From assembly GCA_021647985.1 (NCBI GenBank), contig JAKITQ010000002.1, forward strand, positions 1 to 64,000: a stretch of DNA of 64,000 nt, read 5' to 3'. Position 1 is the first letter of the stretch. Every line of letters begins with the position of its first letter. The DNA comes from Flavobacteriaceae bacterium. GTDB lineage: Bacteria; Bacteroidota; Bacteroidia; Flavobacteriales; Flavobacteriaceae. Shown here in pieces: positions 1 through 64,000 of this stretch. Position numbers and translations under genes: made by a program. The notes beneath the pieces are model-generated. The model worked only from the letters and a program-made list of their open reading frames with translations, was not told where the DNA came from and made no database searches.

Positions 1-96
1 TTCACATTCAAATTGTAAGTGCTCTTCAAATTTCTTACAGACATAATCATATATTTTCACTAACTTGTAATCCTTGTTATTGTTGTTTGTATCCAA
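1..96 (-). pseudogene. Probable 5' end of a transposase gene, cut by the window edge
   Basis: The minus strand is open from a stop at 172-174 to the window edge. From a TTG at 94-96 it reads LDTNNNNKDYKLVKIYDYVC and then KKFEEHLQFECE. This resembles the N-terminus of Bacteroidota DDE transposases of the IS4/IS982 kind (KIYDYVC..FEE.L.) as I remember them; that is inference. No ATG is present in frame, so the start is uncertain. The rest lies outside the window, so I cannot say whether the gene is intact. It was too short for the ORF track. Confidence 0.4.
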
Positions 97-266
97 AATA
101 ATCTTGTTGAAATTGACTATTAAGATAATGAATATCAATAACTTAAACAAGTTTAAACTGTTGTTTTTCAACTAATTTAACTTGTTTTTTGTTTGTTTTT
201 AACTCTTGATTCGCATTAATAATTCTATAAATATTAATCGTAATTTTATAGCCTTAAATAACAGAA

Positions 267-848
267 ATGAATAACAACGAATTATACCCTGTTTTTTTAA
301 AAGTATCTGAATTAGAAGTTTTAATTGTGGGTGGCGGTAATGTTGGCTTTGAGAAATTAATGTTTTTGTTAAAATCTAGTCCCAGGGCAAAAGTAACAGT
401 CGTGGCTGATAAATTTATTACACCCTTATTGGAGTTGGCTAAAAGTCATATGGTTAAAGTAGAATTATCTACTTATGATAAATCTTTTTTAAAAAATAAG
501 CATATTGTTATTGCAGCAACAGACAGCTTAGAGATAAATTTGCAAATCCATAAAGATTGCAAAGCGAATAATATTTTAGTAAATGTTGCAGATAATCCTA
601 CCTATTGTGATTTTTATATGGGAGGAATTGTTACCAAAGGTAATCTCAAACTGGCTATTTCAACCAATGGTAAATCACCAACAGCAGCCAAGAGATTGCG
701 TCAGTTTTTTGAGGAGATTTTACCAGAAGATATGAATGATTTGGTAGAAAATTTAAATGAATACAGACAAACAATTCAAGGAGATTTTCAAAATAAAGTT
801 AAGAAACTGAATGATCTTACGAAAGGAATGCTTCGAGAAAATGATTAA
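267..848 (+). CDS. Siroheme synthase N-terminal domain protein (precorrin-2 dehydrogenase / sirohydrochlorin ferrochelatase)
   Basis: The 193-residue protein has a Rossmann NAD-binding motif near the N-terminus (LIVGGGNVGFEK, about residues 19-30) and the ADNPTYCDFYMGGIV and ISTNGKSPTAAKRLR stretches typical of the CysG N-terminal/Met8p family. These enzymes oxidise precorrin-2 with NAD+ and insert iron to make siroheme, the cofactor of sulfite and nitrite reductases, in the cytoplasm. The length fits a stand-alone domain; no uroporphyrinogen methyltransferase domain is fused. The gene is followed by a 403-base gap and is not in an obvious operon here. Its normal partners (cobA, sulfite reductase) are not in the window. 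Family assignment is secure; whether it has both activities is inferred. Confidence 0.9.
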   Translation: MNNNELYPVFLKVSELEVLIVGGGNVGFEKLMFLLKSSPRAKVTVVADKFITPLLELAKSHMVKVELSTYDKSFLKNKHIVIAATDSLEINLQIHKDCKANNILVNVADNPTYCDFYMGGIVTKGNLKLAISTNGKSPTAAKRLRQFFEEILPEDMNDLVENLNEYRQTIQGDFQNKVKKLNDLTKGMLREND

Positions 849-1251
849 TTTTTAAATTTATGGAAGTGATCAAGTTTATTGAAGCTTTGGTTCTTAGAAA
901 TTTAAATTATATTGAGTTTTATTAAACTATAAAAATTCTAATAATAAAAGCATAATCCAGTTGATAACAAAATTAGGGGGAATAAAATTACCAATCTGGA
1001 AAATGCTAATTATTTAATATAACGCTATAGGTTATATATAAATTGTTTTACTGAGGATTGGCATCTAATTTGTACTAATAATATTATGATGATGAACCTT
1101 ATTGAAATTAGGATAAACCTTTATAAAATTATTTAATTCTCAATATTAATTCAAATAATTGTATTAAATTTAAATTATCTTTAAATAACTAAAAACTCCT
1201 AAATTTTCTGCTTTTATTTATTAAATTTGCAGACCAATAAAATCAAATAGA
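849..1251. other. Intergenic stretch without a recognisable gene
   Basis: This is very AT-rich. I found no long ORF, no tRNA and no strong hairpin. A 21-codon ORF (860-925, MEVIKFIEALV...) is probably chance. The right end carries the likely promoter of the E2 gene. Confidence 0.6.
1222..1229 (+). promoter_or_regulatory. Putative -7 promoter element (TAAATTTG) of the E2 gene
   Basis: TAAATTTG fits the Bacteroidota -7 consensus TAnnTTTG and lies 22 bases before the ATG. I see no clear -33 TTG at the right spacing. Confidence 0.4.
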
Positions 1252-2577
1252 ATGTCAAAATTTGAATTGAAATTGCCTAAAATGGGTGAAAGTGTTGCAG
1301 AAGCAACGATTACTTCTTGGTTAAAAGAAGTTGGAGATACTATCGAGTTAGATGAGGCTATCGTTGAAATAGCTACTGATAAAGTAGATTCTGAAGTTCC
1401 TTGTGAAGTAGAAGGCATTTTAATTAAAAGATTTTATGAGGTTGATGATGTTATAGCCGTAGGAGAAACAATAGCCATTATTGAAACGGAAGATGATGTT
1501 GTTGCAACTGATGATAAGGCGGGTACATCCAATGAAAATGAGGTAAAGGTTATTATTCCTTCCGTAGAAGTTGTTAAAGCTGAGCATACGTTTGTAAAAG
1601 ATATGGTTGCCGATTTAAAGAAGCCTAGTGGTAAATTTTATTCACCTTTGGTAAAAAATATTGCAAAAAAAGAAGGTGTTACCAAAGAAGAGCTTGAAGC
1701 TATTAACGGTACTGGTACAGACCAAAGAGTTACTAAAAATGATATATTAAATTATATTGCAAATAGGGGCTCAGTATCAAGTGATGTTACTTCACAAAAA
1801 TTATCAGTTCATGTTTCAAAACCAAAATCGGAAAGTAAAATAGGCAAAACACCTGTTTCTATTGGTGGTGAAGATGAGATTATTGAAATGACTCGTATGG
1901 GCAAATTGATAGCCAAACATATGGTTAATTCTGTTCAAGTTTCTGCACATGTGCAAAGTTTTGTTGAGGTTGATGTTACCAATATTGTTCGATGGAGAAA
2001 TAGAGTGAAAGATGAATTTTTTAAGCGTGAAGGCGAAAAAATAACCTATACACCAATTTTCATGGAAGCTGTGGCAAAGGCTTTAAAAGACTTTCCTTTA
2101 ATGAATGTTTCTGTAGATGGCGATAGAATAATTAAAAGAAAGGATATCAATTTAGGAATGGCAGCTGCATTGTCGGATGGTAATTTAATTGTACCAGTAA
2201 TTAAAAAGGCCGATCAGCTTAATTTGGTGGGAATGACAAAAGCAGTGAATGACTTGGCAAAAAGAGCCAGGTCGGGTAAATTAATGCCAGATGATATTCA
2301 AGGAGGTACGTTTACCGTAACCAATGTTGGTGGATTTGGTAGTATAATGGGTACGCCAATTATTAACCAACCGCAAGTAGGTATTTTGGCCTTGGGGTCT
2401 GTTAGAAAAATGCCAGCCGTAATTGAAACTCCCGAAGGAGATTTTATTGGAATTCGACATAAAATGATTATATCACATTCATATGATCATCGTGTTGTAA
2501 ATGGCGCATTAGGTAGTATGTTTGCGAAAAGAATATCAGATTATTTAGAAGCATGGGACGCTAATGCTAGTTTTTAA
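1252..2577 (+). CDS. Dihydrolipoamide acyltransferase (E2) of a 2-oxoacid dehydrogenase complex
   Basis: Domains in order: a lipoyl domain at residues 1-80, with the lipoylated lysine in IATDKVDSE (K44); a peripheral subunit-binding domain around 128-170 (FYSPLVKNIAKKEGV); and the catalytic acyltransferase domain from about 215 to 441. The protein moves acyl groups from E1 to CoA; the sequence style is closest to branched-chain or 2-oxoglutarate E2 of Flavobacteria. The catalytic motif reads SYDHRVVNGALG: His413 is present, but the usual DG of HxxxDG is NG (N417), which is odd. The gene stands alone, with no E1 or E3 beside it, so the substrate cannot be told from context. An exonuclease gene follows after 65 bases. 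Confidence 0.92.
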   Translation: MSKFELKLPKMGESVAEATITSWLKEVGDTIELDEAIVEIATDKVDSEVPCEVEGILIKRFYEVDDVIAVGETIAIIETEDDVVATDDKAGTSNENEVKVIIPSVEVVKAEHTFVKDMVADLKKPSGKFYSPLVKNIAKKEGVTKEELEAINGTGTDQRVTKNDILNYIANRGSVSSDVTSQKLSVHVSKPKSESKIGKTPVSIGGEDEIIEMTRMGKLIAKHMVNSVQVSAHVQSFVEVDVTNIVRWRNRVKDEFFKREGEKITYTPIFMEAVAKALKDFPLMNVSVDGDRIIKRKDINLGMAAALSDGNLIVPVIKKADQLNLVGMTKAVNDLAKRARSGKLMPDDIQGGTFTVTNVGGFGSIMGTPIINQPQVGILALGSVRKMPAVIETPEGDFIGIRHKMIISHSYDHRVVNGALGSMFAKRISDYLEAWDANASF

Positions 2578-2642
2578 CACGATTAACTATTTTGTAAATT
2601 GTCATCAAAATTTTGACGATTTAAATATTAAATATTAAGTAC

Positions 2643-3461
2643 ATGAATATTACACTCAAAAAACCAATTGTATTTTTTGATTTAGAAACAACTGGTGTTC
2701 AAATAGCAACGGATAGGATTGTTGAAATATCTATTTTAAAGGTATTTCCAAACGGAAATAAGGAAAGCAAAACTTGGTTGGTTAATCCAGAAATGGAAAT
2801 ACCACAAGAAGCTTCTGATATTCACGGTATTACAAATGAAAAAGTAGTGACCGAACCTACTTTTAATGAATTGGCATCAAAAGTGAGTGAGATGATTGCC
2901 GACTGTGACCTTGCTGGTTTTAATTCAAACCGATTTGATATTCCGCTATTAGCGGAAGAAATGTTACGTGCCGATGTTAATTTTGACATGCAAGGTAGAA
3001 AAGCCATTGATGTTCAGGTGATTTTTCATAAAAAAGAACAACGTACTCTAGGTGCAGGATATGAGTTTTATTGTGGTAAAAAACTGGAAAATGCACATTC
3101 GGCGGAAGCCGATACTTTGGCAACCTTTGAAATATTGGAAGCACAAATTGAAAAATATGAAGATGTTGACAGTGATGTATCTTTTTTAAGTGCATATTCA
3201 ACACACAACAAAAGAGCTGATTTTGCAGGTTTTATAGGTTTTGATAATGATGATAATGAAATATTTTCTTTTGGTAAGTACAAAGGCACAAAAGTTGTGG
3301 ATGTATTTAGAAGTAACCCTGGGTATTACAGTTGGATTCAAAATGCAGATTTTCCCTTGTATACAAAAAAGGTATTAACAAAAATCAAAGAAACGATGAA
3401 CCCAAAGAAACAAATTAGTACTTTGGAAGATTTACAGAATAAATTTAATAAAAAAGTATAA
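2643..3461 (+). CDS. 3'-5' exonuclease, DEDDh (DnaQ-like) family
   Basis: An RNase T/DnaQ exonuclease domain fills about residues 8-170: ExoI motif VFFDLETTG (Asp and Glu metal ligands), ExoII around GFNSNRFDIPLL, and ExoIII HSAEADTLA with the general-base His. The C-terminal part (about 205-260, FGKYKGTKVVDVF...YYSWIQNADFP) resembles the small C-terminal domain found in exodeoxyribonuclease X-like proteins. The enzyme probably removes nucleotides from DNA 3' ends in repair or proofreading; the physiological substrate is unknown. It is two bases upstream of the next gene, so the pair is probably cotranscribed. Confidence 0.9.
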   Translation: MNITLKKPIVFFDLETTGVQIATDRIVEISILKVFPNGNKESKTWLVNPEMEIPQEASDIHGITNEKVVTEPTFNELASKVSEMIADCDLAGFNSNRFDIPLLAEEMLRADVNFDMQGRKAIDVQVIFHKKEQRTLGAGYEFYCGKKLENAHSAEADTLATFEILEAQIEKYEDVDSDVSFLSAYSTHNKRADFAGFIGFDNDDNEIFSFGKYKGTKVVDVFRSNPGYYSWIQNADFPLYTKKVLTKIKETMNPKKQISTLEDLQNKFNKKV

Positions 3462-3463
3462 TT

Positions 3464-3946
3464 ATGCTATATGACTTTAAAGATTTAGCGGATGATTCAA
3501 AAATTTGGGTTTATCAATCCAATAGAGAATTTAAGGCACAAGAAGTAGAAGAGATTAAACTTATTTTAGAAAATTTTATTACTACTTGGAAACGCCATGG
3601 AGATGATTTAAAAGCTTCTTATCAAATAAAATACAATCAGTTTATAATTATTGCGGTTGATGAAACTTACAATGGAGTTTCTGGTTGTTCTATCGATGCC
3701 TCAACACATATATTTAAGCAAATCGAAAACACGTATAAAGTTGAATTGTTCAATAAGTTGCAAACTGCATTTAAATATGGTGAAAACATCAATATTGTTA
3801 GCTTAGCTGAATTTCAAAAATATGTTAAAGAGCAAAAAATTGATAGGCACACCATTGTATTTAACAATATGGTACAAACCAAAAAAGAATTGGAAACCAA
3901 TTGGGAGGTAACCGCAAATAAGAGTTGGCATAGTCGATATTTTTAA
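3464..3946 (+). CDS. Conserved Bacteroidota protein (often labelled ABC transporter ATPase), function unknown
   Basis: The 160-residue soluble protein starts MLYDFKDLADDSKIWVYQSN and contains GCSIDASTHIFKQIE and HTIVFNNMVQTK. I recognise it as a family common in Flavobacteriia that databases often call ABC transporter ATPase. The sequence has no Walker A motif (GxxxxGKS/T), no signature motif and no transmembrane segment, so that label is not supported. It follows the exonuclease gene after two bases. No function can be assigned from sequence. Confidence 0.8.
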   Translation: MLYDFKDLADDSKIWVYQSNREFKAQEVEEIKLILENFITTWKRHGDDLKASYQIKYNQFIIIAVDETYNGVSGCSIDASTHIFKQIENTYKVELFNKLQTAFKYGENINIVSLAEFQKYVKEQKIDRHTIVFNNMVQTKKELETNWEVTANKSWHSRYF

Positions 3947-3954
3947 TATATTTG
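3947..3954 (+). promoter_or_regulatory. Putative -7 element (TATATTTG) of the GH3 fusion gene
   Basis: TATATTTG matches TAnnTTTG and lies 75 bases before the ATG at 4029, immediately after the previous stop codon. Confidence 0.3.
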
Positions 3955-4028
3955 GCAAATATTAATTCAAGAAAAATTTTTGAAACAAACTATCTCATAA
4001 TTTTTTCATCATTTTAAAAATTTTTCCA

Positions 4029-6938
4029 ATGAAAAAAATCATACTGTTTCTTATTGTTGTATTTACTTCTCAAGTAAATGCTCAAACAGACCCTTTAAAG
4101 ACCAACGATAGTATCGCTCAAACAAAATGGGTAGATAGTATTATGACCAATATGGATATAGACCAAAAAATTGGTCAGTTGTTCATGGTAGCCGCTTTTT
4201 CTAATAAAGATGAAAAACACATTAAGTTTATTGAAAATTTGATTACAAATTATGATTTGGGTAACTTGATTTTTATGCAAGGTACTGCCGAAGGTCATGT
4301 CACTTTGATCAATAGATATCAAAAATTGGCAAAAATTCCACTTTTAGTTGCTATTGATGGAGAGTGGGGTTTAGGTATGCGAATTAAAAAAAATGTAGGT
4401 TTTCCTTATAATATGGCACTTGGTGCGATTAGAGATGATAAATTAATTGCTGAGTTTGGTAAGCGTTTAGGACAACAAGTAAAAAGAGTGGGTATGCATG
4501 TTAATTTTGCGCCGGTTGTTGATATCAATACAAATCCTAAAAACCCTATAATTGGTAATCGTTCTTTTGGTGAGGATAAATATGATGTAACCGAAAAATC
4601 GTTACAATTTACTAAAGGTTTTCAAAGTGAAAATGTTTTGGCTTGTGCTAAACATTTTCCGGGTCATGGTGATACGTCACAAGATTCACATAAAACCTTA
4701 CCAACAGTAGATTTTTCTGCAGAAAGAATTGATAGGGTAGAGCTTTACCCTTATTACAAGTTATTTGAAGCAGGTTTAGGTAGTATTATGACAGCTCATT
4801 TAAGTATACCAAGTTTAGAGTTGAATGCCCAGTTACCTACATCACTCTCTTATAATGTTATAACAAAAATCGCAAAAGAAAAGATGCAATTTAAAGGTTT
4901 GATCTTTACCGATGCCTTAAATATGAAAGGTGCTTCGAATTTTGCAAAACCAGGTGAAATTGATTTACAGGCTTTTATTGCTGGTAATGATATCTTGTTG
5001 TTTCCTGAAGATGTACCCGCAGCAATTGATGCTTTAAAAAAGGCAATAAAAGATGGAATTGTAACACAAGAGCGTTTGGATGAATCTGTAATTAAGATAT
5101 TGAAAGCAAAATATTGGGTAGGATTAAATAATTATCAGCCGAGAGATTTAGCCAATTTAAGTGAGGATCTAAACACAATTCAAGATAAAATTTTAAATCA
5201 AAAATTGGTAACAAATTCAATTACTTTGGTGCAAAATAAAGAAAATGTATTGCCGATCAAGAATTTAGTTAATAATAAAATTGCCTATGTTAAATTGGGT
5301 AAAAAAAACAATAATATTTCTTTTATAAAAAGATTAAATGATTACACCAAAGTAGATGTTATTGAAAGTAATAATTTGGATGAAATTTTACAAAAACTTA
5401 AAACCTATAATACTGTAATTATTGGTTTTCATACTTCACTTGGTGCTTATGCCAATTACAAAATATCGGAAGAAGATTTAGTAAAATTACAGGCGATAGC
5501 AAGAAATCATAAAGTAATATTAGATGTTTTTGCAAGTCCATATAGTTTATTAAAAATTAAATCTTTTACCAATATAGATGCGGTAATTGTATCGTATCAA
5601 AATTCTGATCTTGCTCAAGATATTTCTGCTCAAATGATTTTTGGAGCATTGGATATGAAAGGAAAATTACCTGTTAATATCAATAAAAATTTTCCTTTTG
5701 GTTATGGTTTATACATGTCGAGTATCAACAGATTAGGCTTTAGTTACCCTGAAGCTGTTGGCTTAGATAGTGAGAAGTTAAATCGAATTGATTCTGTCGC
5801 GAAAATTGTAATGGATTCGGCCATGGCACCGGGTATGCAAATTTTGGTAGCGAGGTATGGTAAAATTATTTATCGCAAGAATTTTGGTTATTATACATAC
5901 GATTTTAAAAAAAAAATCACAAACGAAAGCATTTATGATTTAGCATCAGTAACCAAAATTTTGGGTGGACTGCCAATGATAATGAAAGCAGAGGAAGATG
6001 GTAAATTTACTTTAGAAACCACTCTGGGTGAAATGATGCCTGTTTTAAAGGGAAGTAATAAAGATACCTTAACCGTTAAGGAAGTATTATCACATTTTGC
6101 TAAAATGAAACCATATATTGCTTACTATAAAACCATGGTTGAAGGTGATGATGCCATTCCAATGGAAAAATATTTCCAAAATAGTAGATCGAGTAATTAT
6201 AGCATAAAGGTTGCAGAAGATATGTATTTACGTAAAGATTATTTAGATACTATAAATCAATTAATTGCTGATGCTCCACAAAGAAAAAATTTAAGATATA
6301 AATACAGTGGCTTACCATTTTATTTATTTAAAGATTATTTAGAAAAACAATACCAATTACCACTCGATCAATTAGATAATGATAATTTTTATGCACCTTT
6401 GGGAGCAACTACTTTAACGTATAACCCATTAAATAAATTTGCAAAGCCTCGTATTGTACCCACTGAGAATGATGAATTTTTTCGTCACCAATTATTACAG
6501 GGTACCGTTCATGATGAAGGAGCCGCAATGATGGGAGGAGTTAGTGGGAATGCTGGTTTGTTTGGAAATGCAAATGATGTTGCCAAAATGATGCAAATGT
6601 ATTTGCAAAAAGGGTATTACGGTGGTAAAAGCTACTTTAAACCAGAAACCATTGATAAATTTAATCACAGATATTTTGAAGATCAAGGTGTAAGAAGAGG
6701 TTTGGCTTTCGATAAACCACAATTAGATGAGGCCATGGCTACCTGTGGTTGTGTATCGTTTAAAAGTTTTGGTCATAGTGGTTATACCGGAACCTATACT
6801 TTTGTAGATCCGGAAACAGAAATACTTTATGTGTTTTTATCGAATAGAGTTTACCCTACAAGAAAAAATAATAAATTGGGTAAAGAAAATATTCGCACGC
6901 AAATACAAGGTTTAATTCAAGAGGCAATAATTGAGTAG
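4029..6938 (+). CDS. Exported glycoside hydrolase family 3 / serine hydrolase (beta-lactamase-like) fusion
   Basis: A signal peptide (MKKIILFLIVVFTSQVNAQ) is followed by a GH3 beta-N-acetylglucosaminidase (NagZ-type) domain: KHFPGHGDTSQDSH with K208/H209, and the nucleophile Asp295 in FTDALNMKGA. A GH3 C-terminal region runs to about 580. A second catalytic domain (about 590-960) has the class C beta-lactamase/DD-peptidase SxxK motif, S640-V-T-K643 in DLASVTKILG, and a late GHSGYTG motif. The protein is 969 residues. Fusion of a hexosaminidase and a penicillin-binding-type hydrolase suggests peptidoglycan turnover in the periplasm or at the surface; this is inference. It is the last plus-strand gene before a convergent minus block, four bases away. 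Confidence 0.9.
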   Translation: MKKIILFLIVVFTSQVNAQTDPLKTNDSIAQTKWVDSIMTNMDIDQKIGQLFMVAAFSNKDEKHIKFIENLITNYDLGNLIFMQGTAEGHVTLINRYQKLAKIPLLVAIDGEWGLGMRIKKNVGFPYNMALGAIRDDKLIAEFGKRLGQQVKRVGMHVNFAPVVDINTNPKNPIIGNRSFGEDKYDVTEKSLQFTKGFQSENVLACAKHFPGHGDTSQDSHKTLPTVDFSAERIDRVELYPYYKLFEAGLGSIMTAHLSIPSLELNAQLPTSLSYNVITKIAKEKMQFKGLIFTDALNMKGASNFAKPGEIDLQAFIAGNDILLFPEDVPAAIDALKKAIKDGIVTQERLDESVIKILKAKYWVGLNNYQPRDLANLSEDLNTIQDKILNQKLVTNSITLVQNKENVLPIKNLVNNKIAYVKLGKKNNNISFIKRLNDYTKVDVIESNNLDEILQKLKTYNTVIIGFHTSLGAYANYKISEEDLVKLQAIARNHKVILDVFASPYSLLKIKSFTNIDAVIVSYQNSDLAQDISAQMIFGALDMKGKLPVNINKNFPFGYGLYMSSINRLGFSYPEAVGLDSEKLNRIDSVAKIVMDSAMAPGMQILVARYGKIIYRKNFGYYTYDFKKKITNESIYDLASVTKILGGLPMIMKAEEDGKFTLETTLGEMMPVLKGSNKDTLTVKEVLSHFAKMKPYIAYYKTMVEGDDAIPMEKYFQNSRSSNYSIKVAEDMYLRKDYLDTINQLIADAPQRKNLRYKYSGLPFYLFKDYLEKQYQLPLDQLDNDNFYAPLGATTLTYNPLNKFAKPRIVPTENDEFFRHQLLQGTVHDEGAAMMGGVSGNAGLFGNANDVAKMMQMYLQKGYYGGKSYFKPETIDKFNHRYFEDQGVRRGLAFDKPQLDEAMATCGCVSFKSFGHSGYTGTYTFVDPETEILYVFLSNRVYPTRKNNKLGKENIRTQIQGLIQEAIIE

Positions 6939-6941
6939 ATG

Positions 6942-7979
6942 TTAATATTTTTTTGTTTTTGTCAAAATAAAAACACTTAAAAAGCTAAGAATTAAATAAG
7001 TCCAGCCAATTGTACTTCCCCAAAAATAGCTTACAATACCTGTTTGAATAAAATAAAATGTTGGAAATACTGAAATACCCAAAGCGTATTTAAAAGTAGC
7101 AATATATTCTTTTTCTTTTACTTTTTTCTTCAGTTTTTTCCAGATAAGAAGTGGAAAAAAACTATTTATTTTAACCAAAAATAATAATGGGTTAAATATA
7201 TTTTGAATTTTAAGGTCCTTTTTTATAGGAGCATCAATATCCAAATTAATTAATTTTTTATTTACCTTTTCAGGATGAAGAAATTCATCTTTTTCAAAAT
7301 GCTGAATAATTTTATCATAATTGTTTAAATCTTCAATATGATTTGTTACTAATTTTAATTGCTCAAAAGCTTCTTCTTTTAATTTATTGATGGCCTTATT
7401 TCTGTCTGTTATTTCCCAAAAGGGTTTTACAGGTATAGGCTTGCCATAACAAATACTAACTTTACTAGCGTACTTGGTTACAGAGGTGTAGTTTACGCCA
7501 ACAGGTATTATATCAATTTCCAAATCGTTAAACTTATCCATTGCACCAAATACGATTCTTGCAAATCCTTTGCGAAAGGGTCTGACTCTACGTTGCATAT
7601 TATGACTGCCTTCAGCGAAAATCAGTATGCATTTTTTCTTTTTTAAAAGCCGATAACAATATTGAAATATTTTTTCATTTTCACTAACAGTACTATAGCC
7701 ATCTTTCATTCTGTAAACTGGTATCATATGGAATGAGTACAATAATTTTTTTACAATATTATTTGAAAACACACCGGCCATAGTTAAATAATGTGTGCTT
7801 CTTTTATCCGTTGTTGCGATGAGTAGTGGGTCGATCAAGGAATTTGGATGATTAGAAATAAACATTATTGCCTTGTTTTTAGGAACATTTTCCAAACCCT
7901 TTACAAGAATTTTTTTATAATAAAAATCTAGGCCAATTTTTATATAAAATTTCATCAATAGATACCAAATTAACTTCAT
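6942..7979 (-). CDS. 1-acyl-sn-glycerol-3-phosphate acyltransferase-like protein (PlsC family)
   Basis: The acyltransferase domain (about residues 25-210) shows the NHxxxxD motif as FISNHPNSLIDPLL, a YRMKDG stretch, and the glycerol-phosphate-binding block FAEGSHN. The C-terminal third (about 265-345) has two to three hydrophobic segments that would anchor it in the inner membrane. It likely acylates lysophosphatidic acid or a related lipid; the longer, membrane-anchored form is common in Bacteroidota and the exact acceptor is not known. It ends four bases from the convergent GH3 gene and starts five bases after the transporter gene stop, so it is probably cotranscribed with it. Confidence 0.85.
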   Translation of the reverse strand: MKLIWYLLMKFYIKIGLDFYYKKILVKGLENVPKNKAIMFISNHPNSLIDPLLIATTDKRSTHYLTMAGVFSNNIVKKLLYSFHMIPVYRMKDGYSTVSENEKIFQYCYRLLKKKKCILIFAEGSHNMQRRVRPFRKGFARIVFGAMDKFNDLEIDIIPVGVNYTSVTKYASKVSICYGKPIPVKPFWEITDRNKAINKLKEEAFEQLKLVTNHIEDLNNYDKIIQHFEKDEFLHPEKVNKKLINLDIDAPIKKDLKIQNIFNPLLFLVKINSFFPLLIWKKLKKKVKEKEYIATFKYALGISVFPTFYFIQTGIVSYFWGSTIGWTYLILSFLSVFILTKTKKY

Positions 7980-7983
7980 ATAC

Positions 7984-8889
7984 TTAATGTTTTATTCTCT
8001 TTTTTGACCAAAAAAATGAAATTAATAATCCGGATAGAATATCCCAGATGGCCCAAAATGCAACCAACAGAGCCATTCCGCCAAGGCCATCGAAAAATGA
8101 GAATACCAATAATAATCCAAGACCTGCATTTTGAATTCCAGTTTCTATGCTAATTGTTTTTTGATTTAAATAAGAAAGGCCGAATATTCTAGCAAATGAA
8201 AAGCCGGTAAATAGTAAAATGGCATTGTGAAAGATCACCAAAAACAAAACATAATGAATATGTTCAATAAAGAGTGAAAAATTGTTAGCGAAAGCTCCAA
8301 TAATAAAAGCTAAAAATATAAGAATAGAAACAGGTTTTAAAATTCTAGCTAATTTTTTTGCAAAAATATTGTGGTAATTATTAATAACCATACCAATAAT
8401 CAAAGGAATTCCTAAGATCAATAAAACAAAATTAGCTACTTCTAAAGGGTCTAATTTTACAGTTTTTAATAATATAGAGGTCGGTTCATAAAAATTGCCC
8501 CACATAGCAAAATTAAGCGGTGTCATTATGAGTGATGCTATAGATGCAAAAGCGGTTAGACTAACAGATAGAGCCGCATTTCCACCAGCTAATTTTGTGA
8601 AAAAATTGGAAATATTTCCGCCAGGGCATGCAGCAACCATAAACATACCCAAGGCAATACTTGGATACGGTTTTATTAGCCAAATCATAATAAAAGTTAC
8701 CAGTGGTATCAAAAAAAATTGTGAAATAATTCCAATAATTACGGGTTTGGGTGATTTTAATAAATTTCTAAAATCAGACATGCTAATGTCTAAAGCAACA
8801 CCAAACATAACTAATGATAAAGTTAAATTTACCAACCATAAATTATCAGCATTAAAATTTATTTGTATATCATCAATGTTTTGCATCAT
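7984..8889 (-). CDS. Bile acid:sodium symporter (BASS) family transporter
   Basis: The 301-residue protein is hydrophobic throughout, with about nine transmembrane segments and the family signatures AACPGGNISNFFTKLAGGN and SIETGIQNAGLGL in the two half-repeats. BASS proteins carry organic anions with sodium; in bacteria the substrate is usually not bile acids but pantoate, pyruvate or similar. Nothing in this context identifies the substrate. It lies between a DUF4159 gene and the PlsC-like gene on the same strand with gaps of 4-11 bases, consistent with one operon. Confidence 0.88.
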   Translation of the reverse strand: MMQNIDDIQINFNADNLWLVNLTLSLVMFGVALDISMSDFRNLLKSPKPVIIGIISQFFLIPLVTFIMIWLIKPYPSIALGMFMVAACPGGNISNFFTKLAGGNAALSVSLTAFASIASLIMTPLNFAMWGNFYEPTSILLKTVKLDPLEVANFVLLILGIPLIIGMVINNYHNIFAKKLARILKPVSILIFLAFIIGAFANNFSLFIEHIHYVLFLVIFHNAILLFTGFSFARIFGLSYLNQKTISIETGIQNAGLGLLLVFSFFDGLGGMALLVAFWAIWDILSGLLISFFWSKKRIKH

Positions 8890-8900
8890 ATATTTATATT

Positions 8901-9593
8901 TTAATTGATAAAAGCATAACTTATTATATTAGCTCCCATTTTTAGTGCTTTCAATCGCACTTCATAAGGGTCGTTATGTACAGTTTCATTTTCCCAGCCA
9001 TCGCTTAAGTCACTTTCGTAATCGTAAAAACAAATCAATCTCCCGTTATAAAATAAGCCAAAGCCTTGTGAAGGTTTGTTATTGTGTTCGTGAATTTTAG
9101 GTAAGGTGCTAAAATTAAATTTTTGGTGATAAATGGGATGATCAAAAGGGATTTCTTGAAAATCCAAATCTGGAAAAACCTTTTTTATTGCAGAACGAAT
9201 ATATTTATCCAATCCATAATTATCAGAGATATGTAAAAAGCCTCCAGAAATTAAATAGTTTCTTAAATTGGTGCTAGCTTCTTCTGAAAAAAACACATTG
9301 CCATGACCTGTTAAAAATACTATGGGATAGTTATAAATTTCATTGCTGGTAGCAGCAACAGTTAAAGGTTTTTCATCTATGTTAGTATAGATGTTTTCAT
9401 TGCAAAACCTTATTAAATTTGGTAGTGCAGTAGGATTTGCATACCAATCTCCACCCCCTTGATATTTTAAAATAGCTAACTGTTGTGATGCTATATTTTG
9501 GCTGCAAAGTAGTACTAGAAATAATGCTATGAATTTAGCATATGTTTTTGTAAGAAGTTTAAAAAAAAAGGAATGTTTATAATTTAATCGCAT
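8901..9593 (-). CDS. DUF4159 domain protein, exported
   Basis: An N-terminal hydrophobic signal segment (about residues 18-36, ending near QNIASQQ) is followed by the DUF4159 domain: LAILKYQGGGDWYANP, VFLTGHGNVFFS, LISGGFLHISDNYG and DHPIYH. The fold is related to class I glutamine amidotransferase-like domains; the biochemical role is not known. The start could be the ATG used here or a later one; this one gives a longer cytoplasmic stub before the hydrophobic core. It lies downstream of rsmE by 38 bases on the same strand. Confidence 0.85.
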   Translation of the reverse strand: MRLNYKHSFFFKLLTKTYAKFIALFLVLLCSQNIASQQLAILKYQGGGDWYANPTALPNLIRFCNENIYTNIDEKPLTVAATSNEIYNYPIVFLTGHGNVFFSEEASTNLRNYLISGGFLHISDNYGLDKYIRSAIKKVFPDLDFQEIPFDHPIYHQKFNFSTLPKIHEHNNKPSQGFGLFYNGRLICFYDYESDLSDGWENETVHNDPYEVRLKALKMGANIISYAFIN

Positions 9594-9631
9594 TTATAAA
9601 AATTAGAACCTTAATTTGAGATAAAAATCAA

Positions 9632-10348
9632 TTATTGCCAATTGTTTTTTAAAACTCCAATGGTGTTACAGGCTACAATACCAGCAGTCTCAGTTCGTAA
9701 TCTGCTTTCGCCCAAAGATAAAGGAATAAATTGATGTTGCAAGGCTTTGCTAATTTCTTTTGGTGAAAAATCACCTTCAGGGCCTATGATAATAGTGATA
9801 TTTGTTGAAGAAATATTTTTTTTGTTTAAGAATTTTTTATCTGTATTTTCACAATGGGCAATAAATTTAGTTCCTGAGATATCTTTTTGAATAAAATCAG
9901 AAAAACTAATGGATTTGTTTAGTTTAGGTAATTGACATTTTAAGGATTGTTTCATGGCCGAAACCATTACTTTTTCCATTCTTTCTAGTTTTAGAATTTT
10001 TCTTTCCGAGTTATCACAAATTATTGGCGTTATCTCATCGATACCAATTTCCGTAGCTTTTTCTATAAACCAAGCAAAACGGTCATTCATTTTAGCAGGA
10101 GCAATGGCAATGTGTAAATAATAATTCCAAGCTTTTTTTTGTTTGTCAAACGAAACTATGGCAACAGCACATTTCTTGTCGTTGGCAGCTAAAATGTATC
10201 CATTAAACAAGACTCCTTTACCGTTGGTTAGTTGTATTTTGTCTCCTTCTTTTTTACGTAAAACACGTACTACATGTTTACTTTCCTCTTTGTCAAAGGT
10301 GAATTCTTTGGTTTTAGAATTTAAATTGGGATTGTAAAAAAGTTGCAT
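9632..10348 (-). CDS. rsmE: 16S rRNA (uracil(1498)-N(3))-methyltransferase RsmE
   Basis: The 238-residue protein has the RsmE layout: an N-terminal PUA-like domain (about 1-70, ESKHVVRVLRKKEGD) and a SPOUT methyltransferase domain with the knot motifs IIGPEGDFSPKEI and LSLGESRLRTETAGI near the C-terminus. It methylates U1498 of 16S rRNA using S-adenosylmethionine. Length and motifs are normal. It heads a minus-strand run (rsmE, DUF4159, BASS, PlsC-like), with a promoter-like element upstream. Confidence 0.96.
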   Translation of the reverse strand: MQLFYNPNLNSKTKEFTFDKEESKHVVRVLRKKEGDKIQLTNGKGVLFNGYILAANDKKCAVAIVSFDKQKKAWNYYLHIAIAPAKMNDRFAWFIEKATEIGIDEITPIICDNSERKILKLERMEKVMVSAMKQSLKCQLPKLNKSISFSDFIQKDISGTKFIAHCENTDKKFLNKKNISSTNITIIIGPEGDFSPKEISKALQHQFIPLSLGESRLRTETAGIVACNTIGVLKNNWQ

Positions 10349-10364
10349 GGATCTAATTTTATGA

Positions 10365-10372
10365 CAAAGTTA
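10365..10372 (-). promoter_or_regulatory. Putative -7 element (TAACTTTG) of rsmE
   Basis: On the minus strand TAACTTTG fits TAnnTTTG and ends 17 bases before the rsmE ATG. Confidence 0.4.
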
Positions 10373-10435
10373 TAAGGAAAAATTGATATTTGTTAAAGAT
10401 GTTTGGCACTTTTTTTAGTTTAAATAATTCTTCAA

Positions 10436-11557
10436 TTAATCTGTCATTTTTTTATAAGTGCTTCTTTTTTTATAAATAACAGGTTTAAAGTTTTTCCATA
10501 TAAGCTGTATATCCTTATTTTCTTCAAGTTCAGGCGTACTAAAGGTTCTTAGAATACCTTTTTCTTTATAGGTCTTGAAAAATTCATCAAAAACAATAGC
10601 TGTTACTCCTTTTTTTTGGTATTCAGGAGCGATTCCGATAAGAAAAAACACCACATCTTTACTGTTTTGTCGAGCTTTTAATAAATGAAAAATACCAGTT
10701 GGTAATAACTTTCCATTAGCTTTTTGTAAAGCTTTTGCAAAAGAAGGCATAGTAATAGAAAAGGTTATTAATTTACCTTCTTTATCAACAACAAATTTGA
10801 TAAACTCCGGATTGATAAAATTGATAAATTTCTTTTTGAAATAAATTTTTTGCTTATCTGAAATAGGCACAAATGAAGGTAATTTAGCGTATGACTTGTT
10901 AAATAGATCAAACATTTCTTCAACATAAGGCATTATTTGTTTGGATGAAGTGAAATTTAATGCCTTTAAACCGTATCTTTTTTTAATAATATCTGCATAA
11001 CGCTTGTATTTGGTGATTTCAACATCTTTAAAATAAAAATAGGTTTCTATAAAATTTAAAGATTTCTGAAACCCTAAATTTTTGAAATGATCCATGTAAT
11101 ACGCATGGTTATACCATGTTATCATCGTTCCTAGTTTATCGAAACCTTCCGTTAAAACACCAACTTTATCCAAGTTTGAAAAACCAACCGGACCTTCAAT
11201 AAATTTTAAATTATTTTTTTTTGCAATAGTGTTAACTTTATCGATAAGGGCTTTTGTTACGTTAATATCGTCAACGAAATCGATCCAACCAAAACGCATT
11301 TTGGAAATATTTTGCTCATTAACTTCTTTCCAATTGATGATGGCGGCAACTCTTCCAACGATATTATTGTTTTTATAGGCGAGAAAAAATTGAGCATCGG
11401 CATGCTCAAAAACTGGATTTTCGTTCTTATCAAAACTTTCTAATTCATCCTTAATAATTGGTGGAACCCAGTAGGGATTGTCTTTATACAGCGTAAACGG
11501 AAACTTTACAAATTGTTTAAGTTCCTTTTTTGTTGAAACCTCTTTTAATATTACCAT
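10436..11557 (-). CDS. GNAT-like acyltransferase family protein of Bacteroidota, substrate unknown
   Basis: The 373-residue protein begins MVILKEVSTKKELKQFVKFP and contains two regions reminiscent of the GNAT fold: FFLAYKNNNIVGRVAAIIN (about 80-98) and, near the C-terminus, VFFLIGIAPEYQKKGVTAIVFDEFF (about 300-325), which resembles a CoA-binding segment. This family is widespread in Flavobacteriia and is sometimes labelled GTP cyclohydrolase; I see no cyclohydrolase motif to support that. The substrate cannot be inferred. It is nine bases downstream of the outer-membrane protein gene stop on the same strand. Confidence 0.75.
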   Translation of the reverse strand: MVILKEVSTKKELKQFVKFPFTLYKDNPYWVPPIIKDELESFDKNENPVFEHADAQFFLAYKNNNIVGRVAAIINWKEVNEQNISKMRFGWIDFVDDINVTKALIDKVNTIAKKNNLKFIEGPVGFSNLDKVGVLTEGFDKLGTMITWYNHAYYMDHFKNLGFQKSLNFIETYFYFKDVEITKYKRYADIIKKRYGLKALNFTSSKQIMPYVEEMFDLFNKSYAKLPSFVPISDKQKIYFKKKFINFINPEFIKFVVDKEGKLITFSITMPSFAKALQKANGKLLPTGIFHLLKARQNSKDVVFFLIGIAPEYQKKGVTAIVFDEFFKTYKEKGILRTFSTPELEENKDIQLIWKNFKPVIYKKRSTYKKMTD

Positions 11558-11566
11558 TTGGTAAAA

Positions 11567-12733
11567 TTAGTTTTTTTCTAATTTCTTATTGTATTTTTTT
11601 TGCGCTTTTTCTTTTTCTTTTTGCTGTTTGATAAGACGTTTGTTATTTTTCTTTTTTGCTTTTTGTGCTTTTTTGTTGACCGGAGCCACTAAACTTCTAG
11701 TTTTTACTTTAGAAGATTTAACATTACGCATTTTTTTGCTACCAGGTGTTTTACTGCCAGCAAACAATCCAAAAGTAATTTTATTAAAAAAGCTTTTCTT
11801 TTCTTTATCTAAATCACTTTCGCCATTAACTGTTTTACTACGTATGATTTTATCTTTATGTCTGTCCAACCTCCAAGATAAACCACCTCCAAAAAGAAAA
11901 GTATTATCACCTCGTTCGTCGTAAATCATTCTTGCAGATAAATCGGCTTGCAGGTTATTGTTAATTAAAAACGCTCCTCCTGTTCCAAATTGGATATCAT
12001 TAGGTACATTTTTTCTAAAAAAAGTTTGTCCTTCACCAAAAATTGACCATTGTCCGGTTAAAGCATATGTAGTAGTAAATATAAAAGAATTTTCTGCTTC
12101 ATCAGTAAATGTTTTATCCATAATAAAATTAGTGATTACTACCAATCTATTGGATAAATCATTTTGGGTATATAGAGCAAATTTCGGACTTACACCTCCT
12201 GGGTTTTTATATAATTCTTGTAAAAGGTTGGTATTGAAACCTGCAAATACGCCAACAGCAGGAATTAAACGTCTTTTATCAAAACTATGTCGAGCCTTCC
12301 AACTCCTAATTTCTTTAGACTTATCTGTGTATTCTGGTTTGTACACCAAATATTTTGCACCTATGATTAGTTTACTCAAACCTAAACCGGAATCTGAATA
12401 TACCGTTGGTTTGGTATAATCTCTATTCTCATTTTGAAACGCAAAATCTAAGTTAAATTCTAGCCTTTCAAAAAATTGGCCAGTTCTAAAAATCATATCG
12501 GTTCCAAATGTTTTGGCACTATAGTTAACAGATTCATCGTTAATCTTGTCGTAATATAAGTAATTACCAATATTTTTATAAAAGAGCCCGCCTTCAACTT
12601 GATAAATTTTAGTCCCAACACTATATGGGCTATCAGAAAACCCAGGGCGTTTGGAATTAATTACCTCGGTGTATTGCGCTTGACATATTTGAATAAAGAA
12701 TAAGAGTATAAATACTGTAAAAAAATGCTTCAT
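11567..12733 (-). CDS. Outer-membrane beta-barrel transporter-like protein with lysine-rich C-terminal tail
   Basis: A signal peptide (MKHFFTVFILLFFIQICQAQ) precedes a beta-rich body that starts INSKRPGFSDSPYSVG, a hallmark of the Bacteroidota MetA-pathway/transporter-like outer-membrane family, with alternating strands such as FLFGGGLSWRLDR. The last ~70 residues are strongly basic (KKAQKAKKKNNKRLIKQQ), which is unusual for a porin and probably lies in the periplasm. Transported substrate unknown. The antisense ORFs at 11589-11924 and 11958-12419 are shadows of this gene. Confidence 0.75.
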   Translation of the reverse strand: MKHFFTVFILLFFIQICQAQYTEVINSKRPGFSDSPYSVGTKIYQVEGGLFYKNIGNYLYYDKINDESVNYSAKTFGTDMIFRTGQFFERLEFNLDFAFQNENRDYTKPTVYSDSGLGLSKLIIGAKYLVYKPEYTDKSKEIRSWKARHSFDKRRLIPAVGVFAGFNTNLLQELYKNPGGVSPKFALYTQNDLSNRLVVITNFIMDKTFTDEAENSFIFTTTYALTGQWSIFGEGQTFFRKNVPNDIQFGTGGAFLINNNLQADLSARMIYDERGDNTFLFGGGLSWRLDRHKDKIIRSKTVNGESDLDKEKKSFFNKITFGLFAGSKTPGSKKMRNVKSSKVKTRSLVAPVNKKAQKAKKKNNKRLIKQQKEKEKAQKKYNKKLEKN

Positions 12734-12829
12734 GTTTTATTTTATAAAAAAATCAAAAATAAGATTTTCTTTATATAAACGTTTAAGTTGATTGCAAATT
12801 GTTATTTTTGAAAATTAAATTTTTAGTAC

Positions 12830-13105
12830 ATGCAGGAAGCATCATTTTTAGGATTTTTTAGAACTATTTTAATCATTATGGTTATTTATTATGGATTGAA
12901 ATTTGTTGGGAGAATTTTGTTTCCAATATTTTTTCAAAAGATGGTGAAAAACGTTGAAAAAAAGGTAAGAGAGCAGCAAGGGTACCAAGCTCCGGTAGAT
13001 GAATCTAAGGAAGGTGAAACTACTATTGCCAAGAAACCAATCCCCAAAAAGGGAAGCAATAACAATGTTGGAGAGTATGTTGATTATGAGGAAGTAGATG
13101 AGTAG
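12830..13105 (+). CDS. DUF4834 family small membrane protein
   Basis: The 91-residue protein has one N-terminal transmembrane segment (about 8-33, FFRTILIIMVIYYGLKFVGRILFPI), then a basic stretch (KMVKNVEKKVREQQG) and an acidic tail. This is the DUF4834 pattern, found in Flavobacteriia just upstream of the YfhO-like gene, as here. Function unknown. The gene is followed by a tract of imperfect heptad repeats. Confidence 0.85.
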   Translation: MQEASFLGFFRTILIIMVIYYGLKFVGRILFPIFFQKMVKNVEKKVREQQGYQAPVDESKEGETTIAKKPIPKKGSNNNVGEYVDYEEVDE

Positions 13106-13114
13106 AATTTTAAA

Positions 13115-13242
<128 letters not shown>

Positions 13243-13259
13243 ATAATAAAAATTAATTC

Positions 13260-15674
13260 ATGAATATTAAGAAAATACTACCCTATCTAATTGCTATTCT
13301 GACTTTTGTAATTGTATCATTGGTTTATTTTTCTCCAGTTCTTGAAGGAAAAAAGTTATTTCAAAGCGATATTGCCCAATTTAGAGGAATGTCAAAAGAA
13401 GTGCAGGAGTTTAGAGCCGAACACGATAAAGAACCTTATTGGACCGACAGAGCTTTTGGTGGGATGCCCACATATCAATTAAGTACTTATTACCCAAATG
13501 ATTATATTAAAAAAGTGGATAGTGTGTTTCGGTTTTTACCAAGGCCCGCTGATTATCTATTTCTTTATTTTCTAGGTTTTTTTGTTTTATTATTGGTGTT
13601 AAAAGTGGATTGGAAATTAGCCATAATAGGTTCTTTAGCTTTTGGTCTTTCTACTTATTTTATAATTATTTTAGGCGTGGGCCATAATGCCAAGGCACAT
13701 GCAATTGCGTATATGCCCATAGTTTTAGCTGGTATATTATTGGTTTTTCAAAATAAATATTTAAAAGGATTTATTTTAACTGCTTTCGCTATGGCATTAG
13801 AGGTCAATGCGAGTCACCCACAAATGACCTACTATTTGTTGTTTATGATTTTAATTTTTGGTATTATTTATTTGATAGATGCCTTAAAGCGTAAAGAGCT
13901 ACCCAATTATTTTAAAAAAATCTCCATTTTATTGGGAGCTATTATATTGGCAGTTGGTGTAAATGCAACAAGTTTACTTGCAACCAAAGAATATGCCAGT
14001 GAGAGTACACGAAGTAAAAGTGAATTAACTATTAATCCCGATGGCAGCCAGGCTGAAAATACTTCGGGTTTGTCAAAAGATTATATAACCGAGTATAGTT
14101 ATGGTTTGTTGGAGACTTTTAATTTGTTTATTCCTCGTTTTATGGGTGGTTCTAACAATGAAAATTTAGGCAAAGATTCTAATACATATAGGTTTCTTAA
14201 AGATATTGCTGGCAGAAAACAAGCCTTAAGTTATGCCGAAAACGCGCCAATGTATTGGGGTGATCAACCCATTGTTGCTGCTCCTGCATATATTGGTTCT
14301 TTAATGATATTTCTTTTTGTATTGGCCTTATTTTTAGTGAAAAGTAAACTAAAAAAATGGTTGGTTGCAGCAACTGTATTTTCAATATTAATGAGTTGGG
14401 GTAAGAATTTTGGCTTTTTAACCGATTTATTTATTGATTATATGCCGCTTTACAATAAATTTAGAGCAGTATCTTCTATTCAGGTAATCGCTGAATTGGC
14501 TATACCCTTACTTGGAATTTTAGGACTTCAAAAGTTTTTAGATAAAAATATAAGTAAAGAAGATAAAATAAATGCGCTTAAAAACAGTGTGATTATCGTA
14601 GCTGGATTGGCTTTATTTTTTACCGTTGGAGGAACGTCATTGTTCTCTTTTGAAAGTTATAGGGATGCTCGTTTTGAAAATATGGCAGCTGGTTTTTCAG
14701 ATGCCCTAATTGCCGACAGAAAGGTGATATTTTTTCAGGATAGTTTTCGAACACTTTTATTTGTGACATTTTTTGCCTTATCTCTGTTACTATTTATTAA
14801 AGAAAAAATCAATAGAAATGTTTTATTAGGTGTTTTTTTAGTGCTTGTATTTATTGATATGGTAGGCGTTGCAAAAAGATATGTAAATAACGATGATTTT
14901 ATTTCTGCTTCTAAATTAGAGAAGCCTTTCCCGAAAGGAGAAATGGATGCAGAAATTTTAAAAGATAAAGGTCATTATAGAGTAATGAATTTTATGGTAA
15001 ACCCCATGAACGACGGAAGTACTTCATTTTATCATAACTCAATTGGCGGATACCATGCGGCTAAACCAAGACGTTATCAAGAATTATTTGATTTTCAAAT
15101 AGCGAAAAACAATATTGATGTTTTAAATATGTTAAACACAAAGTATATTATTTTTCCAGATGATAATAATCGTGCCAATGTGCAATTGAATGAAGAGGCC
15201 AATGGCAATGCTTGGTTTGTTGAAAATGTAATTTTTGTTGATTCAGCCAATAAAGAAATTCAAGCCTTGGATAGTTTAAATAACAAACAAGCAGTTGTTG
15301 TAAATAAGGAATACCAAAAAGAGTTGGAGGGTTTTAGTTTTCAAAAAGATACAACAGCGAGTATAAATTTGATAAAATACCAGGCCAATGAATTGGTTTA
15401 TAAAAGTAATTCAAAGACTGATCAGTTGACAGTTTTTTCAGAAATGTATTATAAAAATGGATGGAATGCATATGTTGATGGAAATTTAAAGCCACATTTT
15501 AGAGTTGATTATGTTTTACGTGCTATGATTATCCCGAAAGGGCAACACGAGATTGTCTTTAAATTTGAACCACAAGTTATAAAAACAGGAAATACCATAA
15601 CATTAATTTCTTATGTTTTGATGTTGTTAATTCCTATAGGATGGTATTTTAAAGAGAAGAATACCAATGCATAA
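13260..15674 (+). CDS. YfhO-like polytopic membrane protein
   Basis: The 804-residue protein has an N-terminal membrane segment (residues 8-27), an extracytoplasmic loop (DRAFGGMPTYQLS), then about a dozen transmembrane helices, a large soluble C-terminal domain (about 560-770) and a last helix near 780-798. This matches the YfhO family, related to GT-C glycosyltransferases that use lipid-linked sugars; YfhO of Bacillus is implicated in teichoic-acid glycosylation. Here it leads a run of glycosyltransferase genes (gap of 12 bases), so a role in surface glycan assembly is a reasonable inference. Donor and acceptor unknown. Confidence 0.85.
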   Translation: MNIKKILPYLIAILTFVIVSLVYFSPVLEGKKLFQSDIAQFRGMSKEVQEFRAEHDKEPYWTDRAFGGMPTYQLSTYYPNDYIKKVDSVFRFLPRPADYLFLYFLGFFVLLLVLKVDWKLAIIGSLAFGLSTYFIIILGVGHNAKAHAIAYMPIVLAGILLVFQNKYLKGFILTAFAMALEVNASHPQMTYYLLFMILIFGIIYLIDALKRKELPNYFKKISILLGAIILAVGVNATSLLATKEYASESTRSKSELTINPDGSQAENTSGLSKDYITEYSYGLLETFNLFIPRFMGGSNNENLGKDSNTYRFLKDIAGRKQALSYAENAPMYWGDQPIVAAPAYIGSLMIFLFVLALFLVKSKLKKWLVAATVFSILMSWGKNFGFLTDLFIDYMPLYNKFRAVSSIQVIAELAIPLLGILGLQKFLDKNISKEDKINALKNSVIIVAGLALFFTVGGTSLFSFESYRDARFENMAAGFSDALIADRKVIFFQDSFRTLLFVTFFALSLLLFIKEKINRNVLLGVFLVLVFIDMVGVAKRYVNNDDFISASKLEKPFPKGEMDAEILKDKGHYRVMNFMVNPMNDGSTSFYHNSIGGYHAAKPRRYQELFDFQIAKNNIDVLNMLNTKYIIFPDDNNRANVQLNEEANGNAWFVENVIFVDSANKEIQALDSLNNKQAVVVNKEYQKELEGFSFQKDTTASINLIKYQANELVYKSNSKTDQLTVFSEMYYKNGWNAYVDGNLKPHFRVDYVLRAMIIPKGQHEIVFKFEPQVIKTGNTITLISYVLMLLIPIGWYFKEKNTNA

Positions 15675-15686
15675 ATTATAGTTATT

Positions 15687-16883
15687 ATGCGAATAGGAAT
15701 GATTTTAGATAAAACGTTTCCTCCTGATCCCAGGGTGGAGAATGAAGCGATTGCTTTAATCCATGCTGGACATCAAGTTTTTTTGTTTTGTTTAAAATAT
15801 AAAAATGAACCCGAGAATGAAATAATCCATGGGATTCAGCTCAATAGATATCTTTCCAATAAAATTGAATATAAACTTTCTGCATTAGCCTATACCTTAT
15901 CGATTTACACCAATTTAATGTGTAAAAAAATCACTCATTTTATAATTAAAAATAAAATCGAAACCTTACATATTCACGATATAAGAATAGCAGAAGCAGT
16001 TTTTAAAGCCAATGATCCTTTCAAATTATCGACGGTTTTAGATTTGCATGACAATATGCCCGAGGTGATGAAATTATACCCTCATTTGCAAAAATTCCCT
16101 GGTAAACAAATTATTTCTCCACGAAAGTGGAAAAAAAAAGAAGAAGAGTTTATCGCTAAAGCGGATAAAATTATAACGGTTTCCAATGAGTTTATCGAAG
16201 AAGTTGTTGGTAGAACTAAAATTGCGAAAAATAAAATTGTATTGGTACCAAATACGGTTCGTAAATCTTTTTATTCAAATATTACTATAAATGAAGATAT
16301 AATCAATAGGTATAAAGATGATTTTGTGATTTTGTATTTGGGAGATACAGGTTTGCGAAGAGGTTTGCAAACAGTTATTGAAGCAGTTAAAAGTTTAAAA
16401 AATAATATTCAAAATTTAAAACTCGTTATAGTTGGCTCAAATACTACCGATAATATTTTAAAAGATCAGGTTAAGAACTTAGGTGTAGAAAAATATGTTG
16501 ATTTTGAAGGATGGCAAGATGTTGCCTTGTTTCCATCTTACATAATTGCCAGTGATATATGTGTTTCGCCTTTGCATAGAAATATACAACATGATGTTGC
16601 TTATGCCAATAAATTATTTCAATATATGAGTTTTGCAAAACCTGTATTGGTAAGTGATGCAAGGGCACAAAAAAATTTGATTGAAAGAACAAAAAGTGGT
16701 TTGGTACATATTGAAAAAGATGTAGAAGATTTCACTAATAAAGTTTTAGAACTTTACCACGATAAAAGTTTGAGAGAGAATTTGGCAAAAAACGGAAAAT
16801 ATTTTATTGAAGAAGAATTTGTATGGGAAAAAGTATCCAATAATTTAGTCGATATTTATAAAGAATTAGAAGAGAGATTTTGA
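15687..16883 (+). CDS. Glycosyltransferase, family 4 type (GT-B fold)
   Basis: The 398-residue protein has the N-terminal Rossmann start MRIGMILDKTFPPDPRVENEA, the middle segment KIVLVPNTVRKSFY, and the C-terminal GT4 nucleotide-sugar block VILYLGDTGLRRGLQTVIEA with later SPLHRN..HDVAYANKLFQYMSFAKPVL, in place of the usual EGxP..ExMA. It would transfer a sugar from a nucleotide donor during surface polysaccharide synthesis; donor unknown. The stop codon overlaps the TTG start of the next glycosyltransferase (TTGA), a sign of translational coupling. Confidence 0.88.
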   Translation: MRIGMILDKTFPPDPRVENEAIALIHAGHQVFLFCLKYKNEPENEIIHGIQLNRYLSNKIEYKLSALAYTLSIYTNLMCKKITHFIIKNKIETLHIHDIRIAEAVFKANDPFKLSTVLDLHDNMPEVMKLYPHLQKFPGKQIISPRKWKKKEEEFIAKADKIITVSNEFIEEVVGRTKIAKNKIVLVPNTVRKSFYSNITINEDIINRYKDDFVILYLGDTGLRRGLQTVIEAVKSLKNNIQNLKLVIVGSNTTDNILKDQVKNLGVEKYVDFEGWQDVALFPSYIIASDICVSPLHRNIQHDVAYANKLFQYMSFAKPVLVSDARAQKNLIERTKSGLVHIEKDVEDFTNKVLELYHDKSLRENLAKNGKYFIEEEFVWEKVSNNLVDIYKELEERF

Positions 16884-18154
16884 AAGTATTGATCATTACA
16901 TATTATTGGCCTCCGGCAGGAGGTAGCGGTGTACAGCGCTGGTTAAAATTTGTAAAATATTTACGAGATTTTGATATTGAACCTGTTGTTTACACTGTTG
17001 ATGATGCTCAATATGCTTTGATAGATGAATCCTTAGAAAGTGAAATCCCAAAAAACATTAAAATTATAAAACATTGTATTTGGGAACCAAACAGTTTATT
17101 TTCAAAAATTAAGAACAAACAGCAACAAAGCAGTGCGGGTTTTTTAAATAAGAATCCTACTTTTTTTGAAAAAAAGCTACAATATATTCGAGCCAATTAC
17201 TTTATACCCGATGCACGTAAGTTTTGGGTAAAACCATCGGTTAAAACCTTATCTAAATATTTAGAAAATAATAAAATAGATGTAATTATTTCTACAGGTC
17301 CACCACATAGTATGCATTTGATTGGAATAGAACTACAAGAGAAATTTAATTTAAAATGGATAGTTGATTTTAGAGATCCGTGGACAGAGATTGATTATTT
17401 TCATCAATTGCCCTTAACTTTAAGTTCCAAACAAAAACACCTAGAATTAGAAAGAAAAGTATTGCAAAAAGCTGATGCTGTTATAGTTGTTGGTAAAACT
17501 ATGAAAGAGAATTTCAATAAATTCAATAAAAATATTCATGTAATAAGCAATGGTTATGACGGTGTAATTGAAGACGAATTTGCTACAATGGATAATAAGT
17601 TTAGCTTAACGCATATCGGTATGATGAATGCTGATAGAAACTCAAATATTTTATGGGAGAGTTTATCGGAATTGATAAATGAAGACCCGGTTTTTGGAGA
17701 GGATTTACAAGTTAATCTAATTGGTAAAGTTGCCGATGCGGTAGTGCAAAGCATTCAAAATAATAAGCTTAAAAAGTTAGTAGAATGGATTGATTATGTG
17801 CCACATCAAAAGGTAATGGATTATCAAAGGTCAACACAAGTTTTATTGTTGCTTGTTAATAAAGTACCGGCTGCAAAAGGTATCTTAACCGGAAAAATAT
17901 TTGAATATTTACAGGCTAAAAGACCAATCTTAGCTATTGGCCCAAAAGATGGAGATTTGGCAGAAATAATCAACAACACCAAATCAGGTTTTATTGTAGA
18001 TTTTAACGATAAAATAAATTTAAAAAGAACAATCAAAGATCTATACAAACAATATAAAGCCAAAGATTTAAATATCAGGTCAAAAGATATTGAGCAATAT
18101 CATCGTAAAAAGTTGACCCAACAATTGGCACAAGTGATTAAAGGAATAAAATGA
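16880..18154 (+). CDS. Glycosyltransferase, GT4-like, TTG start overlapping upstream stop
   Basis: The 424-residue protein begins KVLIITYYWPPAGGSGVQRW, the typical first strand and glycine-rich loop of GT-B enzymes, so the start cannot be much further downstream; the only fitting start codon is TTG at 16880, overlapping the previous stop as TTGA. The C-terminal domain has LTHIGMMNADRNSNILWESL and LTGKIFEYLQAKRPILAIG, which is the donor-binding E-containing motif. The product probably works with the upstream GT and the 2-epimerase on one glycan. The stop overlaps the next ATG (ATGA). Confidence 0.87.
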   Translation: MKVLIITYYWPPAGGSGVQRWLKFVKYLRDFDIEPVVYTVDDAQYALIDESLESEIPKNIKIIKHCIWEPNSLFSKIKNKQQQSSAGFLNKNPTFFEKKLQYIRANYFIPDARKFWVKPSVKTLSKYLENNKIDVIISTGPPHSMHLIGIELQEKFNLKWIVDFRDPWTEIDYFHQLPLTLSSKQKHLELERKVLQKADAVIVVGKTMKENFNKFNKNIHVISNGYDGVIEDEFATMDNKFSLTHIGMMNADRNSNILWESLSELINEDPVFGEDLQVNLIGKVADAVVQSIQNNKLKKLVEWIDYVPHQKVMDYQRSTQVLLLLVNKVPAAKGILTGKIFEYLQAKRPILAIGPKDGDLAEIINNTKSGFIVDFNDKINLKRTIKDLYKQYKAKDLNIRSKDIEQYHRKKLTQQLAQVIKGIK

Positions 18155-19233
18155 AAAAAGTCATAACCATATTAGGAGCAAGACCACAATTTGTAAAAGC
18201 TGCGGTATTAAGTAGAATTATTGCAGAGAAAAATGAAATTGAAGAAATTATAGTGCATACCGGTCAGCATTTTGATGCAAACATGAGTGATGTGTTTTTT
18301 ACAGAAATGGATCTTCCTAAACCAAAATACAACCTCGATATAAACAGTATGAGCCATGCCGCAATGACTGGTAAAATGTTGGAAGAAATCGAAAAAATAT
18401 TGTTGCATGAAAAGCCCGATGCCATCGTAGTGTTTGGTGATACAAACTCAACTATTGCAGGCGCATTGGCAGCGAAAAAGTTATATATTAAAGTAATTCA
18501 TATTGAGGCAGGACTTCGTTCTTTTAATATGCAAATGCCCGAAGAGATCAATCGAATTTTAACAGATAGAATTTCCGATTTGCTAATTTGCCCAACAGAT
18601 ACGGCAATTGAAAACCTACAAAAAGAAGGCTTTGAAAGTTTAGATAACAAGGTGGTGAAATCTGGTGATATTATGAAAGATGCAGTGGATTATTACGGTA
18701 AAACATCAGCACAAAAATCTTCGTTAATCCAGAATCTAAATTTAAAAGGAAAGCAATTTGTTTTGGCAACCATACATCGCCAGGAAAATACCGATGATTT
18801 GAATAAACTTAAATCTATTTTTCAAGGTTTAGAAACAATTTCTAAATCCATGCAGGTTATCATGCCTTTACACCCAAGAACAAAGCAAATATTGGAAAAA
18901 CATTATTTAAAATTCGATATAAATTTTATTGATCCAGTTGGTTATTTTGATATGCTGGAACTTTTAAAAAATTGCCAAATGGTCGTAACCGACAGTGGTG
19001 GTTTACAAAAGGAAGCTTTTTTTAATAAAAAGCATTGTATTATTGCTCGTGAAGAAACAGAGTGGGTAGAGCTGGTAAAAAATGGGTTTGCAACTATTGT
19101 TGGAAGTGATCATCATAAAATGGTGAAAGCCTTTAATGTTTATGAAAATAGCGATGTGAATTTTGAGATGAATCTTTATGGAACAGATATTGGAGCCACT
19201 ATTTATAAAGAACTAAAATGTTTGTTGAATTAG
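18151..19233 (+). CDS. wecB: UDP-N-acetylglucosamine 2-epimerase (non-hydrolysing)
   Basis: The 360-residue protein carries GARPQFVKAAVL at the N-terminus, VHTGQHFDANMSDVFF, VFGDTNSTIAGALAAKK, HIEAGLRSFNMQMPEEINR and VTDSGGLQKEAFF, all hallmark blocks of WecB/MnaA. It interconverts UDP-GlcNAc and UDP-ManNAc in the cytoplasm, supplying ManNAc-type sugars for surface glycans. Length is normal. It overlaps the upstream glycosyltransferase by four bases, so the three genes are very likely one transcript. Confidence 0.95.
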   Translation: MKKVITILGARPQFVKAAVLSRIIAEKNEIEEIIVHTGQHFDANMSDVFFTEMDLPKPKYNLDINSMSHAAMTGKMLEEIEKILLHEKPDAIVVFGDTNSTIAGALAAKKLYIKVIHIEAGLRSFNMQMPEEINRILTDRISDLLICPTDTAIENLQKEGFESLDNKVVKSGDIMKDAVDYYGKTSAQKSSLIQNLNLKGKQFVLATIHRQENTDDLNKLKSIFQGLETISKSMQVIMPLHPRTKQILEKHYLKFDINFIDPVGYFDMLELLKNCQMVVTDSGGLQKEAFFNKKHCIIAREETEWVELVKNGFATIVGSDHHKMVKAFNVYENSDVNFEMNLYGTDIGATIYKELKCLLN

Positions 19234-19279
19234 GAAGGTTAAATGGGTATAAAATACGAGAAGTATAAGAATTGGATAC

Positions 19280-20731
19280 CTATGTTTTATTAAAATAATT
19301 TATAGTTTTTTCTAAACATTGATCAATCATTTTAAGTGCTTTATCTATAATTTCTAATTTAGTTCTAAAGGAAAGTACAGCAACTCGGATAACAAATTTT
19401 TTATTTAAAATGGTAGAACTAAAATAAATACTTCCATTATCATGTATAAATTCTAATAATTTCTTATTAAATAGATTTGTATCTATTTTACTTGGTGTAA
19501 ACCAAAAATAACTAACCGATAGATCTGGTTCTGGTCCAATTTGAAATCCGCTTTCTTTTATTTTTTCTCTAAAATAGGTAGTTAACAATAGTTTTTCTTC
19601 TAAACAAGCAACAAAAGGTTCTAAACCATGTAATTGTAGAGGTATCCACATTCGTAAGCCTCTAAAATGTTTGGTCAATTCTGGAGATACGTCAGCAGGA
19701 TTCACAGGAGCTTCATCAATTAAAGCATCTTGCATATAATCAGCTGTATAATGGTGGGTTTGAAAAACGGCGTCTTTGTCTTTTATCAAAACAGCACCTA
19801 TTCCATAGGGTAAAAACATGCCTTTGTGCGGATCAACTACTAGTGAATCAGATAGTTCAATGCCTTTGAATAAATGTTTTTTTGATTGGGTAAGAATAAA
19901 AAAACCACCATAAGCGGCGTCAATATGATACCATAAATTCATTTTATTGGCTATTTTCCCAATATTGTAAAGTGGGTCAACAGCTCCGGTATCTGTGGTT
20001 CCCGCAGAGGCAATAACCATAAATGGATTTAATCCGTTTTTTATATCTAAGTCAATTTGTTCTCTAAATAATTCTGAATTTATTCTTGAAAACTCATCTA
20101 AAACAAGGTAGTGGATACCAATATCTTCAAGGCCAATAATTCGTAAGGCTTTAAGGATGCAATGATGAACTTGTGGACTTATATAAATAACACTGTTTTT
20201 AATTTGATCGCCTTTTATGTTGTGTTTGTCTCTAGCAGTTGTCAATGCAATTAAATTGGCAATGGAGCCTCCAGAGCTGAGGTTTCCAACGGCTGAATTG
20301 GGATAATTAAAAACCTCCTTCATCCAGTTTATCAATTCATTTTCTAAGCTTACTGCACCGGGGGAAGCGTAGAACATTCCGGCATATTCGTTTGTAATAT
20401 CAACCATATAATCTGAAATCGCAGCAGTGTATATGCCTCCACCTGGAATATAACCCAAATGCCCTCCTGATGCTGGGTTAATTCCTTTTTCTGCAATTTC
20501 TTCTTTGTAAATAGTAATAACTTCGTCAATGGTTTTCTTTTTAGAAGTGATTTTAAACTTGTCAGAAATATGCTTTGATGAGATAAAGGTTTTTTGTTTG
20601 TTTAAAGTGTTTATAAAATCATTGCCAAAATGCTTTACTTTACTTAAATACATATCCCGTTGTTCTTGAGAAGGTTCAAGCGCACAAGAAATACTTTCAA
20701 GCTTAGAAATTTTTTCTATCAATTTTTTCAT
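19280..20731 (-). CDS. Pyridoxal-phosphate-dependent decarboxylase, group II (aromatic amino acid / glutamate decarboxylase-like)
   Basis: The 483-residue protein has GxLGYIPGGGIYTAAISDY, NLSSGGSIANLIALTTAR, the Asp that pairs with the PLP nitrogen in WYHIDAAYGGFF, and the Schiff-base lysine K303 in SLVVDPHKGMFLPYG. This places it in the fold-type I group II decarboxylases. The substrate (aromatic amino acid, glutamate, diaminobutyrate, cysteine sulfinate) cannot be fixed from motifs. It is convergent with wecB and divergent from asnB, so it is probably transcribed alone from the element near 20832. Confidence 0.88.
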   Translation of the reverse strand: MKKLIEKISKLESISCALEPSQEQRDMYLSKVKHFGNDFINTLNKQKTFISSKHISDKFKITSKKKTIDEVITIYKEEIAEKGINPASGGHLGYIPGGGIYTAAISDYMVDITNEYAGMFYASPGAVSLENELINWMKEVFNYPNSAVGNLSSGGSIANLIALTTARDKHNIKGDQIKNSVIYISPQVHHCILKALRIIGLEDIGIHYLVLDEFSRINSELFREQIDLDIKNGLNPFMVIASAGTTDTGAVDPLYNIGKIANKMNLWYHIDAAYGGFFILTQSKKHLFKGIELSDSLVVDPHKGMFLPYGIGAVLIKDKDAVFQTHHYTADYMQDALIDEAPVNPADVSPELTKHFRGLRMWIPLQLHGLEPFVACLEEKLLLTTYFREKIKESGFQIGPEPDLSVSYFWFTPSKIDTNLFNKKLLEFIHDNGSIYFSSTILNKKFVIRVAVLSFRTKLEIIDKALKMIDQCLEKTINYFNKT

Positions 20732-21076
20732 AATTATTTATTATCAGCCTTGTTAAATTGCCAATCCCATTTCAAAGATAAATCTAATCGTTTAATTGTA
20801 TTTATCATGCTTATATATAAAAATTAAGCAACAAAGTTAATATGTTGCTCTATACTTGGTAGTATACAAATATAGGGGCTAATTTTGGCATGTATATAGA
20901 TCTAAATAATTTTCAATCAATTATAAACATTTGAATAACATATTAGTATTAAAAAATGAAATTTAGTTATAATATGTAATAAAAAAACTAATTTATGTTT
21001 ACAATTAGAAAGGTTTTCTACATATTTGCATTCTATTAAAAACTTAGATTAAAAATTTTAAAAAAAAATAGATAAG
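20732..21076. other. Divergent intergenic region between the PLP decarboxylase and asnB
   Basis: This 345-base AT-rich region must hold both promoters. TAACTTTG and TATATTTG on the minus strand fit the TAnnTTTG element. No ORF, RNA gene or strong hairpin was seen. Confidence 0.6.
20832..20839 (-). promoter_or_regulatory. Putative -7 element (TAACTTTG) for the PLP decarboxylase
   Basis: The minus strand reads TAACTTTG about 100 bases before the ATG. A second match, TATATTTG, lies further upstream at 20867-20874. Which one is used cannot be decided by eye. Confidence 0.3.
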
Positions 21077-22750
21077 ATGTGTGGAATTGTATGTGCGTTT
21101 GATTTAAAAGAAAAAGCAGAGGTTTTAAGACCTAAAATATTGGAAATGTCGAAAAAAATTCGTCATCGTGGTCCGGACTGGAGTGGAATTTATAGTAATA
21201 ATAAAGCGATTTTAGCTCATGAACGTTTGGCTATTGTTGATCCGGCATCAGGAAAACAACCATTATTTAGTGAGGATAAAAAATTAATATTGGCAGCAAA
21301 TGGTGAAATTTATAACCATCAAGAACTGCGAAAACAATTTGAAGGTAAATACAATTTTCAAACAGAATCTGATTGCGAAGTTATTTTGGCATTGTACCAA
21401 GAAAAAGGGGTTGGATTTATCGATGAAATGAATGGTATTTTTGGTTTTGCTATTTATGATGTAGAAAACGATACTTACTTTATTGCTCGCGACCATATGG
21501 GAATTATTCCTTTATACATAGGATGGGATCAGAATGGTACTTTTTATGTTGCTTCAGAATTAAAAGCCTTAGAAGGAGTTTGTACTAAAATTGAATTGTT
21601 CCCTCCAGGGCATTACCTTTCAAGTAAAGATGGTGAATTAACCAAATGGTATGTGAGAGATTGGGTAGATTATGAGGCGGTAAAAGAGAATCAAACCAGT
21701 ATTGATGAATTACATGATGCTTTAGAAGCAGCAGTGCATCGCCAATTAATGAGTGATGTACCTTATGGTGTTTTACTCTCGGGTGGATTAGATTCATCCG
21801 TTACATCTGCAATAGCAAAAAAATATGCCGAAAAAAGAATAGAGTCAGGCGATACGCAAGACGCATGGTGGCCACAATTACATTCATTTTCAGTAGGATT
21901 AGAGGGTTCTCCAGATTTGGCTGCGGCACAATTGGTTGCCGATCATATCGGAACAATACATCATGAAATTAAATTCACTATTCAAGAAGGGTTGGATGCT
22001 ATAAAAGATGTGATATACAATTTAGAAACCTATGATGTTACAACAATTAGAGCTTCTACACCTATGTATTTAATGGCAAGGGTTATTAAGTCAATGGGTG
22101 TTAAAATGGTACTTTCTGGTGAAGGAGCAGATGAATTATTTGGAGGGTATTTATATTTTCACAAGGCTCCAGATGCTGAAGAATTTCATAAAGAAACCGT
22201 ACGTAAATTAGAAAAATTGCACATGTATGATTGTTTAAGAGCAAACAAATCTTTGGCTGCATGGGGTATTGAGGGGCGTGTACCATTTTTAGATAAAGAG
22301 TTTATAGATGTTGCTATGCGCATCAACCCACAAGACAAAATGATCAATGGAGAACGAATGGAAAAATGGGTAATTAGAAAAGCATTTGAGAGTTATTTAC
22401 CTGAAAGTGTTGCTTGGAGACAAAAAGAACAATTTTCTGATGGAGTAGGTTACTCTTGGATCGATACATTAAAAGAAGTAGTTGCCGAGGCAGTTAGTGA
22501 TGAACAATTGGCAAATGCTAAATATAAATTTCCTATTCAAACACCAACCAGTAAGGAGGAATTTTATTATCGTTCTATTTTTGAAAGTCATTTTCCATCA
22601 GATACAGCAGCACTTTGTGTACCTCAGGAAGCATCTGTTGCTTGTAGCACCAAAATAGCATTGGAGTGGGATGTGAGTTTTAAAAACATGAATGACCCAT
22701 CGGGTAGGGCAGTAGCTAGTGTTCATGATGATGCTTATAAAATAAAATAA
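21077..22750 (+). CDS. asnB: Asparagine synthase (glutamine-hydrolysing)
   Basis: The 557-residue protein starts MCGIVCAF, exposing the catalytic Cys2 of a class II glutamine amidotransferase domain (about 1-205, RHRGPDWSG). The synthetase domain follows with the PP-loop LLSGGLDSSVTSAIA and SGEGADELFGGYLYFHKAP. It makes asparagine from aspartate, glutamine and ATP in the cytoplasm. Length is typical of AsnB. The gene stands alone with a long upstream region. Confidence 0.96.
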   Translation: MCGIVCAFDLKEKAEVLRPKILEMSKKIRHRGPDWSGIYSNNKAILAHERLAIVDPASGKQPLFSEDKKLILAANGEIYNHQELRKQFEGKYNFQTESDCEVILALYQEKGVGFIDEMNGIFGFAIYDVENDTYFIARDHMGIIPLYIGWDQNGTFYVASELKALEGVCTKIELFPPGHYLSSKDGELTKWYVRDWVDYEAVKENQTSIDELHDALEAAVHRQLMSDVPYGVLLSGGLDSSVTSAIAKKYAEKRIESGDTQDAWWPQLHSFSVGLEGSPDLAAAQLVADHIGTIHHEIKFTIQEGLDAIKDVIYNLETYDVTTIRASTPMYLMARVIKSMGVKMVLSGEGADELFGGYLYFHKAPDAEEFHKETVRKLEKLHMYDCLRANKSLAAWGIEGRVPFLDKEFIDVAMRINPQDKMINGERMEKWVIRKAFESYLPESVAWRQKEQFSDGVGYSWIDTLKEVVAEAVSDEQLANAKYKFPIQTPTSKEEFYYRSIFESHFPSDTAALCVPQEASVACSTKIALEWDVSFKNMNDPSGRAVASVHDDAYKIK

Positions 22751-22826
22751 AATTACTTTATCTTAATTATTATAAGTTGTTGACCGATAAACCTTTTTAT
22801 TATTATCTTAGTAATGTAGAAGATTA

Positions 22827-23645
22827 ATGCTATTTTTGAACAACAACTATTTTAAGAGAATAAATGCCTTTTATTTGTGCTTCAATAAAATAATTTATAT
22901 AGTGAAATATAAATACTACTTTTTATCAATTATTAAAAAATTATGGGCTGCAGTAACTGATCTTATTCCAATTATTATAGTAGTAGTTTTTTTTCAAACA
23001 GTTGTTATAAGGCAGCCTTTTCCTCAAATAGGTGAAGTTATTTTTGGAATATTATTTGTCATCGTTGGTTTGATGCTCTTTATTGAGGGATTAGAAATGG
23101 GATTATTTCCAATAGGAGAATCGATGGCTTATGCTTTGGCAAAAAAAGGAAGTCTATTTTGGTTAATGGTTTTTTCTTTTTTACTTGGGTTTTCAACAAC
23201 AATTGCCGAACCTGCATTAATTGCGGTGGCAAAAGAGGCCTCGATAATATCATCTGGTGCTGGCTTAATTGAAAATAATCAAGAAACTATGGATACTTAT
23301 GCAATGGGCTTACGACTAACAGTTGCTTTTTCAGTAGGTCTAGCCATTGTGATTGGTGTTTTGCGTATTTTAAAAGGATGGCCTTTGCATTTTTTAATTA
23401 TTGGAGGTTACGTATTGGTTATGTTAATGACGATGATAGCACCAGAGGCAATTATTGGGTTGGCTTATGACGCTGGCGGTGTTACTACTTCAACTATTAC
23501 AGTTCCGTTAGTAACAGCATTAGGTGTGGGGTTAGCAACTGTAATAAAAGGTAGAAGCCCATTACTTGATGGCTTTGGTCTAATTGCTTTTGCATCACTT
23601 TTGCCAATGATATTTGTTATGGCTTATGGCTTGTTTTGGTTTTAA
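22827..23645 (+). CDS. DUF1538 family membrane protein, first copy
   Basis: This polytopic protein (about six to seven helices) has LGFSTTIAEPALIAVAKEAS and YDAGGVTTSTITVPLVTALG, shared nearly word for word with the next gene. The ORF-track start gives an N-terminus (MLFLNNNYFKRINAFYLC) with no counterpart in the second copy. A GTG at 22902 (codon 26) would align the two starts better and may be the real one. DUF1538 proteins are thought to be transporters, but no substrate is established to my knowledge. In many bacteria one longer protein carries both halves; here they are two genes 12 bases apart. Confidence 0.85.
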   Translation: MLFLNNNYFKRINAFYLCFNKIIYIVKYKYYFLSIIKKLWAAVTDLIPIIIVVVFFQTVVIRQPFPQIGEVIFGILFVIVGLMLFIEGLEMGLFPIGESMAYALAKKGSLFWLMVFSFLLGFSTTIAEPALIAVAKEASIISSGAGLIENNQETMDTYAMGLRLTVAFSVGLAIVIGVLRILKGWPLHFLIIGGYVLVMLMTMIAPEAIIGLAYDAGGVTTSTITVPLVTALGVGLATVIKGRSPLLDGFGLIAFASLLPMIFVMAYGLFWF

Positions 23646-23657
23646 TAAATTAAAAAG

Positions 23658-24425
23658 ATGATTGATTATATTACAGATTTTGCTTTGGTTTTATTTTATA
23701 CCATACGTGATGTTTTACCGATTATTGTTTTAATAGTTTTCTTTCAACTTGTAGTTTTAAAACAACCTATTCCTCATTTAAAAAGAATGGTAATTGGAGG
23801 TATTTATGTGGTATTAGGTCTTGCATTATTTTTGATGGGATTAGAAAAAGCACTTTTTCCTGTCGGAAAAATAATGGCAAGCCAATTGTCGGATCCATCA
23901 TTTATAGGAGTAAGTGGAGCAGATTTAACTAATTGGAGATCTTATTACTGGATATATATATTTTCGGCATTAATTGGTTTCTCTACCACAATAGCAGAAC
24001 CTTCTCTTATAGCAGTTGCAATAAAAGCTGATGAAGTTTCTGGTGGAACTATAAACCCTTGGGGTCTTCGAATTACTGTAGCAGTTGGGGTTGCATTTGC
24101 ACTCGCGCTAGGTACATTTCGTATTGTAAGTGGTACACCTTTGTATATTTACATTATGGTAGGTTATATTATTGTAATTATTCAAACATTTTTTGCACCA
24201 AAAGAGCTTATTGCGTTAGCATACGATTCGGGTGGAGTTACTACTTCAACTGTAACTGTACCAATTGTAGCAGCACTTGGTTTAGGGTTGTCGAGTGCCG
24301 TACCTGGAAGAAACCCTGCTATTGATGGTTTTGGATTAATAGCTTTTGCAAGCTTATTTCCAATTATTGCGGTATTGGGATACGCACAATTTATAAGTAT
24401 GAAAAAACGATTTATTAAGAATTAA
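23658..24425 (+). CDS. DUF1538 family membrane protein, second copy
   Basis: The 255-residue paralogue of the preceding gene has the same helices and the same two signature blocks, IGFSTTIAEPSLIAVAIKAD and YDSGGVTTSTVTVPIVAALG, and the final DGFGLIAFASLFPIIAV. The conserved TTIAEP and GGVTTST segments lie in hydrophobic surroundings, as expected of re-entrant or substrate-lining regions. The two copies probably form a heterodimer; that is inference. The PII-like gene follows after 11 bases. Confidence 0.87.
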   Translation: MIDYITDFALVLFYTIRDVLPIIVLIVFFQLVVLKQPIPHLKRMVIGGIYVVLGLALFLMGLEKALFPVGKIMASQLSDPSFIGVSGADLTNWRSYYWIYIFSALIGFSTTIAEPSLIAVAIKADEVSGGTINPWGLRITVAVGVAFALALGTFRIVSGTPLYIYIMVGYIIVIIQTFFAPKELIALAYDSGGVTTSTVTVPIVAALGLGLSSAVPGRNPAIDGFGLIAFASLFPIIAVLGYAQFISMKKRFIKN

Positions 24426-24436
24426 AATAAAGAAAA

Positions 24437-24784
24437 ATGCAATTTAAATTAATTATTACTTTTGTAAAACCGAACATTAGTGACAAGGTAGTTGATGCAA
24501 TGAAAGAAGCAGGAGCTACTGGAGCTACGATAATACCTGCTAGGGGAACAGGAATACACGAAGCAAAGTCCTTTTTTGGACTTTCTATTGAAAATCATAC
24601 AGAAATTATTTTATTTCTTGTAGAAGAACATGTTGTTGAAAAACTCATGAAGGTAATTTCTAAAGCAGGTAAATTTGATGAACCAGGAACGGGTATTGCT
24701 ATTGTTTTACCTATTGAACACGTAGCCGGATTAGAAAGTCAAATGAAAAAATTTAAAGATCAGGCACGTGATGAATATTTTTAA
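24437..24784 (+). CDS. PII-like signalling protein
   Basis: The 115-residue protein has the ferredoxin-like PII pattern: an opening strand FKLIITFVKP, the block AGATGATIIPARGTG, and the C-terminal segment KAGKFDEPGTGIAIVLPIEHV, which corresponds to the nucleotide-binding end of GlnB. The T-loop region (EAKSFFGLSIENHTE) is short and has no Tyr like Tyr51 of GlnB, so it is not a classical uridylylated GlnB/GlnK. Classical PII proteins bind ATP/ADP and 2-oxoglutarate and often gate a neighbouring transporter. Its place directly after the DUF1538 pair suggests that it regulates them; this is inference. Confidence 0.85.
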   Translation: MQFKLIITFVKPNISDKVVDAMKEAGATGATIIPARGTGIHEAKSFFGLSIENHTEIILFLVEEHVVEKLMKVISKAGKFDEPGTGIAIVLPIEHVAGLESQMKKFKDQARDEYF

Positions 24785-24813
24785 TATATCAATTGTTGCT
24801 TTTTGATTTACAA

Positions 24814-24894
24814 ATGAGAAGTCAAAGAAGCATATTTATAGATGAAATCATAGAAAAACTAAATTACAATTTGAAAAAACATAAAAATGAATAG
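24814..24894 (+). CDS. Possible 26-codon small ORF overlapping the CBS gene start
   Basis: ATG at 24814 opens MRSQRSIFIDEIIEKLNYNL, ending at a TAG inside the first codons of the CBS-domain gene (overlap of eight bases). It could couple translation from the PII-like gene to the CBS gene, or be chance. No homologue is recognised. Confidence 0.2.
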   Translation: MRSQRSIFIDEIIEKLNYNLKKHKNE

Positions 24895-25288
24895 AAATAA
24901 AAATTTTCAAAGTGCAAAAAGTGTAATGACTAAAAGAATAATTTTGGTTGATGGGATGGCTACTGCCAAAGAAGCTGTTGAAATTATGCGAGATGAAAAA
25001 GTAGATTCGCTTATTGTAAAAAAACGAAACGATCAAGATGCCTATGGAATAGTAAATGTTCACGACTTTATTAAAGGTGTAATTTTACTCGACAAAAGAT
25101 CAGAAGAAGTAAATGTTTTTGAAATAATGACAAAGCCTGTAGTAAGCGTTCCAGCAAGTATGGATGTTCGTTATGTAGCTAGTTTATTGACAAATGTAGG
25201 CATAAGAATGGCTCCTGTTGAGGAAAATGGTGAATATATTGGAATGATTTCACTTTCGGATTTGGTTTTAGAAAATCTGCTTTTTTAA
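24887..25288 (+). CDS. CBS-pair domain protein
   Basis: The 133-residue protein is two CBS motifs and little else: SVMTKRIILVDGMATAKEAVEIMRDEKVDSLIV (first) and EIMTKPVVSVPASMDVRYVASLLTNVGIRMAPVEENGEYIGMISLSDL (second). Stand-alone CBS pairs bind adenine nucleotides and act as energy or ionic-strength sensors on transporters and enzymes. It is the fourth gene in the DUF1538/DUF1538/PII/CBS run, so a regulatory role on that membrane system is likely but inferred. Confidence 0.9.
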   Translation: MNRNKNFQSAKSVMTKRIILVDGMATAKEAVEIMRDEKVDSLIVKKRNDQDAYGIVNVHDFIKGVILLDKRSEEVNVFEIMTKPVVSVPASMDVRYVASLLTNVGIRMAPVEENGEYIGMISLSDLVLENLLF

Positions 25289-25323
25289 AAAATAAACAGT
25301 TTTAATCAATTTAATTCAAATTT

Positions 25324-25331
25324 TAAATTTG
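25324..25331 (+). promoter_or_regulatory. Putative -7 element (TAAATTTG) of the TonB-dependent receptor gene
   Basis: TAAATTTG lies 61 bases before the receptor ATG and after the CBS stop. It suggests that the receptor may have its own promoter. Confidence 0.35.
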
Positions 25332-25391
25332 CTAAATAATATATTAGCCTACTTGAAGGTCACCCTAAAATGGATGCAATTTTTTTTGTAA

Positions 25392-27650
25392 ATGTTTGAA
25401 AAAGAAAACTATTTAAGATTAAAATTTTTATTATTTCTCGTACTTTCAATAGGGCAATGGGTTGTAGCACAATCGGTTACTGGAGTTATTTATGATGGTT
25501 TGAACAAGCTGCCACTAGAAGGTGTGCATATTATTACTGAAGGTAATAAATATGGTTCTTTTAGTAATGCGACGGGTTTTTTTACAATGGAAATTAAAAA
25601 GAATAACATGCTTGTTATTTCACATGTTGGATACACTACTATTAAGTATGCAGTAAAACAAAATAATCATGATATTGTAATTTATTTAAACCCTTTGGTT
25701 AATGAATTGCAGGATATTGAGATTAGTATTACTAAGAACAAGCTTTCTAATTTTTCTCAATCTGCTTCCATTTCTTCTATTTCAGGAAGGGAAATACAAA
25801 ATAATATTTCAAGATCTATGGCAGAATCTATGATTACTGTACCAGGTGTTTGGATGCAAAAAACCAACCATGGTGGAGGGTCCCCTTTTGTTCGAGGTCT
25901 TACAGGAAATTATGTTTTGATTCTAGTAGACGGCATTCGCATGAATAACAGCACTTTTAGGTATGGCCCAAATCAGTATTTCAATACTATATCTCCTTTT
26001 TCTGTTGCTTCTGTTGAAGTACTTAGAGGAGCAGGGTCTACATTATATGGGTCTGATGCCATAGGTGGAACGATAAATATCAATACCATCAACCCTTCCT
26101 TAGAAAAGGATAAAAAAATATATGGAAGTGTTGGAGGGCAAATGATGAGTCATAATATGGAATATTCTGGAATTTTTGAACTTGGTGGGAATATGAATAA
26201 TTTTTCTATTATCAGTAGAGGTAGTATTCGAGCATTTGGAGATAATTATGCCGGTGAGGGAATTGGGCGTCAGTTCCCTTCAGGCTATGATGAAAAAGAC
26301 TTTATGTTTAAAGGATCTTGGTTGTTTAAAAATAATAGTAAACTTACAGCCAGTTACCAATGGCTTAGACAAGATGAGGTGCCTCGTTATGATCAAGTGG
26401 CTCAAAAAAATTATGAATATTATAATTTTACTTTACAACAAAGGCAATTGGCATATCTTAAATTTGAAAAGAAATGGAAAAATTCCGCTATAGAAAAAAT
26501 TCAGTTAACCTACGCATTTCAGCAATCTAATGAAGAAAGAGATACCAAGAAAAACGATGATGTCATCCATAAAAATGAAAGAGATGACGTGGCAACTCAT
26601 GGCTTGACAACACAATTAGATGCTACTATTTTTGGTAATATTGCCATGACCTCGGGCATTGATTTTTATTATGATTTTATCAATAGTTCAAGAAAGCTTG
26701 AAAATACAGAAACAGGTGAATCCGTTGTGTTTGCAAGAGGTTTATATCCTGATGGTTCAAGTGCTATAACTACAGGTATTTATAATTCGTATTTGTACAA
26801 GAAAGAGCAATGGATTTTTCAATTGGGGTGGCGATATAATTACTCGTTGAATAAGGCCGAAGATGCGATTTTTGGAGATTTAAATCAATCGAATTCTTCT
26901 TTGGTTTGGAATGCAAGTGTAAACTATAAAATCAATAAAAACCGAATTTATATATCTGCAAATTCTGCGTTTAGAGCCCCCAATATCAATGATATAAGTT
27001 CTTTAGGTGATTTTGACTTTGGACTTGAAGTTCCAGCAACAAATTTAAAGGCTGAAACCTCCAATAATTTTGAAATTGGTTATAAATACAAGGGGCATAT
27101 TGTACAATTTAACTCGGCTGTTTTTTACACTAAAATTGATAATTTAATTGATAGGGTTCCAGCAACATTTAATGGAGATCCCATTTTTGAAGGCGATGAT
27201 ATTTATAAAAAAGAAAATGTAGGTATGGCAGTTGTAAAAGGTGTAGAGTTGGATATGCAAACTGAGCTTTCTTCAGTATATTCTTTGCGCGGAAGTTTAA
27301 CCTATACCTATGGTAAAAATATCACTAAAGATGAGCCTTTTAGGAGAATACCACCTTTATTTGTAGACCTTTCTTTAAAGTATGACAATAAAAAATATTT
27401 TGTTATTGTACAAGCTTTAACTGCTGGTATGCAAGACAGGTTATCTTCTGGTGATATTGATGATCACAGAATTCCCGATGGTGGTACACCAGGGTGGTTT
27501 GTTACAAATATAAAAACAGGTGTGGTATTAAAAAGTTTGAATATTAACTTGGCACTGAATAATATTTTTAACGAAGCCTATCGTGTTCACGGATCGGGAA
27601 TAGATGGTTTAGGAAGGCATATTGCGGCTTCAGTTCGATATCAATTTTAA
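25392..27650 (+). CDS. TonB-dependent outer-membrane receptor with carboxypeptidase-regulatory-like domain
   Basis: A signal segment (LFLVLSIGQWVVAQS) is followed by a CarboxypepD_reg-like domain (about 27-110, VTGVIYDGLNKLPLEGVHI), a plug domain (about 125-235: PGVWMQKTNHGGGSPFVRG, LVDGIRMNNSTFRYGP, GSTLYGSDAIGGTININT) and a 22-strand barrel ending in the aromatic VRYQF. It imports a large or scarce substrate such as an iron chelate, cobalamin or a glycan across the outer membrane using TonB energy; the ligand is not evident. It comes 103 bases after the CBS gene, with its own promoter-like element. Confidence 0.93.
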   Translation: MFEKENYLRLKFLLFLVLSIGQWVVAQSVTGVIYDGLNKLPLEGVHIITEGNKYGSFSNATGFFTMEIKKNNMLVISHVGYTTIKYAVKQNNHDIVIYLNPLVNELQDIEISITKNKLSNFSQSASISSISGREIQNNISRSMAESMITVPGVWMQKTNHGGGSPFVRGLTGNYVLILVDGIRMNNSTFRYGPNQYFNTISPFSVASVEVLRGAGSTLYGSDAIGGTININTINPSLEKDKKIYGSVGGQMMSHNMEYSGIFELGGNMNNFSIISRGSIRAFGDNYAGEGIGRQFPSGYDEKDFMFKGSWLFKNNSKLTASYQWLRQDEVPRYDQVAQKNYEYYNFTLQQRQLAYLKFEKKWKNSAIEKIQLTYAFQQSNEERDTKKNDDVIHKNERDDVATHGLTTQLDATIFGNIAMTSGIDFYYDFINSSRKLENTETGESVVFARGLYPDGSSAITTGIYNSYLYKKEQWIFQLGWRYNYSLNKAEDAIFGDLNQSNSSLVWNASVNYKINKNRIYISANSAFRAPNINDISSLGDFDFGLEVPATNLKAETSNNFEIGYKYKGHIVQFNSAVFYTKIDNLIDRVPATFNGDPIFEGDDIYKKENVGMAVVKGVELDMQTELSSVYSLRGSLTYTYGKNITKDEPFRRIPPLFVDLSLKYDNKKYFVIVQALTAGMQDRLSSGDIDDHRIPDGGTPGWFVTNIKTGVVLKSLNINLALNNIFNEAYRVHGSGIDGLGRHIAASVRYQF

Positions 27651-27658
27651 ATAGTTTA

Positions 27659-29593
27659 CTATGGAAATAGAATTTCAATAACCTTTTTATTTTCATTTGC
27701 AGTTTGTTGCTTCGCATCATTACCATACATTAGATCTAATTTACTTTGATAAGTTTCTGTAATATTTCGCCGAACCATTTTTAAAGTAGAATTGATCATT
27801 TTATTTTCTTCTGAAAAATCTTCTTTAATTATTTGAAAGGATGATGGAATCCATTTGGGTGGAAATTTATTTTTAAATTCAGGTTGATGACTAAATAAAT
27901 TTAATTCTGTTTTAATTTTGTTCAGAATTTCATCACCAGATTGTACAGCTTTACTTTGAATCCATGTTGAAACAATTGATTTATTTAAAGTAATTAGCGC
28001 CGACGTATATTTTTTATGATCATTATAAATCATAATTTGATGAATAAAAGAGGAGCTATTTACTATAGCTTCTTCAATTTCTTCTGGAGAATATTTTTCA
28101 CCATCTTCCGATATTAATAAGGCTTTTTCACGACCTACAACTACTAAAAAATCATCTTGATCCATAAACCCTATGTCGCCTGTATGCAGCCAGCCGTTTT
28201 TTAAGGTTTCTGCGGTAGCTTCCGGATTTTTGTAATAGCCTTTCATTACATTGTCACCTTGAATAACAATTTCACCTTTTTCACCTTTAGGTAGTTCTTG
28301 TCCATTATCATCGTAAATTTTAATGGTAATATTTCCTAAAACCTTGCCTGAAGTACCCATTTTATAATGAAATGGAGTGTTGGTTGAAATAATTGGAGTT
28401 GCTTCTGTTAAACCATAACCCTGATATACCGGTACACCAATGGCACTGTAAAATTGTTGCTGTTTGATATCTAACAAGGCACCGCCACCAACAAAAAATT
28501 CAATATTATTTCCCCAAATCAAACGTAGTTTTTTAAAAATTAGCACATCTGCGAGCGCGTAATTAAAATAGGTTGCAATTTGTGTAAGGATGCCAGGTTT
28601 AGAAAAACCATCACCGTTTCTAAGAATTCCAGCTTGAATGCCACGGTTAAAAATACCTGAAATAAATGATCCCTTGGCTTGAATACCCTCTTTTATTTTT
28701 TGTATAAAATTGCTTGTAAGTGCCGGAACAGTTAAAAGAAAATTTGAATTGGCCTCTACCAAATTGATTGGAATATTTTTAAGCGCATTCATGCCTCCTC
28801 CCCTTGCATCGACAAAATGGAGTGAAAGACCCTTTACCATTGCCGTATAGATTCCAACAGTATGAGCAAACGAATGATCGGTTGGTAAAATAATTAAAGT
28901 GGAAATAAACTCTTTAATTTGAAACGTTTTTACTGCTTCATGACTGTTTGAGTAATAATTTAAATGGGTTAACATAATCCCTTTTGGGTTGCCTGTAGTA
29001 CCCGAAGTATAAGAAATAGTAACAACATCATCTTCTTTTATCTCTCGCTCTATTTTTTCAATCATTGGAAGATTTTGTTTTAATTTTTCTTGCCCCAATT
29101 TGTATAATGCCTCAATATAAATTAACCTATTTTCATCAAAGTTGTATTTTGTACATAAAGCAATTATTTTTTTAGATGACTTGTCTAATATTATGAATTT
29201 TAAGTTTTTATCATTATAATAAGCAACTTGACTGATTACTTTTTCTAAGGTGTTTTCAGAAATGACAAATACAGAGCTATCTGAATGATTGATTCTAGTG
29301 GTTATTTCTTCAGGTAATAATTTTATGGAAAGTGGTACAGAAATTCCTCCTGCATAAAGCAAGGCCAATTCAGCAATAATCCAATCGTTTTTTGCTTCCG
29401 ATAAAATGGCAATTTTATCTTCATATTTAAGTCCTAATTCTATCAAGGAAGATGCCAGTAGTATTGCTTTTTCTTTGGCTTCACTAAAGGTTACGCGTAC
29501 CCAGCCATTATCGCCTTTTTGACTTAAATAAGGATAGTTTGCATATTTTACGGCTGCTTTGTCAAGCATTTTAAAAACAGTTCTTTTATGCAT
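27659..29593 (-). CDS. Long-chain acyl-CoA synthetase / AMP-dependent ligase
   Basis: The 644-residue protein has the P-loop TISYTSGTTGNPKGIMLTH (about residue 193), YQGYGLTEATPIIS, and GWLHTGDIGFMDQDDF with the adenylate-contacting Asp. This is the ANL superfamily; the length and the ALISEDGEKYSPEEIEEA block fit FadD/ACSL-type fatty acid activation. It activates fatty acids with ATP and CoA at the membrane face. It is the last gene in a minus-strand run (helicase, YwbE, lactonase, synthetase) and is convergent with the receptor gene eight bases away. Confidence 0.92.
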   Translation of the reverse strand: MHKRTVFKMLDKAAVKYANYPYLSQKGDNGWVRVTFSEAKEKAILLASSLIELGLKYEDKIAILSEAKNDWIIAELALLYAGGISVPLSIKLLPEEITTRINHSDSSVFVISENTLEKVISQVAYYNDKNLKFIILDKSSKKIIALCTKYNFDENRLIYIEALYKLGQEKLKQNLPMIEKIEREIKEDDVVTISYTSGTTGNPKGIMLTHLNYYSNSHEAVKTFQIKEFISTLIILPTDHSFAHTVGIYTAMVKGLSLHFVDARGGGMNALKNIPINLVEANSNFLLTVPALTSNFIQKIKEGIQAKGSFISGIFNRGIQAGILRNGDGFSKPGILTQIATYFNYALADVLIFKKLRLIWGNNIEFFVGGGALLDIKQQQFYSAIGVPVYQGYGLTEATPIISTNTPFHYKMGTSGKVLGNITIKIYDDNGQELPKGEKGEIVIQGDNVMKGYYKNPEATAETLKNGWLHTGDIGFMDQDDFLVVVGREKALLISEDGEKYSPEEIEEAIVNSSSFIHQIMIYNDHKKYTSALITLNKSIVSTWIQSKAVQSGDEILNKIKTELNLFSHQPEFKNKFPPKWIPSSFQIIKEDFSEENKMINSTLKMVRRNITETYQSKLDLMYGNDAKQQTANENKKVIEILFP

Positions 29594-29614
29594 TATTTTA
29601 TAAGGATTTTAATT

Positions 29615-30730
29615 TTAACGAAACAAGATACAAACAGGACTAGGAGCATCAATTTGGTCTACAAATTCCAATAGCCCAGTTGCTTTATCGCGTTTAAATG
29701 AAATAATATTATTGGTTTTTTGATTTGCAACAATTAAAAAATCACCATAAGGTGAAAGAGAAAAATTTCGTGGTCCGTCTCCTAAACTAGATTCATTTTT
29801 TATTAATTCTAAGGATCCATTTTTATTATCCACTTTAAATATAGCAATGCTATTATGGCCTCGGTTAGATGCATAAAGAAATTTTCCATCAGGGGAAATA
29901 TGTATATCAGCACAAGTATTAGGGTCGGTATAACCTTTTGGTAGTGTTGAAATAGACTTGTATTTAACATATTTACCATCCTTATTTTTTTGTACCAAAG
30001 TAACAGTACAAGATAATTCATTAACAACATAAATCCATTTATTGTTAGGGTGAAAAGTGAGGTGACGAGGGCCATCACCAGGTTGCATAGATAATTTATT
30101 CGGTTTAGAGGGTATCAATTTTTGTTCGGTGGTATTTAATTTTGAAATCCATAATTCGTCTGTTCCTAGGTCGACTGATATAACATCATCATTATAGAAC
30201 CAAGAAGAATGCGCATGGGGCGACTTTTGTCTTTCTGTTTTCCCCTTTCCTGTATGTTGCTGCAAATCTAAAATATTAGATAATTCTCCACTATTATTTA
30301 ATCTATGTAAGCTAACATTTCCACTGGAGTAATTTGCAGTTAAAACAAAACCTTGTTTGTTAGTAGAAATAAAACAAGGGTTGGCGCCACCTGATGATCG
30401 CTTGTTAATTAATTGAAGACTATCTCCATCTATTAAATAAGATAATACAAGGCCAAAACCTCTATGAGAATCAATTTCACCCACTGCAACAAGATATTTT
30501 TTATCATGGCTCAATGCTAGGAATGATGGGTTTTTAGATTTTACAGCGAGGCCAATTTTACGTAAAGTACCATCTTTATTTAGGGCGTATTTGTAAATCC
30601 CTTCGCTATCACCTTTTGTATAGGTTCCAACATAAAAAGAGTAGTTTTCATTTGTTTTTTGCTTATTTTCTTTTTGAGCTTGACAATGCATAGTTAATAT
30701 AACAAAGGTTAGTATTACAATTAATTTCAT
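29615..30730 (-). CDS. Lactonase family protein, seven-bladed propeller (6-phosphogluconolactonase-like)
   Basis: After a signal peptide (MKLIVILTFVILTMHCQAQ) the mature part starts YSFYVGTYTKGDSEGIYKY and repeats propeller blades with motifs such as SFLALSHDKKYLVAVGE, HLTFHPNNKWIYVVNE and DIHISPDGKFLYASNRG. This is the YbhE/PF10282 lactonase family. Cytoplasmic members hydrolyse 6-phosphogluconolactone, but this one appears exported, so its substrate is probably another lactone. The TMHC sequence could hint at a lipobox but does not fit well. Confidence 0.85.
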   Translation of the reverse strand: MKLIVILTFVILTMHCQAQKENKQKTNENYSFYVGTYTKGDSEGIYKYALNKDGTLRKIGLAVKSKNPSFLALSHDKKYLVAVGEIDSHRGFGLVLSYLIDGDSLQLINKRSSGGANPCFISTNKQGFVLTANYSSGNVSLHRLNNSGELSNILDLQQHTGKGKTERQKSPHAHSSWFYNDDVISVDLGTDELWISKLNTTEQKLIPSKPNKLSMQPGDGPRHLTFHPNNKWIYVVNELSCTVTLVQKNKDGKYVKYKSISTLPKGYTDPNTCADIHISPDGKFLYASNRGHNSIAIFKVDNKNGSLELIKNESSLGDGPRNFSLSPYGDFLIVANQKTNNIISFKRDKATGLLEFVDQIDAPSPVCILFR

Positions 30731-30743
30731 ATAAAATATTTAT

Positions 30744-30944
30744 TTACTGGTTAATGTTTTTTACGCGACCTACTTCTCCGTTTTCTAATTGTACTTTAAT
30801 ACCATGAGGGTGATTGGGTGATTTTGTAAATATTCTTTTTACAAATCCCTCAGTTAAATTCCCAGAGCGCTGATCCTTCTTTAAAACAATCTCTACATGA
30901 ATACCGATTTGAATATTTTTTCTATTTCTTCCGTCTGTATTCAT
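30744..30944 (-). CDS. YwbE family protein
   Basis: The 66-residue protein reads GRNRKNIQIGIHVEIVLKKDQ...LTEGFVKRIFTKSPNHPHGIKV, the complete YwbE/DUF2196 signature, a small beta-barrel-like domain of unknown function. It starts three bases after the helicase gene stop. Its constant pairing with a DEAD-box helicase in this operon hints at an RNA-related role; that is inference. Confidence 0.88.
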   Translation of the reverse strand: MNTDGRNRKNIQIGIHVEIVLKKDQRSGNLTEGFVKRIFTKSPNHPHGIKVQLENGEVGRVKNINQ

Positions 30945-30947
30945 ATT

Positions 30948-32081
30948 TTAAAATTCTATATTTTCACTATCAATCATCGTAATTATTTTACCCATTTTTT
31001 TTTGAATGATTTTAAAATGGTGTTTGTCTTCGGGTGTGATAAAAGATATCGCTTCACCAGGGTTTTCGGCACGCCCTGTTCTACCAATTCGGTGGATATA
31101 ATCTTTTGGTGAACGCGGTAATTCATAATTAATTACATGTGGTAAAAAGGCAATATCAATACCTCGAGCCAATAAATCTGTTGCAACCAATACATTTAAC
31201 TCACCGTTTTTAAATTTAAGCAAAGTCTCTTTTCTAGCAGCCTGACTTCTTTTACCGTGAATTGCTGAAGCGTTAATACCATTTTTACGAAGTTTATTTG
31301 CAACATTATCTGCTTTGTACACGGTAGATGTAAAAACCAAAACTTGTTTCAGTTTACCTTGTTGAATAAGATACCTTAAAAGCGGACCTTTTTTTTCTTC
31401 TGAAACAAAATAAGCCACCTGATCTATCAAATCCAAATGGTCTTCATCGGATTCAATTTTAATGATAGAAGGATTATGTAATAAGATTTGATTTATTTCA
31501 TTGACATCATCACTCAAAGTTGCAGAAAACAGTAGGTTTTGCCTCTTTTTAGGTAGTAAATTTAATATTTTATCTACCTCTTCTTTAAAGCCAAGATGTA
31601 ACATTTTATCTGCCTCATCCAATACTAGAGTTTCTATATCGTTTAAATGCACTGCATTATTTTCAACCAATTCTATTAACCTACCTGGAGTGGCAATTAA
31701 AATATTTACATTTTGCATTGCTATCATTTGTGGGTTGATAGAAACTCCACCATACACAGCTAAAGATTTAACCTTACGCGTTAGTTTATTGCCAAAAAGT
31801 TGAAAAACTTCGCCTACTTGTATAGCTAGTTCACGTGTTGGTACCAATACCAAAACATTTACATGCCTGTTTTTCGAAACAAGATTGCCTTGTAAATTCA
31901 TTAAAATGGGTAAAACATAACTAGCAGTTTTACCCGAGCCTGTTTTGGCTATACCCAAAACATCATTCTTGTTTAAAATAGCAGGAATAGCCTCAATTTG
32001 AATGGGATATGGTTTTTTATAACCTTCATTTTCCATTGCTTTTTGTAAAGAAGGTGAAAGGCCTAAGGCGGTAAATGGCAT
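30948..32081 (-). CDS. DEAD-box ATP-dependent RNA helicase (RhlE-like)
   Basis: All core motifs are visible: Q-motif region (FTALGLSPSLQKAMENEGYKKPYPIQ), Walker A AKTGSGKTASY, PTRELAIQ, TPGRL, DEAD in LVLDEADKMLHLGF, SAT in LLFSATLSDD, and HRIGRTGRAENPG in the second RecA domain. At 377 residues it is a minimal helicase without a long basic tail. Such proteins unwind short RNA duplexes in ribosome assembly or RNA decay, often in the cold. It is the first gene of the run, preceded by a 695-base non-coding region. Confidence 0.94.
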   Translation of the reverse strand: MPFTALGLSPSLQKAMENEGYKKPYPIQIEAIPAILNKNDVLGIAKTGSGKTASYVLPILMNLQGNLVSKNRHVNVLVLVPTRELAIQVGEVFQLFGNKLTRKVKSLAVYGGVSINPQMIAMQNVNILIATPGRLIELVENNAVHLNDIETLVLDEADKMLHLGFKEEVDKILNLLPKKRQNLLFSATLSDDVNEINQILLHNPSIIKIESDEDHLDLIDQVAYFVSEEKKGPLLRYLIQQGKLKQVLVFTSTVYKADNVANKLRKNGINASAIHGKRSQAARKETLLKFKNGELNVLVATDLLARGIDIAFLPHVINYELPRSPKDYIHRIGRTGRAENPGEAISFITPEDKHHFKIIQKKMGKIITMIDSENIEF

Positions 32082-32110
32082 GTTTTATGTTTTAAAATTA
32101 AATAAGAAAA

Positions 32111-32118
32111 CAAAGATA
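32111..32118 (-). promoter_or_regulatory. Putative -7 element (TATCTTTG) of the helicase operon
   Basis: The minus strand reads TATCTTTG, an exact TAnnTTTG match, 29 bases before the helicase ATG. Confidence 0.45.
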
Positions 32119-32217
32119 CATTAATTTAATTTTTGATTGAAGAAGTTGGTGTGATGGAATTTAATAGAAAAGTGAAATAATTTCGCGCTTCGAATCTTTA
32201 ATTGCATGTAAAAAAAC

Positions 32218-32257
32218 AATATCCATAATATAGAACCTAATCTTTATTATGGATATT
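32218..32257. repeat. Perfect inverted repeat, 13-base arms, 14-base loop
   Basis: AATATCCATAATA at 32218-32230 is the exact reverse complement of TATTATGGATATT at 32245-32257. It lacks a T-run on either side and is not next to a gene end, so it is not a typical terminator. It could be an RNA stem, an operator, or a mobile-element remnant. Confidence 0.7.
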
Positions 32258-32722
32258 TGCCGGAACATTAAGCTAATTACAATTGTTTAAAACAATTTTA
32301 ACCAGTTATAAAACTTAATTCACAACTTTATGCTTAAGTTTCTTATGAATACTTTAATTTTTTCCATTTAATTAACCAAAGCTAATTTAATTTTCAAAAT
32401 ACCATATTCACATAGCAATTAATTATCTCTAAAACACCGCCGTATTAAAATTTAATATTGCTATTAAAAACAGACACTTTGTTATTTATCAAAAAGATTA
32501 TTAACTACTAAGTCAAAGCGATGAACTTTAACTAAATAATTAAAGAACTTTTTTATTAATCAAAATTAGGTTTCAATTTTCATCAATTCCTATTTTTATC
32601 AATAAACAAAAGTTTCCTTAAAAACTCTATTCAAAAATATATATAAATAGATGTTTTGGCAAAGATTTCGCCAACTTGTTTTGAACAAGATATGAAGTCT
32701 GTTTATAAACAAATGTTAACAA

Positions 32723-32755
32723 AAATACCCATCCGTAATTTACGAATGGGTATTT
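32723..32755 (-). terminator. Rho-independent terminator of rplS
   Basis: The stem AAATACCCAT(T/C)CGTAA pairs over 16 bases with one mismatch, and on the minus strand GGGTATTTTTG follows. It lies 22 bases beyond the rplS stop. Confidence 0.8.
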
Positions 32756-32776
32756 AATATTTAAAAGTAAAAATGC

Positions 32777-33127
32777 TTAAACTCTTCTTTCTTTAATTTG
32801 AGCTTTTTTACCAGTAAGTTGTCTGAAATAGAATATTCTAGCTCTTCTAACTTTTCCTCTTTTGTTTATTTCAATTTTTTGTATGGCTGGTAAGTTGATT
32901 GGAAATATACGTTCTACACCAACGGTACCCGACATTTTTCTAATTGTAAAAGTTTCTGAACTTCCACTACCACGTCTTTGAATTACCACACCTTTAAAAA
33001 ACTGTGTACGTGTTTTTTTACCTTCTCTAATTTCGTAATAAATAGTAAGCGTATCGCCTGCTGCAAATTCCGGAAGATCTTTTTTTGCTACAAATTCATT
33101 TTGAACAAAATTCACTAAATTTTCCAT
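32777..33127 (-). CDS. rplS: 50S ribosomal protein L19
   Basis: The 116-residue protein has the L19 core: FAAGDTLTIYYEIREGKKTRTQFFKGVVIQRRGSG, TFTIRKMSGTVGVERIFP and KRGKVRRARIFYFR. It sits at the 30S-50S interface. Length is normal. A TAAATTTG promoter-like element upstream and a strong terminator downstream suggest an independent transcript, although it lies in the trmD-PAP2-rplS order. Confidence 0.98.
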   Translation of the reverse strand: MENLVNFVQNEFVAKKDLPEFAAGDTLTIYYEIREGKKTRTQFFKGVVIQRRGSGSSETFTIRKMSGTVGVERIFPINLPAIQKIEINKRGKVRRARIFYFRQLTGKKAQIKERRV

Positions 33128-33197
33128 TATATAAATTTAAAATGGTTGATCAAATATCAACATTCACGATTTTCGTCAGAGGTTAATTTTGAGTTTG

Positions 33198-33205
33198 CAA
33201 ATTTA
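33198..33205 (-). promoter_or_regulatory. Putative -7 element (TAAATTTG) of rplS
   Basis: The minus strand reads TAAATTTG 71 bases before the rplS ATG. The leader could carry L19 autoregulation, but I see no defined structure. Confidence 0.35.
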
Positions 33206-33275
33206 ATAAAATAAATTTAATATGAAATACTTAAATCAAAAATAAATAATATTTTTTCTAAGCTGTTAAATTGCT

Positions 33276-34016
33276 TTAAAACTGTAGATTAGCATAAAGT
33301 CCGAACTTATTATTTGTGTAAGTAGGGCTTAGTATAAGCTGTGATTCACCCTTGTTAAAGGGGTTCCAATTTTTTAAGGGCTCTAATCTGTAAACCAAAT
33401 CCGTAACTATTATCCCAATACCAGCTCCTACCAAAACATCAGATACCCAATGTTTGTTGTTTAATACCCTAAAAACACCTGTGGTTGTAGCAAATAAGTA
33501 TCCGCTAAAAGCGAGCCATGGATTAGTATCAATAAATTCATGATGTAATACAGTTGCCATAACAAAGGCATTGGATGTGTGACCTGATGGGAAGCTATCA
33601 TTGTCCGATCCATCTGGCCTCATTTCTTTGGTTAAAGTTTTTATACCAATCGTAATCAAACTATTGGTTAATCCGGCAATGGCTAAATATTTTGTTTGTG
33701 TAAAAGCATCATTTTTACTTTTAACTTTAAATATATCAGCCGTATACATAGTAATGACAGGTACAAAAAGCAAAAAATCATCAGCATTGGTTTTGAAATC
33801 AGGAAAGTTTTTTAGAATATTCCTTTGTAAATTTTCTTTGCCAATACTGCCGTTGGAATAATTTATGATTAACCCGGTACCGATAAGAGCTATAGGTACA
33901 ATAGATTTATGTAAAAAAGATTTTTCATTTTTTGGTGTGTTGTAATTTAAAGTATCCTTTTGTCCGAAAGCGAATAAGTGATATAATACTACAATAAAAA
34001 AAAGAAACTCTTTCAT
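33276..34016 (-). CDS. PAP2 superfamily phosphatase, membrane-associated
   Basis: A signal or first helix (FLFFIVVLYHLFAFG) is followed by several helices and the three PAP2 motifs: KEMRPDGSD (motif 1), SFPSGHTSN (motif 2) and FRVLNNKHWVSDVLVG (motif 3, Arg, His and Asp present). These enzymes dephosphorylate lipid phosphates such as undecaprenyl pyrophosphate or phosphatidic acid. The C-terminal end (LILSPTYTNNKFGLYANLQF) looks like beta strands. It starts one base after the trmD stop, so it is translated with trmD. Confidence 0.88.
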   Translation of the reverse strand: MKEFLFFIVVLYHLFAFGQKDTLNYNTPKNEKSFLHKSIVPIALIGTGLIINYSNGSIGKENLQRNILKNFPDFKTNADDFLLFVPVITMYTADIFKVKSKNDAFTQTKYLAIAGLTNSLITIGIKTLTKEMRPDGSDNDSFPSGHTSNAFVMATVLHHEFIDTNPWLAFSGYLFATTTGVFRVLNNKHWVSDVLVGAGIGIIVTDLVYRLEPLKNWNPFNKGESQLILSPTYTNNKFGLYANLQF

Positions 34017-34017
34017 T

Positions 34018-34704
34018 TTAAGTATTACTTTTATTTAGTAGATCAGGTCTGATGTTTTGAGTTCTTTTAACAGCTTCGTCATGACGCCATTGCTCAATTT
34101 TCGGAAAATTACCAGATAATAATACCTCAGGCACTTTTAAACCTTTGTATACGGCAGGTCTGGTGTAAACTGGTGGAGCCAATAGATCATCTTGAAATGA
34201 ATCCGTTAAAGCCGATGTTTCATCTCCTAATACATCTGGAATTAATCTTATTACAGCATCGCATAATACCGCTGCAGCAAGTTCGCCACCCGATAAAACA
34301 TAATCACCAATAGAGATTTCTTTTGTAATAAATTTATCTCTAACTCTTTGATCAACACCCTTGTAATGACCTGTTAAAATAATTATATTCTTTGCAGATG
34401 ATAAGATGTTGGCGGTTTTCTGATTTAGAGTTATAGCATCAGGAGTCATGTAGATCACTTCATCATATTCCCTTTCCAAAAATAATTGGCTGATACATTT
34501 GTCAATGGGTTCGATCATCAAAACCATTCCGGCACCACCGCCAAATTGATAATCGTCAATTTTACCATATTTGTTTAAGGCATATTTTCGAAGGTCGTGA
34601 AAATGTACTTCAACTAGAGATTTGTTTATAGCTCGTTTTATGATGGAATGTTCAAACGGACTTTTAATTAAATCTGGTGAAACAGTAATAATATCTATTC
34701 GCAT
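34018..34704 (-). CDS. trmD: tRNA (guanine(37)-N1)-methyltransferase TrmD
   Basis: The 228-residue protein has the SPOUT-knot TrmD motifs: [47 protein letters not shown] and a C-terminal [18 protein letters not shown]. It methylates G37 next to the anticodon and prevents frameshifting. Length is normal. The promoter element TACCTTTG lies so close to the ATG that the mRNA may be leaderless. Confidence 0.97.
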
Positions 34705-34708
34705 TGGG

Positions 34709-34716
34709 CAAAGGTA
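34709..34716 (-). promoter_or_regulatory. Putative -7 element (TACCTTTG) of trmD, four bases from the ATG
   Basis: The minus strand reads TACCTTTGCCCAATG. With a start site five to seven bases past the box, the transcript would begin at or within the start codon, that is, leaderless. dapF has the same layout. Confidence 0.45.
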
Positions 34717-34881
34717 CTTTTTTTAAAAATACAAATTTGAAGTTGCGCTTATCGTTTTGGCTATGCTTCTGTTGTGGACTAAATTGGTCAAAATTTTCCA
34801 TTGTTAATTTTATTCCTTAAATTAGAAATAACTTAGGTAAAGCTCTAAACTACAATAGAGTATAGTCATTATTACTGCCTG

Positions 34882-35547
34882 TTAATTTATTAATTCCTCT
34901 AAAGGTTTGCTATATTTCTTCAGTATATTCTCAAATATTTTCTTTTCCGTTTCCTCCCCAACTTTATTCGAAAATCCTAAAAAATGTTTGACTATTTTTT
35001 TATCTATATTGATTACATATGCAGCTGGAAATATATGAGAATGTTTAAACTTATCGAAATATAATATATCATTATATTTACCTAATTTCTTTTCTATTGG
35101 AATCAAATGAATTCTCGAATCATATTTTGAGGCCAGTTTTTTAACATTATTTCTTTTGTCTCCAAAAAACACAAAAAATTCAACGTTGTCAGCATAAATT
35201 CTGCATAATTCATTAATTAATTTTATTTCGTTTATACAAGTAGTACAATAAAAGTTTGTCACCCAAATGAAGATTGGTTTTACAATACTATCGGTGTAAA
35301 CTATTTTTTTATTTATTGACTTAAATTTATGACTCGAAATGTACTTTCCTTCTACACAATTATTAATAATAATTTTTCTGAACTTATTTATGTCTTCTTT
35401 ATTTCCTTTTGCGGCTGCTTGAAAGAACTTTTTAGAAACACTTTGTACACAATTGAAACCTGTAGTTTCTAGATACTCTTTCTTACCGACTTGACTATAA
35501 AGTTGAATAAAACTAAATAATATTACAATGATGAAAATGTTTTTCAT
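34882..35547 (-). CDS. Exported thioredoxin-like protein with CxxC motif
   Basis: The ORF opens MAPIMKNIF; the second Met (35547) gives a clean signal peptide (MKNIFIIVILFSFIQLYSQ), so I prefer it. The mature part has a thioredoxin-like core: IFIWVTNFYCTTCINEIKLIN with CTTC as the redox pair, FFVFFGDKRNNV, and a likely cis-Pro in FPAAYVINID. It resembles TlpA/ResA-type periplasmic thiol reductases, with an unusual N-terminal insert (NCVQSVSKKFFQAAAKG). It lies between prmC and trmD with loose spacing and has the look of an accessory gene; partner unknown. Confidence 0.7.
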   Translation of the reverse strand: MKNIFIIVILFSFIQLYSQVGKKEYLETTGFNCVQSVSKKFFQAAAKGNKEDINKFRKIIINNCVEGKYISSHKFKSINKKIVYTDSIVKPIFIWVTNFYCTTCINEIKLINELCRIYADNVEFFVFFGDKRNNVKKLASKYDSRIHLIPIEKKLGKYNDILYFDKFKHSHIFPAAYVINIDKKIVKHFLGFSNKVGEETEKKIFENILKKYSKPLEELIN

Positions 35548-35642
35548 AATAGGTGCCAACGTTAAAATATCGTTTCGTTTTAATAAAAGATATTATCTGA
35601 TAAGCGAAGTTCATGTTTTTTTATAAGAAAGTCAAGTTTTTT

Positions 35643-36551
35643 TTATAAAAGATAAGCTGCTTTAATCATTCTATCATTTTTAAAAATATCTTTTTTTAAC
35701 GCTATATTTCTAAAACCTTTTTTAAGTAATAGCGCTTTGGTTTCATTGCCAAAATATTGATTAATTTCAAAATAAAGTTGTCCATTTTTATTTAAATTTT
35801 TCTTGGCCAAATCGGCTATTTTATCATAAAAAATTAAAGCGTTTTCATTTTTCACAAATAAAGCAAGGTGTGGCTCGTACTGTAAAACATTATTATTTAT
35901 TTCATGTTTTTCCAATTCTCGTACATATGGTGGGTTACTTATGATAAGGTCGAATTTTACAGAAAATTTTTTCGTATTGAGAATGTCTTTATGAAGAAAT
36001 TGTATGTCTACACCGTTTAATTTAGCATTATATTTTGCTACCTCCAAGGCTTTATCTGATATGTCTAGAGCCCAAATAGTAGCATTTGAAATATTTTTAG
36101 CCAATGCGATGGCAATGCAGCCACTACCGGTACCAATGTCTATAATGTTGAGGTTTGTTGTTTGTGTTCGAAATTTGTTATTCGTAATTAATTTTTCACT
36201 TTTCACTTTTAACTTTCTACTTTCAACTCCTTCAATTACCCACTTAACAAGTTCTTCAGTTTCTGGCCTAGGTATTAAGACATTTGCATCCACTTTAAAA
36301 TTTAAGCCATAAAACTCTGTTGCGCCTAATATGTATTGTATGGGTATTTCTTTTTTTAATTTCGCTAAAGCGGAATGGTATTTTTGTTCTGCTTCAAAAA
36401 CAATTTCCAAATTGGGATCTAAAGCAAGATCGATTCTATTTAAATTTAAAAAGGAATAAGTAAGTAAATAAAAAAAGTTATCTATTTCTTGTTTGGGATA
36501 TAGATTTAAAAGTTCTTTTTTAAAGATATTTTTAAATTTTTTAATTGTCAT
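35643..36551 (-). CDS. prmC: Release factor glutamine methyltransferase PrmC, with a repeat-derived insert
   Basis: An N-terminal helical domain (about 1-75) precedes the methyltransferase domain with VLIPRPETEELV, the SAM motif IDIGTGSGCIAIALAK and the catalytic LIISNPPYVRELE. The enzyme methylates the GGQ glutamine of release factors. Between PETEELV and IDIGTGSG, residues 109-134 (ESRKLKVKSEKLITNN...) are encoded by an in-frame copy of the heptad-type repeat seen in intergenic places in this window. Family members usually have a short linker here. The reading frame is intact, so the enzyme is probably functional with an extended surface loop. Confidence 0.95.
   Translation of the reverse strand: MTIKKFKNIFKKELLNLYPKQEIDNFFYLLTYSFLNLNRIDLALDPNLEIVFEAEQKYHSALAKLKKEIPIQYILGATEFYGLNFKVDANVLIPRPETEELVKWVIEGVESRKLKVKSEKLITNNKFRTQTTNLNIIDIGTGSGCIAIALAKNISNATIWALDISDKALEVAKYNAKLNGVDIQFLHKDILNTKKFSVKFDLIISNPPYVRELEKHEINNNVLQYEPHLALFVKNENALIFYDKIADLAKKNLNKNGQLYFEINQYFGNETKALLLKKGFRNIALKKDIFKNDRMIKAAYLL
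36150..36230 (-). repeat. Heptad-type repeat inserted in frame within prmC
   Basis: The coding (minus) strand reads GTTGAAAGTAGAAAGTTAAAAGTGAAAAGTG in units of about seven bases, then ACGAATAACAAATTTCG. It matches in style the repeats at 13115 and 63902. About 81 bases (27 codons) are involved; exact borders are approximate. Confidence 0.65.
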
Positions 36552-36574
36552 TATCTTGATCTTGTCTTCTTATA

Positions 36575-37063
36575 TTATAAATTTTTAAGCATCCAAACAT
36601 TACAGGAATAATGACTGGTATTGCCTAGTGCTTTATCAATAATTTGAAACCCGTTCTTTTTATATAAATTAATTGCCGCATTCATACCCGGAAATGTTTC
36701 TAAATAACATTGTTTATACCCTGAGTTTTTAGCGAAATCTATACATTTTAAAATTAGCTGTTTGCCTATTTTTAATCCTCTAGCTTTTGGCAACATATAC
36801 ATTTTTTGCAGCTCACAAATGTCTGATTTTCCATTTTTCAATTTATTAATACCACAGCCAGCTACAATTTCATGGTTTAGTGTAACCACATAATAAATAG
36901 ACTTTTTATGTGTATATGCCTCGAACATTGCATTGGTTTCACTATCAGTGTAAGCGGTACCTTCTATGGCAACATTAAGTTCTTCAAGCGTAGATTTTAT
37001 TATTTTAGCAATTGAATCATTGTCTTTTTTTTGTATTTCTCTTAGTTCTATATTGTAAGTCAT
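36575..37063 (-). CDS. GNAT family N-acetyltransferase
   Basis: The 162-residue protein is a single GNAT domain: start IELREIQKKDNDSIAKII, acetyl-CoA pyrophosphate loop MYMLPKARGLKIGKQLI (about 88-104), and late strand CYLETFPGMNAAINLYKKNGF. The acceptor is unknown. It begins five bases from the left terminal repeat of the palindromic element at 37068 and lies 23 bases upstream of prmC on the same strand. Confidence 0.88.
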   Translation of the reverse strand: MTYNIELREIQKKDNDSIAKIIKSTLEELNVAIEGTAYTDSETNAMFEAYTHKKSIYYVVTLNHEIVAGCGINKLKNGKSDICELQKMYMLPKARGLKIGKQLILKCIDFAKNSGYKQCYLETFPGMNAAINLYKKNGFQIIDKALGNTSHYSCNVWMLKNL

Positions 37064-37067
37064 AAAT

Positions 37068-37397
37068 TTAAGGGCATCTCTATTAACTCCTTCGCATTAA
37101 AATTTTTAGAGCTTTTCTTAGACGATTCAAAATTTTTAAAGCACTATCTAGATAATGCAATGAAATTTTGTGAAGTATAAGGGAAGCTCTAAAAACCTTA
37201 TGGGAACAAAGATAAGAAACAATATACTCATAACTTATTTTTTAAAATAGCTATGGCTATTAAAAAAAAATCATTTCACATCTTAAGACCGTTGCAAAAG
37301 ATGACCTTAAATAAGTAAAAAAACAGTTTTGCAACGGTCTTATCTTATAACTTATCTTTGTTTTTTAAAAGAAATGAGTTAATAGAGATACCCTTAA
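37068..37397. mobile_element. MITE-like element with 22-base terminal inverted repeats and nested internal repeats
   Basis: TTAAGGGCATCTCTATTAACTC (37068-37089) is matched by its reverse complement at 37376-37397 with one mismatch. Inside are a 12-base pair of arms (TTTTTAGAGCTT, 37103-37114 and 37184-37195), an AACAAAGATAAG/CTTATCTTTGTT pair, and a perfect 16-base pair (37284-37299 / 37327-37342). There is no coding sequence. This could be one MITE with another inside it, or a long RNA fold; calling it mobile is inference. Confidence 0.5.
37284..37342. repeat. Inner 59-base palindromic element with 16-base perfect arms
   Basis: TAAGACCGTTGCAAAA and TTTTGCAACGGTCTTA flank a 27-base loop. The AGACCGTTGCAAAA ends look like insertion-sequence terminal repeats (IS5/IS630-like style), and TA stands at both borders. 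The transposon family is a guess. Confidence 0.55.
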
Positions 37398-37471
37398 GGC
37401 ATAAATAAAAAGTAAAATTAATTATTTAAAATATTCTTTTTTATAGTTTTGTAAAATAAAATAGCATTGCA

Positions 37472-38539
37472 TTGAAAATTCACGAAAAATATATGCGCCG
37501 TTGCCTAAATTTGGCCAATAATGGTCTGGGTAATACTTACCCAAATCCACTGGTGGGAAGTGTTGTGGTTTATAATGATAGAATTATTGGAGAGGGATGG
37601 CACAGAAAAGCAGGTGAACCACATGCCGAAGTAAATGCGATCTGTGCTGTTAAAGACAAAAATTTATTATCTAAATCAACCATTTATATAAATTTAGAAC
37701 CCTGTTCTCATCATGGTAGAACACCGCCCTGTGCAGATTTGATAATTGAAATGCAAATAAAAAAAGTGGTTATCGGTACGATTGATTTTAATACGGAAGT
37801 GCATGGCAAGGGAATTGAAAGGTTGGAGAAAGCTGGTTGTGAGGTTGTTGTAGGTGTTTTAGAGAAAGCATGTAGGTTTTTGAATAGACGTTTCTTTACG
37901 TTTCATCAACAAAAAAGACCATATATTATATTGAAATGGGCTGAGACAAAAGATGGTTTTATTTTTCCGGAAGAAAATACGGGTAAAATAAATGAGCCTG
38001 TTTGGATTTCGAATGCCTATTCACTACAGTTAGTGCATAAATGGCGAACTGAAGAACAGTCGATTTTAGTGGGGACAAATACCGTTGTTAAGGATAATCC
38101 AAAATTAAATGCCCGTAATTATTATGGCGACTCACCTATAAGAATAGCATTGGACAGGCAATTAAGAATCCCAAAAAATTATAATTTCTTTGATGGAGAC
38201 ATAGAAACGATTATATTTACTGAGAGGGAGATGATTGATGAAAAAGGGGTAATAAACTGGGTTAAAATTGATTTTTCAAAAAATGTAGCAAATCAAATTT
38301 TAACTGTCTTATATAAAAAAGGAGTTCAATCCTTAATAATTGAAGGAGGTTCTAAAATTTTAAATAGTTTTATGGAATTTGATTTATGGGATGAAGCAAG
38401 AGTCTTTACAAGTGAAACTAGTTTTTTTAAGGGGATAAGTGCTCCTGATATTAATGGTAAAAGAATAAATGAATCATTCAATTGCCTTATAAAAAAAGAT
38501 ATAAGTAACAACAAACTCTCAATTTATTTAAATGATTAA
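37472..38539 (+). CDS. ribD: Bifunctional riboflavin biosynthesis protein RibD (deaminase/reductase)
   Basis: The N-terminal deaminase has the zinc motifs HAEVNAI and EPCSHHGRTPPCADLI; the C-terminal reductase starts near 150 (RPYIILKWAETKDGF) and has VGTNTVVKDNPKLNAR and SLIIEGGSKILNSF. The protein carries out the second and third steps of riboflavin synthesis. The start is TTG at 37472 (KIHEKYMRRCL matches the usual family N-terminus); an ATG six codons later is the alternative. No FMN riboswitch was recognised upstream. It overlaps the HAD gene by eight bases. Confidence 0.95.
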   Translation: MKIHEKYMRRCLNLANNGLGNTYPNPLVGSVVVYNDRIIGEGWHRKAGEPHAEVNAICAVKDKNLLSKSTIYINLEPCSHHGRTPPCADLIIEMQIKKVVIGTIDFNTEVHGKGIERLEKAGCEVVVGVLEKACRFLNRRFFTFHQQKRPYIILKWAETKDGFIFPEENTGKINEPVWISNAYSLQLVHKWRTEEQSILVGTNTVVKDNPKLNARNYYGDSPIRIALDRQLRIPKNYNFFDGDIETIIFTEREMIDEKGVINWVKIDFSKNVANQILTVLYKKGVQSLIIEGGSKILNSFMEFDLWDEARVFTSETSFFKGISAPDINGKRINESFNCLIKKDISNNKLSIYLND

Positions 38540-39161
38540 AAATATTATATTTGATTTAGGTGATGTTTTTATCAATTTAGATCATTCAAAGTCCGAAACT
38601 GAAATGCTAAAATTGGGAATTCAAAAGTTTACCGATGAAATGCTAGATTGTAATGTGTCACATGAAAAGGGTTTGATCTCTACAGAAGAATTTTTGTCGT
38701 ATTATAAAGATATATTTTCAAAATTATCGAATGAGCAATTTATTGATTCGTGGAATTCTATTATAAATGACTTTCCTAAATATAGACTTTCTTTTTTAGA
38801 AAAAATTCAAAATAATTACCGTTTGTTTTTGTTGAGTAATACGAATGAATTACACATAGAGTATTTTAAGAATCTAGTAGGATATGATTTTTATACTCGT
38901 TTTGTAGATTCCTTTGAAAAGATTTATTATTCACATCTTATTCATCATAGAAAACCAGAGAAAGAGTCTTTTGAATTGATTATCCAAGAGAATAAATTAA
39001 AAGTTGCTGAAACTCTATTCGTAGATGATAGTTTGATTAATATAATCGGAGCAAAGAAACTAGGTTTAAAAACGTGGCATTTAATTCCTGTTAAAGAAGA
39101 TGTGGTAAATATGTATGAGATAAAAAATAGTTTATTTGGTCAACAAAAAGTAGGAACCTAA
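38532..39161 (+). CDS. HAD family hydrolase
   Basis: The 209-residue protein has HAD motif I as NIIFDLGDVFINLD (nucleophile Asp in FDLGD), motif II FLLSNTNELHIEYF and motif III/IV HRKPEKESFELI with TLFVDDSLINIIGAKKLGL. The cap is small and helical, as in haloacid dehalogenase-like phosphatases. Translational overlap with ribD suggests that it could be the phosphatase acting on the RibD product, whose identity differs among bacteria; this is inference. Confidence 0.87.
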   Translation: MIKNIIFDLGDVFINLDHSKSETEMLKLGIQKFTDEMLDCNVSHEKGLISTEEFLSYYKDIFSKLSNEQFIDSWNSIINDFPKYRLSFLEKIQNNYRLFLLSNTNELHIEYFKNLVGYDFYTRFVDSFEKIYYSHLIHHRKPEKESFELIIQENKLKVAETLFVDDSLINIIGAKKLGLKTWHLIPVKEDVVNMYEIKNSLFGQQKVGT

Positions 39162-39179
39162 TCATTTAAATTTTATTTT

Positions 39180-39791
39180 TTGCAAGAAACAGATGCATAT
39201 AAAACGATATCAAAACCTTCACATGAAGCAGTTTATAAAGAGAAAGGCAGTAAGTTTTTAGCTTATGCCTTTCCAATTGGTTCAGAAGAAGAGGTTTTGC
39301 CAATTATTAGAAAGTTAAGAGAAAGCCATCATAAAGCTAGGCATTGGTGTTATGCATGGCGTATTGGAGTTGATAAGGTTGTGTTTCGAGCTAATGATGA
39401 TGGAGAGCCAAACAACAGCGCGGGTATGCCAATATATGGTCAAATCTTGTCTTTCGAACTTACAGATGTATTAATTGTTGTTGTAAGGTATTTTGGTGGA
39501 ACAAAACTAGGTGTAGGTGGGTTGATTAGTGCTTACAAAACTTCGGCGAACCTTGCTTTGCATAGCTCCGAAATTATTAATAAAACCATTGATATTCATT
39601 TTAAATTGCAATTTGATTATGTAAATATGAATAAGGTTATGCGATTAATAAAAGAAAAAAATATTCATTTAATTTCACAAGAAATGAATTTAGATTGTAA
39701 AATAGAACTGTTAGTTAGAAAAAATGATGCAACACAAATAAAAATACTATTTGAAGATTTACGTTGTGTAAAAATTAAGCAGGTACACTAA
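39180..39791 (+). CDS. YigZ/IMPACT family protein
   Basis: The 203-residue protein has the conserved KEKGSKFLAYAFPI, HHKARHWCYAWRIG, DDGEPNNSAGMPIYGQI and VVVRYFGGTKLGVGGLISAYKTS blocks of the UPF0029/IMPACT family. Function in bacteria is not settled. The start must be TTG at 39180, because the next in-frame ATG falls inside the domain. It overlaps the convergent thioesterase gene by 17 bases at the 3' end. Confidence 0.9.
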   Translation: MQETDAYKTISKPSHEAVYKEKGSKFLAYAFPIGSEEEVLPIIRKLRESHHKARHWCYAWRIGVDKVVFRANDDGEPNNSAGMPIYGQILSFELTDVLIVVVRYFGGTKLGVGGLISAYKTSANLALHSSEIINKTIDIHFKLQFDYVNMNKVMRLIKEKNIHLISQEMNLDCKIELLVRKNDATQIKILFEDLRCVKIKQVH

Positions 39792-40191
39792 AAAGTGGAT
39801 AAATCTTGTCTAGTAAATATTTAGGTGCTTTGATGGGTTTGTTGTTTTTCATATCAATAAAAACCAAACTGGTAAAACCGGTAGTTAACAGTTCTTTTTT
39901 TTCATTATAAATTTCAAAGTCAAATTCTATTTTTACAAGAGGTTTTTTACTTAAAATTGTTACAATTGTAAGAAGGTCGTCATATTTAGCGGGTTTATGA
40001 AAATTAACATTTAATTTTAAAACGGGTAACATAATACCATTTTCTTCAAGACTTTTGTAGTTAACTCCAAGGTTTCTAAGCCATTCAACTCTGCCTACCT
40101 CAAAAAATTGGGCATAATTTCCATAATAAACATAGCCCATTTGGTCGGTTTCACTATATCGAACTCTTAGTTTATTTTCGTTTTTAATCAT
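39775..40191 (-). CDS. Acyl-CoA thioesterase (4HBT, YbgC-like)
   Basis: The hot-dog fold protein reads KLRVRYSETDQMGYVYYGNYAQFFEVGR, with the catalytic Asp in the YxxTDxxGxVYxxNY pattern, then RVEWLRNLGVNYKSLEE. It hydrolyses acyl-CoA thioesters. The ORF track begins at a GTG (40209); I prefer the ATG at 40191 (MIKNENKLRVRY), which fits the family length. This gene sits divergently upstream of dnaA, an arrangement familiar in Flavobacteriia. Confidence 0.9.
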   Translation of the reverse strand: MIKNENKLRVRYSETDQMGYVYYGNYAQFFEVGRVEWLRNLGVNYKSLEENGIMLPVLKLNVNFHKPAKYDDLLTIVTILSKKPLVKIEFDFEIYNEKKELLTTGFTSLVFIDMKNNKPIKAPKYLLDKIYPLFSVPA

Positions 40192-40275
40192 TTTTTTCGT
40201 AATTTGCACAAGCGTTATAGTTTACGTAAAAAAAAGTTAATAAGCAATAGCGATTTAATTTTTTTATACTAAACT

Positions 40276-40284
40276 TTATTCACA
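40276..40284 (+). promoter_or_regulatory. DnaA-box-like 9-mer (TTATTCACA) upstream of dnaA
   Basis: TTATTCACA fits the TTATNCACA DnaA-box consensus and lies about 77 bases before the dnaA ATG. A single box suggests autoregulation rather than an origin; I see no cluster of boxes. Confidence 0.4.
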
Positions 40285-40360
40285 CTTTTGTAATGTGATA
40301 GAGTAGCAATATTATATTATAAAAAGGGAACAATACTAATTTCAAAATTTTTCAGCTAAA

Positions 40361-41788
40361 ATGACTAAGACAGCCTCCTCTGTATGGAATAATTGCCTGC
40401 TTTTTATTAAAGACAACATTAAACCCCAAGCTTACAAAACTTGGTTTGAACCAATAAAGCCGATAAAAATTTCTGGAGATGTTTTAACCATTCAGGTACC
40501 AAGCAAATTCTTTTTTGAATGGTTAGAGGAACATTACATTAAATTATTAAGAGTTTCGTTGGTTAGAGAGATGGGTGATAATGCAAAATTGGTATATGAT
40601 GTAAGAATGGAAAATACCTATAGCAACAGAAAACCTCATACAGTAAAATTCCCTAGTTCAAACAGAAAACCATTTAATTCTCAAGGAGTTACAATTCCAT
40701 TAGAAATTGACAGACGTGAATTGAAAAATCCATTTGTTATCCCAGGAATTCAAAAAGTTAAAATAGAGTCACAATTAAATCCTAATTATAATTTTGAAAA
40801 TTATATTGAAGGAGATGCAAATCGTTTGGCAAGATCTGCAAGTATTGCAGTTTCAAATAAACCCGGAGGTACTTCCTTTAATCCATTATTGATTTATGGT
40901 GGAGTAGGTCTAGGTAAAACTCATTTGTCACAGGCTATTGGTGTTCGTATAAAAGAAAGGTACCCTGAGAAAACAGTTTTATATATATCTGCAGAAAAGT
41001 TTACACAACAATTTATTGATTCTGTTAAATCAAATACCAGAAATGATTTTATTCATTTTTATCAAATGATAGATGTGTTGATTGTTGATGATGTACAATT
41101 CTTATCGGGTAAATCAGGCACACAGGATGTATTTTTCCATATATTTAATCATTTGCATCAAAACGGCAAACAAGTTATATTGACTTCAGATAAGGCGCCA
41201 GTTGATATGCAAGATATTGAACAACGATTGTTATCTAGATTTAAATGGGGCTTGTCAGCCGAATTAATGCCACCTGATTATGAAACAAGAATTTCAATAC
41301 TACAAAGTAAAATGTTTAGAGATGGTGTTGAGATTCCAGAAGAGATAGTTGAATATATAGCTAAAAATATAAAAACAAACGTTCGAGAATTAGAAGGAGT
41401 TCTAATATCATTAATTGCTCAGGCATCCTTCAATCGAAAAGAGTTTACCCTTTCACTAACCAAACAAATTGTCGACAAATTTGTAAAAAATACCAAGAAA
41501 GAGGTTTCTATTGATTATATCCAAAAAGTTGTTTCTAAATATTTTGAAATGGATGTAACTACATTACAATCCAAAACAAGAAAACGCCATATTGTTCAAG
41601 CACGTCAATTGGCTATGTTTTTTGCAAAAAGAATGACCAAAGCTTCTTTGGCAAGTATTGGGTCTCAAATAGGTAGTAGAGACCATGCTACGGTACTACA
41701 CGCTTGTAAAACGGTAGATAATCTTACGGAAACAGATAAGCAGTTCCGTAAGTATGTTGACGAAATAACGAAAAAACTTACTTTTTAA
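40361..41788 (+). CDS. dnaA: Chromosomal replication initiator protein DnaA
   Basis: The 475-residue protein has domain I (1-90, SVWNNCLLFIKDNIKPQAYKTW), a variable linker, the AAA+ domain with Walker A GGVGLGKTHLSQAIG and Walker B VLIVDDVQFLSGK, sensor II region, and domain IV with the DNA-binding signature GSRDHATVLHACKTV. It binds DnaA boxes and opens oriC. Length is normal. It heads a plus-strand run with the LMW phosphatase (10 bases) and the RsmI-like methylase (one base). Confidence 0.98.
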   Translation: MTKTASSVWNNCLLFIKDNIKPQAYKTWFEPIKPIKISGDVLTIQVPSKFFFEWLEEHYIKLLRVSLVREMGDNAKLVYDVRMENTYSNRKPHTVKFPSSNRKPFNSQGVTIPLEIDRRELKNPFVIPGIQKVKIESQLNPNYNFENYIEGDANRLARSASIAVSNKPGGTSFNPLLIYGGVGLGKTHLSQAIGVRIKERYPEKTVLYISAEKFTQQFIDSVKSNTRNDFIHFYQMIDVLIVDDVQFLSGKSGTQDVFFHIFNHLHQNGKQVILTSDKAPVDMQDIEQRLLSRFKWGLSAELMPPDYETRISILQSKMFRDGVEIPEEIVEYIAKNIKTNVRELEGVLISLIAQASFNRKEFTLSLTKQIVDKFVKNTKKEVSIDYIQKVVSKYFEMDVTTLQSKTRKRHIVQARQLAMFFAKRMTKASLASIGSQIGSRDHATVLHACKTVDNLTETDKQFRKYVDEITKKLTF

Positions 41789-41798
41789 TTCTTAAATA

Positions 41799-42251
41799 AT
41801 GATTAAAATTTTAATGGTTTGTCTAGGGAATATCTGTAGATCGCCATTAGCTGAAGGAATTTTAAAATCAAAGGTAGACGCTAATAAATTCTATATAGAT
41901 TCTGCAGGTACAGGCGGTTGGCATATAGGAGAATTACCAGATGGTAGATCTATATCTGTTGCCAGAACACATGGTATAGATTTGACAGACCAACGTTGTC
42001 GGAAATTTAGCATTTTAGACTTTGATGATTTTGATATTATTTATGTCATGGATAAATCTAATTATAGAGATGTTATCTCGTTAGCAAGGTTGGAAAAAGA
42101 TAAGAAAAAGGTGCGTTTGATATTGGATGAATTAAATGCTTTAGAGAGTAATGAAGTACCTGATCCGTATTATGGAGGTGATATGGGTTTTGAAAATGTG
42201 TTTCAAATGTTAAACAAAACTTGTGACATTATTGCCAGTAAATTAAACTAA
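41799..42251 (+). CDS. Low-molecular-weight protein-tyrosine-phosphatase
   Basis: The 150-residue protein opens MIKILMVCLGNICRSPLAEG, the CX5R P-loop with nucleophile Cys8 and Arg14, and has the general acid Asp in EVPDPYYGG. Bacterial homologues dephosphorylate tyrosine kinases of capsule export or arginine-phosphate. It is placed between dnaA and the RsmI-like gene in one apparent transcript, without an obvious functional tie. Confidence 0.94.
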   Translation: MIKILMVCLGNICRSPLAEGILKSKVDANKFYIDSAGTGGWHIGELPDGRSISVARTHGIDLTDQRCRKFSILDFDDFDIIYVMDKSNYRDVISLARLEKDKKKVRLILDELNALESNEVPDPYYGGDMGFENVFQMLNKTCDIIASKLN

Positions 42252-42252
42252 A

Positions 42253-42969
42253 ATGAAACCAGGTTTAGGTAAGTTATATTTGATTCCAACTCCTTTAGGG
42301 AATAATGAGCCTCTTGAAGTCTTACCATTTTCAGTAAAAAAGGCTGTTGAAGAAATTAAATTTTATATTGTTGAAAACGAAAAAACTGCCAGGCGATTTA
42401 TTAAGAAAATAACTCCGAGTAAATCACAAGCCTCTTTAAAAATTAACGTTTTAGATAAGTTTACTACAGAGCTAGAATCGAAGTCCTATTTAGATCCTTG
42501 TTTACAGGGTGTTAATGTAGGTTTGTTATCTGAAGCTGGTGTTCCTGCTATAGCCGATCCAGGGGCAAGTATAGTAATGCTCGCGCATCTAAAAAAAATT
42601 AGGGTTGTGCCCTTGGTAGGGCCTTCTTCTATTGTTTTGGCCATGATGAGTTCTGGATTGAATGGACAAAATTTCGCTTTTAATGGTTATTTACCAATAG
42701 AAAAATCAGAAAGAAAAAAAGCAATAAAAGATTTAGAAAAATTATCAAAACAAAATAACCAATCGCAAATTTTTATAGAAACACCTTATAGGAATGAGAA
42801 GTTGTTAATTGATTTAAAAAGCAGCTTAACACCCAATACTTTTTTATGTGTAGCCGCTGATATTACACTTGCAACAGAATATATAAAAACTTTAAAGGTT
42901 TGTGATTGGAAAAACGAAAAACCAAATCTGCATAAAAGACCCTGTATTTTTATAATTCATAAATACTAA
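42253..42969 (+). CDS. SAM-dependent methyltransferase, tetrapyrrole methylase family (RsmI-like)
   Basis: The 238-residue protein begins GKLYLIPTPLGNNEPLEVLP and has VGLLSEAGVPAIADPGASIV and LVGPSSIVLAMMSSGLNGQNFAFNGYLP, the RsmI core. RsmI proper methylates the 2'-O of C1402 in 16S rRNA, but Flavobacteriia have a shorter, divergent paralogue beside dnaA, and this appears to be that one (no GNLDDIT-type start). The target is therefore uncertain. Confidence 0.85.
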   Translation: MKPGLGKLYLIPTPLGNNEPLEVLPFSVKKAVEEIKFYIVENEKTARRFIKKITPSKSQASLKINVLDKFTTELESKSYLDPCLQGVNVGLLSEAGVPAIADPGASIVMLAHLKKIRVVPLVGPSSIVLAMMSSGLNGQNFAFNGYLPIEKSERKKAIKDLEKLSKQNNQSQIFIETPYRNEKLLIDLKSSLTPNTFLCVAADITLATEYIKTLKVCDWKNEKPNLHKRPCIFIIHKY

Positions 42970-42993
42970 AAGTGAAAGCCTCATTTATTGTTA

Positions 42994-43173
42994 AACCTTA
43001 AATCCGCAAGGGTTTTCGTAGCGAGAAGTCAAAATGTATGCTAGTGATGGTATGGCACAGGTTTGAGACACGCAAACATAGCATTTGTTATGGTGAGTAT
43101 CGAAAATCGAGCAATGCCAACAATGGCGTTCAGTTTGGCTTTGATAGCAGGAAATCCTTGCGGATTTAAGGTT
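42994..43173. repeat. Palindrome-bounded intergenic element, 180 bases
   Basis: AACCTTAAATCCGCAAGG (42994-43011) and its perfect reverse complement (43156-43173) bound about 144 bases that are more GC-rich than the surroundings (GGCACAGGTTTGAGACACGC). The right arm overlaps the stop codon of the lysozyme-like gene. It may be a repeated intergenic element, a MITE or a bidirectional terminator. The 64-codon ORF inside (42991-43185) is probably not real. Confidence 0.6.
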
Positions 43174-43801
43174 AAATAGAAGCATTTTTTATAGGAGAAA
43201 TAAAAGATGTGTCATAACCTGCAAATTTTTTCATATAATATTGCACATCACTTCCATATGCATCAGTAAAAATCAATTCACCATTACTGCGTAAGTATTT
43301 TTTAACATTACCTGCACCCGCTAAGTGAGCAGCAGCTAAGATGCCTGATTCGGTTATTTCAATACCGTTAATGCTTTTACCCACACTACGTTTAATATCT
43401 CTTATTAAAATCCATTTATTCAATGAGCTTAAAGCGATAAAAGCTTTTTCTTGCAAGGCCGGATCATTTATGAACGCCTTGGTATCATAAATTTTTATTC
43501 TATGTAAAGTAGATTTACCAAACTGATATTTACCTATATAACCCAAAGTGTTTATTTTATCGTATTTACCTTGTGATTCTTTAAAGGCTAAAGCTTCTCT
43601 AAAACCAATAAAGGCATTATCAACATTTGGTGTATAAATTATATTAAAAGGTTTAATATCCTTGCTAACTGTTGCGATTGAATTTGCAACTGGTAAATTA
43701 TACTGTACTTTTTTTTGATTTAATAGTTCGGAATTGCCAAACAAAGTAAAGGAAATGAAAATTAATCCACTTAATGCAATAGGGGTATATCTCTTTTTCA
43801 T
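43172..43801 (-). CDS. Exported lysozyme-like (peptidoglycan-hydrolase fold) protein
   Basis: A signal peptide (MKKRYTPIALSGLIFISFTLFG) is followed by about 60 less conserved residues and a compact domain, REALAFKESQGKYDKINTLGYIGKYQFGKSTL, then GILAAAHLAGAGNVKKYL and DAYGSDVQYYMKKFAGYD. The FKESQG..G.YQF pattern, with a candidate catalytic Glu, is that of soluble lytic transglycosylase/lysozyme-like domains. It probably cleaves peptidoglycan in the periplasm. The stop codon lies in the arm of the palindromic element at 42994-43173, so the C-terminus (SPIKNASI) may have been altered by it. Confidence 0.75.
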   Translation of the reverse strand: MKKRYTPIALSGLIFISFTLFGNSELLNQKKVQYNLPVANSIATVSKDIKPFNIIYTPNVDNAFIGFREALAFKESQGKYDKINTLGYIGKYQFGKSTLHRIKIYDTKAFINDPALQEKAFIALSSLNKWILIRDIKRSVGKSINGIEITESGILAAAHLAGAGNVKKYLRSNGELIFTDAYGSDVQYYMKKFAGYDTSFISPIKNASI

Positions 43802-43845
43802 AATTATAGTATTTGCAAAGTTGGGGTTGCTAAAAAATACTTTTG

Positions 43846-43853
43846 CAAATATA
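43846..43853 (-). promoter_or_regulatory. Putative -7 element (TATATTTG) of the lysozyme-like gene
   Basis: The minus strand reads TATATTTG 44 bases before the ATG; a CTTTG stretch lies nearer the gene. Confidence 0.3.
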
Positions 43854-43911
43854 CTATTTTTTACTTGATATAAAGATGTTAAAAATTGTTAATATTTTAA
43901 TAAACAAGGTG

Positions 43912-44844
43912 TTAAAAGTAAATGGTATGAAACTTGAATTGGCCATTACTCCTATATTCTATAGTAGGCGCTGGAATTTTAACATAATTAAATAGATTGA
44001 AAACAGTTTTTAAAAAAGGTGAGTTTGTTCTGATTTTAGTAAGGTCAATATCAATACTCGTAAAAAATTGTCGGTAAGATTCAATTTGTTGGATTGGCCT
44101 GCTTGAAAAATCGTAGCTGTTTTCGGGCAAACCATTGGCTCCATAGCCTATAGCTATGTTTAACCATTTCGGAATATTACTTTCTTTAAAAAATGACCAT
44201 AAATTTACAGAGAACCAATATGTCTGACCATTATAGTCTTTTAAAATTTGCTGTAAGGTGTTCTCACCTAATTTGTCTGGATTATTTTGTGCGTATGGTG
44301 AGGTACTAAAAGAATATTTATATTGAATTCTTTGTTCATTCCATAAAAGCTCTTGACCAATTAATAAGCCTGTACCCAAAGCATTGGCAATAACATCTCC
44401 TGTTGAAAAACCCCATTCTTCTGAAAACCCATCAAATACTTCTATGGTTGTCAAAAAAACAAAGCCTAAAGTCGCCCCGTAAATCAATTGATTCTTTTTT
44501 GATTCCCCTGCCCAGGCTAAAACATCCATTCCCATTTTTCCAATTAGATAGGAACTATAAGCGTGACCGAATTTATCCATTTGCATCCATGAACTGTTGT
44601 CATTGAAAAAATGAAATTTAGAGCGTGGATAATCGGCATACCAAAGTTGATTCAACCCAATCAAAGCAATACTTGCACCAGCAGCTTCTGTTATGTATAT
44701 AGCATTTCTTCTGCTTTTATTTAAAGTGTCTGATTTTTGAAAAAATAAAGGTTTACTTTGTGCATAATTAATAAGGTGAAATAGAAGAAACAAAGTAAAA
44801 ACATACTTTTTAATGGTATAAAAAAAACTTAATTTAAAAGACAT
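43912..44844 (-). CDS. DUF2279 family protein
   Basis: After a signal segment (FTLFLLFHLINYAQS) the 310-residue protein has the DUF2279 signature: NAIYITEAAGASIALIGLNQ, WMQMDKFGHAYSSYLIGK, WGFSTGDVIANALGTGLLIGQ. Two or three hydrophobic stretches suggest membrane association, and the C-terminal half looks like beta strands. Function unknown. It starts one base after the mltG stop, so it is translated with mltG and may act in the envelope. Confidence 0.85.
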   Translation of the reverse strand: MSFKLSFFYTIKKYVFTLFLLFHLINYAQSKPLFFQKSDTLNKSRRNAIYITEAAGASIALIGLNQLWYADYPRSKFHFFNDNSSWMQMDKFGHAYSSYLIGKMGMDVLAWAGESKKNQLIYGATLGFVFLTTIEVFDGFSEEWGFSTGDVIANALGTGLLIGQELLWNEQRIQYKYSFSTSPYAQNNPDKLGENTLQQILKDYNGQTYWFSVNLWSFFKESNIPKWLNIAIGYGANGLPENSYDFSSRPIQQIESYRQFFTSIDIDLTKIRTNSPFLKTVFNLFNYVKIPAPTIEYRSNGQFKFHTIYF

Positions 44845-44845
44845 A

Positions 44846-45874
44846 TTATCTTTTTATTCCCTGTTTATTGATCCAATTTTGATACTTTCTAGCATTTTTA
44901 TTGTGTTGAGAAAGTGATTTGGCAAATTCGTGTTGTCCAATTTTTTCAATACTTGCACACATATAATAATAATTGTGATTGTTAGGGTTTAATACGGCTT
45001 CAATAGAAGATATATCGGGCATACCAATTGGGCCCGGAGGAAGACCAAAATTTGCATAAGTATTGTATGGAGAGTCAATTGTTAAATCTTTGTTTAACAC
45101 CCTTTTAATTTCAATATGCTGACCCTTTTCTTGTTTTATGGCATAAATTATTGTTGGATCTGCCTGCAATGGCCAAAAATCTTTTAATCTGTTTAAATAA
45201 AGCCCTGCCACCAAAGGGCGCTCTGAAATCGATGCAGTTTCCTTTTGAACAATAGATGCAAGGGTAACTGCCTGTATTGGTGTTAAATTTTGTTTGCTTG
45301 CTTTTGCTTTTCTTGATTTATTCCAGAAGCGTTGATACTCAATAAGCATTTTGTCTCTAAATTTAATTGCAGAAGTATTCCAGTAAAAATCATAAGAATT
45401 TGGAATGTACATTGCTAAAGCTGTAGCATTTGTAAAGTTGTTTTTTTTAAGAAAATTCTTGTCTTGCATCGCTTTTAAAACGGAAATAGAATCTGCTTCA
45501 ATTTGAATAGCAATTCTCCCTGCCAGTTTCTCAAAGGTATCTTGATTGTTAAATATTAATTGTATGGTTTCTGCTTTGCCACCTCGTAAATGATTTACCA
45601 GATCATCATTACTCATCCCTTTTAAAATTTTAAATTTACCAGACCTTATTTTATTATGATAGTTTTTCTTTTTTGCTACCCATACAAAATTTTTTTGATT
45701 GGACAAATAAGGAGAAAGTAATTGTGCAACAAGTTCAAGGTTTGCATTTGTTGGAATAAGTATAAAAGTAGTCTCATTTACATTTTTATGATATACTTTA
45801 CCGTAAAAATTATAAGCAATAATGGCACTTATTAAAAGAAGTGAAATTAAAATTACAGCAATTATTTTTTTCAT
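44846..45874 (-). CDS. mltG: Endolytic murein transglycosylase MltG
   Basis: A single N-terminal transmembrane helix (KKIIAVILISLLLISAIIAYNFYG) anchors a periplasmic domain with the YceG-like motifs ASIVQKETASISERPLVAGLYLNRL (catalytic Glu in QKET), LQADPTIIYA, and SPYNTYANFGLPPGPIGMPDISSIEAVLNP. MltG cuts nascent glycan strands and sets their length. Length (342) is normal. It is in the dapF-GNAT-mltG-DUF2279 run with gaps of one to six bases. Confidence 0.95.
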   Translation of the reverse strand: MKKIIAVILISLLLISAIIAYNFYGKVYHKNVNETTFILIPTNANLELVAQLLSPYLSNQKNFVWVAKKKNYHNKIRSGKFKILKGMSNDDLVNHLRGGKAETIQLIFNNQDTFEKLAGRIAIQIEADSISVLKAMQDKNFLKKNNFTNATALAMYIPNSYDFYWNTSAIKFRDKMLIEYQRFWNKSRKAKASKQNLTPIQAVTLASIVQKETASISERPLVAGLYLNRLKDFWPLQADPTIIYAIKQEKGQHIEIKRVLNKDLTIDSPYNTYANFGLPPGPIGMPDISSIEAVLNPNNHNYYYMCASIEKIGQHEFAKSLSQHNKNARKYQNWINKQGIKR

Positions 45875-45880
45875 TTTTAG

Positions 45881-46405
45881 TTAAGATTTAATCAATTGAT
45901 ATAGGTTGACATCTTTAAATTTTCCATTAGAAAAAATCCAATCTTTATTTGTTCCAATTAATGTGAATTTCATTTTTTTAAACAGATTTGCACTTGGCTC
46001 ATTATCTGTAGGAATATTGGCATAAATTTGATGCATATTTAAGGTGTTAAAAGCGTAGTTAATAAATAATTGCAATGTTTTACTTGCATAACCATTATTT
46101 TGAAATTTCTTTAAAATTAATATGCCTATTCCAGCTCGACGGTGTTGCGGGTTAAAATCAAAAAGATCTATCAGGCCAATGTTTTCATTGCTGGAGCTGT
46201 CTATAATTACCAGTCTCAATTGTTTCGCTTCAAATATATCTTGATGGGAATTAGATAGGTATTGTTTTAAAATGTCTTTAGAAAAAGGCATCAAGGTGCT
46301 ACTAACTTCCCAAAACGATTCATTATTCTCTATTTCAAATAGAAATTCTAAATCTTCTTTTTCAAGAGCTCTTAATTTTACTTTGTTATTTTGTAATAAC
46401 CTCAT
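45881..46405 (-). CDS. GNAT family N-acetyltransferase (RimJ/RimL-like)
   Basis: The 174-residue protein starts RLLQNNKVKLRALEKEDLEFLFEIENNESFW, as in RimJ/RimL-type enzymes, and has the CoA-binding block HRRAGIGILILKKFQNNGYASKTL and AYIPTDNEPS-like ANIPTDNEPSANLFKKMKF. The substrate may be a protein N-terminus or an amine; unknown. It is directly adjacent to dapF (no gap) and six bases from mltG. Confidence 0.9.
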   Translation of the reverse strand: MRLLQNNKVKLRALEKEDLEFLFEIENNESFWEVSSTLMPFSKDILKQYLSNSHQDIFEAKQLRLVIIDSSSNENIGLIDLFDFNPQHRRAGIGILILKKFQNNGYASKTLQLFINYAFNTLNMHQIYANIPTDNEPSANLFKKMKFTLIGTNKDWIFSNGKFKDVNLYQLIKS

Positions 46406-47185
46406 TTAGTTAGCAATTTGTCCTTTAAATACAAAAGTTGCCGGGCCTTTTAAAACGATATTCTTATAGCAATTATTGTCAAAATCAAAGCTTACTTCCA
46501 AATTACCGCCTAAGGTTTGCAAATTTATATTGTTACTATTTGATTTATTTGACTTATGACTTGCAATGGCTACAGCGGTAACACCGGTTCCACAACTTAA
46601 AGTTTCATCTTCAACACCCCGCTCATAAGTTCTTACCTTAAAAGTATTTGGATTAATTTGTTCAACAAAATTCACATTGGTACCTTCTTTAAAATATGGA
46701 CTTCCATTTCTAATTTCCTTACCTTTTTGAAATACGTCTATAGTGGCAACTTCGTTTTCAAAAATTACATGGTGGGGAGATCCTGTATTGATAAAAATGT
46801 GATTTTCATAGGTTTCAATTAAAGACACATCATTCATGGTTAAACTGACCATGTTGTTTTCAATGGTGGCTAAATATAATTTATTGTTAGCTTCAAATCT
46901 TGCATTTGATGTTATTACTCCTAATTTATTCGCAAAAGCTACAATACACCTTCCGCCATTTCCGCACATAGAACCCAATTTACCATTGGCATTGAAATAA
47001 ACCATTTTAAAATCAAAACTTACAGAGTTCTCCAATAATAGTAACCCATCAGCACCAATGCCAAATTTCCTATCGCAAAGTTTATTTATTAGTTGGGTAT
47101 TCTCTTTAGGGAAAACAGATGCTCGATTGTCTATAATAACAAAATCATTACCTGTTCCTTGGTATTTGTAAAAATTAATTTTCAT
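46406..47185 (-). CDS. dapF: Diaminopimelate epimerase
   Basis: The 259-residue protein has both catalytic-cysteine motifs, GSMCGNGGRC and ETLSCGTGVTAVAIA, and the N-terminal FYKYQGTGNDFVIIDNR. It converts LL- to meso-diaminopimelate for lysine and peptidoglycan. It leads a peptidoglycan-related operon with mltG. The TACCTTTG element four bases before the ATG suggests a leaderless mRNA. Confidence 0.96.
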   Translation of the reverse strand: MKINFYKYQGTGNDFVIIDNRASVFPKENTQLINKLCDRKFGIGADGLLLLENSVSFDFKMVYFNANGKLGSMCGNGGRCIVAFANKLGVITSNARFEANNKLYLATIENNMVSLTMNDVSLIETYENHIFINTGSPHHVIFENEVATIDVFQKGKEIRNGSPYFKEGTNVNFVEQINPNTFKVRTYERGVEDETLSCGTGVTAVAIASHKSNKSNSNNINLQTLGGNLEVSFDFDNNCYKNIVLKGPATFVFKGQIAN

Positions 47186-47189
47186 GGTT

Positions 47190-47197
47190 CAAAGGTA
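47190..47197 (-). promoter_or_regulatory. Putative -7 element (TACCTTTG) of dapF, four bases from the ATG
   Basis: The minus strand reads TACCTTTGAACCATG, the same spacing as trmD (TACCTTTGCCCAATG). Confidence 0.45.
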
Positions 47198-47301
47198 GGA
47201 ATTATTAAATAAATTGATGGCTGTTAAAGTATAGTTAAAGTGCCATTTTATTGAAAATAATCAATTAATTTTGAGTGTAGATTAAAAAAAATAGTTGAAT
47301 T

Positions 47302-47379
47302 ATGAAACGAGCGTACCAAATTTTGACACACAAGGGGAAGATTAATAGCGAAAAGCATGTGTCACCTATAAAAAATTAA
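47302..47379 (+). CDS. Possible 25-codon small ORF upstream of the HtrA gene
   Basis: ATG at 47302 reads MKRAYQILTHKGKINSEKHV and stops at 47379, 11 bases before the protease ATG. It could be a leader peptide; the TGACACA and TGTGTCA sequences within it form an inverted pair. No homologue recognised. Confidence 0.2.
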   Translation: MKRAYQILTHKGKINSEKHVSPIKN

Positions 47380-47390
47380 AACTTAGACAG

Positions 47391-48833
47391 ATGAAAAAAA
47401 TATTAAGTTTAATAATGGTTTCAGCGCTAGGAGGAGCCTTAACCTTAGGAAGCTATTTGATGTTTTTTGATAAAGCGGATAATAATATAGTTTCAAATAG
47501 TGAAATGCCCATAGCAATTCCAGTAAATTATAATACTAATATTGCTACAGCTGCAGAAAATACAGATTTTACTGTAATTGCTGATAAAACTGTACATGCG
47601 GTTGTACACGTTAAAAATGTTTCAATAGCTCGATCAAATTCAAACCCTTTATCCCAATTTTTTTATGGTAACTCTGATACAGAAACTCAGAGAGTGGTTG
47701 GTACAGGATCTGGTGTTATTATATCTAAAGATGGATATATCATAACCAATAATCATGTGATTAAAGGAGCGAGAAAAATTGAAATAACATTGAATAATAA
47801 AGAAACGTATGAAGCCGAAATTGTGGGTGTTGATGAAAGTTCTGATATTGCTTTGTTAAAAATTGACAAAGGTAATCTACCATACTTGCCTTTTGGTAAT
47901 TCTGATTATTTAAAAGTTGGTGAATGGGTTTTAGCTGTTGGTAATCCATTCAATTTAACATCAACGGTTACTGCGGGAATTGTTAGTGCTAAAGCCAGAG
48001 CTATTAATTTATCAAATAATAATAATAGGATTGAATCTTTTATTCAAACAGATGCGGCTGTAAACCCTGGTAACAGTGGAGGTGCTTTGGTGAATGTAAG
48101 AGGAGAATTAATAGGTATAAATACCGCAATATCTTCACAAACAGGATCATATATAGGTTATTCATTTGCAGTGCCATCTAATATTGCTAAAAAAGTAATT
48201 GACGATTTATTAGAATTTGGCAATGTGCAAAGAGCGTATTTAGGTATTAACTATGAAGAGTTAGATAGTAATAAGGCCAATGACTTTGGTGTGAATAGTA
48301 CAGAAGGTGTTATAATAACCAGAGTTATTGAAAATGGTGCTGCAAAAGAAGCGGGTTTAATGGCCAATGATATTATTACCAAAATGGACAATGTAAAAAT
48401 CACTAAATTTTCTGATCTACAAGGTTTTTTAGGTTCGAAAAGACCTGGGGATATGGTTCGTATTTCTGTGTTGAGAAATGAAAATATAAAAACGATTTCA
48501 GTAAAATTAAAAAATCAATTTGGTAAGTTTAAATACGGTATGTCTGATTTTTCTAATTATTATATTGGAGACTTAAAACCAATTTCAAAAAGTGACACCA
48601 ATAGATTTGGTATTAAATTTGGAGTTAAAATTGTGAATCTAAAAAATAAAAGATTAGAGCAGTTGTATGGCATTGAAAGTGGAGATATCATAATAGATAT
48701 AGAAGATCAAAAAGTTAAAACTGTAGCAGAAGTTGAAACCTTATTAAAGAAATACCAAAATAAAGAATATGTGGTTTTACAATTAGTCACCCAAAAAGGT
48801 AAACGGGGATATGTGAGATTAAGAAGCAATTAA
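47391..48833 (+). CDS. HtrA/Do-type periplasmic serine protease with two PDZ domains
   Basis: An N-terminal hydrophobic segment (KKILSLIMVSALGGALTLGSYLMFF) exports or anchors a trypsin-like domain with the triad His in ITNNHVIKGA, Asp in DESSDIALLKID and Ser229 in NPGNSGGALV. Two PDZ domains follow (about 285-375, and a second near 390-478). It degrades or holds misfolded envelope proteins. Length 480 is typical of Bacteroidota DegP/DegQ. A strong hairpin terminator follows. Confidence 0.94.
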   Translation: MKKILSLIMVSALGGALTLGSYLMFFDKADNNIVSNSEMPIAIPVNYNTNIATAAENTDFTVIADKTVHAVVHVKNVSIARSNSNPLSQFFYGNSDTETQRVVGTGSGVIISKDGYIITNNHVIKGARKIEITLNNKETYEAEIVGVDESSDIALLKIDKGNLPYLPFGNSDYLKVGEWVLAVGNPFNLTSTVTAGIVSAKARAINLSNNNNRIESFIQTDAAVNPGNSGGALVNVRGELIGINTAISSQTGSYIGYSFAVPSNIAKKVIDDLLEFGNVQRAYLGINYEELDSNKANDFGVNSTEGVIITRVIENGAAKEAGLMANDIITKMDNVKITKFSDLQGFLGSKRPGDMVRISVLRNENIKTISVKLKNQFGKFKYGMSDFSNYYIGDLKPISKSDTNRFGIKFGVKIVNLKNKRLEQLYGIESGDIIIDIEDQKVKTVAEVETLLKKYQNKEYVVLQLVTQKGKRGYVRLRSN

Positions 48834-48850
48834 GCTAACATATTGCTTAT

Positions 48851-48881
48851 AAAAAAACCATGCTAAAAGCATGGTTTTTTT
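48851..48881. terminator. Bidirectional rho-independent terminator
   Basis: AAAAAAACCATGCT and AGCATGGTTTTTTT form a perfect 14-base stem with a three-base loop, between the convergent HtrA and MocA genes. Confidence 0.9.
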
Positions 48882-48902
48882 ATTTATAAGATAGTTAAAT
48901 TT

Positions 48903-50213
48903 CTATAAATGAGGCAATTTGTATCCTTTTCTATAAGTTCTGTGCATATATAAATCTGCTTGTAGGTCATCCACAAATGTTTCCGTTTTAGGATTCCATT
49001 TTATGGGTCTTTTTAAATCATATGCAATATTACCTAGTGTACAAACTGTACATGATCGATGTCCAATTTCTACCGGAACCACGGGATCTTTTCTCTTTCT
49101 TATTGCTTCAATGAAGTTTAAATGATGCGGCACTTTTGTTTCATATGGACCACTGTCTTTATTGGATTTTGGCTCAAAAGATTTATTGGAACTTTTGAAT
49201 TTACCTCGAGATACTTCAAGCCAGCCCTTATTGCCTTGAAATTTCACACCTTTTGTGCCTTCATCATCAAAAGCCTCTTCGGTCATAATGATTCCATTTT
49301 TGTATTTATAAGTTAGATATTTATGATCTTCAAAACCAGGTGGAATTATAGCAACAGGGCCACTATTGTCCATGCCTAATCCCCATTGAGCAATATCAAA
49401 CATATGAGCACCCCAGTCAGTTGTAAAGCCTCCTCCCATTTCTTTATACCATCTCCAACCTCCCCAGAATTTTTCTTTTACGTCAGGGTTGATGCCAATA
49501 GGAGGGTTTAATTTTTTGTTATAATCAACGTATTGGTTTGGACCAAGCCATAGGTCCCAATTTAAATCAATAGGTAATATTTCTCTTGGTAGATCGTATG
49601 GTTTTGGAGGGGCTCCAACATGGACAAAAACTTTTTCAATATCTCCTAATTTACCATCTTGTACTAATTTAACGGCATGTTGAAAGTTTGGGTCAGATCT
49701 TTGTTGACTTCCAACACCCAAAATACGATTGTATTTTCGTACAGTTTGTCTAAGTACTTTTCCTTCTTGAATTGTAAAAGTTAAAGGCTTTTCAAGATAA
49801 ACATCTTTTCCTGCTTTTAAAGCGTCTATAGCAATTAAGGCATGCCAGTGGTCTGGTACCGCTATAACTACTGCATCAATATCAGTTCTAGCTAATAGGT
49901 CTTGATATTTTTCATAAGTTTTAACATCAGCACTTTGTCCGTTTTTTTTATAATGATTGGTAACTCTTTGTTTGAATCTTTCATTTTTAATGCCGTACAC
50001 ATCCGCGGAAGCCAATACTTTAACTCCGTCAATATTTATAAAACCATCTAACAAATTCATAGCTTGACGTCCAACTCCAATAAAACCTAAGTTAACATTA
50101 TCATTTGATTTAAAGTTTTTAAAACTTGGTAGTATTGTTAATCCTGCTGCACCAAGAAAGGATGTCTTTACAAAAGATCTTCGTGAAAAATCACTATTAT
50201 TTTTAGAATTCAT
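48903..50213 (-). CDS. Gfo/Idh/MocA family oxidoreductase with Tat signal
   Basis: The N-terminus SRRSFVKTSFLGAAGLTILP is a twin-arginine signal, so the folded enzyme is exported. The NAD(P)-binding domain reads VNLGFIGVGRQAMNLLDGF with AVVIAVPDHWHALIAIDALKAGKDVYLEKPL (EKP motif Lys/Pro), and the C-terminal domain has MGGGFTTDWGAHMFDIAQWGLG. Exported MocA-type enzymes in Bacteroidota include glycoside-modifying oxidoreductases; the substrate here is not known. No sugar-use locus is next to it. Confidence 0.9.
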   Translation of the reverse strand: MNSKNNSDFSRRSFVKTSFLGAAGLTILPSFKNFKSNDNVNLGFIGVGRQAMNLLDGFINIDGVKVLASADVYGIKNERFKQRVTNHYKKNGQSADVKTYEKYQDLLARTDIDAVVIAVPDHWHALIAIDALKAGKDVYLEKPLTFTIQEGKVLRQTVRKYNRILGVGSQQRSDPNFQHAVKLVQDGKLGDIEKVFVHVGAPPKPYDLPREILPIDLNWDLWLGPNQYVDYNKKLNPPIGINPDVKEKFWGGWRWYKEMGGGFTTDWGAHMFDIAQWGLGMDNSGPVAIIPPGFEDHKYLTYKYKNGIIMTEEAFDDEGTKGVKFQGNKGWLEVSRGKFKSSNKSFEPKSNKDSGPYETKVPHHLNFIEAIRKRKDPVVPVEIGHRSCTVCTLGNIAYDLKRPIKWNPKTETFVDDLQADLYMHRTYRKGYKLPHL

Positions 50214-50344
50214 AGAAAATTAATTTAATTCAATTATTTTTAAAATGTCAAAAGGTTGAATTATTTGAATGAATAATTCATAATTAAAAGATATATTTAT
50301 TTTAATATTAAATCATTATTGTCCGATTATCATTTACGAGAATC

Positions 50345-50431
50345 ATGAAAATGTATAAAAAGCAATTGGTCGCATGTTTTTTGAAAACAGTTACCTTGCT
50401 TTTCTGTATTTCAATTTTACAAATGTATTAA
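50345..50431 (+). pseudogene. Possible remnant of a SusC/RagA-type receptor (signal peptide only)
   Basis: ATG at 50345 opens a 28-codon ORF, KKQLVACFLKTVTLLFCISI then LQMY, followed by a stop. A hydrophobic signal ending LQMY(A) is a common start of STN-bearing SusC-like receptors in Bacteroidota as I remember them. Nothing recognisable follows, so the rest would be deleted. This could equally be chance. Confidence 0.25.
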
Positions 50432-50606
50432 AAAGTAATTACAATTAAAATTATTGTTTGAGTAATAGTTTCAATCAAGTCTTTATTCTTAAAGCGGAGC
50501 GGTCTTAGATTTTTTATCAGACATGATACTAAATAACAAACAGATGAAATATAAGAAATTAACAATTAGATTCCATTTTTTTATGAATTATTAAAAATAA
50601 AACGAT

Positions 50607-50614
50607 TATTTTTG
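50607..50614 (+). promoter_or_regulatory. Putative -7 element (TATTTTTG) of the GAPDH gene
   Basis: TATTTTTG fits TAnnTTTG and lies 31 bases before the ATG. Confidence 0.4.
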
Positions 50615-50645
50615 CCATAAAATTTCTAAAATCAAATAGTTAAAA

Positions 50646-52088
50646 ATGAATTCGATTATAAATTTTGAAATAGAACTTGATTTACAGGTAGAAAGAAGGA
50701 GAGCAGCAGTAGAGTTTATCAAGTTAATTAGCGATCTGTGGTATGATAACAACATTGAGTTGGTCTTATTTAGAAATCAGTTGTTGGATAAAAATGTAAG
50801 TGAAATATTAAGTTTAACAGAGTATGCCAAAGAATTTGTTCAAAAACCTATATCAATTTTTGACATGGTTGCAATCGCCAAAAGTATAAGAGATTTAAAC
50901 TTACCTCCGGCAAAATTAGATGTTGGTAAATTGGCATATACCTATCACCTGGTTCATAAAGGAGATCTTGGTGAATTTGTTGCACATAAATTAAAAGATG
51001 CAAAAAAATCAAATGGATTTAAACCTAAAGATGTGGTACTTTATGGTTTTGGTAGAATAGGAAGGTTATTGGCTAGAGAATTAATGTCGAAAACGGGTAA
51101 AGGAAAACAAATGCGTTTAAGAGCCATTGTTATAAGAGGAGAATTAACACCAATTGTTTTAGAAAAACGGGCAGCCATGTTAAGAAATGATTCTGTTCAT
51201 GGAGACTTTAGGGGTTCTGTAAAAATTAACTTTAAAAGAAAAGCCTTAATAATAAATGGTATCACAGTTCATGTAATCACAGCCAATAAACCAGAAGAAA
51301 TTGATTATACACAATATGGTATAGAAAATGCTTTGGTCATTGACAATACAGGCGCTTTTAGAAATAAAGAAGCTTTAGGGCGCCATTTAAAAGCCAAAGG
51401 AGTAGGTAAAGTGTTGTTAACTGCACCAGGAGATGGAGTTCCGAACATTGTATATGGTGTGAATCAAAAAAAATACAACCCAGCTGAAGTTGATATATTC
51501 TCAGCTGCGTCTTGTACTACGAACGCTATTACGCCTATTTTAAAGGCTGTTAATGATACGTTGGGCGTAAAAAACGGACATTTAGAAACCATCCATGCTT
51601 ATACCAATGATCAAAATTTGGTGGATAATATGCATAAAAAATACAGAAGAGGCAGGGCAGCCGCACTAAATATGGTAATTACCGAAACAGGTGCAGGACA
51701 AGCTGTTGCAAAAGCATTGCCAGAATTGGTAGGAAAGTTAACTTCAAATGCCATTAGAGTTCCAGTACCAAATGGTTCTTTGGCGATTTTAAATTTGAAT
51801 TTACATTCGAAAACAACCAAAGAAGATATCAATGCCATCATGAAAAAGTATGCATTAGAAGGCGATTTGGTAGAACAAATTAGATATTCATTGAGCAATG
51901 AATTGGTTTCATCAGATATTATTGGTACATCTGAGCCATCCATTTATGACAGCGATGCAACGATAGTATCGAAAGATGGTAAAAATGCGATTTTGTATAT
52001 TTGGTATGATAATGAATATGGCTATAGCCATCAGGTTATCCGATTGGCAAGATACATTTCGCAGGTAAGGAGGTATACTTATTATTAA
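50646..52088 (+). CDS. Glyceraldehyde-3-phosphate dehydrogenase, long form
   Basis: A canonical GAPDH core starts near residue 125 (DVVLYGFGRIGRLLARELM) and has the active-site SAASCTTNAITPILKAV with Cys290, then HAYTNDQNLVDN and WYDNEYGYSHQVIRLA. The first ~125 residues are a helical extension (LDLQVERRRAAVEFIKLISD) not found in classical ~335-residue GapA. This ~480-residue form is known in Bacteroidota and some Proteobacteria, often as a second GAPDH, possibly for gluconeogenesis; that direction is inference. A terminator follows. Confidence 0.94.
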   Translation: MNSIINFEIELDLQVERRRAAVEFIKLISDLWYDNNIELVLFRNQLLDKNVSEILSLTEYAKEFVQKPISIFDMVAIAKSIRDLNLPPAKLDVGKLAYTYHLVHKGDLGEFVAHKLKDAKKSNGFKPKDVVLYGFGRIGRLLARELMSKTGKGKQMRLRAIVIRGELTPIVLEKRAAMLRNDSVHGDFRGSVKINFKRKALIINGITVHVITANKPEEIDYTQYGIENALVIDNTGAFRNKEALGRHLKAKGVGKVLLTAPGDGVPNIVYGVNQKKYNPAEVDIFSAASCTTNAITPILKAVNDTLGVKNGHLETIHAYTNDQNLVDNMHKKYRRGRAAALNMVITETGAGQAVAKALPELVGKLTSNAIRVPVPNGSLAILNLNLHSKTTKEDINAIMKKYALEGDLVEQIRYSLSNELVSSDIIGTSEPSIYDSDATIVSKDGKNAILYIWYDNEYGYSHQVIRLARYISQVRRYTYY

Positions 52089-52110
52089 AATAATAAAATT
52101 AATTAAAATA

Positions 52111-52142
52111 AAAAAAGCTAAACATTCCGTTTAGTTTTTTTA
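52111..52142 (+). terminator. Rho-independent terminator after the GAPDH gene
   Basis: AAAAAAAGCTAAAC and GTTTAGTTTTTTT form a stem (one bulged base) ending in a T-run, 22 bases after the stop. Confidence 0.8.
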
Positions 52143-52181
52143 TTTTTACACTTGTCTAAATAACCATATCAATCCAAACAC

Positions 52182-53357
52182 ATGAAAATAAATACTATTA
52201 TATTGTTAATTCTTGTTTTTACTTTTCCTTCTTGTAAAGATAAAAAAGTAATAGCACCACCACCACCTGATATAAAAGTGGTCAAAGTTTTACAAAAAGA
52301 CACTCCGGTTTATAGAGAATTTGTAGGTCAGATGTATGGTTTAAAAGATATACCCATTCAGGCTCGTGTAGAAGGCTTTTTAGAAAAAATATTATTTGAA
52401 GAAGGTGCTCGCGTAAAAAAAGGTCAATTACTTTATACTATGGATTCTAAACCGTTTGAAGAACAAGTTGCAACACAGCAAAGTATGGTAGCCGAGGCAA
52501 GAACGATTTTGGTACAAAGTGAAAATGACCTTAAAAGAGTTATTCCACTTGCCGAAATGGACGCCGTAAGTCAGAGAGAATTAGATATGGCTCAGGCCAA
52601 AAGGGATGCATCTATTTCTTCAGTTGAGGCAGCTGAAGCAAATTTAAATTTAGCAAAAATTAACTTAAGCTATACACGAATTAGATCACCAATTAAAGGA
52701 GTTATTGGTAAAACAGAAGCCAGAGAAGGTGAGTTTGTTGGAAAATCTCAAAGTACAGTTATATTAAATACAGTTTCGAGAATTGATACGATGCGGGTTC
52801 AGTTCTTTTTAACAGAATCACTTTATCTTACGCTGGCAAAAAAAGTTATAGGTAGAAAATTCAAAGATAAAAAGGAAAGAAAAGAATTTGATGATAAAGA
52901 TGAGATTAAAGGAAATTATAATCTTGAATTAATCTTATCAGATGGTGAAACATATAATTATAAGGGCACGGTAGACTTCATAAACAGAAATGTTGACCCA
53001 AAGACGGGGTCATTACTGGTACAAGCTCATTTTCCAAATCCAGATAGGATATTAAGACCTGGATTATTTGCCAAAATAAGGGTAGAAATGGATGTGGTTA
53101 AAGATGCTCTATTGATCCCACAGCGATCCATTAATGAGCTACAAGGTAAATACTCTGTTTTTGTTATTAAAGAAGATAATACGGTAGAATCTAGGCAAGT
53201 AAGTATTGGGGAAAAAATTGGCGACCTTCAAATAATTACAGAAGGCTTAAAAGTTGGAGAATCTGTAGTTTTAGAAGGATTACAAAAAGTAGGCTCTGGT
53301 TTGGTTGTTAATCCAACAACTGTAGTTTTTAAAAGTCAAAAAAAGATCAATAATTAG
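52182..53357 (+). CDS. RND efflux periplasmic adaptor subunit (lipoprotein)
   Basis: A lipoprotein signal (IILLILVFTFPSCKDKK, Cys17 region) is followed by the membrane-fusion-protein layout: barrel-sandwich half IPIQARVEGFLEKILFEEGARVKKGQLLYTMD, a coiled-coil hairpin (about 85-155), the second lipoyl half NLSYTRIRSPIKGVIGKTEAREGEFV, and beta-barrel/proximal domains. It links the inner-membrane pump to the outer-membrane channel. It is the first gene of a three-gene operon; two bases separate it from the pump gene. Confidence 0.95.
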   Translation: MKINTIILLILVFTFPSCKDKKVIAPPPPDIKVVKVLQKDTPVYREFVGQMYGLKDIPIQARVEGFLEKILFEEGARVKKGQLLYTMDSKPFEEQVATQQSMVAEARTILVQSENDLKRVIPLAEMDAVSQRELDMAQAKRDASISSVEAAEANLNLAKINLSYTRIRSPIKGVIGKTEAREGEFVGKSQSTVILNTVSRIDTMRVQFFLTESLYLTLAKKVIGRKFKDKKERKEFDDKDEIKGNYNLELILSDGETYNYKGTVDFINRNVDPKTGSLLVQAHFPNPDRILRPGLFAKIRVEMDVVKDALLIPQRSINELQGKYSVFVIKEDNTVESRQVSIGEKIGDLQIITEGLKVGESVVLEGLQKVGSGLVVNPTTVVFKSQKKINN

Positions 53358-53359
53358 AT

Positions 53360-56300
53360 ATGGCTGAAAATAAAGGAAACTTTTTTGTACACCGCCCAAT
53401 TGTGGCTATTGTTATTGCTATTATAATTGTAATTGTAGGAGCTGTTTCATTGGTTGGCTTACCTATAGAGCAATATCCAAATCTTACCCCGCCAATTGTT
53501 CAGGTAAAAGCAACTTACACAGGGGCTAATGCGATAAGTGTTGAAGAATCTGTTGCTACACCTCTAGAACAACAGATTAATGGTGTAGATAATATGATTT
53601 ACATGAAATCTACCAATTCTAATGATGGAACGATGAGTATTGATATATCTTTTGATGTAGGTACAAATCCGGATATGAATACAGTTTTGGCACAAAATAA
53701 GGTTTCGGCTGCATCAGCGAAATTACCTGCTGCGGTAACAAAATTTGGAGTTACTACGCAAAAATCGCTTCCCAATATTTTAATGTTGGTTACTTTAACA
53801 TCAGATGGTAGGTATGATCAGGATTTCTTAGGGAACTATGCTTTGATTAACATAAAAGATAAGTTGGCTAGGACCAAAGGAATCGGTAGCGTTGAGGTAT
53901 TGGGTGCCTCCGATTACTCCATGCGTATTTGGGTAAAACCAGATCGTTTGTCACAATTAGGCTTAACAGTTCCAGAAATTATTGCCGCCATCAATGAACA
54001 AAATATTATTGTTCCTGGAGGGAAATTTGGGGCTGAACCCGCACCAGCTGGAACAGAATTTACATATACAGTACGATTGCCAGAAAGGTTTAACTCAGAA
54101 GAGGCCTTTGGTGAAATTGTGGTAAGAACACAAAGCGATGGTTCTCAAATAAAATTAAGAGATGTTGCAACGATTAACTTAGGTGTAGAAAGCTATAATA
54201 TGATTGCTAGATTAAATGGAGAAACCGCTGCCATTATAGCATTATATCAAGCTCCCGGATCGAATGCTACAGAACTTGCGCAAACAATTAAGGATGAAAT
54301 GAACTTGCTTTCAAATGAATTTCCAGAAAGTATTAGCTATGAAATTTCAATGGACACTACAAAAGCAATTGATGCGGGAATTAAAGATATTGTTGTTACC
54401 TTGATTATAGCACTGATTTTGGTAATATTAGTAGTTTTTATATTTATCCAAGATTGGAGAGCTACATTAATTCCTACACTAGCAATTCCTGTATCTTTAA
54501 TAGGAGCATTTATGTTTTTTCCTGCACTTGGCTTTACTATTAATGTATTATCCTTATTGGGCTTAGTTTTGGCAATTGGAATTGTAGTAGATGATGCCAT
54601 TGTAGTAGTGGAAGCTGTTCAGGTGAATATTGCTAATGGCATGAATAGTAAAGAGGCAACTATAGATGCCATGAATAAAGTTACAGCACCGGTAATAGCA
54701 ACTACTTTAGTTTTGGTAGCAGTGTTTATACCTGTTGCTGGTATGGCAGGAATTACAGGACTACTTTATCAACAATTTGCGATAACCATCGTAGTATCAG
54801 TACTAGTATCTTCTTTAAATGCTCTGACATTAAGTCCTGCTTTGTGTTCCTTATTATTAAAGGAACCTAAACCTTATAAAGGTCCATTGGGTTGGTTTTT
54901 CAAAAAATTTAATAAAGGAATGGATAAAACTACAGCTTCCTATATGAGCTTTACCAATATTGTAAGTAGAAAATTAAAACGATCTGTTATTTTTATTGTG
55001 TTGATGACTGTTGGTGCTGGAATATTTGGCAGTTTGGTGCCAGGCGGTTTTATCCCTGAAGAGGATATGGGGTATTTCTTTGTGAATGTTCAGTTACCTA
55101 ATGCAGCATCTATTCAAAGATCAGATGTTGTTACCAAAGAAATAGAACAAATATTATTAGAAATTCCTGAAGTAGAGTTTGTGACTACCGCAACTGGATA
55201 TAGCATCCTATCAGGAGCAATGGTATCTAATACAGGGTTTTTATTTGTCTCCATGAATAATTGGTCAGATAGAGATAAAACTGCCAAAGAAGTTATTGCT
55301 GTTGTAAACAAAAAATTGGCTATTGGTATTAAAGGTGCACAAGCTTTTGCTTTTGGACCTCCTGCAATTCCAGGATTGGGTAATGGATCCGGTTATAGTA
55401 TTATGATTCAGGACAGAGCGGGTAACACACCTGAATATTTGGCTTCGAATACCATCAAATTTATTAAGGCAGCAAATGAAAGACCCGAGATTGGATCAGC
55501 ATTCACTACCTTTCAGGCAACTGTACCTCAGCGATTTTTAGACATAGACAAAGAAAAAGCACTTAAATTAGGTATTAATTTAAATGATCTTTATACCACC
55601 ATAGGGGCATTTATGGGAGGTGCCTATGTAAATGATTTTACAAGATTTGGTAGGCTTTATAAAACATATATTCAGGCAGAACCGGAATACCGGGTGGATG
55701 AAACGGGTATCAATAAATTCTTTATAAAAAATAAAGATGGTAATATGGTTCCAATGGCTACCGTAACAAAAATAAAACCTATTTCCGGGCCAGATTATAC
55801 CACACGATTTAATTTATATAGGTCCGTTGAGGTTACAGGAGCTCCAGCAGATGGATATACTTCAGATGATGCAAGAAATGCACTTAAGGAAGTTGCCGCT
55901 CAAGTACTTCCTCAAGATATGGGCTATACATGGAATGCCATGTCTTTTCAGGAAGAAAAGGCATCAGGTTCATTGGCTATGATTCTAACTTTTTCTTTGG
56001 TATTCGTTTTTCTCATATTAGCGGCGCAATATGAAAGCTGGTCTTTACCATTTGCAATTTTATTGGGAACGCCATTTGCAATTTTTGGAGCATTATTTGC
56101 ACTTTGGGTGGGTAGATTGATAAGTCCAACTTTCGAAAATAATATATTTGCCCAAGTTTCTTTTGTAATGCTAATTGGTATGGCTGCAAAAAATGCCATT
56201 TTAATTGTCGAATTTGCCAATGATGAATTTAAAAAAGGACTTAGTTTGTTTGATGCTGCTATGAAAGCTGCAAAATCTAGGTTTAGACCTATTTTGATGA

Positions 56301-56530
56301 CGGCATTTTCATTTATTTTAGGTGTATTCCCCTTGGTTGTAGCATCCGGCTCAGGTGCTGAGGCAAGAAAAGTTATGGGAATGGCCTTGCTTGGAGGTAT
56401 GTCTTTGGCTACTTTTTTAGGTGTGTTCTTATATCCAATGCTCTTTGTTTTTATCGGTAAAATAGCGGGATATGAAAAGAAAAGAGATCAAGAAAAATTA
56501 ACGCAAACAGAACCGTCAAAAATATCATAA
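53360..56530 (+). CDS. RND efflux transporter permease (AcrB/HAE1 family)
   Basis: The 1056-residue protein has 12 helices in two repeats with large periplasmic loops; start FFVHRPIVAIVIAIIIVIVGAVSLVGLPIEQYP is diagnostic for HAE1. The proton-relay aspartates are visible in GLVLAIGIVVDDAIVVVEAV in helix 4. The second half has VFLILAAQYESWSLPFAILLGTPFAIFG and GMAAKNAILIVEFAN. It pumps hydrophobic or amphiphilic compounds using the proton gradient; substrates unknown. The stop overlaps the next start by one base (TAATG). Confidence 0.97.
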   Translation: MAENKGNFFVHRPIVAIVIAIIIVIVGAVSLVGLPIEQYPNLTPPIVQVKATYTGANAISVEESVATPLEQQINGVDNMIYMKSTNSNDGTMSIDISFDVGTNPDMNTVLAQNKVSAASAKLPAAVTKFGVTTQKSLPNILMLVTLTSDGRYDQDFLGNYALINIKDKLARTKGIGSVEVLGASDYSMRIWVKPDRLSQLGLTVPEIIAAINEQNIIVPGGKFGAEPAPAGTEFTYTVRLPERFNSEEAFGEIVVRTQSDGSQIKLRDVATINLGVESYNMIARLNGETAAIIALYQAPGSNATELAQTIKDEMNLLSNEFPESISYEISMDTTKAIDAGIKDIVVTLIIALILVILVVFIFIQDWRATLIPTLAIPVSLIGAFMFFPALGFTINVLSLLGLVLAIGIVVDDAIVVVEAVQVNIANGMNSKEATIDAMNKVTAPVIATTLVLVAVFIPVAGMAGITGLLYQQFAITIVVSVLVSSLNALTLSPALCSLLLKEPKPYKGPLGWFFKKFNKGMDKTTASYMSFTNIVSRKLKRSVIFIVLMTVGAGIFGSLVPGGFIPEEDMGYFFVNVQLPNAASIQRSDVVTKEIEQILLEIPEVEFVTTATGYSILSGAMVSNTGFLFVSMNNWSDRDKTAKEVIAVVNKKLAIGIKGAQAFAFGPPAIPGLGNGSGYSIMIQDRAGNTPEYLASNTIKFIKAANERPEIGSAFTTFQATVPQRFLDIDKEKALKLGINLNDLYTTIGAFMGGAYVNDFTRFGRLYKTYIQAEPEYRVDETGINKFFIKNKDGNMVPMATVTKIKPISGPDYTTRFNLYRSVEVTGAPADGYTSDDARNALKEVAAQVLPQDMGYTWNAMSFQEEKASGSLAMILTFSLVFVFLILAAQYESWSLPFAILLGTPFAIFGALFALWVGRLISPTFENNIFAQVSFVMLIGMAAKNAILIVEFANDEFKKGLSLFDAAMKAAKSRFRPILMTAFSFILGVFPLVVASGSGAEARKVMGMALLGGMSLATFLGVFLYPMLFVFIGKIAGYEKKRDQEKLTQTEPSKIS

Positions 56531-58116
56531 TGAAAAAGAATATAAATACATATATTTTAGTATTGTTGATTGTTTTATTGGTTCAGGCATGTGCGGTTGG
56601 ACCAAATTTTCATGAACCGGAAAACAATACATCAGCATCATTTAGATACTCAAATAATAAAACGGATAGTATTATTAATTTAAACTGGTGGGATATTTTT
56701 AACGACCCGGTACTTGATACTTTGATATTAACTGCATTACGTGAAAATAAAAATGTGCTAATTGCAGCAAGTCGAATTGAACAGGCAAGGGCGAATGTAA
56801 GTTTTAATAAAGCAGATTTTGGACCTAAATTCGGTGTACAAGCAGGAGCGAGTGTTAGTAATCAACTGTTAGGGATTCCCTTAGATAATAATTTTCAATC
56901 GTATAGCGCGTTGGGTTCGGTAAATTGGGAACTTGATTTTTGGGGTAAATTTAGAAGGAGTACTGAGTCAGCTAAAGCAGATCTTTTAGCCTCCTTTTAT
57001 GGTAAAAGAGCCTTAGAAATTGCCTTGATTAGTGAGGTTGCATTTAACTATTTTCAATTGTTAGATTTTAAAGCTCGTTTGTTAATATCAGAAAATACCT
57101 GGGCACTTAGAGATAGTACTTTACAAATTATTCAAGCAAGATTTGATGAAGGTTATACCAATATAATTGATGTGAATCAAGCCCAAATTCAAAAGGCAAT
57201 ATCTCAAGTTTCTATACCTGTATTTAAAAGATCTATTGCTTTTACCGAACATAATTTGAGTATTTTACTAGGTAAAAACCCGGATACAATAGTTACCTTA
57301 AAAACCTTACGGGAATATGCATTACCGGATTCTATCCCTACGGGCATACCTTCTGAAATATTGCAACGTAGACCTGATATATTGCAATCAGAACAACTAT
57401 ATAGATCGCAAAATGCCAGAATTGGAATAGCGCAAGCGCAAAGATTTCCTTCGATAAGTTTAACTGGTTTATTAGGTGTGGGTAGTAATGATCTTTCAAG
57501 TTTGCTTTCCAATGGATTGGGATGGAGTGCCGGTGCAAGTTTGCTCGGGCCAATATTTGAATGGGGTAAGAATGCCAGGAGAGTAGATATAGAAAGAGAA
57601 ATAGCCAAACAGTCACTATTGAATTATGAAAATACGGTGCTCAATGCCTTGTTGGAAGTTGATAATTCATTAATATCATTATCTACTTTAAGAGAAGAAT
57701 TAGAAGCCAATAATTTTATGTTAAAAGCTGCAAGTAATGCCAGTTATTTATCCAGAGAAAGATATTATCAAGGTGTTACCAGTTATTTGGAAGTAATTGA
57801 AAATCAAAGGGTAGAATTTGATGCTAATTTGGCTTATTCAGAAAATTACCAGCGTCTTTTAAATGCTTATGTAAATTTATATAAATCCTTAGGAGGAGGT
57901 TGGGTAACCAAGGAAGAATTGAATAAATACGCTATGCAAAGAGCCGAAGAAGAAAACGTTGATGCAAATACAATTGTTAAAGATAGCTTAATTTATAATG
58001 GTCAAATAATTGACTTGCATTTAACTCCAGAACAGGAACAGGCGAGAAAAGAGGAGAAAAAAACGCAAAGAAAGTTGGAAAAACAAGAGAGGAAAAATGC
58101 TAGAAATAGAAATTAG
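56530..58116 (+). CDS. Outer-membrane efflux channel, TolC/NodT family lipoprotein
   Basis: A lipobox (LLVQACAVGPNFHEPE) gives a lipid-anchored mature protein, followed by two outer-membrane-efflux-protein repeats with long coiled coils: NWWDIFNDPVLDTLILTAL, NWELDFWGKFRRSTESAKADLLAS, PSEILQRRPDILQSEQLYRSQNARIGIAQAQRFPSISL. The last ~60 residues are charged (EEKKTQRKLEKQERKNARNRN), longer than usual for NodT. It completes the tripartite pump. The antisense ORFs at 57204-57616 are shadows. Confidence 0.95.
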   Translation: MKKNINTYILVLLIVLLVQACAVGPNFHEPENNTSASFRYSNNKTDSIINLNWWDIFNDPVLDTLILTALRENKNVLIAASRIEQARANVSFNKADFGPKFGVQAGASVSNQLLGIPLDNNFQSYSALGSVNWELDFWGKFRRSTESAKADLLASFYGKRALEIALISEVAFNYFQLLDFKARLLISENTWALRDSTLQIIQARFDEGYTNIIDVNQAQIQKAISQVSIPVFKRSIAFTEHNLSILLGKNPDTIVTLKTLREYALPDSIPTGIPSEILQRRPDILQSEQLYRSQNARIGIAQAQRFPSISLTGLLGVGSNDLSSLLSNGLGWSAGASLLGPIFEWGKNARRVDIEREIAKQSLLNYENTVLNALLEVDNSLISLSTLREELEANNFMLKAASNASYLSRERYYQGVTSYLEVIENQRVEFDANLAYSENYQRLLNAYVNLYKSLGGGWVTKEELNKYAMQRAEEENVDANTIVKDSLIYNGQIIDLHLTPEQEQARKEEKKTQRKLEKQERKNARNRN

Positions 58117-58163
58117 AATTTATGGGCTAATAAATTGGTATTAGAATTTCAATAAAAAAAAAC

Positions 58164-58198
58164 AAAAAGGCTGTAATTTTAATGATTACAGCCTTTTT
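58164..58198. terminator. Bidirectional rho-independent terminator
   Basis: AAAAAGGCTGTAAT and ATTACAGCCTTTTT form a perfect 14-base stem with a seven-base loop, between the convergent efflux and sulfur operons. Confidence 0.9.
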
Positions 58199-58219
58199 TC
58201 ATTTAAAAATCAGATTGCA

Positions 58220-58723
58220 TTAGGTAAATATAATTTGTGTTCTATCTCCATCACAAAGTTCATAAAATTCTCCAATAGTTAAAATAGAGTTTAATTCGTC
58301 AGTTAAATCTTTTTCTGTTAAATCAAACATATCTACAGCAAGTTTACAAGCATAGATTTCACCACCACCGGCTGTGATCAATTCTAAAAATTCATCTACA
58401 GGAGGCATATCTAGATCTTCCATTTTTTTTCGCATCATACTAGACACTGCCGATTCTACACCTGGTAAACCACCAAGCATTGTAGGAAAAGGGAGGCCAC
58501 CAGGCATCCGCATTGCAGGGTTTCCAGTAGTTGCAGTATGTAATCTGTTCATTGATTTTTTGGTAATGCCTTCCAAACCAAAAAAAGTAAAGAATACATG
58601 AGTTTCTATACCTTCCATCACAGCGCCATTTGCCATGACTAAAGTTGCATAAACATCTTCCAAACTTCCTTTAGCACATATAAAACATACCTTTTCTAAT
58701 GGTTTTTTTTCTTTTGATTTCAT
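58220..58723 (-). CDS. DsrE/DsrF/DrsH-like sulfur-transfer protein
   Basis: The 167-residue protein is one DsrE-type domain: KVCFICAKGSLEDVYATLVMANGAVMEGIETHVFFTFFGL at the start and ITAGGGEIYACKLAVDMFDL in the second half; the Cys of IYACKLAVDMF is in the position of the persulfide-carrying Cys of DsrE2/DsrE3 proteins. The middle has MRMPGGLPFPTMLGGLPG, a glycine/proline-rich loop. It probably passes sulfane sulfur to or from the neighbouring DsrC-like protein in the cytoplasm. It is the last gene of the sqr-DUF1641-dsrC-dsrE run. Confidence 0.88.
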   Translation of the reverse strand: MKSKEKKPLEKVCFICAKGSLEDVYATLVMANGAVMEGIETHVFFTFFGLEGITKKSMNRLHTATTGNPAMRMPGGLPFPTMLGGLPGVESAVSSMMRKKMEDLDMPPVDEFLELITAGGGEIYACKLAVDMFDLTEKDLTDELNSILTIGEFYELCDGDRTQIIFT

Positions 58724-58740
58724 ATTCTATTATTTAAAAA

Positions 58741-59052
58741 TTAAATACAACTTGTTGGTTTTGGAATTCCTGCTATTTTAGATGAAAATTTCAAAGGCCC
58801 TTTGGGAAATAATTTATACAATCCTTTAACATCCGTTACACCTGATTTACCTACACTTCTAATAGAAAGTGATTCACCCGCTTCTGTTTTTGTTCTTAAA
58901 TAATTTAATACTTCAAAGTGTTTATCGGTAAGTTCTATACCTATTTCAGTTGCAATTTCTTTTGCAATATCTTCATTCCATTGGTTCATATCTTCTAGAT
59001 ATCCTTCTTCTGATACATTTACTTGCACACCTGCGATTGTTTTTTCTGACAT
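58741..59052 (-). CDS. DsrC/TusE family sulfur carrier protein
   Basis: The 103-residue protein has the family signature: DMNQWNEDIAKEIATEIGIELTD, HFEVLNYLRTK, GLYKLFPKGPLKFSSKIAGIPKPTSCI. The C-terminal arm keeps the penultimate cysteine (C102, CysA), but the upstream CysB position of true DsrC is Ser (KFSSKIAG). One cysteine is the TusE-type pattern, so it likely carries a persulfide rather than forming the DsrC disulfide/trisulfide. No tusBCD or dsrAB is nearby; DsrE and SQR neighbours suggest use in sulfide or sulfane-sulfur handling. Confidence 0.9.
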   Translation of the reverse strand: MSEKTIAGVQVNVSEEGYLEDMNQWNEDIAKEIATEIGIELTDKHFEVLNYLRTKTEAGESLSIRSVGKSGVTDVKGLYKLFPKGPLKFSSKIAGIPKPTSCI

Positions 59053-59076
59053 AATATTATTGTTTTTAATTAATTT

Positions 59077-59760
59077 TTATTTTTCGTTTTTTACTATAAC
59101 ATCTTTAGATACATTTTTCATAAATGTTATTCCGTATCCAAGTGCTTTTTTCATTTCTGGGCTATTCATTTCTTTCATGACTCTCCAAATAGAATATGAA
59201 GGCACACTTTCTGTTTCCATACTATTGAATGCTTTTATTGCATTTTGCATAGTGCCAAGTACTTCTGGTTGCGTCATATCTTTTACCATAGTTAATATAG
59301 AAACAATACTATCTGCCAACTCTCTTAAATCTTTAGGAGAGAAACCTGTTACAATATTGTCCATAATTGGGCCTATTTCTTTAAAGAACTCAAAATACCC
59401 TCTTTGATCTAAAACATGCATTTTTTTAGTGAAGTCAATAATTACTTCATTGGCAATTGGAGCGACTTCTTCTCCTAAGTCCATTCCCATTTCAAGCATA
59501 TTCATCACTTTTTTGATATTACCTATATTTCTTAAAAAGGTAATAGCCAAATCTGTTATTTCTGCCGAATCAAGTTCAAGCCCTCTTTTATCAAGTTCTT
59601 CAACCGTTGCTTCATAGGCATCTTTTCCTATGATGCTTAAATCGCTGACCAAATCTTCAACTACATTGGCATTTAATTTTTGTTCTTGTACATAGCCAAG
59701 TATTAAATCCAATTTTTTATCGAGTGCATCTATTTGCGATTGTATATTTTTTTCTTCCAT
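59077..59760 (-). CDS. DUF1641 domain protein
   Basis: The 227-residue soluble helical protein has a short coiled coil at the start (IQSQIDALDKKLDLILGYVQEQ), then ITDLAITFLRNIGNIKKVMNMLEMGMDLGEEVAPI and KALGYGITFMKNVSKD. DUF1641 proteins commonly sit beside sulfide:quinone oxidoreductase-like or formate dehydrogenase genes; their activity is unknown. Here it lies 18 bases after the SQR-like gene, so a helper role for that enzyme (membrane attachment or sulfur acceptor docking) is plausible but inferred. Confidence 0.87.
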   Translation of the reverse strand: MEEKNIQSQIDALDKKLDLILGYVQEQKLNANVVEDLVSDLSIIGKDAYEATVEELDKRGLELDSAEITDLAITFLRNIGNIKKVMNMLEMGMDLGEEVAPIANEVIIDFTKKMHVLDQRGYFEFFKEIGPIMDNIVTGFSPKDLRELADSIVSILTMVKDMTQPEVLGTMQNAIKAFNSMETESVPSYSIWRVMKEMNSPEMKKALGYGITFMKNVSKDVIVKNEK

Positions 59761-59778
59761 TACAAATCTCTATTAAGA

Positions 59779-61011
59779 TTATACACGTTTTTTTCCTGCC
59801 ATAGACATATCTGCTTCCATAGGTAATTCTTTTCCTTTTAGTAAAATATGCCAATAGATCCATCTAAATAATAATTTACCATAATGATTCATTTTTGTGG
59901 TTTTTAATAAATCAAACGGTCCAATTCCCGGTAATGGAAAAGTTCCTGGTAATGGTTCAACTTCATAATTAAAGTCGATAAGAGCACCTTTACCATGCCC
60001 TGTTTCTATATAACAATTGGCGTGGCCGTCAAATTTTGCCATTAAAGGTCTGCCATCCATAGCAGATAAAATATTTTCAAACAAAATTTCACCTGAAAAA
60101 TGTGCTACAGATCCTGCTTTAGAAGTAGGGATGTTTGTTGCATCACCTATTGCAAAAATATTTTCAAAAGCATCAGATTGTAAAGTGTGTTTGTTGGTTT
60201 TTACATAATTCATATCATCACCTAAACCACTTCTTGCAATCATTTCGGTACCCATATTGACAGGTACAATGACAAGTAAATCAAAGTCTAACTCTTGCTC
60301 ATCGTAAGAAACTATTTTTTTATTTTCGTTATCTACATGACTCAAATAAAAATCTGGTACAACATCAATATTTTTTTCTTCTAATAAATCACCTAAAACT
60401 TTAGAAGCAATTGGTTTAGTAAAAGCACCCGACATTAAGGTTACATACGAAATTTCAACCTTATCTCTCATACCGCGTTCTTCAAAATAGGCTTCTGCCA
60501 AACACACAAATTCGATAGGAGCTACCGGGCATTTGTAAGGTAACTCAGGTATACACATAACCAATTTACCACCTTCCCAGTTTTTTAATTTTTTGTGTAA
60601 AGCAACCGCTCCTTCAATGGTATAAAAATCAAAAATATCTTTGTACCATAATTTTCCTTGCAAACCTTCAGTTTCTGAAGGGCGAGTTTGGGTTCCGGTA
60701 GCAATAATTAGAAAATCATATTTTAATTCTTTACCACTTTCTAATAAAACTTTATTTTCTTCGCCAATAATTTTGTCAATCGGACTGTAAATAACTTTTG
60801 CTCCAGGAGGGAAAAAATCATGTTTTGGTTTTGTTACCCCTTTTTTATTATAAATTCCAAAAGGAACAAATAAGAACCCTGGTTGGTAATAATGAGTTTT
60901 ATATTGATCTACAATAGTAATTTCCCATTCATCTCTGTCCAGTTCGTTATATAATTTATTTAGCATCATTGTTCCGGCAGTTCCGGCTCCAAGTATCAAT
61001 AATTTTTTCAT
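59779..61011 (-). CDS. Sulfide:quinone oxidoreductase-like FAD/NAD(P)-binding protein
   Basis: The 410-residue flavoprotein starts KKLLILGAGTAGTMMLNKL (FAD dinucleotide loop), has LIIATGTQTRPSETEGL and the second FAD motif FAIGDATNIPTSKAGSVAHF. Cys161 in LPYKCPVAPIEF and Cys333 in FDGHANCYIETG stand where SQR enzymes have their two redox cysteines; Cys153 and Cys170 are also near. The C-terminus (LLFRWIYWHILLKGKELP) is amphipathic, fitting monotopic membrane binding. It would oxidise sulfide to sulfane sulfur and reduce quinone. It leads the four-gene sulfur operon. Confidence 0.88.
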   Translation of the reverse strand: MKKLLILGAGTAGTMMLNKLYNELDRDEWEITIVDQYKTHYYQPGFLFVPFGIYNKKGVTKPKHDFFPPGAKVIYSPIDKIIGEENKVLLESGKELKYDFLIIATGTQTRPSETEGLQGKLWYKDIFDFYTIEGAVALHKKLKNWEGGKLVMCIPELPYKCPVAPIEFVCLAEAYFEERGMRDKVEISYVTLMSGAFTKPIASKVLGDLLEEKNIDVVPDFYLSHVDNENKKIVSYDEQELDFDLLVIVPVNMGTEMIARSGLGDDMNYVKTNKHTLQSDAFENIFAIGDATNIPTSKAGSVAHFSGEILFENILSAMDGRPLMAKFDGHANCYIETGHGKGALIDFNYEVEPLPGTFPLPGIGPFDLLKTTKMNHYGKLLFRWIYWHILLKGKELPMEADMSMAGKKRV

Positions 61012-61043
61012 AATATTTTATGATTATTGGTTTTATTTATTAG

Positions 61044-61051
61044 CAAAGTTA
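61044..61051 (-). promoter_or_regulatory. Putative -7 element (TAACTTTG) of the sulfur operon
   Basis: The minus strand reads TAACTTTG, ending 33 bases before the SQR ATG. No -33 TTG is seen at proper spacing, as expected for an activator-dependent promoter. Confidence 0.45.
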
Positions 61052-61072
61052 GGGTGGAAATGCAATTTTAAA

Positions 61073-61088
61073 TGTGATTTAAATCATA
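61073..61088 (-). promoter_or_regulatory. Crp/Fnr-like palindromic operator upstream of the sulfur operon
   Basis: TGTGATTTAAATCATA contains the perfect palindrome TGATTTAAATCA and resembles the TGTGA-N6-TCACA / TTGAT-N4-ATCAA sites of the Crp/Fnr family. Its centre is about 41.5 bases upstream of the start site expected from the -7 element, the class II activator position. Confidence 0.45.
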
Positions 61089-61230
61089 TTTATCAGTGTA
61101 AAGTCTCTATTTTCAGTAACTTAAGTTACATAACTAATAATTTGTGTCCGCTTAGGATATAAAAACACAATAAGTTTATGGATAATTAAAATTTTGGTTA
61201 TTTTTAACTTTCTAACTTTATAAATTTTAG

Positions 61231-63231
<2,001 letters not shown>

Positions 63232-63235
63232 AAAT

Positions 63236-63931
63236 ATGGATCTTAAAAAATCTACTAATAAGAAAATATCAAAAATACTGTTACTACTTTTTTTTATAGT
63301 TTCTATTTTAGATATAATAGGAGTTGCCTATTCTATTTCAATTATACAAACCATATTTAAGCCAATGATAATGTTATCATTAACGGCATTATATTATTTT
63401 ACTGTTACAAAGAAAAATAATTGGTATTTATTGGCTTTGGCATTTTCATTTTTAGGGGATGTTTTTTTATTGGATAAATACAATCTTTTTATATTTGGAA
63501 TTGCTTCTTTTTTAATTACACAAGTCCTTTTTATTATCATCATTGTAAAACAAATGAAAAAGCCTACAAATTTTCAAAAATATTTATATGCTTTTTTATA
63601 TGCCAATTACGTTGTGTATTTGATTGCTTTGCTAAAACCTAATTTAGGAGCATTGCTTTATCCCGTAGTTATTTATGGTATTACCATAGCAATTTTCGCC
63701 TTGGTCGCAACTTTAAACTATGTTACTAAAAGAAGCAAAACATCTCTTATTTTAATGGTTGGAGCTATATTATTTGTTGCCTCAGATAGTTTAATCGCTT
63801 TGCATAAATTTCATGAAGCCCAAAATATTTATCCTGTTGCCATAATGACCACCTATGTTTTGGCCCAATATTTAATTTATAGGTTTATGGTGGAGGGGAA
63901 TGAAGTTGAAGGTAGAAAAGTAGAAAGTTGA
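63236..63931 (+). CDS. Lysoplasmalogenase (YhhN family) membrane protein
   Basis: The 231-residue protein has about eight helices and the YhhN signatures LALAFSFLGDVFLLDKYNLFIFGIASFL and LMVGAILFVASDSLIALHKF, with the conserved aspartates in GDVFLL and SDSLIA. Family members hydrolyse the vinyl-ether bond of lysoplasmalogens; other lipids are possible in this host. It starts four bases after ligA. Its last ~12 residues (EGNEVEGRKVES) and its stop codon are encoded by the heptad-type repeat that runs on to the window end. Confidence 0.88.
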   Translation: MDLKKSTNKKISKILLLLFFIVSILDIIGVAYSISIIQTIFKPMIMLSLTALYYFTVTKKNNWYLLALAFSFLGDVFLLDKYNLFIFGIASFLITQVLFIIIIVKQMKKPTNFQKYLYAFLYANYVVYLIALLKPNLGALLYPVVIYGITIAIFALVATLNYVTKRSKTSLILMVGAILFVASDSLIALHKFHEAQNIYPVAIMTTYVLAQYLIYRFMVEGNEVEGRKVES

Positions 63932-63990
63932 AAAGTTAAAAGGTAAAAGGTAAAAAGTAGAAAGTAGTAGGTAGAAAGAAGTAAGTAGTA
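63893..63990 (+). repeat. Heptad-type purine-rich repeat, overlapping the end of the YhhN gene
   Basis: GAAGTTGAAGGTAGAAAAGTAGAAAGTTGAAAAGTTAAAAGGTAAAAGG and the following bases are imperfect GT(A/T)(G/A)AAA units. The tract resembles the copies at 13115 and 36150. It may continue past the window. Confidence 0.7.
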
Positions 63991-64000
63991 TGATAATTCG

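Follow-up and report, generated by a model that had tools for sequence, protein, structure and literature searches.

In-frame heptanucleotide arrays in the PrmC linker of a Flavobacteriaceae bacterium and their recurrence in relatives

The window analysed here is a 64-kb stretch (GC content 31%) of a Flavobacteriaceae draft genome of 3.0 Mb in 80 contigs. It contains a prmC gene whose product belongs to NCBIfam family TIGR03534 (253 bits at a cut-off of 199). The catalytic NPPY motif is invariant across the PrmC alignment, and the nearest named PrmC, from an uncultured Lutibacter, is 59% identical. An earlier note on this DNA had claimed a heptad repeat in frame inside prmC with consequences for the protein, and this is real: the coding strand from 36228 to 36194 reads AGTTGAA AGTAGAA AGTTAAA AGTGAAA AGTGAAA, five units that are translated into VESRKLKVKSEK (Table 1). 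The same note had drawn the repeat as 27 codons from 36150 to 36230; the array does lie within this interval, but the clear part covers 35 nt or about 12 codons, and the linker exceeds the 17-18-aa core found in many relatives by about 19 codons. The DNA at ~36150-36193, coding for ITNNKFRTQTTN, differs from the GTAGAAA repeat type and is weakly 7-periodic. Nor does the insert sit strictly between the N-terminal and SAM-binding parts of the protein, as had been supposed; it is flanked by the helix that follows PRPETEEL and by strand 1 of the Rossmann fold.

Table 1. Features of the prmC locus and further heptad arrays in the window
Feature	Position	Strand	Remarks
prmC, peptide chain release factor N(5)-glutamine methyltransferase	35643..36551	-	302 aa; TIGR03534 equivalog
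PrmC linker	36141..36248	-	36 codons; from the helix after PRPETEEL to strand 1 of the SAM domain
In-frame heptad array in prmC	36194..36228	-	35 nt, 5 AGTNNAA units, ~12 codons; encodes VESRKLKVKSEK
Remainder of the PrmC linker	36141..36193	-	LITNNKFRTQTTNLNII; weakly 7-periodic, without a clear unit
PrmC peptide stretch at the array/linker			VESRKLKVKSEKLITNNK
AGTAGAA heptad array	13105..13176	+	directly 3' of a stop codon; CCAAAAG heptads come next (13193-13230)
Heptad array	63903..63988	+	end of a YhhN-family gene (63236-63931), runs on downstream

The tandem 7-nt units exceed what chance would produce, as in a heptanucleotide simple sequence repeat. The prmC array reaches a lag-7 score of 24/28, and scores of at least 21/28 occur three times in the window (13105-13176, 36180-36231 and 63915-63990), whereas order-3 Markov sequences of equal length give 0.025 such places each. 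When synonymous codons were redrawn for the array peptide, 46 of 20,000 trials matched the score of the real DNA; when its codons or residues were shuffled, none of 20,000 did. The two further arrays agree only in part with the view that this repeat type is intergenic elsewhere in the window: one directly follows a stop codon, whereas in the other, heptad DNA encodes the nine C-terminal amino acids (EVEGRKVES) of the YhhN-family protein and provides its TGA stop. Across the 3.0-Mb genome, a search for the repeat found about 16 arrays of the prmC-type unit family, each with three to about ten units and without fixed ends, those in prmC and yggS being in frame; shares of coding and intergenic arrays refer to the retrieved array loci. 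Mixed blocks, in which heptads of the classes AGTNNAA, CCAAAAG and ATACCAA succeed one another, were also seen (13105-13230 of the window; loci L003 and L013), often directly 3' of stop codons.

Since 7 and 3 share no common factor, a uniform heptad array passes through each reading register within 21 nt, and uniform arrays of GTTGAAA, GTAGAAA, GTTAAAA or GTGAAAA hit a stop in each forward frame over that distance. Among the other arrays of the host genome, none of 135 window-frames of 35 nt was open, and random five-unit arrays assembled from host units kept a given frame open in 12% of cases. Of the frames of the prmC array, just its own is open, because the stop of each unit (TGA, TAG or TAA) falls outside that frame. 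This stop-avoiding mix of units suggests that an open frame was selected for, either while the array grew or afterwards.

In an alignment to relatives, linkers of the same length but unrelated in DNA sequence had been sought; what it revealed instead was an expansion: the PrmC linker measures 17-18 aa in many Flavobacteriaceae, with 20 aa also frequent in Flavobacterium, compared with 36 aa here. Five genus members (G133, G123, G134, G129 and G125) have an array in register with that of the host, encoding E-V-K-S-x-K-L-K-V-K-S or a near variant. In a tree of 94 PrmC sequences from which the linker had been excluded, the first four, though not G125, form one supported clade with the host; G139, inside the host's clade, lacks this pattern. 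Mapping the heptad label on this tree gave seven changes, at least five of them forced by supported branches, and the differences in units between lineages require several independent origins. The linker slot holds CAACAAT heptads in G027 and G275, the CCAACAG and AAAAGCC types in G226 and G392, CCCAAAA in G048 and, within a linker of 40 aa, AGAAGTC in G405. Among named genomes, AAAAATC occurs in Flavobacteria bacterium GWA2_35_26 and AGAAGTC in Muricauda sp. F6463D, besides AAAAGGC, AACTTCC, ACTCATA and more.

The linker also stands out quantitatively. In 79 prmC loci of named genomes, located with an alignment query, nine lag-7 arrays were found in 4.7 kb of linker and one in 61.8 kb of other prmC sequence; the remaining ORFs of these loci yielded one in 190.6 kb, a spurious ORF within a long AAAACCC array, and their noncoding DNA 16 in 40.1 kb. 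The same linkers held no array at lag 6 and two at lag 8. A second sample of loci gave six lag-7 arrays in 2.8 kb of linker, which do not equal six events as clade-mates of one origin are included, and its sole match elsewhere was a run of N. Over both Flavobacteriaceae samples, the density was about 2 per kb in linkers, at most 0.016 per kb in other coding DNA and at most 0.4 per kb in noncoding DNA, so that linkers exceed both the remainder of prmC and other ORFs more than 100-fold. The 13 highest lag-7 scorers among 75 prmC genes, a set enriched for long linkers, all peaked in the linker. A pattern search with gaps of 79-109 mostly hit a TGGAT lying further upstream in prmC and served for G405, G284 and G398 only. 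Heptads were also observed close by: Seonamhaeicola aphaedonensis has a CCAAAGA array in a second PrmC loop, DILKPKTKDQSPRFDV (L258 1999-2046), and in Kordia jejudonensis about 75 copies of AAAACCC and several other heptad classes adjoin prmC (L271 2694-3237).

Protein-preserving arrays in frame were found in PrmC and YggS of the host and in NamZ and a TANGO2-family protein of G129. Host YggS (L023 1399-2073, G000 C55), assigned to the PLP homeostasis family from its sequence (Pfam Ala_racemase_N), contains a (CAACTTT)n array that encodes STFNFQLST just before LSMGMS and that, in the orientation (TTTCAAC)n, is stop-free in every frame. It is common to G129 and G138, and G139 has a CTCAAAA heptad at that site. 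The NamZ proteins of G129 and G123, 89% identical, read VIEVKS[QKSKVKS]HYV and VIEVKSRFV with intact flanks, a difference of exactly 21 nt or three units between the two species at this place. The TANGO2 loop, 11 aa in seven others examined, is longer by 14 aa (42 nt) in G129 and by 7 aa in G000. In G129, arrays also form the ends of putative PurK-like and methionine-lyase-like genes, named from sequence.

A different kind of repeat occupies the PrmC linker elsewhere. In G038, G084, G086, G028 and G276 the linker is CHSERSEES or a variant, encoded by GTCATTCTGAACGTAGTGAAGAATC, and G398 has a related, longer form. The dispersed repeat GTCATTCTGARC..GAAGAATC has 16 copies in G038, ten in G084 and six in G086, one copy lying inside prmC in each; it was absent from all five control genomes, and the GTCATTC..GAAGAATC repeat was not found in the host genome. 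As such a repeat also fills the slot, the slot accepts repeats of more than one origin. The GTCATTCTGARC-NNNN-YGAAGAATC form is spread over several Flavobacteriaceae genomes, enters genes, and has apparent compensating changes (GAGC..GCGA, GAAC..GTGA; observed in G038, G084, G086 and G405). Hairpin folding of the GTCATTC repeat was no better than that of shuffled sequences, though its consensus is able to pair.

The site of expansion was viewed on an AlphaFold model based on 31 PrmC sequences, with a mean pLDDT of 89.9. As the input lacked the first Met, model numbers are protein numbers minus one. An uncertain loop with a pLDDT of about 61 links a long helix (model residues 95-121) to strand 1 at 133. 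The model matches E. coli PrmC in complex with RF1 (2b3t; TM 0.81 normalised by query length), and its fold also matches the PrmC structure 1sg9. The SAM site of class I methyltransferases lies at the other end of the strands, and the loop before strand 1 points away from it; such a position would explain the tolerance of arrays there. On this model, we propose that the expansion gives a longer, basic helix end and a flexible loop, located opposite the SAM site in the fold. The effect on PrmC would probably be near neutral, and the enzyme with its array would still work.

Several other explanations deserve consideration. A Lys-rich linker in a genome of 31% GC might turn periodic by chance, and the array-free linkers of relatives are indeed rich in Lys, Glu and Asn as well; nevertheless, we regard such a coincidence as very improbable, given that clear enrichment is confined to lag 7, that the score was out of reach of codon and residue shuffles, and that units not coding for Lys exist, e.g. 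AACTTCC and CAACAAT. Hardest of all to credit is an assembly or binning error that put the repeat into prmC: the draft assembly consists of 80 contigs and is 87% complete, but the ORF runs unbroken across the array and related linker arrays are present in five relatives that were assembled separately. Heptad linkers occur in cultured isolates too and are hence more than a product of metagenome assembly.

Relocation of a whole dispersed copy from intergenic DNA, comparable to Rickettsia palindromic elements (RPEs), would fit the existence of some 16 arrays of one unit family in the genome and the GTCATTCTGARC..GAAGAATC repeat in the PrmC slot of other genera. We nonetheless think it unlikely for prmC, as heptad arrays vary in length and lack fixed ends, NamZ grew by units in place, G405 has no other arrays of its prmC unit, and the prmC array does not fold. 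Alternatively, the array itself might be selected, either through a basic linker that alters PrmC activity, release-factor binding or regulation, or through a length that acts as a phase-variation switch, and both the frameshift that a single-unit change would cause, as in contingency loci, and the KSEKLKVKS-like peptide common to several genus members at a PrmC identity of 62-66% might be read that way. This appears improbable, since the same slot is filled elsewhere by unrelated sequences, G139 lacks the pattern despite being nested in the clade, and mixing of units should reduce slippage; nothing in the data calls for a function of the basic loop.

We therefore favour, with a probability of roughly two in three, slippage-type growth by 7 nt, at times replaced by insertion of a dispersed repeat, that is tolerated in frame in surface loops; slippage as the mechanism, and tolerance rather than benefit, are what we infer. 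Flavobacteriaceae genomes would grow tandem 7-bp repeats where constraint is low, mainly between genes, and the loop before strand 1 of PrmC would be one of the few coding sites accepting heptad growth. Being tolerant, this loop would gather arrays repeatedly, in different lineages and with different units. Arrays would grow by duplication of 7 nt in a slippage-type process and, since only frame-keeping changes survive, growth within genes would tend to proceed three units (21 nt, 7 aa) at a time. The host prmC array would have been inherited from the ancestor of a few genus members and then kept; its units are mixed such that the potential stop of each lies out of frame. Growth by 7 nt under frame selection would explain the lag-7 signal, the differing units, the NamZ step and the array of G405, the sole AGANGTY array in 3.4 Mb.

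Growth by heptads does not account for everything. Linker lengths in the prmC clade (21, 24, 26, 28 and 36 aa) do not form a series with 7-aa spacing, which means that indels of other kinds took place as well, and the excess of 5 aa in YggS counts against pure 7-aa steps. About 16 sites with one unit family in the host genome would not be expected from purely local growth off random seeds; a bias in seeding sequence or some copying between arrays may contribute to this shared family. Comparing in-gene units with each genome's own unit usage, as concerted evolution would predict, gave log-likelihoods that do not separate the genomes and so lend that idea no support. Where the earlier note had read the locus as repeat spread or expansion, local expansion explains most, and true dispersal is seen only for the GTCATTC..GAAGAATC repeat of other genera.

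More tentatively, and with odds that we put below even, heptanucleotide slippage might be a general maker of loops in Flavobacteriaceae, in which a 21-nt filter yields 7-residue extensions at a few recurrent sites and mixed units are kept since the commonest uniform ones bring a stop. Bacteroidetes heptamer repeats have so far mostly been described as intergenic; here they are raw material for protein sequence, and one site of a conserved translation-termination enzyme has been built from heptads many times with different units. Repeat DNA can thus supply new loops without breaking the gene, and the PrmC linker offers a natural series from repeat DNA to protein loop, including the question of why 7 nt is preferred. 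Our literature search, whose coverage left out most subscription papers, found no description of the PrmC linker as a recurrent heptad site and, for heptad repeats inside genes of Flavobacteria, gave a single paper, on TAACTGA repeats.

REP-like dispersed palindromes have many copies and complementary ends. These features are shared by the GTCATTC..GAAGAATC repeat of other genera, which is a candidate member of that class. In-frame repeats in genes are already known from Rickettsia, where RPEs are elements of ~150 bp with a conserved peptide, in frame within conserved genes at tolerated sites (PMC10969869). The likeness lies in repeat DNA that is in frame in conserved genes and alters the protein at tolerated sites; the prmC array differs in being short, non-palindromic and tandem. 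The kinship suggested by the earlier note did not hold up, as there is no fold, ends are not conserved and NamZ, the case resolved best, grew in place by three units. As an RPE, the prmC array was rejected: it folds at 0 kcal/mol (z 0.33), and when the 81-nt interval was shuffled, 188 of 200 versions folded as well or better. It is 35 nt long, and the arrays of the genome vary in unit number and have no fixed ends, in contrast to a defined element. Heptad repeats as such are likewise known, as are their high frequency among long simple repeats and the idea of slippage (PMC4679880 and work cited there). According to Mrazek 2007, as summarised in MacGregor 2015 (PMC4679880), heptads are the most abundant class in most repeat-rich prokaryote genomes, polymerase slippage was proposed as the cause of long simple sequence repeats, and units in multiples of three are the kind most to be expected in coding DNA. 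The prmC array resembles this heptanucleotide class in its tandem 7-nt units and differs in recurring in frame in one loop. Direct repeats of the TAACTGA heptamer, found in Beggiatoaceae, Cyanobacteria and Bacteroidetes, are intergenic and sometimes lie beside other heptamers; one pair is near the end of a purC gene, and a translational role upstream of start codons has been proposed (PMC4679880). TAACTGA is a fixed heptamer with this proposed role upstream of starts, whereas the arrays described here have variable units and lie after stops or in loops.
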